A stretch of 43,622 nucleotides of DNA from a virus: positions 1 to 43,622 of IMG/VR virus record IMGVR_UViG_3300030331_001665, one strand, 5' to 3'. Below the pieces are notes generated by a model that ran no database searches, was not told where the DNA came from, and saw nothing but the letters and a program-made list of their open reading frames with translations. Position numbers and translations under genes: made by a program. Positions 1 to 43,622 of this stretch are shown piece after piece. How positions within the stretch are numbered: position 1 is the first letter of the stretch; each line of letters starts with the position of its first letter.

Positions 1-883
1 CAATGTCTTTGCTACTGTCTAACCATGTGCCTTTTATGTCATATAACTGTTTATATTTATTAACAGCATTATGTCCAGCAACATCATTATCAAATAAAGT
101 TACAACTTTTTTATAATTTTTCTTAAAATTTTCAATCATATAAGGTTTTATTACAGTATTCTCTGAGTCAGGTGCAACAACTTCAATGTTGTATCCAAAT
201 TGTTTTAGACACATTGCATCTTTCAAAGAAGAACATATAACAAGATAAGGTTGTTTAAATTCTAATTGATCTAATCCTTGAAGCCAAGGTTTAACTTTAA
301 TAAATTTAAACTTCTTATTTCTTGGTTGATAAATTTTATAAACTTCACCCACACTAGCCCAATATCCATATATATAAGGTTGTTGTATAGTAATTCTGTC
401 ATTTTCTTTAACCATATGATAATAATCTATAGCTGTTACATTGTATTTATTTAATATATCTTCACCAATATTAAATTGTAACCAAAATTTCTTATCATAA
501 TTATTCCATGCTCTTACTACTACACCATCAACTTTATACTTTGCTTCTGGTTTTAATGTAGACTGTGTATATACACCTTTATCTGTAATAAACTTATTAT
601 AGTCTTGACCTATTTTAAATACAGCTTTAGAATAATCTATATTGAATAGCTCTTTAACTAAATCAATTCTATTACCACCTTTACCTGTAGAAAAATCTTT
701 AAATTTATATTGACCCTTGTCTACAAATACCCACATGCTTGGAGTTCTTTCTGATGGATGAAATACAGATTTAATCTGCACATTCTGTCCATTCAGTCTT
801 TCTGGTAAATCTAGATAGAACTCAAACACCCATGTACTTGGAACTTTAGATCCATCCAATATGAGATTCTTTGTACTTATCAT
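1..883 (-). CDS. DNA primase, DnaG/TOPRIM type (partial, C-terminus outside window)
   Basis: Reading leftward from the ATG at 883, about 294 codons are open to the window edge. The N-terminal 80 residues contain FHPSERTPSMWVF and FKDFSTGKGGNRIDLV, the layout of the CHC2 zinc-ribbon region of DnaG primases, but the zinc cysteines are missing. Around residues 210-265 there is a TOPRIM-like domain: VICSSLKDAM stands where most families have a glutamate-containing loop, followed by TLFDNDVAGHNA, the metal-binding DxD-type motif. It should make RNA primers at the phage fork. It is the last gene seen in the leftward replication operon, 70 nt after the SSB-like gene with a terminator-like hairpin between them. 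Primase assignment is fairly sure; the C-terminal helicase-binding part is not visible. Confidence 0.82.
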   Translation of the reverse strand, partial: MISTKNLILDGSKVPSTWVFEFYLDLPERLNGQNVQIKSVFHPSERTPSMWVFVDKGQYKFKDFSTGKGGNRIDLVKELFNIDYSKAVFKIGQDYNKFITDKGVYTQSTLKPEAKYKVDGVVVRAWNNYDKKFWLQFNIGEDILNKYNVTAIDYYHMVKENDRITIQQPYIYGYWASVGEVYKIYQPRNKKFKFIKVKPWLQGLDQLEFKQPYLVICSSLKDAMCLKQFGYNIEVVAPDSENTVIKPYMIENFKKNYKKVVTLFDNDVAGHNAVNKYKQLYDIKGTWLDSSKDI

Positions 884-891
884 GGCTAATA

Positions 892-926
892 GAAAAAGGG
901 AGGTATTTGATTAAACCCCCCTTTCT
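892..926 (-). terminator. Terminator-like hairpin between SSB-like gene and primase
   Basis: The sequence at 894-902 pairs with 916-924 (AAAGGGAGG against CCCCCCTTT, one mismatch). Read leftward, the stem is followed by TTTTTC and then the primase ATG 11 nt later. It could lower primase expression relative to the SSB-like gene by partial termination. Confidence 0.5.
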
Positions 927-952
927 CCTGTTAACTTAATAATAACTAATTA

Positions 953-1648
953 TTAAAGCTCAAAATCAGAACCTGATCCTGAGTTTGCTTTAAATGGTGT
1001 TTCATCATTAGAAGTTTCTTTCTTAACTAAAGCTTTTACATGCACAGCACGATCAAACTTAAGTAATCTAGAATTTTCTTTGTCTAATGCTTCCATTGCA
1101 ATTCCATCTTTAGATATACGTGGTAAGTAAAGATCATTATTTACATAACCCTCTTTGTTTTCCCACTCACGACCACCAATACACATGTTAATAAGCTTAG
1201 AACCACCCATTAATCCATCACATTCGGTCATAAACTCCTCTATAGTTTGTGCTTCAATAGAATCTAATCCATCTCTCATATCTAATGTTTCAGCAAGAGT
1301 AATCATATGCTTTAAGATCTCTTGATCTCTACTAATTTCTCTACCACTTGGTAATGTAGTATCTTTAAATGGAAAAGGACTAATCCTTACTCTACCAATT
1401 TGACCGTCATATCTACCTTTAGATTGATCATTATAGTCTCTAAAGAAACCTTCAAAGTCACCTCCAATAGGTGCAGTTTCTACATGTAAATGTATATTGT
1501 ATGACTCTGAATCATACGGTGTTTGATCTAATGTAATAGAATTAATCTTTACTACATGGTTACCTGGATCTAATACAGGCTTTGTGCGTCCGCTTCCAGC
1601 AGACATGTCTTTAGTATTTAGCATAACTTTATTTTTTACTTCATTCAT
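953..1648 (-). CDS. Putative single-stranded DNA-binding protein with acidic C-terminal tail
   Basis: The protein has 231 residues and no motif I can name with certainty. It is mostly beta-type sequence and ends in a Ser/Gly-rich linker plus the tip SGSDFEL. An acidic or aromatic tip after a flexible linker is typical of bacterial SSB and T7 gp2.5-like proteins, where it recruits replication partners. The gene lies 5 nt downstream of the RecA-fold ATPase and upstream of the primase, a position usual for phage SSBs. By inference it coats ssDNA during replication and recombination. A tail with the same FEL ending occurs in the protein at 8979-9548. Confidence 0.55.
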   Translation of the reverse strand: MNEVKNKVMLNTKDMSAGSGRTKPVLDPGNHVVKINSITLDQTPYDSESYNIHLHVETAPIGGDFEGFFRDYNDQSKGRYDGQIGRVRISPFPFKDTTLPSGREISRDQEILKHMITLAETLDMRDGLDSIEAQTIEEFMTECDGLMGGSKLINMCIGGREWENKEGYVNNDLYLPRISKDGIAMEALDKENSRLLKFDRAVHVKALVKKETSNDETPFKANSGSGSDFEL

Positions 1649-1653
1649 TTTTA

Positions 1654-2337
1654 TTAATTTTCATATTCAATAATAGCATCTTTAACAACTTGTAATGAAT
1701 TATCTATACGTGCATCATCAAACATACCGTCTGGTGACTTACAAGTATTTTCTCCATTATTAACTGTCTCAAATACGTAACTTAATTTATCATCTTCTCC
1801 TTTGACAACTTTGCCAAATAGAACTATAGAGAACAAACCTTCCAAAGTTAAAGCATTATCTATCATTTTACCTACAGTTTTTGCTTTTACTTTTCTGTGT
1901 CCATTCACGTCTGTTGATTCTTCAGAGTGTGTAAGAAAGAATATATATAAGTCATCTCTCATATCTTTAGGCATCTTAGCAACTTGTGCAAGATTCTTTG
2001 CAATAGAGGTAAACTTATCATAACCTTTCTCATCAGCTCTATCAAAGTATTCAAAGCTGGACATATACTGCCAGTCATCAATTACTAAATTTTTAATATG
2101 AGGCATTTTATCATTAACATGCATCATAGCTTTCATAATCCCTGCAGCAGTAGCTGTAGCAGCCATATTGCCTTTTGGATTATCTTTACCAATCATTGCA
2201 TAATTCTTTTTCCATCCTTTAAATGGTAAAGGTTTATTAGCAATGTTAATTATAAACGTCTCTTTAGGATCTAAATCCCTAATTGATGTTGATTTACCTG
2301 ACCCGGAGTCAGCTATAACTAATACAGATTGTGCCAT
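1654..2337 (-). CDS. RecA-fold ATPase, Sak4-like recombinase candidate
   Basis: This 227-residue P-loop ATPase has a Walker A motif at residues 9-17 (ADSGSGKST) and a Walker B at 84-88 (LVIDD). A later segment, DLYIFFLTHSEE, fits the sensor strand of RecA-like folds. The short length, the N-terminal P-loop right after the start, and the pairing with an SSB-like gene match phage Sak4-type single-strand annealing or recombinase proteins. Its likely role is ATP-dependent handling of ssDNA during replication and recombination. An AAA-type ATPase of other function cannot be excluded. It is separated by 1 nt from the upstream gene and is clearly in the same operon. Confidence 0.65.
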   Translation of the reverse strand: MAQSVLVIADSGSGKSTSIRDLDPKETFIINIANKPLPFKGWKKNYAMIGKDNPKGNMAATATAAGIMKAMMHVNDKMPHIKNLVIDDWQYMSSFEYFDRADEKGYDKFTSIAKNLAQVAKMPKDMRDDLYIFFLTHSEESTDVNGHRKVKAKTVGKMIDNALTLEGLFSIVLFGKVVKGEDDKLSYVFETVNNGENTCKSPDGMFDDARIDNSLQVVKDAIIEYEN

Positions 2338-2338
2338 T

Positions 2339-2812
2339 TTATTTACTTAATTTTTGGTTTATACTTAATAATGCTCTTTCAATCCCTTTAAGAACATCTA
2401 CTATATCTCTTTCATCTGGATTTTTGATTGCAACTTTTTCTTCAATTGCACTTGATCTATCTGTTACATCATTAATAACTTTAAGTTCACTTACAGGTAC
2501 AATATGTCTCTCAAATCCAGAACTACTAATAACTTTTTCATATTCTTCAGCCCAATGTTTATTGTGCTTCAGTAAATATAGTGTTCTTTTAGGATCTTCT
2601 GATTCATATTCAATACTTACAAATTCAGTAAATATATCTTTACCTTTTTGAAATTCACTTGGAAAGAATGATACATGTAGTTCATCTTTGCCGGATGGCC
2701 TGTATGCCATCTTAGGAATATATAATGCATTTGTATTATTTGTTCTTTCAAAATAATTTAAATGCTCTTTTTTTAATTCTAATACTTTTGCTTTACGCTC
2801 TTGTGGTGTCAT
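2339..2812 (-). CDS. Hypothetical protein in replication operon
   Basis: This 157-residue protein matches no family I recognise. It has a charged helical N-terminus (PQERKAKVLELKKEH), a beta-rich middle (DELHVSFFPSEFQKGKDIF) and a C-terminal helix rich in charged residues (DIVDVLKGIERALLSIN). It sits between the DnaB-type helicase (3 nt upstream) and the Sak4-like ATPase (1 nt downstream), so it is co-transcribed with replication genes. A replisome accessory role is inferred from position only. Confidence 0.6.
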   Translation of the reverse strand: MTPQERKAKVLELKKEHLNYFERTNNTNALYIPKMAYRPSGKDELHVSFFPSEFQKGKDIFTEFVSIEYESEDPKRTLYLLKHNKHWAEEYEKVISSSGFERHIVPVSELKVINDVTDRSSAIEEKVAIKNPDERDIVDVLKGIERALLSINQKLSK

Positions 2813-2815
2813 ATA

Positions 2816-3772
2816 TTATCTTCTTTGTTGTTGAGGTGGTGTATCCATCTCAGTTATTTGCATTCTTTCAAATTGTGCTTTGAAGAAACTCATACGTGTA
2901 TCACCATTTCTTGCTTTTAGAAAGTGTAATACAAGAGTTCTATCATCTTCTATTATATATCTATCAGGACCATAGTATCTAATCTTTTGTTTAGCAGGAC
3001 GGTTAATACCAATTAAGGTATCAGCATGTTGCAGCATTGCATCTGAACCAAATATATCTGATTCTAATACATAGTTACCATACTTACCATCTTGTGCTCT
3101 GTCTGGATTATCTATATTCCTATTTAATTGTGATAAACATATAAACATACAAGGATAGTCTCTTTTACATTGTGTAAAGAACTCACCTAATTCAAATAAC
3201 ATATCTAATCTATTATTTTGATACGGTGCTCTCTTTACTAAAATACTATGATCAAGAGTTATAATAGTTTTTTTACCTTGATGTATATTCATATAGATAT
3301 CTACTTGATCTCTCATTTGATTTACAGTCATTGGTGTAGTAATTATATCTACAGGACTTTTAACTCTATTTTTTGCATACGCATGACATTTATCAAACGT
3401 ATCTTTCTGTAAAGTTGATCCTGCACTACATAATTCTTTATATGTTTTACCAGTTAAAGATGAAAACTCTCTTAATGCTGATGTTCTACCAACCATTTCA
3501 AAGCTAAATTCTAATACTCTATATTCTTCAGCTGGATTTAGAATGAAAGATTCTCTTACTATCTGATCCTTGATCAAAGTTTTACCTGACCCAGGTCTTC
3601 CCCCGATGACTGTAAGAGTATTCCATTCTAATCCATCTGTTATAGCATCATTAAACTTAGGCCATGGAGTTTGTATAGATTTCTCTTTACCACTCTGCCT
3701 AGCAAGCATATATTTCAGTGCTTCATTAAAAGACTGATATTGTCCGTCCCATGCTGGTTTAATTTTACTCAT
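2816..3772 (-). CDS. DnaB-type replicative helicase, RecA domain only
   Basis: The 318-residue protein carries the DnaB-family ATPase core: Walker A GGRPGSGKT at residues 57-65, a Walker B-like strand TIITLDHSIL, and the conserved FICLSQLNR segment followed by the late DAMLQHADTLIGI motif. Cellular DnaB has about 450 residues with an N-terminal collar domain; here only about 50 residues precede the P-loop, so the collar is reduced or absent. It should unwind DNA at the fork as a hexamer on ssDNA. The start overlaps the upstream stop as ATGA. The neighbouring DnaA-domain-IV-like protein and the 200-aa protein are candidates for loading it. Confidence 0.85.
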   Translation of the reverse strand: MSKIKPAWDGQYQSFNEALKYMLARQSGKEKSIQTPWPKFNDAITDGLEWNTLTVIGGRPGSGKTLIKDQIVRESFILNPAEEYRVLEFSFEMVGRTSALREFSSLTGKTYKELCSAGSTLQKDTFDKCHAYAKNRVKSPVDIITTPMTVNQMRDQVDIYMNIHQGKKTIITLDHSILVKRAPYQNNRLDMLFELGEFFTQCKRDYPCMFICLSQLNRNIDNPDRAQDGKYGNYVLESDIFGSDAMLQHADTLIGINRPAKQKIRYYGPDRYIIEDDRTLVLHFLKARNGDTRMSFFKAQFERMQITEMDTPPQQQRR

Positions 3773-4371
3773 ACTACTTTCTCTTTAAAATGATCCTGAG
3801 TTTCTGGTTCAATTCCATCTCTAATCATATCACAATAGTCAGCTAACTCAGAATGTTTTACTTTATGTTTATCTTGTTTACAAATAAAATATTGACTTGT
3901 CTTCATATACATATAATCTTTATCTCTATACTCATTTGTATACATTACTGTTGCTTGTGCAACCTCATCCCATGTATAATCATAAGTATCAAAGAACCAT
4001 CTAAATGCATTTTCTAATGTTTTAACATTCTGTCTAGCTGGTTTACCACTTGGCAACTTACCTGCAGGAAATGCTTCTCTATATAGTTTAAGCATCTCTA
4101 TATAACCTTTACCAAGTAACTGTGTTGTAGTTCTTTTCTTTGCAACTCTAAAGTACTGATCATATTTAACACATAAACTTTTACCTTTTTTAGTTAAAAT
4201 TAACTTGTTATCTTTATCATATACTGCTAACTCTAAACTAAATATTTGTCCTGCATCTTCTTGCTTAACGCCATTAGGAAAGAAAGTAATACTATTCTTT
4301 ATCCCATACAAGAGAAGTAATTGGTTCGGTGTAAGCTTGTCTTTTAACATCTTCTGGAATAGTTCTAACAT
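3769..4371 (-). CDS. Hypothetical protein between DnaA-like and DnaB-like genes
   Basis: The protein has 200 residues and is predicted soluble. The N-terminal LTPNQLLLLYGI looks like the start of a winged helix, and a helical C-terminal half contains FRWFFDTYDYTWDEV and aromatic residues. I do not recognise a family. Its end is coupled to the helicase gene by an ATGA overlap, while its start overlaps the upstream gene by 80 nt. Even the next Met (residue 8) leaves 59 nt of overlap. Position makes it a candidate helicase loader or primosome component, but no loader motif such as an AAA P-loop is visible. Confidence 0.6.
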   Translation of the reverse strand: MLELFQKMLKDKLTPNQLLLLYGIKNSITFFPNGVKQEDAGQIFSLELAVYDKDNKLILTKKGKSLCVKYDQYFRVAKKRTTTQLLGKGYIEMLKLYREAFPAGKLPSGKPARQNVKTLENAFRWFFDTYDYTWDEVAQATVMYTNEYRDKDYMYMKTSQYFICKQDKHKVKHSELADYCDMIRDGIEPETQDHFKEKVV

Positions 4372-4843
4372 AATTTCTAATATTTTCTTTTAATTTATTA
4401 TAAGCCTGACAAACTATAGGGTCACCTATATCTAACAAACTTTTAACTTGTCTAATACTGTGTAATACACTAGCATGATGTTTATTAATATGGGATCCTG
4501 TGTACTGTAAAGTAAATCCCATCTTATTACATATGTAGCAAAAAAGTTGTTTGAATACTACAAACTCTCTAATTCTACATTCTTTACCCAAAGACCTCCA
4601 TCCTTTAAATTCAGGATATGATTGTCTCATTGTTTCTAATACTAATTTTTCTAGTATTTCTATAGTTTTAATCTGATGTGCCTCTTTCATTGCAATTATT
4701 TCATCTTCCCATTGCTTAACACTAAACACAACGCTAGACTTATCACTGACTAAAATATTTAAATATTTCTTATATTTGTTTTCAAATTTTTTTTTAAATG
4801 ACTGTATATCATTAGTCATCTCAATCATATCTTCTTTAAACAT
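4292..4843 (-). CDS. DnaA domain-IV-like DNA-binding protein, putative replication initiator
   Basis: The 183-residue protein contains, at about residues 88-150, a helix-turn-helix similar to the double-strand DNA-binding domain IV of DnaA. The arginine-rich REFVVFKQLFCYICNKMGF precedes HINKHHASVLHSIRQV, the equivalent of the DnaA signature GGRDHTTVLHA. There is no ATPase domain; the first 85 residues are charged and helical. I infer that it recognises the phage origin and recruits the replisome together with the DnaB-type helicase two genes downstream. It is the first gene of the leftward replication operon, with a good TAnnTTTG promoter 14 nt upstream. A transcription regulator is the main alternative. 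Confidence 0.62.
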   Translation of the reverse strand: MFKEDMIEMTNDIQSFKKKFENKYKKYLNILVSDKSSVVFSVKQWEDEIIAMKEAHQIKTIEILEKLVLETMRQSYPEFKGWRSLGKECRIREFVVFKQLFCYICNKMGFTLQYTGSHINKHHASVLHSIRQVKSLLDIGDPIVCQAYNKLKENIRNYVRTIPEDVKRQAYTEPITSLVWDKE

Positions 4844-4852
4844 AATATGTGG

Positions 4853-4884
4853 TTTGCAAAGATAACAAAAATTGTGTATCTTTA
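4853..4884 (+). promoter_or_regulatory. Rightward promoter overlapping the leftward one
   Basis: TTTG at 4853-4856 and TATCTTTA at 4877-4884 are separated by 20 nt, the spacing of Bacteroidetes -33/-7 promoters. The -7 box has one mismatch. It would drive the lone rightward gene starting at 4912. The two promoters share bases, so they may exclude each other. Confidence 0.45.
4857..4864 (-). promoter_or_regulatory. Bacteroidetes -7 box of the replication operon
   Basis: Read leftward, the box is TATCTTTG, an exact match to the Bacteroidetes -7 consensus TAnnTTTG. It ends 13 nt before the ATG at 4843, so the mRNA leader would be only about 10 nt. No clear -33 TTTG is present on this strand. 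Confidence 0.6.
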
Positions 4885-4911
4885 ATTATATAATTATAAA
4901 AATTTATAGCT

Positions 4912-5409
4912 ATGGCTAAGAAAAAATCATCACCAAAATCAAAAGAAAAAAAAGTATCTAATGTACCTGATCCAATAAATTTAACTAATGAAGATAGACA
5001 AAAGACAGTTGATAAAATAAATAAACTTAAATCTTCTGAAGTAATGACTTTACCTGATGAAGCTATTGTAAGTATACCAGTATCAGGATCTTATCATAAA
5101 GCATTAGAAGGTTTATTCTTTTACTTAATGGAGCCAATGAATGCATCTGAAGTTCTTCATGTAATGAATAACATTAAGAATAACTTTGAAGGTGTAGCAG
5201 AAGAAAAGATCTCAAACAGACAGCGTGCTATTTGGACTATCATGACATTATTGTCTGAGATTCAATGGCAGGCTGATGCTCAAGGAAAATTAGTCAAAAC
5301 TGAACAAAAAGTTAGTAGTCTTGTTCAAGATCTTTTAGCTGGTGTTGATGGTGCTTCAGGTGCAGTAGCTGCAACTGTTGAAGCAATGAAAAAATCTAAC
5401 GAAGATTAA
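4912..5409 (+). CDS. Hypothetical protein, lone rightward gene in the early region
   Basis: The 165-residue protein starts with a very basic tail (MAKKKSSPKSKEKK), then an acidic and helical body with EGLFFYLMEPMNASEVLHVM and a tryptophan pair (IWTIMTLLSEIQW), ending in a Gly/Ala-rich helix. I do not recognise it. It is the only gene on the plus strand before 12.86 kb, has its own divergent promoter, and its last 14 nt overlap the end of the converging gene at 5396-5779. The separate control suggests a different expression time from the replication genes, possibly late. Function unknown. Confidence 0.72.
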   Translation: MAKKKSSPKSKEKKVSNVPDPINLTNEDRQKTVDKINKLKSSEVMTLPDEAIVSIPVSGSYHKALEGLFFYLMEPMNASEVLHVMNNIKNNFEGVAEEKISNRQRAIWTIMTLLSEIQWQADAQGKLVKTEQKVSSLVQDLLAGVDGASGAVAATVEAMKKSNED

Positions 5410-5779
5410 CCCCCGTAAAATCCCCCATTTCAATTAAGGACTGTATAACTAGATTTAATTCTTGTTTACTACAGTCCTTAAATGATTTACAATATTCTTG
5501 TTTATCTCTTACAAAACATAAACCTGTTTTTCTTTTAGCTTCAAGTTTTAGTTCTGCAAATGTGTGACCCACTTCATTTGCTAGTTCTCTGATCATAGCA
5601 TGAATCTTTGCAAGTTGTGCATTAGTTCCATCCTCTCCAGCTACACTAACAAATATTTCTACCTTTGTACCTTCAGGTAACTCTTTAATCCAATTTTTAT
5701 ACAGAGTACCTTTAGCTTTTATAGTGTGAACTAGATCACCATCTACTTTTTTTAATATTGAAAAGAAGTTACCTTTCAT
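5396..5779 (-). CDS. Putative NinB-like recombination protein
   Basis: This 127-residue protein has a small beta-rich N-terminus and then GTNAQLAKIHAMIRELANEV, followed by KTGLCF and the helical end DCSKQELNLVIQSLIEMG. The order of an N-terminal strand region, a long helix beginning near a Gln, and a Ser/Cys-helix-cap plus final helix resembles lambda NinB family proteins, which bind ssDNA and help recombination. The match is weak and from memory. It is the last gene of a leftward operon that starts further right, and it converges with the 4912-5409 gene with interleaved stop codons. Confidence 0.45.
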   Translation of the reverse strand: MKGNFFSILKKVDGDLVHTIKAKGTLYKNWIKELPEGTKVEIFVSVAGEDGTNAQLAKIHAMIRELANEVGHTFAELKLEAKRKTGLCFVRDKQEYCKSFKDCSKQELNLVIQSLIEMGDFTGVNLR

Positions 5780-6023
5780 GATATTCTGTTATTTCTTTTT
5801 CTAATTCATACATTGTCTCTGGACATAACTCATACAAAAAATTAGACATATCAACCGGTTCATCAGTTGATACATTTACATTATGATTCCATAAGTAAAT
5901 AGCTTCTATCTCTACGGTAGATCCTATACCAGGATAATCATGTGTAGCAGGCTCACCTGCAATATATTTATATTCTATATCTAGATCCCATTCATTTATT
6001 TTTTTTGTATAATTCTTCAACAT
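5769..6023 (-). CDS. Small hypothetical phage protein
   Basis: The protein has 84 residues and is acidic and aromatic-rich, with DLDIEYKYIAGEPATHDYPG and TVEIEAIYLWN. The pattern of a beta strand, a GxPAT turn and a second strand is common in small conserved phage proteins of unknown role. It overlaps its downstream neighbour by 11 nt and the upstream tiny gene by 32 nt, so it is translated in a compact cluster. Confidence 0.6.
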   Translation of the reverse strand: MLKNYTKKINEWDLDIEYKYIAGEPATHDYPGIGSTVEIEAIYLWNHNVNVSTDEPVDMSNFLYELCPETMYELEKEITEYHER

Positions 6024-6129
6024 GTTTTTTGTATTCTATTTCTTTTAATATCTTTTTTAAATATTCTGCAGGAGTACCATCCCACCCTTCATTTTTCATT
6101 TGAATGTAAATGTTTTTCATTTTTCCCAT
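5992..6129 (-). CDS. Tiny hypothetical protein (45 aa)
   Basis: I translated this gene by hand: it starts at the ATG at 6129 and ends with TGA at 5992. The protein is basic, with MKNEGWDGTPAEYLKKILKE near its middle; the GWxGxPAEYLK pattern is one I associate with small phage proteins. Its end overlaps the next gene by 32 nt and its start overlaps the upstream tiny membrane gene by 41 nt. It is short, but the motif and the tight packing support it. Confidence 0.5.
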   Translation of the reverse strand: MGKMKNIYIQMKNEGWDGTPAEYLKKILKEIEYKKHVEELYKKNK

Positions 6130-6244
6130 TACTTATTCTTTTTTTAATCCAACAATCTATTTGTGTGCATACATACATGCCTGCACAGAAGGATGCTGCC
6201 ATTGCTAAGAGGGCAGCAACTCCTATAACATAAATTTCTATCAT
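6089..6244 (-). CDS. Tiny single-pass membrane protein (51 aa)
   Basis: Translated by hand, the gene begins MIEIYVIGVAALLAMAASF and continues with CAGMYVCTQIDCWIKKRIS and a charged tail ending SNEK. One hydrophobic helix (about residues 2-27) is followed by a positively charged cytoplasmic-type tail, predicting insertion in the host inner membrane. The chosen ATG overlaps the stop of the His-rich gene as ATGA, a coupling used at several other junctions in this operon; an ATG two codons earlier (6250) is also possible. It may affect host membrane function or superinfection, but no role can be read from the sequence. Confidence 0.5.
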   Translation of the reverse strand: MIEIYVIGVAALLAMAASFCAGMYVCTQIDCWIKKRISNGKNEKHLHSNEK

Positions 6245-6726
6245 CTCCATCTCCGTATATTATTTTTAACCTTTTTACTAAAATATCTTCTAAGAGATTC
6301 AGGACAGTCATATTCCCAATAACCATCTCTATGTACTATAATGCTGTAATCATGCATAAGCTCAACATTATACATTGGATTTTCAAATGTTGCAACAACG
6401 TGAGGTTTACCATAATCATTAAAGTATGGAGCTTGATAGTTTCTTCTTCTACTTTCAAGTACCCACTCATCTCTTCTTGGTATGTATCTAAAGTGTAACT
6501 CTAATACAGTGTTGTCACTCCAACCATAGTCATTATAATAATAATTTGGTCTATTATTATTACCTATCATATCTAATAGTGCCATACCAAACCAAAAATT
6601 ATAGTTAGGTTTATGCACATGATGATTGTGGTGTTTGCCTTTATGACCATGTTTATTCTTATGTTTTGGTTTCTGTGCAAAACTAATACTAGTGATCAGT
6701 AATGCTAATAAAATTATTTTTTTCAT
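6241..6726 (-). CDS. Secreted His-rich protein
   Basis: The 161-residue protein starts with a clear signal peptide, MKKIILLALLITSISFAQ, of the flavobacterial type. The mature N-terminus is a His/Lys cluster (HGHKGKHHNHHVHK, about residues 25-39), which could bind Zn, Ni or Cu. The rest is aromatic and arginine-rich (YYYNDYGW, RRDEWVLESRRRNY) and ends RRYFSKKVKNNIRRWR. It should be exported to the periplasm or outer surface. A host-like exported protein within a replication operon is unusual and points to horizontal acquisition from a flavobacterium or to host-envelope modification. The start overlaps the upstream helicase stop as ATGA. Confidence 0.75.
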   Translation of the reverse strand: MKKIILLALLITSISFAQKPKHKNKHGHKGKHHNHHVHKPNYNFWFGMALLDMIGNNNRPNYYYNDYGWSDNTVLELHFRYIPRRDEWVLESRRRNYQAPYFNDYGKPHVVATFENPMYNVELMHDYSIIVHRDGYWEYDCPESLRRYFSKKVKNNIRRWR

Positions 6727-7829
6727 TTATTTAACGGATTATAAAATTTAACTTTGGTTTGATCAAATGTACTAAGTGCAGAATTAACCCACTTGACATC
6801 TTGAGTATTTTTATAACATAATATATGACATGTAGCAGTCTCAGTAGGATTAAGACGTAACAAACGCCCTATTCTTTGTGCAGACTTACGCTCATTGCCA
6901 TACGCATGCATAATAATACCTTGTTTCAGATTAGGTATAGTAATACCCTCACTTAATTGTAATACACAAGATAGCTTATCTATCCTGCCATCAGAAAATA
7001 ACTGTAAGTTATCTTCTGAGTCAGGATTTTTAGAGTGATAACTATGATCACACATTCTATCAGCTTGTTTTTGTGTGTTAGCAAATACAATACACTTATA
7101 TCCTATGTTCCTAATTAAACCTTTGGCATAATTTTCTTTTGTAGGATAATCCATCATAGCTTTCATACGCATGATAGATAGGTATTGTCTTTGCTTTGGT
7201 GTTTGAGCATCACCCAATGCACCTGTAAAGTACTGATAGTCAGCTAGTTCTGATGTATACCATGTTCTTCCATCTTTTGCAGACTTTTTAACATTCTTTA
7301 TTTTAGATAGTTCAAGTTCATGTACTATAATTTGATAGTCATTAAGTATATCATTATCAGCTGCATCATCTACACTAAATGTATATTTAACAGGACAATA
7401 CTTATTAACCATCTTTAATTTCTCTCCTGTCTTAGGTGGTGTACCAGTTAAACCTAGTATTCTACCCTTAAACTCAGAGAGAAATGTTTCATGTGTCTCT
7501 AATAAACTATGACACTCATCAAGATAAACTATATCATAATCATTTGGATTAAGTTTATTCAATGATAAATAGGTTGAAAACTTTATATGATGTATAAGTT
7601 TAAGATTACCCATCTTTTGTAGTTCATCTTCCCAAGAATCTTTTACAGACCACTTGGGAACTACAACTAATACCCTTATAAATGGATCATATAGTTTCAT
7701 AAGATGTTGGATAGCAATTCTTGTCTTACCAACACCCATAGATATACCGAGCGTTGCTCTATTATTATTAATTGCTATGTTTAAAGCATCTGATTGTACT
7801 TTATCTCTTGAAATTTCTTTCACTTCCAT
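6723..7829 (-). CDS. SF2 DNA helicase (DEAD/DEAH-like)
   Basis: The 368-residue protein shows the superfamily-2 motifs in order: Walker A GISMGVGKT at residues 28-36, VLVVVPKW (motif Ia region), Walker B DECH at 104-107, LGLTGTPP (motif III) near 130, and SAQRIGRLLRL (motif VI) near 320. It probably unwinds branched DNA or remodels recombination intermediates, like T4 UvsW or other phage resolvase-type helicases; no nuclease domain is seen. TAATG and ATGA junctions couple it to its neighbours, so it belongs to the leftward early operon. Confidence 0.85.
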   Translation of the reverse strand: MEVKEISRDKVQSDALNIAINNNRATLGISMGVGKTRIAIQHLMKLYDPFIRVLVVVPKWSVKDSWEDELQKMGNLKLIHHIKFSTYLSLNKLNPNDYDIVYLDECHSLLETHETFLSEFKGRILGLTGTPPKTGEKLKMVNKYCPVKYTFSVDDAADNDILNDYQIIVHELELSKIKNVKKSAKDGRTWYTSELADYQYFTGALGDAQTPKQRQYLSIMRMKAMMDYPTKENYAKGLIRNIGYKCIVFANTQKQADRMCDHSYHSKNPDSEDNLQLFSDGRIDKLSCVLQLSEGITIPNLKQGIIMHAYGNERKSAQRIGRLLRLNPTETATCHILCYKNTQDVKWVNSALSTFDQTKVKFYNPLNK

Positions 7830-8092
7830 TAGTTTAAACCTATATTATTATCTTTTAATATTCTATGTAACTCTTCATGTTGATCCATTTCTCTAAAATG
7901 TTCTTGAATTTGATCAAATTTTGAAGTTAATTCTTCTGGTAATGACTCCATTTGAAAGTCATTAACATCATTTATTATATGCAATAGTGTTTCTTGATCT
8001 ATAACATCAGGGTTATTTGATAGAAACATTGCAAGATCATATAAATCTTCTTTTTGTAAATTATCTGCTAGATATTTTAATAATTTTATCAT
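7829..8092 (-). CDS. Small acidic hypothetical protein
   Basis: The protein has 87 residues, strongly acidic and almost all helical, for example MIKLLKYLADNLQKEDLYDL and QIQEHFREMDQHEELHRIL. No family recognised. The start is coupled to the HNH gene by ATGA and the end to the helicase by TAATG, so it is translated together with both. A protein-protein role such as partner or inhibitor is possible but not shown. Confidence 0.6.
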   Translation of the reverse strand: MIKLLKYLADNLQKEDLYDLAMFLSNNPDVIDQETLLHIINDVNDFQMESLPEELTSKFDQIQEHFREMDQHEELHRILKDNNIGLN

Positions 8093-8352
8093 ATTCTTTT
8101 TATTGAAAATCCTAATTCTTCTGCGTCTACTGGATTAAGTTCAATCCAATTGTGACAAGTTCTGCACACTGATAGCCAAGTGTTTACATCATTGTGATAT
8201 ATACCTCTACCTTTCTTATGATGGACATCTGTAGACTTATTTGTACATTTAGGCAATGCAGCCTGACACAAAGGATACTCAGCCAAGAATTCTCTTCTTA
8301 GCTGACTATACTTTGCTTCAATCTTTTGCATTTTTTTAGATCTTTGTCTCAT
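8089..8352 (-). CDS. HNH-type zinc/nuclease protein
   Basis: This 87-residue protein carries the small HNH layout: Cys29 and Cys36 form the first half of a zinc site, DVHHKKGRG at about 43-51 supplies the catalytic His pair, and VCRTCHNWIELNP at about 62-74 gives the second Cys pair and the final His. Such minimal HNH proteins in phages are nicking or homing endonucleases, or NinG-like factors in recombination. No intron or intein context is seen. It starts and ends in ATGA overlaps within the early operon. Confidence 0.72.
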   Translation of the reverse strand: MRQRSKKMQKIEAKYSQLRREFLAEYPLCQAALPKCTNKSTDVHHKKGRGIYHNDVNTWLSVCRTCHNWIELNPVDAEELGFSIKRI

Positions 8353-8858
8353 TTTAAACTTAAATAGTTTTTAGGTAATAAACCTGTACCCATAAATTTG
8401 ATTACTAAATCTTCATAAGTTAAACCTAAATCCTTTAAGTACATTTTATTTTTATAGTCAGGTAAATATTCAAAAGGCATTTCATAAATATCCTTACCTA
8501 ATTCTGACTGTGCAAATATACGAAATAAAGGCTTAACTTGTTGCCATGTAACAAATTGTTTTAGTTCATTAACAACATGTTGACCACGCTTCCACACTTT
8601 GGTGATTCTTCTTTTCTTATCCCAATGCATCTTATCTATCTCTTCTTTAGTATACATTTTTAAACCATGCAATACTCTCTTAAATAAGAAGTGTTGTACT
8701 GGATTAAGTTTTGTATACACAAGAGTTTGCTTTGGTTCTTTAATAAATAATTGATATTCAGATAGCATACCTAAGTATGTGTATCTTGCTTCTTCTCTTT
8801 GTATTTTAAATTGTTCTAACTTTGGTTTTAATTTTATAATTTGTTCTTTACTTAGCAT
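8349..8858 (-). CDS. Conserved hypothetical phage protein
   Basis: The protein has 169 residues when started at the ATG at 8858, which is preceded by the AT-rich leader AGAATATATT. An upstream in-frame ATG at 8906 lies inside a terminator-like hairpin and is rejected. The protein is basic and helical (SKEQIIKLKPKLEQFKIQR, DKKRRITKVWKRGQHVVNEL) and ends GLTYEDLVIKFMGTGLLPKN. I recognise no domain. It is coupled by ATGA to the HNH gene; the alkaline character suggests nucleic-acid contact. Confidence 0.65.
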   Translation of the reverse strand: MLSKEQIIKLKPKLEQFKIQREEARYTYLGMLSEYQLFIKEPKQTLVYTKLNPVQHFLFKRVLHGLKMYTKEEIDKMHWDKKRRITKVWKRGQHVVNELKQFVTWQQVKPLFRIFAQSELGKDIYEMPFEYLPDYKNKMYLKDLGLTYEDLVIKFMGTGLLPKNYLSLK

Positions 8859-8890
8859 AATATATTCTATTAGTGAGTTATTAATAAATA

Positions 8891-8922
8891 GAAAAGGGCC
8901 CATCATGACTGGACCCTTCTCA
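8891..8922 (-). terminator. Hairpin terminator downstream of 8979-9548
   Basis: Read leftward, GAGAAGGGTCC pairs with GGGCCCTTTTC, an 11-bp stem with two wobble pairs and a loop of about 10 nt, followed by TATTTATT. It would end or attenuate the transcript of the acidic-tailed gene before the operon starting at 8858. Confidence 0.6.
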
Positions 8923-8978
8923 CTTGAAAAAAATTTTAACTAGTATTACTACCAGAGATCAGTTAAGGTTGATCATTC

Positions 8979-9548
8979 CTATAATTCAAAAGTTTCTTCT
9001 TCCATTTCTACTTCTTGTTCTTTAACTTCCTCTACCTCCTCTACTTTTTCTGCTTTCTTTTTATCTTTCTTAGCCATTAGCTTATTAAGATCTTCTTGAG
9101 TTACAGTTTTCTTAGAGTCAGTACCATTAGCTTCTCTAATAGCATCAGCATTAGTATGTGCTACTAATACATCTTGCTCTTTACCTGAAGCATCATAGAA
9201 AGTTCTTCTATAGATTGGTTCACCATGTGCACAGCAAATTATACCTGTATCACCTGCTTTTTTAAGATCTCTATCAGGATTACTGCTGTTAAATGGTTCA
9301 GTTTGTTCTCTAATAACTATGTTACCAGAAAGTTCTTGACCTGGTTCAAAGCCCATAGCTTTAAGGTCTTCTAATTTACCGTGTACTAATGTAGATCTAC
9401 TTTTATTATCTACCCAACCTTGTGTATTAAAGAATACTTTTTGTTGAACTAGTCTAATGTGAGCATATTCTGCATTAGTTTTTGATACTCTGATTGCGTT
9501 ACCTTGTTCATCTGGAACAATAGTAACAGATTGCGAATTTGAATTCAT
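8979..9548 (-). CDS. Acidic-tailed protein, second SSB-like candidate
   Basis: The 189-residue protein has a beta-rich first two thirds (HIRLVQQKVFFNTQGWVDNK, FEPGQELSGNIVIREQTEPF, GIICCAHGEPIYRRTFYD). A Lys/Glu linker follows, then a long acidic tail ending VEMEEETFEL. The fold of the body is not recognised, but a compact beta domain plus an acidic tail with an aromatic near the tip is the plan of ssDNA-binding proteins such as T7 gp2.5 and T4 gp32. Its last three residues, FEL, match those of the SSB-like protein at 953-1648. It is flanked by a terminator and may be a single-gene unit expressed at a high level. Confidence 0.6.
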   Translation of the reverse strand: MNSNSQSVTIVPDEQGNAIRVSKTNAEYAHIRLVQQKVFFNTQGWVDNKSRSTLVHGKLEDLKAMGFEPGQELSGNIVIREQTEPFNSSNPDRDLKKAGDTGIICCAHGEPIYRRTFYDASGKEQDVLVAHTNADAIREANGTDSKKTVTQEDLNKLMAKKDKKKAEKVEEVEEVKEQEVEMEEETFEL

Positions 9549-9586
9549 TGTCTTTGTTTTAATTAAATATTTGTGTTAACTATGAC

Positions 9587-9853
9587 TTATATGTCATCTC
9601 TGTGAAAGTAGGAATCATCCATCTTCTCTATATCCTTGATCTCATCAAGGTTTGGTTCACGTTCATGTGAGTCCAATATTTTTTTATCTATTTTCTGCTT
9701 ACTTTTTAAAGCAGATTTATAAAAAGGATTAGTTATATCTGAAGTATAATCATTACCAAGACCATTTAGATCTCTGATCTCATCATCAGTTAATGCTAAG
9801 TACTCTTCAATACTAAGTTCAATGATGCGTCCATTTGGTAATTGATAAATCAT
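9587..9853 (-). CDS. Small hypothetical protein, probably leaderless mRNA
   Basis: The protein has 88 residues from the ATG at 9853 (an upstream TTG is inside the promoter box). It begins MIYQLPNGRIIELSIEEYLA and continues LTDDEIRDLNGLG; this beta-hairpin plus helix opening is one I associate with small marine phage proteins of unknown role. The second half is charged and acidic (EREPNLDEIKDIEKMDDSYF). The gene stands alone with its own promoter, which touches the start codon. Confidence 0.6.
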   Translation of the reverse strand: MIYQLPNGRIIELSIEEYLALTDDEIRDLNGLGNDYTSDITNPFYKSALKSKQKIDKKILDSHEREPNLDEIKDIEKMDDSYFHRDDI

Positions 9854-9856
9854 ATG

Positions 9857-9864
9857 CAAATATA
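9857..9864 (-). promoter_or_regulatory. Bacteroidetes -7 box touching a start codon
   Basis: Read leftward, TATATTTG is an exact TAnnTTTG match and is followed by CAT and then the ATG at 9853. With a start site 4-7 nt after the box, the mRNA would begin at or within the start codon. Confidence 0.5.
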
Positions 9865-9932
9865 TGTGATTCAGTTGTTATACCCTAATGATTTTGAATC
9901 AGCACTAATAATAATTTACAGTAGTATAGCTA

Positions 9933-10172
9933 TCATACTAATAGAAATTTTCTACCAATCCTCTTTATATATCCTTTTTGCTTTAATTTGTTAAGATTTC
10001 TATGTATTGTACTTGGATTTACATCACATAAATCAGCTAATGTATTAATAGAAGGATAACAAGTTCTATTTTTATTTGCGTAAGTACATAATAAAGCATA
10101 CAAACCTTTAGCTTGCATAGATAGCTCTGGATCAGTTAATATATCTTTATTTACTATTCCAAAGCTTTCCAT
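9933..10172 (-). CDS. Winged-helix HTH protein (HTH_36-like)
   Basis: The 79-residue protein is almost entirely a winged helix: GIVNKDILTDPELSMQAKGL, then YALLCTYANKNRTCYPSINT, then TLADLCDVNPSTIHRNLNKL and KQKGYIKR for the wing. This is the arrangement of HTH_36-type domains found at the N-terminus of phage replication initiators and in small regulators. With nothing beyond the DNA-binding domain, it is likely a regulator of the early region or an origin-binding accessory. It overlaps the upstream gene by 19 nt. Palindromes in the adjacent non-coding region are candidate operators. Confidence 0.72.
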   Translation of the reverse strand: MESFGIVNKDILTDPELSMQAKGLYALLCTYANKNRTCYPSINTLADLCDVNPSTIHRNLNKLKQKGYIKRIGRKFLLV

Positions 10173-10585
10173 AATCCCATAATATTAGATCTTTTAACTC
10201 TTATTTCTTTAGATGGTGTTGTTCTACCATCTCTTGATGTATGAAAGTTAACTATTATTTTATATTCAGTTGCATAAGGATTACAACCACTTTGATAATC
10301 ACAATCATCTATAATTCTACCCTTTATATAACCATTTTCATCCATTTTTAAAGTATCTTTCATCATATCATCTTCATAACATTCTTTTAGATCATATTTA
10401 TTATCTTTAGGATCAAACCAAACTATATCATTTTTTTTAAGTAATATATGCTCCCTTTCATTGACTATTTCATCCATCACTGTGCCTTTTTGTTCATCAC
10501 TTAAATACGATATCATCATCTTTAGTATAAACTCATCATCCATTGAGTCTTTTATTATCTTATATGTTATTCTTTCTAAATTCAT
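10154..10585 (-). CDS. Hypothetical acidic protein, first gene left of the switch region
   Basis: The protein has 143 residues when started at the ATG at 10585 (MNLERITYKIIKDSMDDEF). An ATG 19 codons further upstream would put a 10-bp hairpin and a hydrophobic low-complexity stretch inside the coding region, so the shorter form is preferred. The sequence is acidic with VNEREHILLKKNDIVWFDP and a beta-rich C-terminus (TEYKIIVNFHTSRDG, KEIRVKRSNIMGLWK). No family recognised. It is translationally overlapped with the winged-helix gene downstream. Confidence 0.6.
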   Translation of the reverse strand: MNLERITYKIIKDSMDDEFILKMMISYLSDEQKGTVMDEIVNEREHILLKKNDIVWFDPKDNKYDLKECYEDDMMKDTLKMDENGYIKGRIIDDCDYQSGCNPYATEYKIIVNFHTSRDGRTTPSKEIRVKRSNIMGLWKALE

Positions 10586-10604
10586 ATCATTATTATTATG
10601 GACC

Positions 10605-10636
10605 AAGAGGATGACGTAGCTATAGATCATCCCCTT
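10605..10636 (-). promoter_or_regulatory. 5'-leader hairpin of the 10154-10585 gene
   Basis: AAGAGGATGA at 10605-10614 pairs with TCATCCCCTT at 10627-10636 (one mismatch, 12-nt loop). It lies 20 nt upstream of the ATG at 10585 on the leftward strand and is not followed by a T-run, so it is more likely a leader structure than a terminator. Confidence 0.4.
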
Positions 10637-10719
10637 AATCACTACTCACTTAATAGAATAGATATTACCTATTCAAATAATAAACATTATACCCCTATAA
10701 TGCTATGGTACTGTTTGTA

Positions 10720-10733
10720 TTGCATACATGCAA
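10720..10733. repeat. Palindrome TTGCAT-AC-ATGCAA, operator candidate
   Basis: This is a perfect 6-bp inverted repeat with a 2-nt spacer. It lies about 135 nt upstream of the 10585 start on the leftward strand. The symmetry fits a dimeric HTH repressor such as the small winged-helix protein encoded next door. Confidence 0.4.
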
Positions 10734-10975
10734 CAAAAAACAATTATACTTGCCTAACCCAAATAGGTTAGGACTTTGGTAGGTTGTTTGATTTTATACA
10801 GTTTACTCTGTTTTTATATAATTAGTCTATGACATTACATAGTAAAAAGGCAATCTTAACGTTTCTGAGCATACAGTAGTTATCTGCAGTCTGGCTGTAC
10901 TCTAAGTCACCTGGTAGTTTTCAGTGTTGCTACTTACCTAATTATTTTAAATGTTGCGGTTACTATGTCTCTTAT

Positions 10976-11105
10976 CCTATAGATAGAGAACATACATAGA
11001 CTATAGGCACAACAGATCTCAGTTCTATTTCCATGCAATATGTGTAAGCATTCAGATCCGTCAAATTTCATTCTTTTTAATCTGTCAAAGTCAAGGTGCC
11101 TATAG
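10976..11105. repeat. Three-part CCTATAG inverted repeat with competing pairings
   Basis: CTATAGGCAC at 11001-11010 can pair with CCTATAG at 10976-10982 (7 bp, 18-nt loop) or with GTGCCTATAG at 11096-11105 (10 bp, 85-nt loop). The two pairings exclude each other. A direct repeat GTCAAA occurs twice in the large loop. Confidence 0.45.
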
Positions 11106-11127
11106 CTATATTATATATTATGGTGTT

Positions 11128-11251
11128 AACCATGTTGGTTTGTGGTTGAAAGTGGTAATATGTGGGAAATAAGACCTCACACACACAACTTAATGCACAC
11201 ATTTTATTTTTATTAACCAAGTTTTCTGGTTTCTGTAACCAAATTGTGGTT
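11128..11251. repeat. Three AACCA...TGGTT inverted repeats
   Basis: AACCA and TGGTT arms occur at 11128-11140 (3-nt spacer), 11215-11231 (7-nt spacer) and 11237-11251 (5-nt spacer). Three copies in 124 bases suggest a binding-site cluster. Confidence 0.45.
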
Positions 11252-11261
11252 GATTACTTAA

Positions 11262-11304
11262 AAAAAAGCAGAACACACTCTTTATCCTTTCGGAGAGTGT
11301 GTTC
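11262..11304 (-). terminator. Strong intrinsic terminator of 11324-11635
   Basis: GAACACACTCT at 11271-11281 pairs perfectly with AGAGTGTGTTC at 11294-11304 (11 bp). Read leftward the stem is followed by TGCTTTTTTT. The 12-nt loop can itself form CCGAAAGG. It lies 20 nt after the stop of the leftward gene. Confidence 0.85.
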
Positions 11305-11323
11305 CTATAAGTTCAGTTTGTAT

Positions 11324-11635
11324 TTATCCTACAAACTCTGCCCAGTTAAGTCCAGTTGGTTCCTTGGTATCTCTGTCTAACACAGGAGAACCAGAATCAA
11401 CTACACCTTGCAATTCCTGATCTTTCTGGAAATCATACTCTCTTGGATCAACAGTATTTCCATCTTCATCAGTAATTATTAGCAAGCAGAACTGAGCTTG
11501 ATTACGGACAAATGCTTCTTTACCGTTAATCATTTTCTTAGTTCTTGATGCAGTTGTTTTCACAATACAGGAATTAAGTGGGTTTCCATTAGAATCTTCT
11601 GAATACTTATGGAAAAATAAATTAGATTTAATCAT
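11324..11635 (-). CDS. Small beta-rich hypothetical protein
   Basis: The 103-residue protein is predicted mostly beta strand: MIKSNLFFHKYSEDSNGNPL, then AQFCLLIITDEDGN and FQKDQELQGVVDSGSPV, ending TGLNWAEFVG. The FQKDQELQG segment recalls FEPGQELSG in the acidic-tailed protein at 8979-9548, which may mean a shared small OB-like fold; this is only a hand comparison. It forms a single-gene unit between repeats and a strong terminator, which suggests high or separately timed expression. Confidence 0.65.
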   Translation of the reverse strand: MIKSNLFFHKYSEDSNGNPLNSCIVKTTASRTKKMINGKEAFVRNQAQFCLLIITDEDGNTVDPREYDFQKDQELQGVVDSGSPVLDRDTKEPTGLNWAEFVG

Positions 11636-11665
11636 ATCTTTGTTTTTAAATTTAAATTAGTTAAT

Positions 11666-11695
11666 ATCTCACTCTAATAAGGGAGAAGAAAAATT
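11666..11695. repeat. Switch-region repeat, copy A
   Basis: It contains the 15-base core ATAAGGGAGAAGAAA (11678-11692), identical to copy B at 11951-11965. The left flank is diverged. It lies about 30 nt upstream of the 11635 start on the leftward strand. Confidence 0.6.
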
Positions 11696-11702
11696 GAATA
11701 AG

Positions 11703-11739
11703 TAAGGAGTTTGGAAATATTGCACTCCTTAAGCAATAT
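11703..11739. repeat. Interlocked hairpins
   Basis: TAAGGAGT (11703-11710) pairs with ACTCCTTA (11724-11731), 8 bp. ATATTGC (11717-11723), inside that loop, pairs with GCAATAT (11733-11739), 7 bp. The stems cross, so they form alternatives or a strained pseudoknot. Confidence 0.5.
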
Positions 11740-11938
11740 AATGTAATAGTACCAAGCTTGTTTTTCGGTTATTTTATTTGGCCTTCTTTAGGTTATAGCA
11801 GGTTCACCAGATTTCTGTTATGTTTTACTACTCCTAATGCTCAAAGTGCGTGCACACACATCTATTACATTTTATTGTAGCAAGAATAATCTTAAACACA
11901 TAGGTTCTTTTACTGATATGTCCTATATGCAATTACTC

Positions 11939-11968
11939 CTGCACTTTCTCATAAGGGAGAAGAAATAT
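11939..11968. repeat. Switch-region repeat, copy B
   Basis: The 30 bases from CTGCACTTTCT to AAGAAATAT match copy C at 12543-12572 at 25 of 30 positions, and share the 15-base core with copy A. Immediately after it, GCAATA (11979-11984) can pair with TATTGC on either side (11966-11971 or 11990-11995). Confidence 0.62.
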
Positions 11969-12004
11969 TGCATCTAAGGCAATAAGAAATATTGCAAGAG
12001 AGAA

Positions 12005-12304
12005 CTATATTAGCTCTCTCTCTTTTTCATACTTCTTTAGTTGCATTATTAGATCAGGATATTCCCAATGTATACCTCCAGGTACAGATTTAAAATGTCC
12101 AGCTTCATTTCCATCTTCATCTAATAATTTTATAATGTAAGCATTATCTTTGTGATAACCTTTAGTCTTAAGACCTATTCCTTCCCAAGTCATTAATATA
12201 GATTTCATATCTACTCCATGTTCAAAGAATGATTCAGATTTAAATAGATCTTTATACTTTTCATTATACTTATTTAAGTATTCATTATATTTTTTAGTTG
12301 TCAT
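12005..12304 (-). CDS. Small hypothetical protein
   Basis: The 99-residue protein has a charged helical N-terminus (MTTKKYNEYLNKYNEKYKDL), then a beta-rich middle (AYIIKLLDEDGNEAGHFKSV, PGGIHWEYPDL) and a short helix at the end. I do not recognise it. It is the rightmost leftward gene. A weak -7-like TATAATTG lies about 30 nt upstream on its strand, and its stop codon falls within an AGAGAG/CTCTCT hairpin that could help end the transcript. Confidence 0.62.
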   Translation of the reverse strand: MTTKKYNEYLNKYNEKYKDLFKSESFFEHGVDMKSILMTWEGIGLKTKGYHKDNAYIIKLLDEDGNEAGHFKSVPGGIHWEYPDLIMQLKKYEKERELI

Positions 12305-12345
12305 ATCAATTAAATATTAAGTTAACAATGCAATTATATTTCATA

Positions 12346-12389
12346 ACAGGTGTTACTTAGTATTATACTAAGCAAGGTCTCACACCTGT
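12346..12389. repeat. Nested inverted repeat
   Basis: Outer arms ACAGGTGT (12346-12353) and ACACCTGT (12382-12389) enclose an almost perfect 17-bp palindrome CTTAGTATTATACTAAG (12356-12372). It lies about 45 nt upstream of the 12304 start on the leftward strand. It is an operator or cruciform candidate. Confidence 0.5.
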
Positions 12390-12542
12390 AGATTAACACT
12401 CTTTTACGTTACCTCAAGACTGACATCAAAGTGACTTCTTGCAAGGTGATGTGATAGCTAACAACCTACCAGAGTGGATTGTGTTGCAGTTTACTATATA
12501 TATAACACAATTCTAAGCTATATATAACAGGGGGTACCTGCA

Positions 12543-12572
12543 CTGCACATTCTAGTAGGGGAGCAGAAATAT
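12543..12572. repeat. Switch-region repeat, copy C
   Basis: CTGCACATTCT followed by AGTAGGGGAGCAGAAATAT matches copy B at 25 of 30 positions. It sits about 50 nt upstream of the TATATTA promoter motif at 12621-12640. Confidence 0.6.
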
Positions 12573-12620
12573 AGAACGTCTCTAGAACTTAATGCATACA
12601 AAATTTCAATTTAGGGAGGA

Positions 12621-12640
12621 AATTTGTTATATTATATATG
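12621..12640 (+). promoter_or_regulatory. TATATTA-type promoter motif before the candidate RNA
   Basis: AATTTGTTATATTATATATG shares the T-rich plus TATATTA arrangement with motifs upstream of five late genes. It directly precedes the structured segment 12638-12749. Confidence 0.42.
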
Positions 12641-12749
12641 TAGGGGGACTTAGGTATACAGCCCCATCCTTTACAAAAAGGTATGTGCAGTAGCTTACCA
12701 TCCCTACATAAACACACCCAAGTATATTAATTATTGCTTATTGGGTTTT
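12638..12749 (+). ncRNA. Candidate structured small RNA
   Basis: ATGTAGGG (12638-12645) pairs with CCCTACAT (12702-12709), closing a 72-nt element that contains inner GGTA/TACC pairs. A 6-bp stem ACCCAA (12716-12721) / TTGGGT (12741-12746) followed by TTT could end the transcript. A promoter motif lies immediately upstream and there is no reading frame. The RNA could be a phage sRNA or the structured leader of the first late gene; no known RNA family recognised. Confidence 0.4.
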
Positions 12750-12792
12750 GATAAATGTCGTATGTATATATAAGGATCGTGTTTATTATGTT

Positions 12793-12829
12793 TAGGTTTG
12801 GGACAGGTGTTTAGAAATAGATACGTCCC
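12793..12829 (+). promoter_or_regulatory. First rightward promoter with a GAAA-capped 5' hairpin
   Basis: TAGGTTTG (12793-12800) matches TAnnTTTG exactly. From its last base, GGGAC (12800-12804) pairs with GTCCC (12825-12829), then after an AG bulge GTGTTTA pairs with TAGATAC, closed by the tetraloop GAAA (12814-12817). The hairpin would sit at the very 5' end of the mRNA, 30 nt before the ATG at 12860, and could protect it from decay. A second reading, a terminator of an upstream RNA, is weaker because only TTTATG follows. Confidence 0.55.
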
Positions 12830-12859
12830 TTTATGTTAAATTTTTAAAATTATTTTGTT

Positions 12860-13291
12860 ATGGCACTATTTGATACAATGAACGCAGCGGAACCTTATTT
12901 ATATTTTAGGGGAGCTGCTGACGGAGATTTGATTGTACAAGCTAGAAAGCTTACATCAATCGCAGCTACTTCAGGCACTAATATGAGATTAACTTTTACT
13001 GGTAATGACTATGCTCATGCTGAAAGAACTCAGTTAAAAGATGCTAACGCATCAGAATCTGGTTCATGGCAGCAGCAACGTCATGTATATGTTAATCTTA
13101 CACATGCTGCTACAGATGCAAACTTTCAAAAGACATTTATGAAGTCTCTTGTAGCTGCAATTAATTCACCAATTACTGTTGGTGATCCAAATGCTAAATA
13201 TGACAGAGGTTTTATTGTTATTTATGATTCAGAAGATACTGGTAGCAATTTTGCTGGTATAACTGGAGCAACAGTAACTACTTCTGGATAA
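12860..13291 (+). CDS. First rightward gene, probably an abundant virion or late protein
   Basis: The protein has 143 residues and is Ala/Thr/Ser-rich with few lysines: MALFDTMNAAEPYLYFRGAA, a beta-rich middle (RHVYVNLTHAATDANFQKTF) and a Gly/Thr-rich end (FAGITGATVTTSG). No family recognised. It is a single-gene unit with its own promoter, a 5' hairpin and a terminator, which suggests a high transcript level. Composition and expression signals suit a small head decoration or other virion protein, but a regulatory or host-takeover role is equally open. Confidence 0.72.
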   Translation: MALFDTMNAAEPYLYFRGAADGDLIVQARKLTSIAATSGTNMRLTFTGNDYAHAERTQLKDANASESGSWQQQRHVYVNLTHAATDANFQKTFMKSLVAAINSPITVGDPNAKYDRGFIVIYDSEDTGSNFAGITGATVTTSG

Positions 13292-13309
13292 TAGTTTTTT
13301 GAAGAGTAC

Positions 13310-13373
13310 AGGGACCTCTGTTAGTTCGGGCCCAATCTTGTTATCACATACTTGCAAGTCCCTTTTCTTCTTT
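13310..13373 (+). terminator. Terminator of 12860-13291
   Basis: AGGGAC (13310-13315) pairs with GTCCCT (13358-13363), followed by TTTCTTCTTT. The loop is long (about 42 nt) and contains a GGGCCC self-complementary core that may fold separately. Confidence 0.5.
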
Positions 13374-13393
13374 AATTAAAAAAAATAAATAAT

Positions 13394-13702
13394 ATGAAAG
13401 ATCAAAATCCAGATGACTTCTTACCAGAAATGAGTGAGTCAGAAAAATATGAGGTTGAACAAATGATGATAGATAAGGCGTTTGATAATTCGTACTTGGT
13501 ATTAACTAATAGAGCTACTATAGAAGAATTATTAGAAAGAAAATCTAAGTATGGAATGAAAGGTATAATGATGTTTGATCCAGGTGATGAGCCGGATGAG
13601 GATTTATTTGATGATGTAATCTATTATTATGAGGATCTTGAAGAGTATGAACGTTGTGCGGAATTATTGAAGATTAAGAAAAAGAAATTTAAAAATGTAT
13701 AG
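13394..13702 (+). CDS. Acidic hypothetical protein
   Basis: The 102-residue protein is strongly acidic until a Lys-rich end: ESEKYEVEQMMIDKAFDNSY, then NRATIEELLERKSKYGMKGI, then a DEDLFDDVIYYYEDLEEYE stretch and KIKKKKFKNV. The pattern of a hydrophobic helix, an RATIEELL helix and an acidic YYEDxEEYE helix recurs in marine phages as far as I remember, without known function. It overlaps the thermonuclease-like gene by 8 nt. The opposite charge to the basic proteins encoded just downstream makes a chaperone role for them possible, though this is speculative. Confidence 0.65.
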   Translation: MKDQNPDDFLPEMSESEKYEVEQMMIDKAFDNSYLVLTNRATIEELLERKSKYGMKGIMMFDPGDEPDEDLFDDVIYYYEDLEEYERCAELLKIKKKKFKNV

Positions 13703-14066
13703 TTATAATGCAAAATGTATAAAAGTGGTAGATGGTGATACCATAGATGCAGAAATAGATCTTGGCTTTGATGTTAAGATTAAAAAAAGAATAAGGCTAG
13801 CTGGTATTAATGCACCAGAGTCTAGAACTAGAAATAAAGTTGAAAAGAAGTTAGGTTTGGCAGCAAAGGAAAGATTAATTGAAATGTTAGATGGTGCTGC
13901 TAATTACTTTGAATTAGAATCACAAGAACTTGGTAAGTATGGTAGAGTTCTTGGTAGATTGCATATAGATAAAATAGCAGGCAGGGATACAATCACTAAA
14001 GTATGTGTGAATGATTGCCTCGTAAAAGAAGGACATGCCGTAGAATATAACGGTGGTAAACGTTAA
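13695..14066 (+). CDS. Staphylococcal nuclease-like (SNase fold) protein
   Basis: The 123-residue protein matches the SNase core: VVDGDTIDA at about 11-19 (metal and strand region), RIRLAGINAPESR at about 32-44 with the catalytic Arg and Glu equivalents (R34, E42), and KYGRVLGRL at about 81-89 with the second catalytic Arg (R84). All three catalytic positions are kept, so it is probably an active Ca-dependent nuclease cutting DNA or RNA. There is no signal peptide, so it acts in the host cytoplasm, for example on host DNA. It is the lead gene of the cluster of tiny basic proteins. Confidence 0.85.
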   Translation: MYSYNAKCIKVVDGDTIDAEIDLGFDVKIKKRIRLAGINAPESRTRNKVEKKLGLAAKERLIEMLDGAANYFELESQELGKYGRVLGRLHIDKIAGRDTITKVCVNDCLVKEGHAVEYNGGKR

Positions 14067-14092
14067 ATTATAAACAATTAAAAATTAAAATT

Positions 14093-14356
14093 ATGCCAAA
14101 ACATGGAATGAAATATCACAAAGGTGGTTCAAACGCTAAAATGCCAAAGTCAGTTATTAAAAAAGGTGGAGCAACTTGTATAGGTAAAGTTAAAGGTGTT
14201 GATGTATGTGCTTTAACATTAAGACAGCAGAAAACATTAAAAAAACATTCTGTACATCATACTAAAAAACATATATCAATGATGGTTAACGCTATGAAAA
14301 ATGGTGCATCATTTGGAGCTTCTCATAAAATGGCACAGAAAAAAGTAGGAAAATAA
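14093..14356 (+). CDS. Small basic Lys/His-rich protein
   Basis: The 87-residue protein begins MPKHGMKYHKGGSNAKMPKS and contains TLRQQKTLKKHSVHHTKKHI, then SMMVNAMKNGASFGASHKMA and ends QKKVGK. The C-terminal half, a helix with KKHSxHHTKKH followed by a G-rich turn and HKxAxKKVGK, is a pattern I recall from small uncharacterised marine phage proteins. It has two cysteines and a high net positive charge. It could bind nucleic acid or the acidic capsid interior. Its stop overlaps the next start as TAATG. Confidence 0.72.
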   Translation: MPKHGMKYHKGGSNAKMPKSVIKKGGATCIGKVKGVDVCALTLRQQKTLKKHSVHHTKKHISMMVNAMKNGASFGASHKMAQKKVGK

Positions 14357-14667
14357 TGCCTAAGAAAAAAAAAGATCCTAAAGTAGGGACTGGAAAAAAA
14401 CCAAAAGGCAGCGGTAGAAGACTGTATACGGATGAGAATCCTAAAGATACTGTACGTATAAAGTTTGCTACACCTGCAGATGCAAGAGCAACTGTAGCTA
14501 AAGTTAAAAAGATTAATAAACCTTATGCTAGAAAGATTCAAATACTAACTGTAGGAGAACAAAGAGCAAAGGTTATGAAAAAGACACAGGTTGCTGCAAT
14601 ATTTAAAAGAGGTAAAGAAGCAATAAGAAAGAAACATAAAAAAAAGAAAGATGGCAAAAAGAAGTAA
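14356..14667 (+). CDS. Polybasic protein, DUF5872-like
   Basis: The 103-residue protein contains DPKVGTGKKPKGSGRRLYTD, ENPKDTVRIKFATPADARAT and a terminal run of lysines and arginines (KEAIRKKHKKKKDGKKK). The GTGKKPKGSGRRLYTDENPKDTV block is, from memory, the hallmark of an uncharacterised family (DUF5872) seen in marine phages and large DNA viruses. Lys plus Arg make up over a third of it, and aromatic residues are few. Translation is coupled on both sides (TAATG at the start, 17-nt overlap at the end). It is likely nucleic-acid-binding; function is not known. Confidence 0.75.
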   Translation: MPKKKKDPKVGTGKKPKGSGRRLYTDENPKDTVRIKFATPADARATVAKVKKINKPYARKIQILTVGEQRAKVMKKTQVAAIFKRGKEAIRKKHKKKKDGKKK

Positions 14668-14917
14668 AAAAGGTGGAATGTCAGGATGTACAATCAAAAA
14701 TGGTTGTAAAAGTAAATCTGGTGGTCTTACAGCTAAAGGGCGTAAGATGATTAACCGTAAAACAGGATCTAAGTTAAAAGCTCCACAACCAGGAGGAGGT
14801 CCACGTAAAAGATCTTTTTGTGCTAGAAATCTTGGGCAAATAAAAAAGTTTAATATTGATTGTAGGAAGACTCCTAAAAAAAGAGCATGTCTTGCAAGAA
14901 AACGTTGGAAATGTTAA
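14651..14917 (+). CDS. Small basic Cys-containing protein, DUF6321-like
   Basis: The 88-residue protein has SGGLTAKGRKMINRKTGSKL followed by KAPQPGGGPRKRSFCARNLG and ends KKRACLARKRWKC. The GGLTAKGR...TGSKLK...RRKSFCAR...ALRRWxC order is one I recall as DUF6321 of marine phages. Six cysteines in 88 residues suggest metal binding or disulfides in the virion. It is basic throughout and overlaps the preceding gene by 17 nt. Function unknown; it is part of the polybasic operon. Confidence 0.75.
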   Translation: MAKRSKKGGMSGCTIKNGCKSKSGGLTAKGRKMINRKTGSKLKAPQPGGGPRKRSFCARNLGQIKKFNIDCRKTPKKRACLARKRWKC

Positions 14918-14928
14918 AATAATTAATC

Positions 14929-15093
14929 ATGGCAAAGAAAAAGAAAAAAAGTAAAAAGAAAGACGCTTGTTATCATAAAGTAAGATCAAGATATAGTGTA
15001 TGGCCTTCAGCATATGCATCTGGTGCATTAGTAAAATGCAGAAAAGTGGGAGCTGCTAATTGGGGTAATAAGTCTAAGAAAAAGAAAAAATAA
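14929..15093 (+). CDS. Tiny polybasic protein (54 aa)
   Basis: Translated by hand, the gene begins MAKKKKKSKKKDACYHKVRS and continues RYSVWPSAYASGALVKCRKV, ending GNKSKKKKK. The central YxVWPSAYASGALVKCRKVGA block is highly characteristic and recurs, from memory, in small marine phage and giant-virus proteins. Lysine tracts on both ends flank one compact helix. The stop overlaps the next start as TAATG, giving direct coupling. It is a candidate DNA-condensing or capsid-interior peptide. Confidence 0.72.
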   Translation: MAKKKKKSKKKDACYHKVRSRYSVWPSAYASGALVKCRKVGAANWGNKSKKKKK

Positions 15094-15308
15094 TGGCTAA
15101 AGAAAGCTTACATAAATGGTTTAGTAGAAACAAAGGTAAAGGTTGGATAGATTGTAAAACTGGTAAACCTTGTGGAAGAAAGTCAGCAAAGGGTGGGTCA
15201 AAGAGACCTTATCCTGCTTGTAGACCTACTAAAGCACAATGTACATCTGCAGCTAGAAAAAAAACTAGTTCAAAAAGAATTAGTTGGAAAAAACGTAAAA
15301 AGAAATAG
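15093..15308 (+). CDS. Tiny basic Cys-rich protein
   Basis: The 71-residue protein contains SLHKWFSRNKGKGWIDCKTG, then KPCGRKSAKGGSKRPYPACR and PTKAQC, ending in a Lys/Arg run. The KWFxRNxGKGWxDCKTGxPCGR...YPxCRPTxAxC motif with four spaced cysteines looks like a small zinc or disulfide knuckle and is one I recall from marine viruses, function unknown. Together with the neighbouring genes it forms a set of conserved, very basic, cysteine-containing peptides. Confidence 0.73.
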   Translation: MAKESLHKWFSRNKGKGWIDCKTGKPCGRKSAKGGSKRPYPACRPTKAQCTSAARKKTSSKRISWKKRKKK

Positions 15309-15310
15309 TT

Positions 15311-15454
15311 ATGAAAATTAATAAAAAAGATAAATCTTCTAAAGTAAAAGAAGATAAGATTGAAAAAGCTAAACAAAAGTATAGAAGTGGAGGGCAAGTA
15401 CAAGGTTGCGGTTGTCCTTATGGAATGAATATGGGACCTAATAGTGTATTATAA
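15311..15454 (+). CDS. Tiny basic protein (47 aa)
   Basis: Translated by hand from the ATG 2 nt after the preceding stop: MKINKKDKSSKVKEDKIEKA, then KQKYRSGGQVQGCGCPYGMN and a short end MGPNSVL. The RSGGQVQGCGCPYGMNMGP segment is distinctive, with a CGC pair. The next gene starts 9 nt downstream. It completes the tiny-gene cluster; function unknown. Confidence 0.6.
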   Translation: MKINKKDKSSKVKEDKIEKAKQKYRSGGQVQGCGCPYGMNMGPNSVL

Positions 15455-15463
15455 ATTATAAAT

Positions 15464-15952
15464 ATGTCTTATCATTACGGATCAAATAATAATCAAAGTA
15501 GTAGTTCTACTAGCAGATCTACAACAAGACGTGTAACAACACCTATAACTAGATCTACAAATCTTAGTATAAGAAATACTGGAGTAAGTTCTGGTAATAA
15601 TAGTGTTATAGGCTCTAATTCAAAAGATAAAGTATTAACTATAGATAATGATAATTTTGATGTAATGATAAATCTTATATTTGAAACATTAGGTAATAAA
15701 AAAGGTAAAAGATCTTACCGTACTTTAAAAAATGGATTAACTTTTCAAAAGTTACATGATGAATTAAAAGAAACATTAGATATGGCAAAACAAATTGTTG
15801 AAGGAACAGCAGGTGAAGATAGAAAAAATTTTGGTACATGTAAATGCACAAATCCTCCATCACTAGGTTTTTGTGTAGAAGGACTATGTATTAAAGCTAA
15901 TTTTAATTTTACTAAACTAGAAGGAAGTTTATCAATAACAATACCTTTTTAA
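15464..15952 (+). CDS. Ser/Thr/Asn-rich hypothetical protein
   Basis: The 162-residue protein has a disordered N-terminus (about residues 1-50) dominated by Ser, Thr, Asn and Arg, such as SSSSTSRSTTRRVTTPITR. A helical middle follows (KNGLTFQKLHDELKETLDMA) and a Cys-containing end (FGTCKCTNPPSLGFCVEGLC). No family recognised. It lies between the basic cluster and the holin-like gene and is probably a late protein; a virion-associated role is possible. Confidence 0.65.
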   Translation: MSYHYGSNNNQSSSSTSRSTTRRVTTPITRSTNLSIRNTGVSSGNNSVIGSNSKDKVLTIDNDNFDVMINLIFETLGNKKGKRSYRTLKNGLTFQKLHDELKETLDMAKQIVEGTAGEDRKNFGTCKCTNPPSLGFCVEGLCIKANFNFTKLEGSLSITIPF

Positions 15953-15954
15953 TT

Positions 15955-16167
15955 ATGAATATATTTAAAGATAATAATGATTGGAATGAAAAAGCTATAA
16001 TAGGTTTTGTAGCATTTGTCATTATGTGTATAATAATGGTTGCTGATCTAGTAACAGGCTGGGTAGGTAAAGACTTAGTAATTAATGAGTTTGTTTATGA
16101 TTCATTTGTTTGGGTGGTTCTCGGCTGCTTTGGTATTAGTGGCGTTGAGAAATTTGCCAAAAAATGA
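15955..16167 (+). CDS. Holin-like two-helix membrane protein
   Basis: The 70-residue protein has a short charged start (MNIFKDNNDWNEK), a first membrane helix at about residues 15-34 (IIGFVAFVIMCIIMVADLV), a short loop, a second helix at about 49-64 (DSFVWVVLGCFGISG) and a basic end (EKFAKK). Size and topology fit class II phage holins, which release the endolysin at the end of infection. The endolysin-like gene lies 3.8 kb downstream in the same late block. It overlaps the next gene by 4 nt (ATGA). Confidence 0.6.
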   Translation: MNIFKDNNDWNEKAIIGFVAFVIMCIIMVADLVTGWVGKDLVINEFVYDSFVWVVLGCFGISGVEKFAKK

Positions 16168-18704
16168 AATGGATAGGAAAACACCCAGTATTTAGTGATC
16201 TAATGATAGGAAGTGTTCTTCTTACACCTCCTGATAATCAATATGAATATGAGTTAACATTACCTGATAATGATGGTAATGCAGGGCAAGTACTAACTAC
16301 GGATGGAAATGGTTTACTTACTTGGACTACGGTTAGTTCTGGTAGTGGAACTGTCACCTCTATTACTCCAGCTGCAGATGCAGGATCAGGAACAGCAATT
16401 ACAACTTCAGGTACTCTTACATTTACGGGAGGTACAAATGTTACAACAGTAGTATCAGGAACAACAGTAACATTTGATGCAGCTGGTAGTGGTATATCTA
16501 TGACTAATGGTGTTGATAACCGAGTTATGACTGCTACAGGTGCAGCAGCTATAACTGGAGATTCTGCACTAACCTTTAATAATACGGATGAGCTTTTAAC
16601 TATAGGTGATATGCAACTTAGAGGTGAAAGTAATAGTTATAATGGATCACTTGTTGCAAGTTATATACAACTTCCATCTGATACTTCATTTGGTGCTGGT
16701 GTAGGATCTGTTATTAAAGTTGAAGATACAAGTAGTTCTACAGGAGCTAATTTACAACTTGAGGGAGGAGATGCTGATGGCACAGATAAAGCTGGGGGTA
16801 ATATGATTTTTAAACTAGGAGCAAAAACTGGCACTGGTGCTACTGGTATATTTGATTTTATAGGGGGCAGTGGAAGTCAAATTGCTAAAGTATATGATAC
16901 TGGTATTAGACTACCCATTGCAGATCAAGCAATAGTATTTGAAGGTGGTTCACATGATACCACATTTAAAGCACAAACAAGTGCAGGAGCTGCAAGAACA
17001 ATAACATTACCTGACGCTACAGGAACAGTAGCATTAACCAGTGATATACCTGCATTATCAGTTCCAGTTACTATAGGTCAAGGAGGAACAGGGCAAACTA
17101 CACAACAAGCTGCTGTAGACGCTTTAACTGCAGTTAGTGGTGCAACAGCAGGACATGTTTTAACTAAAGATGGTAGTGGTAATGCTACATTTCAAGCACC
17201 AGTGGATACAAAGATAACATTAACTGGCACAACAGTTGGTGGTTTAGCTACATATGCTAGTGCTGATAATCTTAATATTAATGCTTTTGGAACATTTAAT
17301 TTTAGTCCTATAACATCTACTTTAAGATTAATGTCACCACAAGATACAGGTGATAATCTTACAATAGACGTAACAACACATGGAGCTACTACTTTTACAA
17401 CAACAGATGATAATGCTACAGCAGCAGATTTAACTTTTACTCCTGATGGAGATGCTAGATTTAATATATTAGATGCTGATCCTGATTCTTTATTTAAAAT
17501 AGGAGTAGTTGGTGGAACTAATCATTTTTTAGAGGTTGATGGAGAAAGTGGTAACTATTCTAAACTTAAATTGTATGAACAGGGTGGGGATAGTACAGAT
17601 GATTACTTTGAAATAAAAGTTGAAGAACATGGAATAACCACACTTAGATCTGAAGATGGTTCAGGTGCTCAAAGATCAACTTTAACTTTAGATACTGATG
17701 GGATAATAATTTTTGATGCTGATAGAAATGGAACTATACAGTTTGATGATGGTGGTACACAGTTTGGACAATTAGATGCTGCAAGTAGTTTATCTACTTT
17801 CACTTTATTTGAAGCAGCAGGAGCTAGTAGTTCAGATTTTTTTAAGATACAAACTTCTACACATGGAGCAACTACAATTTTAACAAGTGATGCGGTAGGA
17901 AATGCAGCTGATTTAACTTTAGATATTGATGGAACTATAAATATAGATTCAACTGATGGTCAAATAAATTTTGATGATGATGGAGCTTCTATGGCAAGAA
18001 TACAAAATAATGTAGGCACCGAATTAACTTTATATGGAACTTCTGCTGGAGTAGGTAAATTAATATTAAGAGAAGATACAAGTAATGGCACAAATGATAT
18101 TACATTAAGACCTCCTGCTGAAATAACTAGTGATAAAACAATAGCTTTACCGGATGCAGATGGAACAGTACAATTACAAGGAGAAAATACAGGACAGGTA
18201 GTCCATGTTCAAATAAAAGACTTTGGTAGTTATTTATTTTATTTATTTCATGATGATAATTGGTATAGTGCTGGATCTACTACATTAGCTTTATTAGGAA
18301 ACTCTTCAACACCTGGAAATCTATCTAGTGGTAATAGTAAGTACCAAGGAAGAATTGCTTCTTACACAGCTCCTTCTGCATGTACATTAAAAAAACTTTG
18401 TTTTTCTTTTTATTGGAGTTCTAGTGTTGTAAATTCAGCAGATATTGATTTTGGTTTTTCTAAGTTTACACCAATAGCAGGAGGAACAGGAGCTACTATA
18501 ACAATGAACGCAATAACAGCTACAAATAATGATGGATTATATACAGAAAATGCTCCTTATTATAAAACATTTGACTTTTCTGGAGCTAATGCTACTTTAG
18601 CAGCTGGAGATTCATTTGCTTTTCACATGAGAACAACTGGGGGACAAAGTTCACAAAGAGTTTTAGTATATGGTCAAGCAATATTATATTTAGAATTAGA
18701 TTAA
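16164..18704 (+). CDS. Putative tail fibre or virion surface protein with internal repeats
   Basis: The 846-residue protein is rich in Thr, Ser, Gly and Asp. The N-terminal region contains the phage-fibre repeat NAGQVLTTDGNGLLTWTT. The middle shows diverged copies of a unit with THGATT...AADLT..DGD at about residues 403-430 and 568-590, with a weaker one at about 489-515. Further linkers LPDATGTVAL and LPDADGTVQL occur. The last 150 residues form a compact beta-rich head (FSFYWSSSVVNSADIDFGFS) that could bind receptors. This layout is common in marine phage fibres and in trimeric beta-structured adhesins. It overlaps the holin-like gene by 4 nt. Receptor binding is inferred. Confidence 0.68.
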   Translation: MKWIGKHPVFSDLMIGSVLLTPPDNQYEYELTLPDNDGNAGQVLTTDGNGLLTWTTVSSGSGTVTSITPAADAGSGTAITTSGTLTFTGGTNVTTVVSGTTVTFDAAGSGISMTNGVDNRVMTATGAAAITGDSALTFNNTDELLTIGDMQLRGESNSYNGSLVASYIQLPSDTSFGAGVGSVIKVEDTSSSTGANLQLEGGDADGTDKAGGNMIFKLGAKTGTGATGIFDFIGGSGSQIAKVYDTGIRLPIADQAIVFEGGSHDTTFKAQTSAGAARTITLPDATGTVALTSDIPALSVPVTIGQGGTGQTTQQAAVDALTAVSGATAGHVLTKDGSGNATFQAPVDTKITLTGTTVGGLATYASADNLNINAFGTFNFSPITSTLRLMSPQDTGDNLTIDVTTHGATTFTTTDDNATAADLTFTPDGDARFNILDADPDSLFKIGVVGGTNHFLEVDGESGNYSKLKLYEQGGDSTDDYFEIKVEEHGITTLRSEDGSGAQRSTLTLDTDGIIIFDADRNGTIQFDDGGTQFGQLDAASSLSTFTLFEAAGASSSDFFKIQTSTHGATTILTSDAVGNAADLTLDIDGTINIDSTDGQINFDDDGASMARIQNNVGTELTLYGTSAGVGKLILREDTSNGTNDITLRPPAEITSDKTIALPDADGTVQLQGENTGQVVHVQIKDFGSYLFYLFHDDNWYSAGSTTLALLGNSSTPGNLSSGNSKYQGRIASYTAPSACTLKKLCFSFYWSSSVVNSADIDFGFSKFTPIAGGTGATITMNAITATNNDGLYTENAPYYKTFDFSGANATLAAGDSFAFHMRTTGGQSSQRVLVYGQAILYLELD

Positions 18705-18714
18705 AATAATAATT

Positions 18715-19305
18715 ATGGCATTAACAGATAAAAAATATTCAGCAGTACATAATAAGACAGGAAGTGATAAAGATAAGCTTAAGGCTAACTTTGATGATGG
18801 ACATATAAATACTTTTGCTGATTTAGCAGATAATGGAACTAATCCTGAATTTGGAGCATTAATATATCAAATACAAGAAATGCAAGAGGAGTTAGATTAT
18901 CTTAGAACAGAAATATCAAACAATAAAGATAAAACTGGAATAACAACTAGTCAAGCTAATGCTATTACAGCTAACACGGCTAAAGTTAGTTTTCCGGGAT
19001 TGGGGACAACAAATAAAACAGCTTTAGCAGGTGATACAACAACTATATCTACATTACAAGCTAATGCTATAACTGCTAATACAGCTAAGACTTCTTTTCC
19101 AGGTTTAGGCACTAGTAGCACTACAGCATTAGCAGGAAATACTAATTTAGTTAGTATAGGTTCTAAAACAACATTATCATTTGGAGATATGGTTGCTACA
19201 ACAGTAAAAGGTAAAACAACATATACTATAGTATTATCTGTAACTACAGATTTTGGAGGTAAAACAGGAAAGTTAACTAAATCAACAACATTAACACTAA
19301 TATAA
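18715..19305 (+). CDS. Repeat-containing tail-fibre accessory protein
   Basis: In this 196-residue protein a 35-residue unit occurs twice in tandem, at about 79-110 and 114-146, with the shared blocks QANAITANTAK, SFPGLGT and TALAG. A coiled-coil-like segment (YQIQEMQEELDYLRTEISNN) precedes it and probably trimerises the protein. Such ANTAKV repeats are typical of marine phage fibre-associated proteins. It starts 10 nt after the large fibre gene and ends 1 nt before the next, so all three are likely expressed together. Confidence 0.65.
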   Translation: MALTDKKYSAVHNKTGSDKDKLKANFDDGHINTFADLADNGTNPEFGALIYQIQEMQEELDYLRTEISNNKDKTGITTSQANAITANTAKVSFPGLGTTNKTALAGDTTTISTLQANAITANTAKTSFPGLGTSSTTALAGNTNLVSIGSKTTLSFGDMVATTVKGKTTYTIVLSVTTDFGGKTGKLTKSTTLTLI

Positions 19306-19306
19306 C

Positions 19307-19651
19307 ATGATATATAATATAAAACAGAATCATACTGGCACTACAGATAATACACTACTTGGTCATGCTAAACAAGCAAATGGATTTACTTATAAGGTAC
19401 ATTCTTGTAAGATAGCTAATACAGATACAACTAGTGTATATGTTGCTGTAAAATTACATGATGGTACAAATACTGTAGATATTTTAAAAACATTTTATAT
19501 AAGAAAAGGTTATACACTAGAATTATTTAATGAACCATTTGAATATCCGGATAAGTATGATTTAATGATCTCATTAGATAATGCAGCATATCAAGTAAGT
19601 TGGGTTTGTAAAACCGAAGTATTAGAAGATATTGCTAAAATAGAATCATAA
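19307..19651 (+). CDS. Small beta-sandwich virion protein candidate
   Basis: The 114-residue protein is almost all beta strand, with VHSCKIANTDTTSVYVAVKL, TVDILKTFYIRKGYTLELF and YDLMISLDNAAYQVSWVCK. The shape, a short jelly-roll-like domain, recalls small phage baseplate or fibre-tip proteins. It follows the two fibre genes with 1 nt between. Structure is inferred by eye only and function is unknown. Confidence 0.6.
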   Translation: MIYNIKQNHTGTTDNTLLGHAKQANGFTYKVHSCKIANTDTTSVYVAVKLHDGTNTVDILKTFYIRKGYTLELFNEPFEYPDKYDLMISLDNAAYQVSWVCKTEVLEDIAKIES

Positions 19652-19690
19652 AAAATACTTTAAACTTCTTTTATTTAAATTTTTTTTATT

Positions 19691-19698
19691 TATATTTG
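19691..19698 (+). promoter_or_regulatory. Bacteroidetes -7 box before the endolysin unit
   Basis: TATATTTG is an exact TAnnTTTG match, preceded by a T-rich stretch, 29 nt before the ATG at 19728. It would start a unit containing the coiled-coil, endolysin-like and packaging genes. Confidence 0.5.
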
Positions 19699-19727
19699 CC
19701 TAATTATTAATTTTAAAATATATTAAA

Positions 19728-20009
19728 ATGGCAAAAAATGAAAATCCAATTCAGCAAGAAGAAGAAGATCTTATTGCAAAAAGAAAGGAAATTACTAAAT
19801 ATTATAAAGATAATATTCCTCATTTAAAAACTCAACTTCAGTATGAAGAGTTGTTAAGAGATATTGAAAAAACTAGAGCAGAAAGAATGCAAGCTCAAAT
19901 GTTTATAGCAAAATCTTCAGCAGCACCTCCTGCACCAGAAGTTAAACCAGAGGCTAAAGCTCAACCGGAAGTTAAAAGAACTCTTAAAAAAGCAGAAAGT
20001 AATGACTAA
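19728..20009 (+). CDS. Coiled-coil hypothetical protein
   Basis: The 93-residue protein is highly charged and helical (EEEDLIAKRKEITKYYKDNI, then PHLKTQLQYEELLRDIEKTR) with a flexible Pro/Ala/Lys end (PPAPEVKPEAKAQPEVKRTL). No enzyme motif. I recall similar short coiled-coil proteins in marine phage late regions, of unknown function. It overlaps the endolysin-like start by 8 nt. Confidence 0.65.
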   Translation: MAKNENPIQQEEEDLIAKRKEITKYYKDNIPHLKTQLQYEELLRDIEKTRAERMQAQMFIAKSSAAPPAPEVKPEAKAQPEVKRTLKKAESND

Positions 20010-20670
20010 ACCAATTAATTTTACAAGGGAACAAATAGAGCAGACTATAAAGCAGATGACTAATTATCTATGGTTTGAGAAAGGTAATTATAACCTTAAC
20101 ATTGTAGGAATTAGAAATTCTAGTACTGGCACTGATGTTACCAATAAATTTGATGATAAAATTACATTATCATATAAAACTGGTGAAGTTAAAGATAAGG
20201 ATGGAAATATAATAACTCCTGGAGTTTGGCAATTTCATTCTTATGATTGCACTACTGATCCTGGTACTCATTGGGTTGAAAACATAATGAGAAAATCAGG
20301 TGTTGCAATTCTTAAACCTGGTCAATATAGAGGTAGTCACATTATAAGAAAACATCAAGGTAGATATGATGCATTAGGACAAGATAGACCTGTTAAAGTT
20401 TACAGAGATAATAATAGAGATGGTCATTATAATCTTTATGAAGAATCTGTACAAGAAGGTTTATTTGGTATTAATATACATAGAGCTACTAAGTATGCAG
20501 GTAAAAAATCTACACAAGTAGATAAGTGGTCTGCAGGATGTCAAGTTATTGCTTCTAATGATAATTGGAAAGAGTTTATGAGTATTTGCAGGAAGTCAAG
20601 AAAAGTATGGGGAAATAGATTTACCTATACTTTATTAGAAAGTGATAAAATACTAACTACATGGCTTTAG
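20002..20670 (+). CDS. Putative endolysin with YkuD (L,D-transpeptidase)-like active site
   Basis: The 222-residue protein contains GINIHRATKYAG at about 155 and VDKWSAGCQVI at about 172-182, the His and SxGC motif of YkuD-fold L,D-transpeptidase-type enzymes that act on peptidoglycan. The first half has no signal peptide, so export would need a holin, and a two-helix candidate lies upstream. The family is used by some Bacteroidetes phages as a lysis or virion wall-remodelling enzyme. True substrate and reaction (hydrolysis or transfer) cannot be told from the sequence. It overlaps both neighbours by about 10 nt. Confidence 0.6.
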   Translation: MTKPINFTREQIEQTIKQMTNYLWFEKGNYNLNIVGIRNSSTGTDVTNKFDDKITLSYKTGEVKDKDGNIITPGVWQFHSYDCTTDPGTHWVENIMRKSGVAILKPGQYRGSHIIRKHQGRYDALGQDRPVKVYRDNNRDGHYNLYEESVQEGLFGINIHRATKYAGKKSTQVDKWSAGCQVIASNDNWKEFMSICRKSRKVWGNRFTYTLLESDKILTTWL

Positions 20671-21032
20671 TAAATAAAGTAGACAAGAAAGTTAAAATGA
20701 GTAAGGATGAGGTTATTAAATACCAAATCCTTACTTATTGCTTTTTAAATAATATACAGATAAGTAACTCAGATTTAAAATGTTTAGCAATATTGTCAAA
20801 AAACAATAATGTAGAACTAACAAAGTTTTGTGATTTAATATCTAGCGGTGGTATATTTAAAAGTTCTCAGTCATGCAGAAATGCATTAACAAAAGCTGAG
20901 AAAAAAAATTTAATAGTAAAAAATGGATCTAATAAAAAAACAATAAGTATTAATCCTAGTATGAATATACAAACTGAAGGATTAATATTATTAGATTATA
21001 AAATTTTAGGTATTGAAACCAAAGAGTCATAA
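20661..21032 (+). CDS. Hypothetical winged-helix-like protein
   Basis: The 123-residue protein has a series of short helices (SKDEVIKYQILTYCFLNNIQ, SNSDLKCLAILSKNNNVELT) followed by SSQSCRNALTKAEKKNLIVK and a strand pair, which fits a winged-helix plan. No family name can be given. It lies directly before the HU/IHF-like gene and overlaps it by 20 nt, so a nucleoid or packaging-related DNA-binding function is plausible. Confidence 0.6.
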   Translation: MALVNKVDKKVKMSKDEVIKYQILTYCFLNNIQISNSDLKCLAILSKNNNVELTKFCDLISSGGIFKSSQSCRNALTKAEKKNLIVKNGSNKKTISINPSMNIQTEGLILLDYKILGIETKES

Positions 21033-21372
21033 AAGTTTTTTTGAACAAGTTGCTAAAGATATAGGAGTACATAAAGATGTAGTAGAAGATATGGTTACTT
21101 TTTATTATAGTAGAGTAAGAAAAAATTTATCAAATTTAACTGATACACACATAAATGTTTCTAATTTAGGAACATTTAAACTAAGAAAAAAAAGATTAGA
21201 AAATAATATAAAAAGAAATAAAGACATTATAGGTAATCTTGAAAAAATGACTTATAAAGGTTATGATAAGTATGTACCTGTTAAAAATAAATTACAAAAA
21301 ATGGAACAAGCTTTAAGCATGTTAAATAAAAAATTAGAAAATAAAAAAAAATTTAAAGATGAGAATAAATAA
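21013..21372 (+). CDS. HU/IHF-like DNA-bending protein, modified arm
   Basis: The protein has 119 residues from a TTG start at 21013; no upstream or nearby ATG fits. The first 60 residues follow HU/IHF: SFFEQVAKDIGVHKDVVEDM, then VTFYYSRVRKNLS and the strand turn INVSNLGTFKLRKKR with the conserved GTF. The beta-arm with its Pro-containing tip is replaced by a long charged helix (RNKDIIGNLEKMTYKGYDKY and a second helix to the end). IHF-like proteins are a known feature of crAss-like phages. It may bend or compact phage DNA at packaging. It overlaps genes on both sides. Confidence 0.68.
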   Translation: MKPKSHKSFFEQVAKDIGVHKDVVEDMVTFYYSRVRKNLSNLTDTHINVSNLGTFKLRKKRLENNIKRNKDIIGNLEKMTYKGYDKYVPVKNKLQKMEQALSMLNKKLENKKKFKDENK

Positions 21373-21685
21373 AATTATTGGAGCTTTTGGAAATTTAGAT
21401 CAAATTTTAGAGGGTGTAAAAAATAAAATATTTAAAAAGAAAGATATAGAAGACATAGCAGATCTAAGATGGATGCACTGTGTCAGTTGCTCTGCTTTAG
21501 ATGAAAAAGGCACAGCTTGTGCAGTTAATGGTACACAACCATGCTGTGCTGATTGTGGTTGTAGTTTAGGCTTAAAATTAAGAGCTTTATCATCAAGTTG
21601 CCCTCAAGGTAAATGGAGGGCAGTTACAACAAGTGATGGAGAAAAAGCTATTAAAAAACAAATTAAAGATGGCAGTAATATTTAA
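21359..21685 (+). CDS. Cys-rich zinc-binding protein
   Basis: In this 108-residue protein cysteines occur at about 41, 44, 54, 62, 63, 66, 68 and 81, as in HCVSCSALDEKGTACA and CCADCGCSLGLKL followed by SSCPQGKW. The spacing suggests one or two structural zinc sites. I recall a similar CxxC...CxxCGCxLxxK.R...CPxGKW layout in phage proteins near terminase, function unknown. It overlaps the HU-like gene (14 nt) and the nuclease gene (17 nt). Confidence 0.65.
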   Translation: MRINKIIGAFGNLDQILEGVKNKIFKKKDIEDIADLRWMHCVSCSALDEKGTACAVNGTQPCCADCGCSLGLKLRALSSSCPQGKWRAVTTSDGEKAIKKQIKDGSNI

Positions 21686-22499
21686 AGAAGACGGGCACAT
21701 ATATGAAAGTTTAAATGAGCATCTTGAAAAAGATAAGATTAAATGGACTAGCGTTACATCTTTTGTAGGTATGTTTAAACCTAAATTTAATGCAGAGTCT
21801 CAAGCAAAAAAATCTTCTAAAAACAAAAGATCTAAATGGTATAAGATACCTCCAAAAAAAATATTAGAAATTTGGAATAAAGAATCAGAAAGAGCTATAG
21901 AGCTTGGTAATTGGTATCATAATGAAAGAGAAAAAAGATTATTAGAATTTTCTACAATAGAAAGAGATGGTGTTGAAGTTCCAATAATAAAACCTTTGAC
22001 TGATAATACTGGTATAAAGATTGCACCAAAACAAAAACTATCTGATGGAGTATACCCTGAACATTTTGTTTATTTAAAATCTGCAGGTTTATGTGGACAA
22101 GCCGATCTTGTTAGTATAGTAAATGGAAAAATAAATATACTTGATTATAAAACAAATAAAGAAATTAAGAAAAAAGGATTTACTAATTGGGAGGGTATAA
22201 CATCTAAAATGTATAATCCTGTTAATCATTTAGATGATTGCAATTTAAAACATTACAATCTACAATTAAGTTTATATGCTTATATAATTAAAAAACATAA
22301 TCCTAAACTTAAAATAGGTGAATTAAAAATACAACATGTTATATTTGAAGAAGAGGGTAAAGATAAACATGGTTACCCTATTAATAAATATATAGATGGA
22401 GAACCTGTTGTAAAAGAAATTATTATTTATGAATTACCATATTTAAAAGATGAAATACAAAGTCTTATAATGTGGTTAAAAGATAACCCTTTATGTTAA
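21669..22499 (+). CDS. PD-(D/E)XK nuclease
   Basis: The protein has 276 residues from the ATG at 21669 (an in-frame ATG at 21633 adds 12 residues but overlaps the upstream gene more). The core motif is GQADLVSIVNGKINILDYKT near residues 143-162, giving the D...(D/E)xK catalytic set (D146, D158, K160), then NLQLSLYAYI near 198 as the supporting Q-helix. The fold fits phage Cas4/exonuclease-like and recombination nucleases. It may trim DNA ends in replication, recombination or packaging. It is conserved in crAss-like phages near the packaging genes. Start and stop overlap neighbours. Confidence 0.78.
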   Translation: MAVIFKEDGHIYESLNEHLEKDKIKWTSVTSFVGMFKPKFNAESQAKKSSKNKRSKWYKIPPKKILEIWNKESERAIELGNWYHNEREKRLLEFSTIERDGVEVPIIKPLTDNTGIKIAPKQKLSDGVYPEHFVYLKSAGLCGQADLVSIVNGKINILDYKTNKEIKKKGFTNWEGITSKMYNPVNHLDDCNLKHYNLQLSLYAYIIKKHNPKLKIGELKIQHVIFEEEGKDKHGYPINKYIDGEPVVKEIIIYELPYLKDEIQSLIMWLKDNPLC

Positions 22500-23011
22500 T
22501 AAAATTATTTGATATACAAAATAATAAAGTTGTACCTACAGAACATTGTTATACACTAAAGTCTTTAAAAACTATTATGGATAAATATCCAGATACATAT
22601 CTTTCTATATATCAGTATATATTTTATATGACATGTCCTGATCCTGATATGAATCCTTTTTTTAACATGCCTGAACATGAGAAAGAAGATATGATTATAG
22701 AAGAAATAGGATTAGAAGACTCTCCAGAAGATGGTGCTATAAGACATGGTTTAGATACATGTAAAGAACTATATCAAACACCTACATATAGAGCATATAA
22801 AGGGATTAAAACAATGTTAGATAGATTAGCTAGATATATGGAAACTACATCTATTGAGCATGGTAGAGATGGTAATCTTACATCTCTTGTTAATACTGCT
22901 GCTAAGTTTGACCAAATAAGACAGTCATTTAAGGGAGCATATAATGATATGAAAGATGAACAAAAAAGCTCTGTCCGCGGTGGGCAAGGGTTAGCATATG
23001 ATCAATTATAA
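22493..23011 (+). CDS. Conserved hypothetical protein upstream of terminase
   Basis: The protein has 172 residues. It has a mixed N-terminus (LIKLFDIQNNKVVPTEHCY), a helical stretch with YQYIFYMTCPDPDMNPFFNM, and a C-terminal helical part with YRAYKGIKTMLDRLARYMET and FDQIRQSFKGAYNDM. No helix-turn-helix is obvious, so a small terminase subunit is possible only by position. It sits two genes upstream of TerL. The start overlaps the nuclease stop by 7 nt. Confidence 0.65.
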   Translation: MLIKLFDIQNNKVVPTEHCYTLKSLKTIMDKYPDTYLSIYQYIFYMTCPDPDMNPFFNMPEHEKEDMIIEEIGLEDSPEDGAIRHGLDTCKELYQTPTYRAYKGIKTMLDRLARYMETTSIEHGRDGNLTSLVNTAAKFDQIRQSFKGAYNDMKDEQKSSVRGGQGLAYDQL

Positions 23012-23021
23012 ATTTAAAACT

Positions 23022-23321
23022 ATGATAAAAGAAAACGTAAAAAGTTATAAAGTTATTCCTATTGGTAAAAGAATTTTATTAAAACCAGTAGAGGTTGTTG
23101 CAGAGACTACAACAGGTATTTTATTACCAGAATCTCAGATTCAACAAAAACCACAGGGAACAGTAGTAGCTGTTGGTCCTGATGTAAAAGAAATAGAGGT
23201 TGGTGATTTTATTCAATGGGTTATTGGAATGTCAGTGGATGATAAAGAGTTTATACATGAAGGAGAGCGTCACATACTGTTACATCAAGATGCAATAGTA
23301 TGTAAACTACAAGATGTATAA
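23022..23321 (+). CDS. GroES-like co-chaperonin
   Basis: The protein has 99 residues from the ATG at 23022, which has a typical A/T-rich leader; an earlier in-frame ATG at 22998 overlaps the upstream gene. The sequence follows GroES: KVIPIGKRILLKPVEV (first strand), TTTGILLPESQIQQKPQ (mobile loop ending), GTVVAVGPDVKEIEVGD (core strands) and an end ERHILLHQDAIVCKL. It would cap the host GroEL ring, as T4 gp31 does for folding of the T4 capsid protein. Position next to terminase and portal suggests a role in capsid protein folding. It overlaps TerL by 8 nt. Confidence 0.85.
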   Translation: MIKENVKSYKVIPIGKRILLKPVEVVAETTTGILLPESQIQQKPQGTVVAVGPDVKEIEVGDFIQWVIGMSVDDKEFIHEGERHILLHQDAIVCKLQDV

Positions 23322-25503
23322 AAAAGTACCTACATATAAAAATAATAAATGGGGATATAAAGAGTTTGAAACTAGAGAAAGTTTTATACAATTTATATAT
23401 ACTTTATTTAAAGAACCAGGGCAGTATGATTTTGATGATACTGCCTATCTTTTTAATAAACAAGCTCAGATATTTAATGATCAAGGATTTTATTGTGATA
23501 AGCCTTTTAGATCTAAAGATTACATTGCTTATTGGAATGATCAAAAGGAAAAGTGTCAACAAGGTGTTATATACTATGGATCAAAAAATGTATTCTATAT
23601 AACCAGAGATTACTACATGTGGTTAAACTTCTTACCTATATTTGATAAAGAAGAAAAGAAATATGGATTTGCAAAAGTAAGAGATGCTCAATATCATATG
23701 GCACTATATGAGTTATTAGCTGAACTACATTATAAGCATGCAGCAATATTAAAGAAAAGACAGATAGCTTCTTCATATTTTCATATGGCAAAACTAATAA
23801 ATCAATTTTGGTTTGAAGAAGGATCTATATGTAAGATGGGTGCATCACTTAAAGATTATATTAATGACAAAGGATCTTGGAAGTTTTTAGATGAATATAA
23901 AACTTTTCTTAATGAACATACAGCATGGTATAGACCATGCACTCCTGAAAAAGTATTACTATGGGAACAAAAAATAGAAGTAAGAATAAATAATAGAAAA
24001 ACCAATAAAGGACTAATGTCTAAAATACAAGGTGCATCTTTTGAAAAAAACCCAACAACTGGTGTAGGTGGACCTTGTACTTACTTCTTTCATGAGGAGG
24101 CTGGTATTGCTCCTAAGATGGATCAGACATATGAATATATTAGACCTGCTATGACATCTGGTATGATGACTACAGGTATGTTTATTGCTGCAGGATCAGT
24201 GGGTGATCTTGATCAGTGTGAACCATTAAAGAACATGGTATTATCACCAGAAGCAAATGATATATTTGCTGTTGAAACTGATCTTATGGATGATAAAGGC
24301 ATGATAGGCAAAGCAGGATTATTTATTCCTGAACAATGGTCTATGCCTCCTTATATTGATAAGTATGGTAATTCTCTAATTAAAGAGGCAATAGAGGCTA
24401 TTAAGAATGAAAGAAGTCAGTGGCAAAAAGAATTAAATCCTGAGCAATATCAACTTAGGATTTCACAGAAACCAATGAATATTGCAGAAGCATTTGCTTA
24501 TAGAAAAGCAGCAATATTTCCTCAAGCTATAATATCTAAACAATTAAAAAGAATAGAAGATAAAGAATATGCATATGAGTTTATAAACTTAGAAAGAGAA
24601 AATAATAAAATAAAGGCAACTAAAACTAGCAAACTTCCTATATTGCAGTTTCCTGTTAAAAAGAAATTAGAAGATAAATCTGGATCAATAGTAATGTGGG
24701 AGAAGCCTGTAAAAGATCCAAAGTTTGGAATGTATTATGCATCTATTGACCCTGTATCAGAAGGTAAGACAACTACATCAGATTCTTTATGTAGTATATT
24801 TGTTTATAAAAATGCGGTTGAAGTAACTAGGGAAACAAAGGATGGTTTAGAAACATTTATAGAAGGAGATAAAATAGTTGCATCATGGTGTGGTAGATAT
24901 GATGATATAAATAAAACACATGAACAATTAGAAATTATTATTGAGTGGTATAATGCTTGGACTATTGTTGAAAATAATATATCATTATTTATACAACATA
25001 TGATAGCAAAGAAAAAACAAAAATATTTAGTACCAAAGCAACAAATAGTATTCTTAAAAGATCTTGGATCTAATAGTACAGTTTATCAAGAGTATGGTTG
25101 GAAGAATACTGGTACACTATTTAAAAGTCATTTAATATCTTATGCTATAGAATTTCTTAGAGAAGAGATTAGTCAAGACACAGATGAACATGGTAATATA
25201 ATTAAAACAACACTTGGTGTAGAAAGAATACCAGACAAAATGTTATTAACAGAAATGATGCAATATTATCCTGGATTGAATGTGGATAGACTTGTAGCTT
25301 TTTCTGCCTTGATTGCATTTGTAAAGCTTCAACAGTCTAATAGAGGTTATATTAGACGTAAAGAGAGTGATAAGTCTAAGGATAACTTGGAAAAATCACA
25401 AAATTTGTATAAATTATCTAGTAGACCTTTTAAAAATTTAGGTAGATCTAGAATAGCAAATAAAGCTAAATTTAAAAAATCTGCATTTAAAAATTTAAAA
25501 TAA
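23314..25503 (+). CDS. Terminase large subunit (TerL)
   Basis: The protein has 729 residues. The ATPase part has a deviant P-loop region LKKRQIASSYFHMAKL near residue 147 and a clear Walker B CTYFFHEEAGIAP near 254, with MFIAAGSVGD as the coupling motif near 290. The nuclease part begins at MYYASIDPVSEGKTTTSD near 473 (first Asp) and continues VENNISLFIQHM near 550, the RNase H-like terminase nuclease. It cuts and pumps DNA into the head through the portal encoded downstream. Length and motifs are like crAss-like TerL. It shares a TAATG junction with a tiny gene. Confidence 0.87.
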   Translation: MYKKVPTYKNNKWGYKEFETRESFIQFIYTLFKEPGQYDFDDTAYLFNKQAQIFNDQGFYCDKPFRSKDYIAYWNDQKEKCQQGVIYYGSKNVFYITRDYYMWLNFLPIFDKEEKKYGFAKVRDAQYHMALYELLAELHYKHAAILKKRQIASSYFHMAKLINQFWFEEGSICKMGASLKDYINDKGSWKFLDEYKTFLNEHTAWYRPCTPEKVLLWEQKIEVRINNRKTNKGLMSKIQGASFEKNPTTGVGGPCTYFFHEEAGIAPKMDQTYEYIRPAMTSGMMTTGMFIAAGSVGDLDQCEPLKNMVLSPEANDIFAVETDLMDDKGMIGKAGLFIPEQWSMPPYIDKYGNSLIKEAIEAIKNERSQWQKELNPEQYQLRISQKPMNIAEAFAYRKAAIFPQAIISKQLKRIEDKEYAYEFINLERENNKIKATKTSKLPILQFPVKKKLEDKSGSIVMWEKPVKDPKFGMYYASIDPVSEGKTTTSDSLCSIFVYKNAVEVTRETKDGLETFIEGDKIVASWCGRYDDINKTHEQLEIIIEWYNAWTIVENNISLFIQHMIAKKKQKYLVPKQQIVFLKDLGSNSTVYQEYGWKNTGTLFKSHLISYAIEFLREEISQDTDEHGNIIKTTLGVERIPDKMLLTEMMQYYPGLNVDRLVAFSALIAFVKLQQSNRGYIRRKESDKSKDNLEKSQNLYKLSSRPFKNLGRSRIANKAKFKKSAFKNLK

Positions 25504-25604
25504 TGAATAAATATTGGACAACTAATTCAACAGGTTACATATCTAATTGGCAAACTAATTCTACCTATGGTAAAGTATCTATTGCCTATACGTTAAAAAA
25601 ATAA
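25503..25604 (+). CDS. Tiny protein between TerL and portal (33 aa)
   Basis: The ATG at 25503 overlaps the TerL stop (TAATG). Hand translation gives MNKYWTTNSTGYISNWQTNS followed by TYGKVSIAYTLKK and a stop 3 nt before the portal start. It is uncharged until the end, with aromatic and Ser/Thr residues. It may be a real small virion peptide or just a translational bridge. No homology known to me. Confidence 0.35.
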   Translation: MNKYWTTNSTGYISNWQTNSTYGKVSIAYTLKK

Positions 25605-25607
25605 TTT

Positions 25608-28358
25608 ATGAGAATTTTAAATGCTTTACAGTTAAAGAATGGTGCAAAAGCAGATAGTAAAGATTATCCATCTTCTGCTGCACTAACTCAACCTACACAA
25701 TTTTTACCAGCTAAAAAGAAAACTGAACAGTGGGCAGCATGGAATTTAGATTGGTTAGAGACACAAGGTTTAGAGTATCTAAGAAAGACATCTAGAAAAC
25801 TTCTTAAGAATTATAAGTTAGCAAAAGGTATTATTGATAAAACAGATTACATTATTGAAGAAGATAATGAATATAAAGATTTAATGGATGTATTAACTAA
25901 ATCAGATGATTCTGCTTTAGAATTAAAATTTTATCCTATTATTCCAAATGTTATAAATGTACTAACTGGTGAATTTTCTAAAAGATTTTCTAAAGTTCAA
26001 TTTAGAGCTGTTGATGATCAATCATATAATGAAATGTTAGAAAGCAAAAGAAAGCTAGTAGAAGAAAATTTATTAGCTGATGCAAAAGCTAATATATTAT
26101 ATGAAATGATAAAGATGGGTTTAGATCCACAATCAGATGAGGCTAAAGAAAAATTAGATCCAGAAAATGTAAAGACACTTCCTGAGATAGAAGATTTCTT
26201 TTCTAAAGATTATAGAAGTTTAGTTGAGGAATGGGCTAGTCATCAGCTAGTAGTAGATGAAGAAAGATTTAAAATGCATGAACTTGAAGAAAGAGGTTTT
26301 AGAGATATGCTTATTACTGATAGAGAATTTTGGCATTTTAAAATGATGGAAGATGATTATGAAGTTGAATTATGGAATCCTGTATTAACATTCTATCAAA
26401 AATCACCAGACACTAGATATATATCAGATTCTAATTACGTTGGTAAATGTGATATGATGACACCAGCTGATGTAATAGATACTTATGGTTATCTCATGAG
26501 TGAAGCTGAATTAAAAGCATTAGAAAAAATATATCCTACTAAAAATTCAAAATATCCTATTCAAGGTTATCAAAATGATGGTACATTTTATGATCCAACA
26601 AGATCATATGAATGGAATACAAATTCTCCATCTTTAGGTTATAGACAATTTGTAAGTAATATGGGTGATCCTTCAAGTTCTTCAAATGATGTTGTTAAAA
26701 TGATTTTAAATGAAGGAGAGGATATTAATACTTGGGGAGAAAGAAATATGTTAAGAGTTACTACTGTATATTGGAAAACACAAAGAAAAGTAGGACATCT
26801 TACACGTGTATTAGAAAATGGTAGTGTTATTTCTAAAGTAGTGGATGAAAACTTTAAATTAACAGAAACACCAGTTTATAATACAAAACTATTTAAACAA
26901 AAGAGCAGAGATAATTTATTATATGGAGAACATATAGATTATATATGGATTAATGAAGTATGGGGTGGTGTAAAGATTGGACCTAATTTACCACAAACAT
27001 GGAAACATACTTCTACTGAATTAAATCCTATATACATTGGTATAAATCAAACTAAACCAGGAAGAGTACCATTTCAGTTTAAAGGTGATAGTAATCTTTA
27101 CGGTTGCAAATTACCTGTAGAAGGTAGAGTGTTTTCTGATAGAAATACAAGATCTACTTCTTTAGTTGATCTTATGAAAGCATTTCAAGTTGGTTATAAT
27201 ATGGTTAATAATCAAATAGCTGATATACTTGTTGATGAACTTGGAACTGTAATAATGTTTGATCAAAATGCATTACCACGTCATTCTATGGGTGAAGACT
27301 GGGGTAAGAATAATATGGCTAAAGCATATGTAGCAATGAAGGATTTTGGTATGTTACCCTTAGATACTTCTATTACAAATACAGAGAATGCTACAAATTT
27401 TAATCATTATCAGACATTAAATATGGAGCAAACAAATAGATTAATGTCTAGGATACAATTAGCAAATTATTTTAAAGGTCAAGCATTTGAAGCTATTGGT
27501 ATAAATCCTCAAAGATTAGGTCAAGAAATTTCAAGACAAACAGCAACTGGTGTACAACAAGCTGTACAATCTTCTTTTGCACAAACAGAAATGTATTTTA
27601 TACAGCACTCAGATAACCTTATGCCTAGGGTGCATCAAATGAGAACTGATCTTTCACAATACTATCATAGTAATACACCTAGTGTAAGATTAAATTATAT
27701 ATCAAGTGAAGCAGAAAAAGTTAATTTTCAGATAAATGGAACTGAGTTATTGATGAGAGATTTCAATATTTTTTGTACTACTAAAACAAATCATAGAGCA
27801 ATATTAGATCAATTGAAACAATTAGCTATACAAAATAATACAAGTGGTGCTAGTATATTTGATTTAGGTAGTGTTATAAAAGCTGAGTCTATTGCTGAAG
27901 TTACAGATATATTAAAAGATTCTGAAAAGAAATCAAAAGAAGAAAGACAGGCTCAATTGAAACAACAACAAGAAATGCAACAGCAACAATTACAAGCACA
28001 AGCTCAAGAAAAAGCAGCTGAACGTGAGTTTAAGAAAGCTGAAAATGATGCAGAACGTAAAAAAGATATTACTGTTGCAGAAATAAGATCTGCTAGTTAT
28101 GGATCACAGGTAGATATAAATCAAAATCAACAAAGTGATTTTCAAGATGCTATGGAAAATATACGTAAAAGAGATGAATATAGAGAGCAAATGAATTTTA
28201 AAAGAGAGGAGTCTGCTATAAGAAATGCTAATGATCAAGCTAAGATGGGAATAGAAAGAGAAAAACTTGCAACACAAAGAGAAATAGCTAATAAAAACTT
28301 AGAAATTGCACGTGAAAATAAAAACAAATATGATGTGCAAGGTGGTGAAAAAAGTTAA
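25608..28358 (+). CDS. Portal protein
   Basis: The 916-residue protein directly follows TerL and precedes the scaffold candidate and capsid gene, the usual portal position. Segments such as DYIIEEDNEYKDLMDVLTKS, LKFYPIIPNVINVLTGEFSK and FKMHELEERGFRDMLITDRE fit the large crAss-like portals. The C-terminus (about residues 770-905) is a Gln/Glu/Lys-rich coiled coil with EMQQQQLQAQAQEKAAEREF. Twelve copies should form the DNA channel and the TerL dock. No catalytic motif. About 126 nt with a promoter motif separate it from the next gene. Confidence 0.8.
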   Translation: MRILNALQLKNGAKADSKDYPSSAALTQPTQFLPAKKKTEQWAAWNLDWLETQGLEYLRKTSRKLLKNYKLAKGIIDKTDYIIEEDNEYKDLMDVLTKSDDSALELKFYPIIPNVINVLTGEFSKRFSKVQFRAVDDQSYNEMLESKRKLVEENLLADAKANILYEMIKMGLDPQSDEAKEKLDPENVKTLPEIEDFFSKDYRSLVEEWASHQLVVDEERFKMHELEERGFRDMLITDREFWHFKMMEDDYEVELWNPVLTFYQKSPDTRYISDSNYVGKCDMMTPADVIDTYGYLMSEAELKALEKIYPTKNSKYPIQGYQNDGTFYDPTRSYEWNTNSPSLGYRQFVSNMGDPSSSSNDVVKMILNEGEDINTWGERNMLRVTTVYWKTQRKVGHLTRVLENGSVISKVVDENFKLTETPVYNTKLFKQKSRDNLLYGEHIDYIWINEVWGGVKIGPNLPQTWKHTSTELNPIYIGINQTKPGRVPFQFKGDSNLYGCKLPVEGRVFSDRNTRSTSLVDLMKAFQVGYNMVNNQIADILVDELGTVIMFDQNALPRHSMGEDWGKNNMAKAYVAMKDFGMLPLDTSITNTENATNFNHYQTLNMEQTNRLMSRIQLANYFKGQAFEAIGINPQRLGQEISRQTATGVQQAVQSSFAQTEMYFIQHSDNLMPRVHQMRTDLSQYYHSNTPSVRLNYISSEAEKVNFQINGTELLMRDFNIFCTTKTNHRAILDQLKQLAIQNNTSGASIFDLGSVIKAESIAEVTDILKDSEKKSKEERQAQLKQQQEMQQQQLQAQAQEKAAEREFKKAENDAERKKDITVAEIRSASYGSQVDINQNQQSDFQDAMENIRKRDEYREQMNFKREESAIRNANDQAKMGIEREKLATQREIANKNLEIARENKNKYDVQGGEKS

Positions 28359-28440
28359 TAAAATAGTAAAAATTAAATGATAGCTATATACTGTCACAAA
28401 TTTTAAATTTAAAAAAAATTTTTAAGGTTTATGATAAAAA

Positions 28441-28462
28441 GATTTACTATATTATATATATA
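28441..28462 (+). promoter_or_regulatory. TATATTA-type promoter before the scaffold gene
   Basis: GATTTACTATATTATATATA has the T-rich plus TATATTA core and lies about 24 nt before the ATG at 28485, following a non-coding gap with an A/T-rich spacer. It groups with the motifs at 34401, 35781, 38109 and 42916. Confidence 0.48.
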
Positions 28463-28484
28463 AACGTTATAAAACCAAATAATT

Positions 28485-29792
28485 ATGGCTGAAAAAGAAA
28501 CCAAAACAGTTGATACAAAGGTTGAACAAGTTGATGTTAATCTTGATGACATTTTTAATGCAGCACCAGGAGGAGAATCAATTACACTACCAGAAGAAAG
28601 TGAAAAAAAACCTAATGTATTTAGTAGAAAAAAGCCTGTAGATACAAGCTTTTTATATGAAAATAAAAAAGAAGAGAAGAAAGAAGAAGTTGTAGAGGAA
28701 AAGGTGGAAGAAAAAGTAGAGGCAAAAGAAGAAGTAGTTGAAGAAAAGAAAGAAGAAAAACCTAAAAAAGAAAGTAAAGAAAGTATAGATGAGGTGTTGG
28801 GTTTAAGTGAAGAAGTAGAAGAAGAAGAAGTAGTTGAGACACCAAAAAAAGGAAGAAAGAGAATAGAAGGTATAAGTGATGTTTTTTCAAAGCTTATTAA
28901 AGATGAAAAGATTATACCTTTTGATGATGATAAAGAACTTGATGATTATTCAGCAAAAGACTGGGAAGAATTGATTCAAGCTAATTTAGATGAAAAAGTT
29001 AATCAGGTAAGAAAAGAAACACCTAAACAGTTTTTTAATAGTTTACCTGAAGAATTACAGATAGCTGCTAAATATGTAGCAGATGGTGGTAAAGATCTAA
29101 AAACTTTATTTGGAGCTTTATCAAGAGTAGAAGAAACAAGAGAGCTAGATGTAAAAAATGAAAATGATCAGGAGCAAATAATAAGAGAATATTTAGGTGC
29201 AACTGGTTATGGAACAGCAGAAGAGATAAAAGAAGAGATTGATATTTGGAAAGATCTTGGCAAGCTTGAACAGCAAGCTAATAAGTTCAAACCAAAATTA
29301 GATAAGATGCAAGAAAAAGTTGTTGCTAAAAGATTGCAAGAGCAAGAAATGAGAAAGAAGAAACAGCAACAAGCTTCTGAAACATATATGAATAGTGTAT
29401 ATGAGACTTTAAAAAGTGGTGAGATTAATGAAATAAAGCTAGATAGAAAGACTCAATCCTTATTATATAATGGATTAGTAGAACCTGCTTATCCATCTAT
29501 ATCAGGAAAAAATACAAATTTGTTAGGACATCTTTTGGAGAAGTACCAGTTTGTTGAACCAAACTATCCATTAATAACTGAAGCATTATGGTTATTAGCA
29601 GATCCAAAAGGTTACAAAGCTAAATTGATGGAGAAAGGAGAAAGTGTAGCTACAGAAAAAACAGTGAGAAAGCTAAAGACAGCTCAATCACAAAAAGCAA
29701 GTTCTGCAGCGTCTGTAACAGAAAATAAAAATACTAAAAGAGGTGGCTCAAGAAAGCTACCTAGAAATAAAAATATATTTAAAAGGTTTTAA
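28485..29792 (+). CDS. Putative capsid scaffold protein
   Basis: The 435-residue protein is extremely charged. The first 130 residues are a Glu/Lys/Val run with units such as EEKVEEKVEAKEEVVEEKKE. The rest is helical with DVFSKLIKDEKIIPFDDDKE, then KDWEELIQANLDEKVNQVRK, and a basic end (KRGGSRKLPRNKNIFKRF) that could bind the capsid protein or DNA. Lying between portal and major capsid genes, it is the best scaffold candidate. No protease motif seen. A cargo or inner-head protein is an alternative. Confidence 0.65.
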   Translation: MAEKETKTVDTKVEQVDVNLDDIFNAAPGGESITLPEESEKKPNVFSRKKPVDTSFLYENKKEEKKEEVVEEKVEEKVEAKEEVVEEKKEEKPKKESKESIDEVLGLSEEVEEEEVVETPKKGRKRIEGISDVFSKLIKDEKIIPFDDDKELDDYSAKDWEELIQANLDEKVNQVRKETPKQFFNSLPEELQIAAKYVADGGKDLKTLFGALSRVEETRELDVKNENDQEQIIREYLGATGYGTAEEIKEEIDIWKDLGKLEQQANKFKPKLDKMQEKVVAKRLQEQEMRKKKQQQASETYMNSVYETLKSGEINEIKLDRKTQSLLYNGLVEPAYPSISGKNTNLLGHLLEKYQFVEPNYPLITEALWLLADPKGYKAKLMEKGESVATEKTVRKLKTAQSQKASSAASVTENKNTKRGGSRKLPRNKNIFKRF

Positions 29793-29833
29793 TATATTAA
29801 TTAATGTTTAACAATTAAAAATAAATTTCAATT

Positions 29834-31483
29834 ATGGCAACTCCAGTTTTAAATAATGGGATTTTCCTAAGAGATACTAACTATAAAGCTAGTTCTCATG
29901 TTGATTCTTATCACTTGACAAACATGCTCGGGGACGCAGAACCTATGGATATGGGTCCTATTGACATGTGGGCAATGATGCAAAAGGTAGAAATGCCATT
30001 GTATCAAATGGCTTCTTTTGGTGGTGCGAATACAATTATGGTGGACAATGCTAGAGGTGAGTATAAATGGCAAACTCCCGTTGCTCAAGACCTACCATAT
30101 ATCGTTAGGGATATAGAAGCAACATCAGGTACAGAACACTTTGGTGATGACGGAAAAACATTCAAAATTATGCTTAATAAAAGAGCATTTGGTCATGGTG
30201 ACATTATTACTTATGATAAGTATAATGGTGCTGAACTTTACATTACGGCTGATGACATTTATGAAGCAGGTGATGGTTTCGTTTACACTGTACAAATGGT
30301 TAATAATTCAACCACTGCAACTTTTGATAGAGCAAAATATCTTGTACCAGGTACAAAATATTTTAGAAAAGGTTCTGCACGTGGTGAGTATGGTGAGAGA
30401 TTTTCAGATATTACAACTTCAAATGGTTTCCGTGAATTCTATAACTTTGTAGGAGGAGCAGAAGCACATGTACATTATTCAGTATCATCTAGAGCTGATC
30501 TTATGATCAAAGGTGGTATGAATGCTGATGGTACTGTTCCAGTTACGGAAATTTGGAGATCTTTTGACAAAGGTTTAGATCCATCAATTTCTTCATTAGA
30601 GTCAATGGTAGAAATTATGGGTGCTGACTATGTTAGAAGAGCTTTTGATAATGGAGATCTGTCAAGAACTTTCCTTACTAATTTAGAAGCAGCTCATCTT
30701 TCTAAAATTGCAACAGATATTGAAACGTACCTAATGTGGGGACGTGGAGGTAGAGTTAAGCAAGACGGACCAGATGATATTAGATTATCTGTAGGTCTTT
30801 GGAGACAATTAGATAACTCATTTAAAAGAGTTTATAATAAGTCTTCATTCAACTTAGACATGTTTAAGTCTGAGCTTTACAACTTCTATCAAGGTAAAGT
30901 TGATCTAGATGGACCAGATCCACAGAGATCTTTAATTGTACAAACAGGTATTGGTGGTATGCAATTAATCAATAAAGCTATCAAAGATGATGTTAGCATG
31001 ATTAATCAAGGTAACCAAGGACAAGCTCCTTTTGTTATTAACGCTGATAGTGTTGGTGCAGTAACAGGTCAAGGAATGGATATGGGATATGGGTATGCAT
31101 TTACATCATTTGTAATTCCATTCTTAGCAAACGTTAAGTTTGTTCTGAATCCTGCATTTGACAATTTACATACTAATGATATTGAGAATCCACTTATTGA
31201 CGGAAGACCTTTAAGTTCTTATTCATTTATAATCTTTGACGTAACTGATCAAGGAAATGATAACATTCATCTATTGAAATTATCATGGGATAATCAGTTA
31301 AAGTGGTTCTACCAAAATGGAACTATGGATTATATGGGAAGAACTCAAGGATTCCAGTCTAACGGACAATTCAACGGCTATAGAGTTTATATGACTCAAA
31401 CAATGCCTGGTATATGGGTGAAAGATCCAACCAAAGTATTGAAGATAGTTATGAAGAATCCTACTACAGGTGGTTCATTCTAA
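29834..31483 (+). CDS. Major capsid protein
   Basis: The 549-residue protein has the position (after portal and scaffold), length and beta-rich, low-cysteine composition of an HK97-fold capsid protein of the crAss-like group: an N-terminal MATPVLNNGIFLRDTNYKAS, then PMDMGPIDMWAMMQKVEMPL and an extended C-terminal domain with FVIPFLANVKFVLNPAFDNL. Codon choice is more C-ending than in neighbours and a strong terminator follows 16 nt after the stop, fitting very high expression. HK97 fold is inferred from context, since no single motif proves it. Confidence 0.8.
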   Translation: MATPVLNNGIFLRDTNYKASSHVDSYHLTNMLGDAEPMDMGPIDMWAMMQKVEMPLYQMASFGGANTIMVDNARGEYKWQTPVAQDLPYIVRDIEATSGTEHFGDDGKTFKIMLNKRAFGHGDIITYDKYNGAELYITADDIYEAGDGFVYTVQMVNNSTTATFDRAKYLVPGTKYFRKGSARGEYGERFSDITTSNGFREFYNFVGGAEAHVHYSVSSRADLMIKGGMNADGTVPVTEIWRSFDKGLDPSISSLESMVEIMGADYVRRAFDNGDLSRTFLTNLEAAHLSKIATDIETYLMWGRGGRVKQDGPDDIRLSVGLWRQLDNSFKRVYNKSSFNLDMFKSELYNFYQGKVDLDGPDPQRSLIVQTGIGGMQLINKAIKDDVSMINQGNQGQAPFVINADSVGAVTGQGMDMGYGYAFTSFVIPFLANVKFVLNPAFDNLHTNDIENPLIDGRPLSSYSFIIFDVTDQGNDNIHLLKLSWDNQLKWFYQNGTMDYMGRTQGFQSNGQFNGYRVYMTQTMPGIWVKDPTKVLKIVMKNPTTGGSF

Positions 31484-31498
31484 TATGTTCTTATTTAG

Positions 31499-31524
31499 AA
31501 GAGGGGTCTAAGGATCCCTCTTTT
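31499..31524 (+). terminator. Terminator of the capsid gene
   Basis: AAGAGGGGTC (31499-31508) pairs with GATCCCTCTT (31513-31522) across a 4-nt loop with one wobble, followed by TTAAATTTTT. It is located 16 nt after the capsid stop. Confidence 0.8.
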
Positions 31525-31561
31525 AAATTTTTATTTAATAATTTAAAAAAACCTTTTAAAA

Positions 31562-32662
31562 ATGGCTAAGAAAAAAACAACTAAAAAAGAAGTAGCAGTA
31601 AATGAAGTTGATACAATAGAAACTGTTACACCTACTATACAACCTGAAGTTTCAATGCAAGACTTCACAATGATTGAAAAATATCAACAAAGTAAAAATC
31701 AAACTATTGCTATACGTCCTTATGTTACAGATAATGAAAACATGGGATTAGAAAATTACAGCATGTCACTTTATGATAACGTATATCATGAAGAACAATT
31801 AACATGTTTAGATGTAAATGGTGTTAGAAGATATATTACTGGATTAAATGAATTTGCTCCAGAGATAAAACAATTAGAACCTTCAAAAAGAAAAGCTAAG
31901 ATAAAACAGATAAGAACAGCTGTGGCTGAATTAGAAAAAGAATTAGCACAAAATGTTATATCTGTAGATGATCCAGAATTTTGGAATAAAGTAAAATTAC
32001 TTAGACCTAATAATGATGAGTTTTGGTCTAAGATAAGTGTTAGAGCTGGTAATGATCCTTTATATTTAGATCCTAAAAAAGATGCATATGATTTAATAAA
32101 AATCTTTGCAATAGAAGCTGGAGGATTTTCTATAGTTGCGAAAAGCTTAGAAGATGCTAAAAGAAAAGGACCTGGTTGTAAATTTTATCTAGACAATGTA
32201 AAAGATACAGTTAATACTAGAACTAAGACTTCTAAAGTTAGAAATAGAGCACTTGCTGCATTACAAAACTTGTATGATAGTAATCCTACAAAGTTAAAAT
32301 ATGTTGCTATGGTTGTTGATCAATATCAAGCATATAATAACTCAACACCAAATGATGTAATATATGAAGATATGGATAATTACATTAATGGTTTTGGTAG
32401 AGAATCAAATAAAGGTTTGGCTGCTAAACAGTTTTTAGATACTGCTAATTTAAGTTTAGATGAATTAAAATTAACAGCTGTTATTAAATGTGCTAGATAT
32501 TATAAATTTTTAATGGATAAATCTGATGGATTTATTTATACAGATAATAATGTAAGACTGGGAAGAACTTTAGATGATGCTCTAACTTTCTTGAGTAGTC
32601 CTTTAAATGATGAAGTCTTAATGTACGTTTTAAATAAAGTAGAACATGAATGGTCATTATAG
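31562..32662 (+). CDS. Structural protein downstream of capsid gene
   Basis: The 366-residue protein has a basic, disordered start (MAKKKTTKKEVAVNEVDTIE) and then a mostly helical body with KAKIKQIRTAVAELEKELAQ, DDPEFWNKVKLLRPNNDEFW and SNKGLAAKQFLDTANLSLDE. No family can be named. It lies between the capsid gene and the connector gene (the next gene starts with no gap), so a head-completion or inner-head role is likely. Late expression may rely on read-through of the capsid terminator, since I see no promoter in the 38 nt before it. Confidence 0.65.
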   Translation: MAKKKTTKKEVAVNEVDTIETVTPTIQPEVSMQDFTMIEKYQQSKNQTIAIRPYVTDNENMGLENYSMSLYDNVYHEEQLTCLDVNGVRRYITGLNEFAPEIKQLEPSKRKAKIKQIRTAVAELEKELAQNVISVDDPEFWNKVKLLRPNNDEFWSKISVRAGNDPLYLDPKKDAYDLIKIFAIEAGGFSIVAKSLEDAKRKGPGCKFYLDNVKDTVNTRTKTSKVRNRALAALQNLYDSNPTKLKYVAMVVDQYQAYNNSTPNDVIYEDMDNYINGFGRESNKGLAAKQFLDTANLSLDELKLTAVIKCARYYKFLMDKSDGFIYTDNNVRLGRTLDDALTFLSSPLNDEVLMYVLNKVEHEWSL

Positions 32663-34381
32663 ATGAATAATACAACTCTACAAGTTAAGATAAAGCAAAG
32701 AATGAACAAGATTGATAGTCAGGATTATGACAATATCAAATCTTGGGAAATTGCGGAAGCCTTTAATAAAGCACAATTAGAATGGTGTAGAAGGCAGTTA
32801 GCAGGTACAAATATACGTAAAGAAGGAGATGAGATGTCTAAAAGACGTATAGATGATTTAAGCATCTTGTTAACTAGAAAAAGACTTTTAGGTGTTGATA
32901 TTGAATATGATGATACATTTGGATATTTTAAAAGTACTAATTTTGCATCTATATATGATCCAGAACAAGGTGGAGATTATTTAGAATTTAAAAGAATTGA
33001 GTGTGGTGGACAGCAATGTTTTCCATTTGGTCCAGAACAAACAGGTGAAATTATTGTAGAGAATACATCTACCATTCCCGGTTATTGGCAAGAGAATCCT
33101 CCAACTATAGAAACTATAGTTACTCCTGGTAGCACCGACGAAGTTACACAGGATATAAGGAGGGTTCCAATATTTACATTTTTAACATTGGGTCAACATC
33201 CTGGCCTTCCTTTTACAGGTCAAGGTAATGGCAATATAGTTATAAGTTGGGGTGAACCATTTGGTGATGTAATTCCAGGTGTACCACCTTTTATTGTAAC
33301 ACCAAATATATTTCCACAAGAGGTAGTTACTAATGAACCTTGGGTTTGGAATAATACTTTAACTCCAGAATTTTGGTATAGTAATGGACTTGCAAGTAGT
33401 GAAAATGTATATAATGAAAATATTATTCCTCCTTTTATGACTACAGGTGGATTTGGTGGATACATAGAATCATGTCAATACTGTGGGCTTACTGCATCTG
33501 AAATTTATAATGATGCAGATACTTTATCAACATTTTGTCAACAAGCTAATGCTCAAGGTATAGGTTATGTAGTTGGTGGTGCTAACAATGAGTACATAGA
33601 TTGTACAGGTAATCCTGCCGTTTATGCTACAATTCCAGATTTACAAGCACAAGCAGGAGTAAATGGAGGAACTTTAAATGAACAATATCCTTATACTAAT
33701 CAACCAAATAATTGGGTGAATGATATTGCTCAAATTTTTAATACACCTACTGATGCTTTATGTGCAGCAACTGGTTGTTGGTATATACCATCTGGAGTAG
33801 AATTTCAAACTTTTAGTATATCTAATTGGGTAACAATTCCTGGTTCTACAGTAGTTAATGTTATAGAAAATCCTCCTACATATGTACCAGAACAAACAAT
33901 AACATATGAAACAACAGAAACAGGTGTTACTGTTCCATTTAAACAATGCTATTGTGCTCCTGGTGCAGATAAAGAAAGATTTTGTACTAATCCAAGAACA
34001 ATGACTGTTTATCAATCTGAGGTTGCTAATGTAGATGTAATATTAAGAGATCCTTTAAAAAGACCTGATTTTGATTGGTGTGAGACATTTTGTACTTTAG
34101 AATCAAATGCAGATGATAACACTCCTTCTATAAGAATTTGGAGAAAAGATTTTTATATTATGGATCCTGTATTAGTTTATTATAGAGTTCCTAGAAGAGT
34201 ACAGATAGTTGGATCTATTGATCCTTATACAGGTTCTGAAGTTGCTGTAGATATTAATTGTGAATTTAAAGATGATATAGTAGAGTTATTAATAGACTAT
34301 ACTGCATCTATACTTGCTGGTGATATTAGTGATGCTAATCAAATGATTAGAGGAGAGCAGCAGGGTGAAAAAAATAACTAG
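32663..34381 (+). CDS. Head-tail connector (ring) protein with a large insertion
   Basis: The protein has 572 residues. Residues 1-110 (QVKIKQRMNKIDSQDYDNIK, RQLAGTNIRKEGDEMSKRRI) and 430-572 (DPVLVYYRVPRRVQIVGSID, then a helix EFKDDIVELLIDYTASILAG) resemble the two halves of a phage head-tail adaptor. Between them lies a Pro/Thr/Gly-rich insertion of about 310 residues (with Cys pairs such as CQYCG) that looks like an exposed domain. Crass-type ring proteins with additions are known, so the assignment rests on the ends and on position after the capsid gene. It starts right after the preceding stop. Confidence 0.58.
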   Translation: MNNTTLQVKIKQRMNKIDSQDYDNIKSWEIAEAFNKAQLEWCRRQLAGTNIRKEGDEMSKRRIDDLSILLTRKRLLGVDIEYDDTFGYFKSTNFASIYDPEQGGDYLEFKRIECGGQQCFPFGPEQTGEIIVENTSTIPGYWQENPPTIETIVTPGSTDEVTQDIRRVPIFTFLTLGQHPGLPFTGQGNGNIVISWGEPFGDVIPGVPPFIVTPNIFPQEVVTNEPWVWNNTLTPEFWYSNGLASSENVYNENIIPPFMTTGGFGGYIESCQYCGLTASEIYNDADTLSTFCQQANAQGIGYVVGGANNEYIDCTGNPAVYATIPDLQAQAGVNGGTLNEQYPYTNQPNNWVNDIAQIFNTPTDALCAATGCWYIPSGVEFQTFSISNWVTIPGSTVVNVIENPPTYVPEQTITYETTETGVTVPFKQCYCAPGADKERFCTNPRTMTVYQSEVANVDVILRDPLKRPDFDWCETFCTLESNADDNTPSIRIWRKDFYIMDPVLVYYRVPRRVQIVGSIDPYTGSEVAVDINCEFKDDIVELLIDYTASILAGDISDANQMIRGEQQGEKNN

Positions 34382-34400
34382 TATACAAAAAGTATTATTT

Positions 34401-34428
34401 ATTTTTTGTATATTATATATATAAAACC
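34401..34428 (+). promoter_or_regulatory. TATATTA-type promoter before 34488
   Basis: ATTTTTTGTATATTATATAT is the clearest copy of the late motif, about 60 nt before the ATG at 34488. A GGGTTCT/AGAGCCC hairpin (34444-34460) follows it in the leader. Confidence 0.5.
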
Positions 34429-34443
34429 TTCTTGTTTGTTTAT

Positions 34444-34460
34444 GGGTTCTTTAAGAGCCC
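34444..34460 (+). promoter_or_regulatory. 5'-leader hairpin of 34488-35708
   Basis: GGGTTCT and AGAGCCC pair (7 bp, one wobble, 3-nt loop) between the promoter motif and the start codon. It could stabilise the leader; a terminator role is possible but only CAAGTTTATTTT follows. Confidence 0.4.
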
Positions 34461-34487
34461 CAAGTTTATTTTATAAAATATATAATT

Positions 34488-35708
34488 ATGAGTTTATTTC
34501 CAAATGCGTTTAAGAAAACGTTTGTTCCTGGCAGTTTACATACTGGATCAGGTGCAAACACCTTAGACATGTCAAGTCAAAAATTAGGGATATTTGATCC
34601 TAAAACAAATTTAAGTTTATCAACTACAGGTTTACAAGCACACAATGCTAATATACCTAGTTTGTTTTATTTTGCACAAGGATCTTTCTATGGTTCAGAT
34701 ACTGTAGGAAACAATCCTGCAATGGGAGGATATCAAGAAACAATAAAAAGTAAAGTGTTAAATCCTAGATATACAAGTTTTGTTGGTGAAAGAGCTTCAG
34801 ATGGTGGTGCAAATGATGCTATTACATTAACTGCTCAACATAATTGTTTTCCATGTGGAACATTAGGTATGGTGAGAGTTGATCTTAAAGGATCTCCAGC
34901 ACTTAGGTTTATGGATAGAAATATGTATAAAGTATTTTCTTCTAACAATATGTGTTGTACTACAGGTGAATCTTATCAAGATCCAACTTGGGTATTAGCT
35001 AATATTGCAGATGAAATTAATGCTGATCCTTTTTGGTCACAATTTCTTCAAGTAGGTTTAAATAAATCTACTGATGGTGGTGGTTCATTTAATCCTGTAA
35101 CTGCAGATGCTACTGATGGTTTATTTGTAACTGGTTATGGTTCTCCATTAACTTCAATTACTTCATCTAACCAAGGTCAGTTAACTTTAGCTGCTGCATT
35201 TACTAGCACTTCATTTGGCAACTGTTCATTTGATCCTAGAGATTATCATGAAATGGAGCCAATCATTATTACTAATGCTGATGTATTAGATGAGCAAGGT
35301 GATGTTTGTGTTACTTGTGGAACTTTTGCACATACTGCAAATGGTAAACAAGCGATTGGATCTGGTGAAACACTTTTACGTGATCTTATTTTATCTGAAT
35401 CTTATAGACAATTTCATTTCCCAGTGGGAACTAAAAATGCTTCTAGAATGAGAGAGATAGAACAAGGTTCTGATCTATTTACTTATGTTGATAGAACGCA
35501 AAATGATTACAAGTCTTATTACATACAACATCATGTACCAAGATTTAATAATCCTTCAGGAACATTTGATAATGATCAATACTTATTAAAGTTTGCTACT
35601 AGAACAGCTGGTACTATAACTGCATTAGATACTTTTTGGGATGCATTAGCTGCATGGGCAGGTACTAACAACCAAGATATGGGTGTTTATGTTTCAAGTA
35701 CTAACTAA
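34488..35708 (+). CDS. Abundant virion protein candidate, single-gene unit
   Basis: The protein has 406 residues, beta-rich, with eight or so cysteines (HNCFPCGTLGMVRVDLKGSP, SNNMCCTTGESYQDPTWVLA) and a long Ser/Thr/Gly middle. No family recognised. It has its own promoter motif, a leader hairpin and the strong terminator at 35735, the signature of an abundant protein. In a short-tailed phage it could be a major tail-barrel or head-fibre protein. The CysPro-type pattern CxxC may form disulfides outside the cell. Confidence 0.65.
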   Translation: MSLFPNAFKKTFVPGSLHTGSGANTLDMSSQKLGIFDPKTNLSLSTTGLQAHNANIPSLFYFAQGSFYGSDTVGNNPAMGGYQETIKSKVLNPRYTSFVGERASDGGANDAITLTAQHNCFPCGTLGMVRVDLKGSPALRFMDRNMYKVFSSNNMCCTTGESYQDPTWVLANIADEINADPFWSQFLQVGLNKSTDGGGSFNPVTADATDGLFVTGYGSPLTSITSSNQGQLTLAAAFTSTSFGNCSFDPRDYHEMEPIIITNADVLDEQGDVCVTCGTFAHTANGKQAIGSGETLLRDLILSESYRQFHFPVGTKNASRMREIEQGSDLFTYVDRTQNDYKSYYIQHHVPRFNNPSGTFDNDQYLLKFATRTAGTITALDTFWDALAAWAGTNNQDMGVYVSSTN

Positions 35709-35734
35709 TTATTAGTAATTAATAATTAATTTAT

Positions 35735-35768
35735 AAAAGGGCGGGACTATTCCTGCCCTTTTTATTTT
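35735..35768 (+). terminator. Strong intrinsic terminator of 34488-35708
   Basis: AAAAGGGCGGGA (35735-35746) pairs with TCCTGCCCTTTT (35751-35762), a 12-bp stem with one wobble and a 4-nt loop, followed by TTATTTTT. Confidence 0.88.
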
Positions 35769-35780
35769 TATATACTATTC

Positions 35781-35800
35781 ATTTTTTGTATATTATTTAT
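35781..35800 (+). promoter_or_regulatory. TATATTA-type promoter before 35824
   Basis: ATTTTTTGTATATTATTTAT lies directly after the strong terminator and about 24 nt before the ATG at 35824, a position that leaves no role other than starting the next transcript. Confidence 0.55.
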
Positions 35801-35823
35801 GAGTACTATATTAAATTAATCCT

Positions 35824-36375
35824 ATGGCAGCAAAGCATATATTAAGTCTGGAGATACCCTCCGTTACCAATTGTGATATTTTTAGTGTAAAAGATGCAAG
35901 CCAATATGCAGAAAATTTGCCAATAGAATGTCCTGAATTATTAATTACACCTCCTGGTTTTAATGCGCCTTATATGATTGAGGTTCAACCAGGATTTAAT
36001 TTAAATCTTACTCCATGTGCTTTAGGTTTACAAACATATAACTGTGATCAAAGCACTTCACCTTTTCCAGATGGAGTTTACACAATAGCTTATAGAGTTC
36101 AACCACATGATAAAGTTGTTGTTCAATATCATTATTTAAGAGTTACAGAAATACTTAAAATGTATCATGAAAAATTATGTGAGTTAGATATAACACCTTG
36201 TGAACCTACTTTTTCTAAAAAGAAATTATTAAGTGATATGAGATTCTTTAGAACAATGATAGATGCTGCAAAAGCTAAAGTAGAGTATGCTAATAATATA
36301 GAAGAAGGTTTACATCTTTATAATTTTGCATACGATAGATTAAAGAAAATAACTTGTGATATTTCTGATTGTTAA
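35824..36375 (+). CDS. Conserved crAss-like tail or hub protein
   Basis: The protein has 183 residues. The first 110 residues are beta-rich and contain HILSLEIPSVTNCDIFSVKD, LLITPPGFNAPYMIEVQPGF and VYTIAYRVQPHDKVVVQYHY. The rest is a helical bundle (LRVTEILKMYHEKLCELDIT, FFRTMIDAAKAKVEYANNIE). I recognise this arrangement from crAss-like phages, where its function is not established. It starts a late unit of three or more genes and is followed 2 nt later by the next. Likely a tail component. Confidence 0.62.
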   Translation: MAAKHILSLEIPSVTNCDIFSVKDASQYAENLPIECPELLITPPGFNAPYMIEVQPGFNLNLTPCALGLQTYNCDQSTSPFPDGVYTIAYRVQPHDKVVVQYHYLRVTEILKMYHEKLCELDITPCEPTFSKKKLLSDMRFFRTMIDAAKAKVEYANNIEEGLHLYNFAYDRLKKITCDISDC

Positions 36376-36377
36376 TT

Positions 36378-38090
36378 ATGGGTTATACAAAAGAATATAA
36401 TAAGCATTCAAAAGACTTAACTCAAAGAATAAATATTGAGAAAAAGTTTGCTGATTATATATACAAAGAATTTAGAGCAATTAGATTTGGTTTAGCTTCT
36501 TGCTGTTCATTAGATCAGATGGAGAAGTTTAAAATTAAAAAAGAAATATGTGATTGGTATGATAATGAAATGGAAACATATTCTAAAATAGATTATGAAT
36601 ATAAAGACTTTTTTCCCATACCAGAAAATAATCCAGATTTATTTGATTCCACTACTATAACAACCACTACTACAACTCCTATTGTAACATATACAACAAC
36701 TATAACAGTTCCAGGTGAACCTATTTATGTTGTTGATACATGTCAAAATAATTGTGTATATCCTCCAATATTTAAACCTACTCAAGCACAATTATTTAAT
36801 GTAGGTGATAATACAGGACAAGGTGGTCTACAGGATTCAATTAATGAAGAAGGTAATGTAGTTAATGCTGGACTATTGCCAAACCAAGTTTCAGGAAATG
36901 TAGCAATTAAATTACTTCAAACAGATTTAGAGTTTATACCTAATAATTCTGGAAATGCAGAAGTTACATTTTATGCTCCAATAAGTGCGCAAGCAATATT
37001 TGCATATTATATTAATGATGCTAATCTGCCTCTTAATGCTTTATTAGATCCATTAGTTACAGATACTATAAATTATCCACCTGATATATTTGCACCAACT
37101 TACTTTGTTCCTGTATCACAATTTACTTTAATACCTGGATTTACAGCGATAGGAGAGGAAAGTGTTACAGTTGCTTATAGATACAAAGATCCAAGTTTAT
37201 CTGTAATAGCAGATGGTGGCCAAGAAATAATAGTTAATGGGGAAACAATGTATAAGAGTAATAATGATCCTTTTATAGCTCCTACATTTTTTGGAAATAC
37301 AAAAAGTTTTGAAGTTAATTTAGGAACATCATCTCAATATTTTAATTTAAATGGTGGATTATTTTATGGAACAAATAATTCTACTATTCAGTTAAGAGTA
37401 GTTGTTAAAGATGGTCTTGATGTTTATTATGTAGATCCTTTTGTTGGTGGGCAAGGTATTAATGTAGCTTTTCCTGATCCTAGTGTATATTATTACGCAA
37501 ATGAAAGTATAAGTGGAAATTTTCAAGGTGATCAAAACTTACAGTTTGAATTACCATACTTTTTTCAAGAATCTACTATAAATTCTCAATTACAAAAACC
37601 AAGTTGCTCTTTTAATTTTGGTGTTGGAACTACAACAATTGCAGATAATATAAGTTTAACAGGCAATATTGTTGAGCCAGGTGTTTTAGATAATGAATGC
37701 ACTTTTATAGGTATTGAAACTACAGAAGAAGAAGTTATAACCACTACAGAGGGAGGAGAAACTATTACAGAAACAGTTATAAAATATACTTGTAAAACAG
37801 ATGATGAATATGTAGTATTTAAAGTTTGTGATCAGAATGGTGATTATATAGAAGGTTATGAAATAATATTAGATGGAGGTAGTATTGGTAAAACAGACAA
37901 GTATGGTATATTAAAAACAATTATACCTAATGCTTCACTTAATACAAAACATACAGTAAATGTATGTTATTGCTTTAAAACAACAGGTGCTTGCACTCAA
38001 AAAGAAATTAAAATTACAGTTACAGATGATGAAATAGTAGATCTTACAATTAATAAAGCTGATTGTATAGATATTTCAGAATCTGAATAA
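36378..38090 (+). CDS. Putative tail protein with Thr-rich linker and Ig-like C-terminal domain
   Basis: The protein has 570 residues from the ATG at 36378 (a TTG three codons earlier is less likely). An N-terminal helical module (about 1-80, RINIEKKFADYIYKEFRAIR) is followed by a Thr-run linker near 93-115, a large beta-rich middle and a C-terminal domain from about 475 (DEYVVFKVCDQNGDYIEGYE, then a VTDDEIVDLTINKADC ending) that resembles Ig-like or carboxypeptidase-regulatory domains. The helical module may anchor it in the tail with the rest exposed. A tail fibre or hub-adaptor role is inferred. Confidence 0.6.
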   Translation: MGYTKEYNKHSKDLTQRINIEKKFADYIYKEFRAIRFGLASCCSLDQMEKFKIKKEICDWYDNEMETYSKIDYEYKDFFPIPENNPDLFDSTTITTTTTTPIVTYTTTITVPGEPIYVVDTCQNNCVYPPIFKPTQAQLFNVGDNTGQGGLQDSINEEGNVVNAGLLPNQVSGNVAIKLLQTDLEFIPNNSGNAEVTFYAPISAQAIFAYYINDANLPLNALLDPLVTDTINYPPDIFAPTYFVPVSQFTLIPGFTAIGEESVTVAYRYKDPSLSVIADGGQEIIVNGETMYKSNNDPFIAPTFFGNTKSFEVNLGTSSQYFNLNGGLFYGTNNSTIQLRVVVKDGLDVYYVDPFVGGQGINVAFPDPSVYYYANESISGNFQGDQNLQFELPYFFQESTINSQLQKPSCSFNFGVGTTTIADNISLTGNIVEPGVLDNECTFIGIETTEEEVITTTEGGETITETVIKYTCKTDDEYVVFKVCDQNGDYIEGYEIILDGGSIGKTDKYGILKTIIPNASLNTKHTVNVCYCFKTTGACTQKEIKITVTDDEIVDLTINKADCIDISESE

Positions 38091-38108
38091 CTTGGTTACT
38101 AACTAAAT

Positions 38109-38130
38109 CTTTTGTATATTATTATATATA
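38109..38130 (+). promoter_or_regulatory. TATATTA-type promoter before the large fibre gene
   Basis: CTTTTGTATATTATTATATA has the T-rich plus TATATTA core, 34 nt before the ATG at 38164. A short AATCT/AGATT hairpin with a T-run (38133-38150) lies in the leader. Confidence 0.5.
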
Positions 38131-38163
38131 GTAATCTCAAGAGATTTTTAAAAAAATAAATTT

Positions 38164-41100
38164 ATGTTACCACTTAGTACTGGAAATACGCAAGGATGTA
38201 AACCTATATCATCTAATTGTGTTGTATGGCAAGGTCCAGATTTAAATTGTATTAATGTTTGCAACGGTGATACTATTAGCATTGTTGTTGCAAAAATGGC
38301 TGAATTAATTTGTACATTAATTGATACAGGTATAGATGCTTCTTTTGATATAAGTGGTATAAATCAAAATTGTTATGTTCAGTATCAAGAACCTGGACAA
38401 GATCTAACAGAAATTATTAATAATATTATACAAACAACTTGTAATAATATTGGTAATATAACTAATCTACAAAATACATTAAATGTTTTAATTGAAGATA
38501 TTGATGATCTTGAACTAGAACAAGGGCCACAAGGACCTCAAGGGCCCCCAGGAGAAGCTGGAGCAGCTGGAGAAGCTGGAGCACCTGGTAGTATTATAAC
38601 AAATATAGTTGATAACGGTAATGGAACATTTACTATTACATATCAAACTGGTGAAACAATTGTAACTAACACTATTGAAACTATACCTGGTTTACCAGGA
38701 GAAGATGGAGGACCTGGAGAACAAGGACCCCCAGGACTTCCTGGTAATATAAAAGTAACATTACCTAAATGTTTTATATCTGAAGTAGGTACATTAACAG
38801 ATAATCTTAATAACATAACAATAGGTGATAATGGCACAATGCTTCTTCAAGCACAAGATGCATTAGGAAATGAAATAACAGGTGCATACACTGAATCTTT
38901 TATTGAAGCAGATGGTACTACAACAGAATATACTTATAGTGGTTGGGCAGATTTAGTGACACAAAAACTTTGTTGTTTATTAGATGACTCACGTTGTTCT
39001 AGTGGAACTACTAGTACATCCACAGATGTTTTACTTACTCCAAATTCAGATAGAGTTGTTAGAAACTTACCAATTATAACACAACTTAAAAATAGAATAG
39101 TTGCAGTAGAAAGAAAAGGAGCATCAGTATATACACCACCTAAGATTTTAGCAAGATATGTAACAAATAAAGTTGGACAACGTGTAGAAATGCATGAGTT
39201 ATTATCAGCTTTAGAAATGGATTATGGTAGTTTAAGAAATGCAATAGGTTCTAGCTCAGAAGTATTAAAAGCTTCTAGACAACAGTGTATTAACTTATCT
39301 GCTGAATCTCGTTTAAGTGGTAATGGTGTAATGTCAACATTACCAGGTTGGAATTCTGCACCTAAAAATTTATCAGAAGCTTTTAGTAATGCTTGGAAGA
39401 CAATTTGTGATATGAGAAAAGCAGTTGCTACATTGCAAACAAGTGTAACACCAACTGGTTGTTCAGGTTTTGTTTATGATCCTAAGTTAAGTTTAACAAA
39501 AGATGGTACAGGAAATATAAATGGGATTAAATTTTTATTTACATCTATGACAATTCCTGAAGGTTACACGGATTCTAATAAAGTAAAAGGTACTAAAATT
39601 ACTGTAGAAGACTCTTCTCTTAATACTGTAGTTAAATTTGCTAACATTACTAATTTATCTACTAGTGCTACTGGTTTTACAATTGGTAATTTAGCTACAT
39701 CAGGTTTAGATATAACTAGTAATTTTAAAATTAAAATAGAATTTGCATTTACAGATGGATCTAATTTATGTGAACGTATAATGGACTTTACTTTAGAAAA
39801 TACATCTGCTTGTCCTACAGTTACATTATTAACTACAGGTGAAACAGCTATTACATATTCTGTAACTGGTCTAAGCACTACATCTAAATCTACTTATGAA
39901 GTTATTGTTGAAGATCAAGCAGGAAGTACAATATCTAAACAAACTATTAGTTCTCCTTCACAAACTTCTACAACTGGAAAAGCTTCTAATTTAGTTGCAG
40001 GAACAACATATGATATATATGTTAAAACAACATCTTTATCTGGAAATATTTCAACTTGTAGTAAAACTACATTTACAACTTCAGCTCCGGTGTGTACATC
40101 ATATTCATATACATCAACAGATTATAAAACAGCAATAGCTGATGTAGGATCTACAAAAATAACTTTAGCTACATATAAAAGTGGTACAACAGTAACTGCA
40201 TGGATAGTTGGTTTTAGTCCTGAAACAGGATTACCATGTGTATATAAAGGAACAGATAGTTCAGAAACAGGTGTAGATGATACATTTGTTCTCAATTCTA
40301 CATCTATAAGTGATAATCCTACAACAAGTATTAACTGTGGAAATGTTGCATACCCTGCAAGCGGTATGACTACATTAATGAATTCTAATGAAAATGGTTG
40401 GCAATATTTAGATGCAATTAAGAAAGATGGCCGTACAAATTATTATATTTATGCACTAGCTAATACAGCAAATAAAAGTATAGATCAAGTAGTATTTTGT
40501 TGTGATTGTAAACCTTCTTATGTAAGAACTAAATATGGGGATACTTCAAGTATAGCAAAATCAGAAGCATATTCTCCTGATAGACACTCTTGGTATGTTG
40601 TTGCAAATAAAACTTTAAGAATACCAATTGATATAGTTGGATATTCACAACAAACAGCTGCAATAAAATGGAATGCAACTTCTACTTTAGGAGGTGCAAC
40701 ATCTTTTGTTTTACCGACAGATACAGCTTATGATAGTAGTTTAGGTGGTACTGTTCAATTAAATTATACTCCTTCTGCATCAAGACCTATTGGAGGAATT
40801 GATTCTGTAGAAGTATATGCAGAAACAGACTGCACGGTAGGTAATCCAGGTAATAGAACTGTTAATACTATAACTATTCCTATAAATGATGCGGCTACAA
40901 TAAATCAAGGTAATACTGATATTACAGTATTTATAGATACAAATGTAGTATCAGAAGATGAAGCTACAGTAATTAAAACAGAAATAGATAGAGTAAAAAC
41001 AGATATTCAAGATAACTGTCCTGATTGGTCAGGTGTTATAAACTATGTACCTGTAGGTGGTAGTAATTCTGGAGATTATTTAGATTACACTAAAGCAATG

Positions 41101-42180
41101 GTTGATATGAAAGCTGGTGGGTCTGGTAGTATAACAGTTGCAAGTGGTTATACTTCAGTTAAAAGTTTACCTTCTTACTGGGCAGCAGGATCATCTGCTG
41201 GTATTCCTAGTAGTGTATATTTAATTTGTTTTATTGGTGATGTAAATTCTAAAGGTAATTATGGAGGTGCAAACTTATCTCAAGGGTGGGGAGTACAACC
41301 TACTGCTAAGTATCAAAAAAATTATGATGAATTACTAGATATATTATATGTAAATGGAACAGCTAGAACTACATGGGGAAGTGATCAAGGTTGTACATAT
41401 AAAAAGTTTACTTTAAACCAAATTCTTGTTCCTTTAGTATCTGGATCACAAGATGGAAGTGCTGCAACAGTATTACAAACAGCCGGTGCTTTAACAGGAA
41501 CAGTTCTTTCAGAAACAGGATTTAAAGGATTCCCTGCAGGAAGTGTTAAAAATCCAATTAATTTAAATGATTATATGGGACCAAACGCTTCTCAAATGGT
41601 TCCTTATAATGGAACTACTGTTGGTGCATCAAATACTATAATTGGTTTATATAACTATGGATTTAGGGTTTTACCTTTTATTGATAAAAGTTATTTAGAA
41701 AGTGATTCTAATGCTCACTCTGCAGGTGATCAAATAGAATTTTTAGGTAATGCTATTAAACGTGTAACAGGTGTTGATAGTTCTGGTATGGGGATATCTA
41801 CAGATGTAACTTGTCCTACAGGAACTGATAGTATTCAACTTATGACAGGAACACTTAATGGAGCTACAGTTTCAACTTATGGAACTGATCCAAGTGATAC
41901 TACAAATTGTACTAAGGCTGGATCATATTCTGTTACTGCAAGTAATACTGTACCATTATATAATTCAACCGGAATTGAATTTGATCCATCAGTTCCTGCA
42001 TATTTAACTATATCAGGAGGAAATGCTGGAGCAGTTTCTGCACAACCAGTTGATGGTGCATATTACGCACAACAAGGTGCTGCTAGTACAAATGCAGTAA
42101 GAAGAGTTGCTCAGTATGATAGAGATGGTATTACTACTGGTAAGTATTGGGTTAATGCTAAAGCTGTAACAGATTGTTAA
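38164..42180 (+). CDS. Large multidomain tail fibre/adhesin: collagen-like, FN3-like and VWA-like parts
   Basis: The protein has 1338 residues. Residues 1-120 carry SNCVVWQGPDLNCINVCNGD and a helical stem, as in crAss-like fibre N-termini. Two collagen-like blocks follow at about 121-142 (seven G-X-Y triplets, GPQGPQGPPGEAG...) and 176-193 (six, GLPGEDGGPGEQGPP), separated by a small beta domain. A fibronectin-III-like region lies at about 545-640 (TAITYSVTGLS, TYDIYVKTTS). From about 915, DITVFIDTNVVSEDEATVIK starts a 250-residue VWA-like domain. This suits a long surface fibre that binds a glycan or protein receptor. The fold assignments are by eye. Confidence 0.68.
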   Translation: MLPLSTGNTQGCKPISSNCVVWQGPDLNCINVCNGDTISIVVAKMAELICTLIDTGIDASFDISGINQNCYVQYQEPGQDLTEIINNIIQTTCNNIGNITNLQNTLNVLIEDIDDLELEQGPQGPQGPPGEAGAAGEAGAPGSIITNIVDNGNGTFTITYQTGETIVTNTIETIPGLPGEDGGPGEQGPPGLPGNIKVTLPKCFISEVGTLTDNLNNITIGDNGTMLLQAQDALGNEITGAYTESFIEADGTTTEYTYSGWADLVTQKLCCLLDDSRCSSGTTSTSTDVLLTPNSDRVVRNLPIITQLKNRIVAVERKGASVYTPPKILARYVTNKVGQRVEMHELLSALEMDYGSLRNAIGSSSEVLKASRQQCINLSAESRLSGNGVMSTLPGWNSAPKNLSEAFSNAWKTICDMRKAVATLQTSVTPTGCSGFVYDPKLSLTKDGTGNINGIKFLFTSMTIPEGYTDSNKVKGTKITVEDSSLNTVVKFANITNLSTSATGFTIGNLATSGLDITSNFKIKIEFAFTDGSNLCERIMDFTLENTSACPTVTLLTTGETAITYSVTGLSTTSKSTYEVIVEDQAGSTISKQTISSPSQTSTTGKASNLVAGTTYDIYVKTTSLSGNISTCSKTTFTTSAPVCTSYSYTSTDYKTAIADVGSTKITLATYKSGTTVTAWIVGFSPETGLPCVYKGTDSSETGVDDTFVLNSTSISDNPTTSINCGNVAYPASGMTTLMNSNENGWQYLDAIKKDGRTNYYIYALANTANKSIDQVVFCCDCKPSYVRTKYGDTSSIAKSEAYSPDRHSWYVVANKTLRIPIDIVGYSQQTAAIKWNATSTLGGATSFVLPTDTAYDSSLGGTVQLNYTPSASRPIGGIDSVEVYAETDCTVGNPGNRTVNTITIPINDAATINQGNTDITVFIDTNVVSEDEATVIKTEIDRVKTDIQDNCPDWSGVINYVPVGGSNSGDYLDYTKAMVDMKAGGSGSITVASGYTSVKSLPSYWAAGSSAGIPSSVYLICFIGDVNSKGNYGGANLSQGWGVQPTAKYQKNYDELLDILYVNGTARTTWGSDQGCTYKKFTLNQILVPLVSGSQDGSAATVLQTAGALTGTVLSETGFKGFPAGSVKNPINLNDYMGPNASQMVPYNGTTVGASNTIIGLYNYGFRVLPFIDKSYLESDSNAHSAGDQIEFLGNAIKRVTGVDSSGMGISTDVTCPTGTDSIQLMTGTLNGATVSTYGTDPSDTTNCTKAGSYSVTASNTVPLYNSTGIEFDPSVPAYLTISGGNAGAVSAQPVDGAYYAQQGAASTNAVRRVAQYDRDGITTGKYWVNAKAVTDC

Positions 42181-42198
42181 TAATTAAAAAATAAAGAA

Positions 42199-42828
42199 AT
42201 GGCTTGTCAAAAATGTGCTTCTAATCAATCTACTTCTTGTTCTTGTCAAGGAACAAGTTACACTATACCTACAAATGCAGTGTATGGAGACTCAACTTGT
42301 AAGTTACCTGCAGAGCCTTGTGAAAGTATTACATGTAGTGAGTGTGTAAGACATTGCCATCAAGAAGATAAATGGTGTGTAAAGTATCCTACTGTTACAG
42401 GGGCTGTTGAATTATGTATGAGAAGGGGAGAAAGATTAGATCAGTTTTTACAAAAAATTGCTTTAGCTAGTTCTAATGCTGCAGTATATCCTTTTGCAGT
42501 TAAAAACTTTTTTGTAGATAATTTAACAGGAGGTCCTAATCCTACAATTAAGTTTATATGGTTTGATTTTGAACCAGCAGTTACAGATATAAAATTATTG
42601 TATGCTCCTGAAGGATCTGGAGATTTTCAAACAATACCTGCATTTGCAAATATAAATCCTTTATTAAATAATACATTTACTGTTGATAGTACTATGATTC
42701 CTTTAACACCTGGAACAACATATAAATTTAAATTATCAACAAGTACATTTGGAAACACAGTTGGTGCTGAAGAAGCTGTATATGAAAGCGTAGCATCAGT
42801 TCAGCTTACTGTAACTATCCCAGCATAG
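42199..42828 (+). CDS. Cys-rich tail-fibre companion protein
   Basis: The protein has 209 residues. The first 70 residues are cysteine-rich (CQKCASNQSTSCSCQGTSYT, ESITCSECVRHCHQEDKWCV), suggesting disulfide knots or metal binding. Next come a helix GERLDQFLQKIALASSN and an FN3-like domain (TIKFIWFDFEPAVTDIKLLY, TPGTTYKFKLSTSTF). It follows the large fibre gene by 18 nt and ends just before two hairpin terminators. It may assemble with or cap the fibre. Similar Cys-rich N-termini occur, from memory, in crAss-like tail genes. Confidence 0.62.
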   Translation: MACQKCASNQSTSCSCQGTSYTIPTNAVYGDSTCKLPAEPCESITCSECVRHCHQEDKWCVKYPTVTGAVELCMRRGERLDQFLQKIALASSNAAVYPFAVKNFFVDNLTGGPNPTIKFIWFDFEPAVTDIKLLYAPEGSGDFQTIPAFANINPLLNNTFTVDSTMIPLTPGTTYKFKLSTSTFGNTVGAEEAVYESVASVQLTVTIPA

Positions 42829-42835
42829 CGAGGAC

Positions 42836-42864
42836 GTAGAGTTTTTTTGTTGGTTTTACTCTAC
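42836..42864 (+). terminator. First of two tandem hairpins after the fibre unit
   Basis: GTAGAG (42836-42841) pairs with CTCTAC (42859-42864) around a T-rich loop. It lies 8 nt after the stop of the Cys-rich gene. Weak alone, it may assist the strong terminator next to it. Confidence 0.35.
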
Positions 42865-42874
42865 TAAATACGCT

Positions 42875-42909
42875 AGAGCCCTAGATATTCATCTGGGGCT
42901 CTTTTTTTT
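42875..42909 (+). terminator. Strong intrinsic terminator of the fibre unit
   Basis: AGAGCCCTAGAT (42875-42886) pairs with ATCTGGGGCTCT (42891-42902), a 12-bp stem with one wobble and a 4-nt loop, followed by a run of seven T. Confidence 0.9.
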
Positions 42910-42915
42910 ATTAAC

Positions 42916-42932
42916 AATTTTTTATATATTAG
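42916..42932 (+). promoter_or_regulatory. TATATTA-type promoter before the metallophosphoesterase
   Basis: AATTTTTTATATATTAGC lies directly after the strong terminator and about 26 nt before the ATG at 42958. It is the member closest to TAnnTTTG (TATATTAG). Confidence 0.5.
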
Positions 42933-42957
42933 CAACACTAATTAATATAGCTATCTT

Positions 42958-43622
42958 ATGAGTTTAAAAGAAAAAGTAAAAAATGCTTTAAAATGGAAAA
43001 AAAATTCAGAGTATTGTGCAGAAAGATTAGGAATAACAGAAGAGGAATTTGATAAAATAAAAAAAGAAATATATGCAGAAGAAAGAGAAAAGAAAAAAGA
43101 AGAAAAAGACATGGGATATGTTACAGATGATTGTACATCATCATATGACATTGAAAAAGGTCAAGGAAAGATTACTGGAATCTCAAATACAGAACCTAAA
43201 TCTGCTGAAGAAATTATACAAATATTAAATATTGATACAACACAATGGAAGTTGTCACAATATTGGAATAAACAAATGTCAGATCACTGGCGTATATCAG
43301 CTTTAATTACAAAACTTAAAAATAATGATACAGCTCACATAGAGCAACTGCTTGAAAAATGGCAGCCTAAGAAGTTTACACCAGTTAAAAGGATTAAAAG
43401 TCAAGGTAAAAAAGATGTGTGTGCTATATTATCATTACAAGATATTCATTTTGGTAAACAAGGAAATGAAACTATAGATAAAGATTTTGAGGAAACTATT
43501 ATGGATCTTGTAGAAAGAGCGCACAGTAGTCACAATCTTAAAAAAATATTTTATGTAGTGGGAGGAGATCTCATGAATATGGATACATGGGGTGGAACAA
43601 CTACTAGTGGCACACCTTTAGA
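42958..43622 (+). CDS. Phage metallophosphoesterase with N-terminal helix-turn-helix (partial)
   Basis: About 221 codons from the ATG at 42958 run off the window. The N-terminal 45 residues (NALKWKKNSEYCAERLGITE) and another segment (SAEEIIQILNIDTTQWKLSQ) look like helix-turn-helix modules. Near 155-165 lies ILSLQDIHFGK, the D-x-H metal motif, and near 198-208 VVGGDLMNMD, the GD/N motif of calcineurin-type phosphoesterases. The THxxGTP-like end (GGTTTSGTPL) matches a family I recall in many phages, of debated role, possibly nucleic-acid repair or turnover. The right end is missing, so the later motifs cannot be seen. Confidence 0.7.
   Translation, partial: MSLKEKVKNALKWKKNSEYCAERLGITEEEFDKIKKEIYAEEREKKKEEKDMGYVTDDCTSSYDIEKGQGKITGISNTEPKSAEEIIQILNIDTTQWKLSQYWNKQMSDHWRISALITKLKNNDTAHIEQLLEKWQPKKFTPVKRIKSQGKKDVCAILSLQDIHFGKQGNETIDKDFEETIMDLVERAHSSHNLKKIFYVVGGDLMNMDTWGGTTTSGTPL

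Follow-up and report, generated by a model that had tools for sequence, protein, structure and literature searches.

A single-copy conserved element with a sequence-variable RNA hairpin at the early/late gene junction of uncultured crAss-like phages

Introduction

What does some 1.6 kb of non-coding DNA do at the point where the early and late genes of a phage diverge? A preliminary description of such a locus suggested strong selection on a replication origin, a regulatory RNA region or both, with a decaying spacer as the alternative. For crAss-like phages, neither the early-to-late switch nor the replication start site is settled (PMC10136315). Analysis of the locus yielded a precise single-copy conserved element that can be mutated or mapped. 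It also yielded a new RNA family with an unusual pattern, a fixed shape whose sequence is replaced wholesale. This raises a testable question, namely what reads the hairpin regardless of its sequence, and for what reason the sequence is swapped.

The window and its non-coding blocks

We analyzed an IMG/VR virus contig of 43,622 bases, called the window below. It encodes a terminase, a portal and head proteins with matches to crAss-like families (PHROG matches to TerL, portal and the major head protein; TerL 27% to cr50_1). Close relatives are contigs of 114-122 kb with the same layout, and one of them, G001, has ORFs of 4,979, 2,979 and 1,938 aa, putatively of the RNA polymerase type, so that the Crassvirales-like hallmarks of TerL, portal and giant putative RNA polymerase-type ORFs are all present. 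Judging by these hallmark proteins and by the shared layout, the window is a part of a crAss-like phage of ~115-120 kb rather than a complete genome. The relatives and the low GC content suggest a marine type.

Gene direction flips at 12,304/12,860, and three non-coding blocks that total ~1.6 kb are found here, much as had been described. The blocks are the three largest gaps of the window and hold nearly half of its 3.3 kb of non-coding bases. The layout of the junction is as follows.

9,933-10,172, minus strand: early gene with a winged-helix replication-initiation/DnaD-like domain (PHROG 428/270/186, E 2e-14 to 7e-13)
10,154-10,642, minus strand: gene of the conserved early core, the first one past the element described below (relatives have 0-4 small, unrelated genes in between)
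10,643-11,323: non-coding block 1
11,260-11,304, minus strand: hairpin followed by U8, terminator of the gene at 11,324-11,635 and immediately upstream of the element (-19.0 kcal/mol)
11,324-11,635 and 12,005-12,304, minus strand: genes separating the blocks
11,636-12,004: non-coding block 2
12,305-12,859: non-coding block 3

The terminator hairpin at 11,260-11,304 is not conserved in close relatives.

A conserved element in block 1

The main signal in the region is an element on the minus strand at ~10,955-11,165, conserved across genomes, which the preliminary description did not isolate. Segments 10,939-11,013 and 11,101-11,212 recur in many relatives, and the DNA between and around them is unrelated. 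Copies were collected in two scans. The exact 17-mer CCTATAGAGAGAGAACA matched 36 IMG/VR stretches, which as far as checked belong to the same group, save L088 and L089 from an unrelated GC-rich phage; L088 (record G004) was dropped as a chance occurrence. The second scan, for ATAGCTAT plus phased GTGG repeats, added diverged members. After removal of one false pair and of L121, in which an open reading frame occupies the slot of the hairpin arm, the set comprised 51 distinct copies, one per genome, from ~50 related uncultured phages. The 17-mer occurs once in 13 of 15 records and never more often (G004, with its chance match, is among the 13), and the core has exactly one copy in each of five long genomes, always in non-coding DNA.

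All 51 elements lie at the same junction in a constant order: in most cases a minus-strand gene of the 11,324-11,635 type, then the element, 0-4 small unrelated minus-strand genes, and the early core. The gene at 12,005-12,304 (minus strand) is mobile, being located directly behind the element in L010 and further down the accessory slot in L021. In G007, a contig of 245,646 bases (IMGVR_UViG_3300030098_004828), the nuclease region 13,695-14,066 is present in two copies (L022 and L034), and two related genomes may have been joined there during assembly.

A loose pattern did not detect the element in those of L033-L045 that lack a strict match or in the more distant L047-L085, so it is confined to one group. 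Rfam 15 gave no match in the window at the gathering threshold and only chance-level sub-threshold ones (E<=5), and a DNA search of isolate phages gave no match. A scan of cellular genomes for the core motif returned a single match, on a Lachnospiraceae contig, with the other parts not nearby; we consider it to be due to chance. No description of the element was found in the literature searched, which largely excluded subscription papers.

With 51 distinct conserved copies in IMG/VR relatives, the decaying spacer is ruled out. The features stressed earlier are real. They include a 27-nt repeat at 11,673, 11,947 and 12,551 (100/89/78%), three AACCA...TGGTT elements at 11,128, 11,215 and 11,237, and a nested palindrome of ACAGGTGT (12,347-12,354) and ACACCTGT (12,382-12,389) around CTTAGTATTATACTAAG. 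The repeats and AACCA elements are mostly lineage-specific and are not the conserved core. Most of the repeats are not found in relatives, but the third copy of the 27-nt repeat sits inside the conserved late leader. The palindrome (12,347-12,389) is absent from the relatives compared.

Parts of the element

On the minus strand, the element opens with three ACCAC repeats at a spacing of exactly 10 bp, followed by a weak dyad, AT-rich DNA and a long hairpin, whose basal strand begins with AAUAUAGCUAU. Next come the nearly invariant GUUCUCUCUCUAUAGGAU, a small hairpin and AGUAACCGC. Many relatives have an AUG 34-75 nt further on. In the window, the parts are:

11,142-11,165, minus strand: three GTGG(T) repeats (ACCAC on this strand), 10 bp apart, with phased offsets
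11,120-11,133, no strand assigned: dyad ATGGT-GTTA-ACCAT in the spacer, not universal
11,102-11,119, minus strand: AT-rich segment with conserved ATAGCTAT (from the alignment and the basal helix)
10,990-11,114, minus strand: the arm, a long hairpin of hypervariable sequence close to the putative leader's 5' end (from fold z, G.U use and strand swapping)
10,974-10,991, minus strand: nearly invariant GTTCTCTCTCTATAGGAT, with one change in the window (exact 17-mer in 36 stretches)
10,963-10,994, minus strand: small hairpin around the invariant core (50-copy alignment; weak consensus fold)
10,956-10,965, minus strand: conserved tail AGTAACCGC, then an AT-rich stretch and ATG in many relatives

The GTGG repeats start at offsets 40/50/60 from ATAGCTAT in 33-39 elements; nearly all of the remaining ones have 38/48/58 or 41/51/61. 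The bases between the boxes are free, and the repeats are present in one copy per genome, or nearly so. The 10-bp steps look like binding sites on one helix face, and the repeats, which precede the RNA, are probably bound by an activator or initiator. The stems of the dyad vary among relatives (ATGG/CCAT, ACGG/CCGT, ACTGT/ACAGT), and its excess over chance is only moderate, with a mean stem of 4.12 against 3.21 expected and at least 5 bp in 15 of 43. The AT-rich segment is probably both the -10/start region and the 5' strand of the basal helix. At the other end of the element, the 3' core GTTCTCTCTCTATAGGAT is nearly fixed in sequence; the surrounding hairpin varies and has weak support, with two alternative 3' strands among relatives.

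The long hairpin is an RNA

Between the conserved segments lies an arm of 60-180 nt. In the window, its fold has a z of -2.86 on the minus strand versus -1.27 on the plus strand. Compared with dinucleotide shuffles, minus-strand folds have a mean z of -3.06, and 25 of the 35 independent arm families are below -2. The energy is lower on the minus strand in 33 of 35 families (p 1e-6), and the z values of the strands differ in the same comparison (Wilcoxon, p 0.001). For the mismatch count, folding was restricted to Watson-Crick pairs, a procedure that is almost neutral between the two strands. The single mismatches, read on the minus strand, were 20 G.U versus 3 A.C, while shuffled arms had 20 versus 18, and this identifies the RNA as a minus-strand one. 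A plus-strand reading of the element was dropped after the strand-energy and G.U tests.

The two strands of the arm also match each other. In the variable part, own pairing has a mean energy of -9.46 kcal/mol versus -6.42 kcal/mol with the strands of other elements, and none of 20,000 strand-swap permutations was as good. This test was chosen for the basal helix since the linker length varies and global alignment therefore misregisters. At one basal position A-U is found 23 times and C-G 19 times, and several others have 4-6 pair types, counts that lean toward structure as the basal partners come from the predicted fold. The long hairpin is an RNA. Both the strong selection and the regulatory RNA region proposed earlier are borne out by the conservation, the strand-specific use of G.U and the pairing covariation in the 51 elements.

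Turnover of the arm

The 51 arms form 35 unrelated sequence families. The window and L046 have ~92% identity on both sides of the arm and unrelated arms, while diverged backbones have an arm in common (L001/L006/L157, L116/L209 and L191/L227). In these comparisons, the arm behaves as an exchangeable cassette. Recombination through the fixed flanks combined with relaxed constraint would suffice to account for the turnover; selection for arm difference is possible.

In L121 (IMGVR_UViG_3300020454_000133), the arm is replaced on the minus strand by an open reading frame of 49 codons, whose start lies exactly at AUAGCUAUG and whose end is a TAG just ahead of the core. This is possibly a gene inserted in the arm slot.

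Possible roles of the element

The most likely reading, to which we give about an even chance, is that the element combines a promoter with a structured 5' leader RNA for the leftward early (or middle) operon of a group of marine crAss-like phages. The RNA strand is the early-gene strand, a terminator-like signal within 300 nt downstream is missing in 47 of 48 cases, and in ~17 of 44 an ORF with 40 codons or more begins 34-75 nt past the core. Blocks 2 and 3, which likewise fold on the strand of their downstream genes, also favour this reading. Initiation would take place in the AT-rich stretch, positioned by the three ACCAC boxes on one helix face. The minus-strand transcript would start at AAUAUAGC or just upstream and so would open with the long hairpin, retained in shape and free in sequence. 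The fixed GUUCUCUCUCUAUAGGAU, single-stranded or weakly paired, would follow, and then the small hairpin and the AUG of the first accessory gene. Such a leader would act in cis on the message of its own operon. Its double-stranded 5' end would be recognised through its shape, while a sequence-specific factor would recognise the invariant segment. The leader could act through end protection, RNase III processing or, as HK022 put, through binding of the elongating polymerase, and the data favour no single option.

Several observations speak against the leader. The promoters claimed in the preliminary description are unsupported as stated, since a scan found 14 sigma-70-like sites versus 14.1 expected, no better than chance. 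An independent small RNA is possible, since the first ORF lies at a distance of 100-400 nt, or is missing, in the window and about half of the relatives. The single copy and the rigid 10-bp repeats also suit an origin, and a role of shape only has no obvious need for fast exchange of arms.

As a kind, phage early leader RNAs are known: T7, the lambda N leader and T4 gene 32 provide examples of RNase III sites or 5'-terminal stabilising hairpins on phage early messages, and the likeness lies in a long imperfect 5' RNA hairpin recognised by shape. We know of neither wholesale hairpin exchange nor a fixed 17-nt companion motif in those systems. It is the wholesale exchange of a shape-conserved hairpin that we rate as unusual, and as the shape is kept while the sequence is swapped, a leader of this type would probably be a new kind of early-message leader.

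The replication origin proposed earlier is somewhat unlikely. The ACCAC/GTGG boxes would then be iterons for a phage initiator (a partner protein or the winged-helix protein of 9,933-10,172 itself), unwinding would take place in the AT-rich stretch, and the hairpin RNA would be a primer or an activating transcript. Part of this proposal stood: there is at most one copy per record and exactly one core in the five long genomes, the iteron-like boxes are in exact 10-bp phase beside an AT-rich stretch, and the element adjoins replication genes. It also coincides with a local minimum of cumulative GC skew in three genomes. However, the skew, which had been suggested as a check, follows the coding strand in sign, and 4-fold degenerate sites show neither a switch nor a replichore pattern in five genomes; therefore, we rejected GC skew as origin evidence. 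Moreover, the minus-strand block is just ~25 kb of 115, and three boxes are few for iterons. Iteron origins resemble the element in being single-copy and in having short, helically phased direct repeats next to AT-rich DNA, but here a conserved RNA hairpin belongs to the element. According to a review, two replichores flank a skew inversion in crAss-like phages, and the mode of their replication is unknown (PMC10136315). The layout of early/replication versus late modules with a skew turning point is likewise that of Crassvirales, for which the available parts of PMC10136315 and PMC8375218 describe no RNA or DNA element at this junction.

The turnover of the arm would be explained by an RNA acting in trans, with the hairpin as an exchangeable specificity determinant, either a superinfection or incompatibility tag or an antisense or decoy against the host or a rival phage; fast replacement would follow. 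The 35 unrelated arms in otherwise conserved elements, the arms common to diverged backbones and the unrelated arms of the window and L046 agree with it. Still, we consider it unlikely: no target is known, 47 of 48 elements have no terminator-like signal downstream, and relaxed constraint with recombination via the conserved flanks gives the same pattern. Quite unlikely, too, is a phage 'identity' RNA, that is, a single-copy leader whose shape is essential and whose hairpin is swapped as a cassette and selected to differ from those of co-infecting relatives; it would decide whether superinfection is compatible or whether the phage escapes a defence that recognises RNA. An early leader with hairpins on the early strand recalls a processive antiterminator like HK022 put, in which a leader of two hairpins binds RNA polymerase and enables it to read through early terminators. 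The put RNAs are ~70 nt long, with two stem-loops, and located downstream of early promoters (PMC9378689). What putL and putR share with the element are cis-encoded hairpins near the start of a phage early transcript. But put suppresses termination by the host RNA polymerase through the beta' zinc-binding domain, while early transcription of the crAss-like phage phi14:2 uses a virion polymerase (PMC10136315). Instead of ~70-nt fixed stem-loops, there are two early-strand hairpins in a single copy, one of them a hypervariable arm of 60-180 nt that has no counterpart in put. We consider a put-like role improbable. Finally, a DNA element with no RNA role (a cruciform or an attC-like recombination site) would account for an exchangeable cassette with conserved flanks and for the palindromic ATAGCTAT, but the strand-specific 20:3 excess of G.U over A.C is unexpected for a DNA hairpin, and its probability is close to negligible.

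Other known systems were rejected. A retron ncRNA was dropped, as PF00078 was absent from 8 records and the control search was positive in 3 genomes. The core resembles CTATAGG of T7-like promoters, of which several copies per genome would be expected, not one. A search for the single-subunit polymerase domain PF00940 gave no match, which is weak evidence of absence, as the control matched nowhere either. Y RNAs of the Ro/TROVE system are also hairpin RNAs with a conserved base and a variable loop, but the TROVE protein was not found in the eight records searched. In crAss001, a TROVE gene is an early one (PMC8375218).

Blocks 2 and 3

The two remaining blocks hold the following structures.

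11,636-12,004, minus strand: block 2, putative structured leader of the gene at 11,324-11,635 (minus-strand z of -4.19, plus-strand z of +0.49)
12,524-12,859, plus strand: within block 3, putative leader of the late operon, structured and conserved (79-91% identity in L001, L046, L032 and L112)

The blocks fold on the strand of the downstream gene, and each therefore resembles a structured leader for that gene. Block 1 has far more support than blocks 2 and 3. The core of block 2 (11,738-11,867, minus strand) has 77% identity to positions 380-513 (minus strand) of L033 from G012. A wider scan for relatives returned L033's own contig and nothing else, so two copies were found. The conserved core of this RNA is GCCAAATAAAATAACCGA-AAACAAGCTTGG with a compensated closing stem; the core copies alone have z of -1.05 and -0.70, not significantly beyond shuffles. 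In block 3, the plus-strand fold is better in all five copies, and the window copy has similar z on both strands (-2.05 and -2.49).

The core of block 2 is flanked by two copies of the 27-nt direct repeat (11,673-11,699 and 11,947-11,973), as if duplicated or inserted, and a third, weaker copy is found at 12,551-12,577 in the late leader. In addition, AACTTAATGCACACA / AACTTAATGCATACA are located at 11,187-11,201, upstream of the early element, and at 12,586-12,600 in the late leader; perhaps this is a regulator site common to both divergent units.
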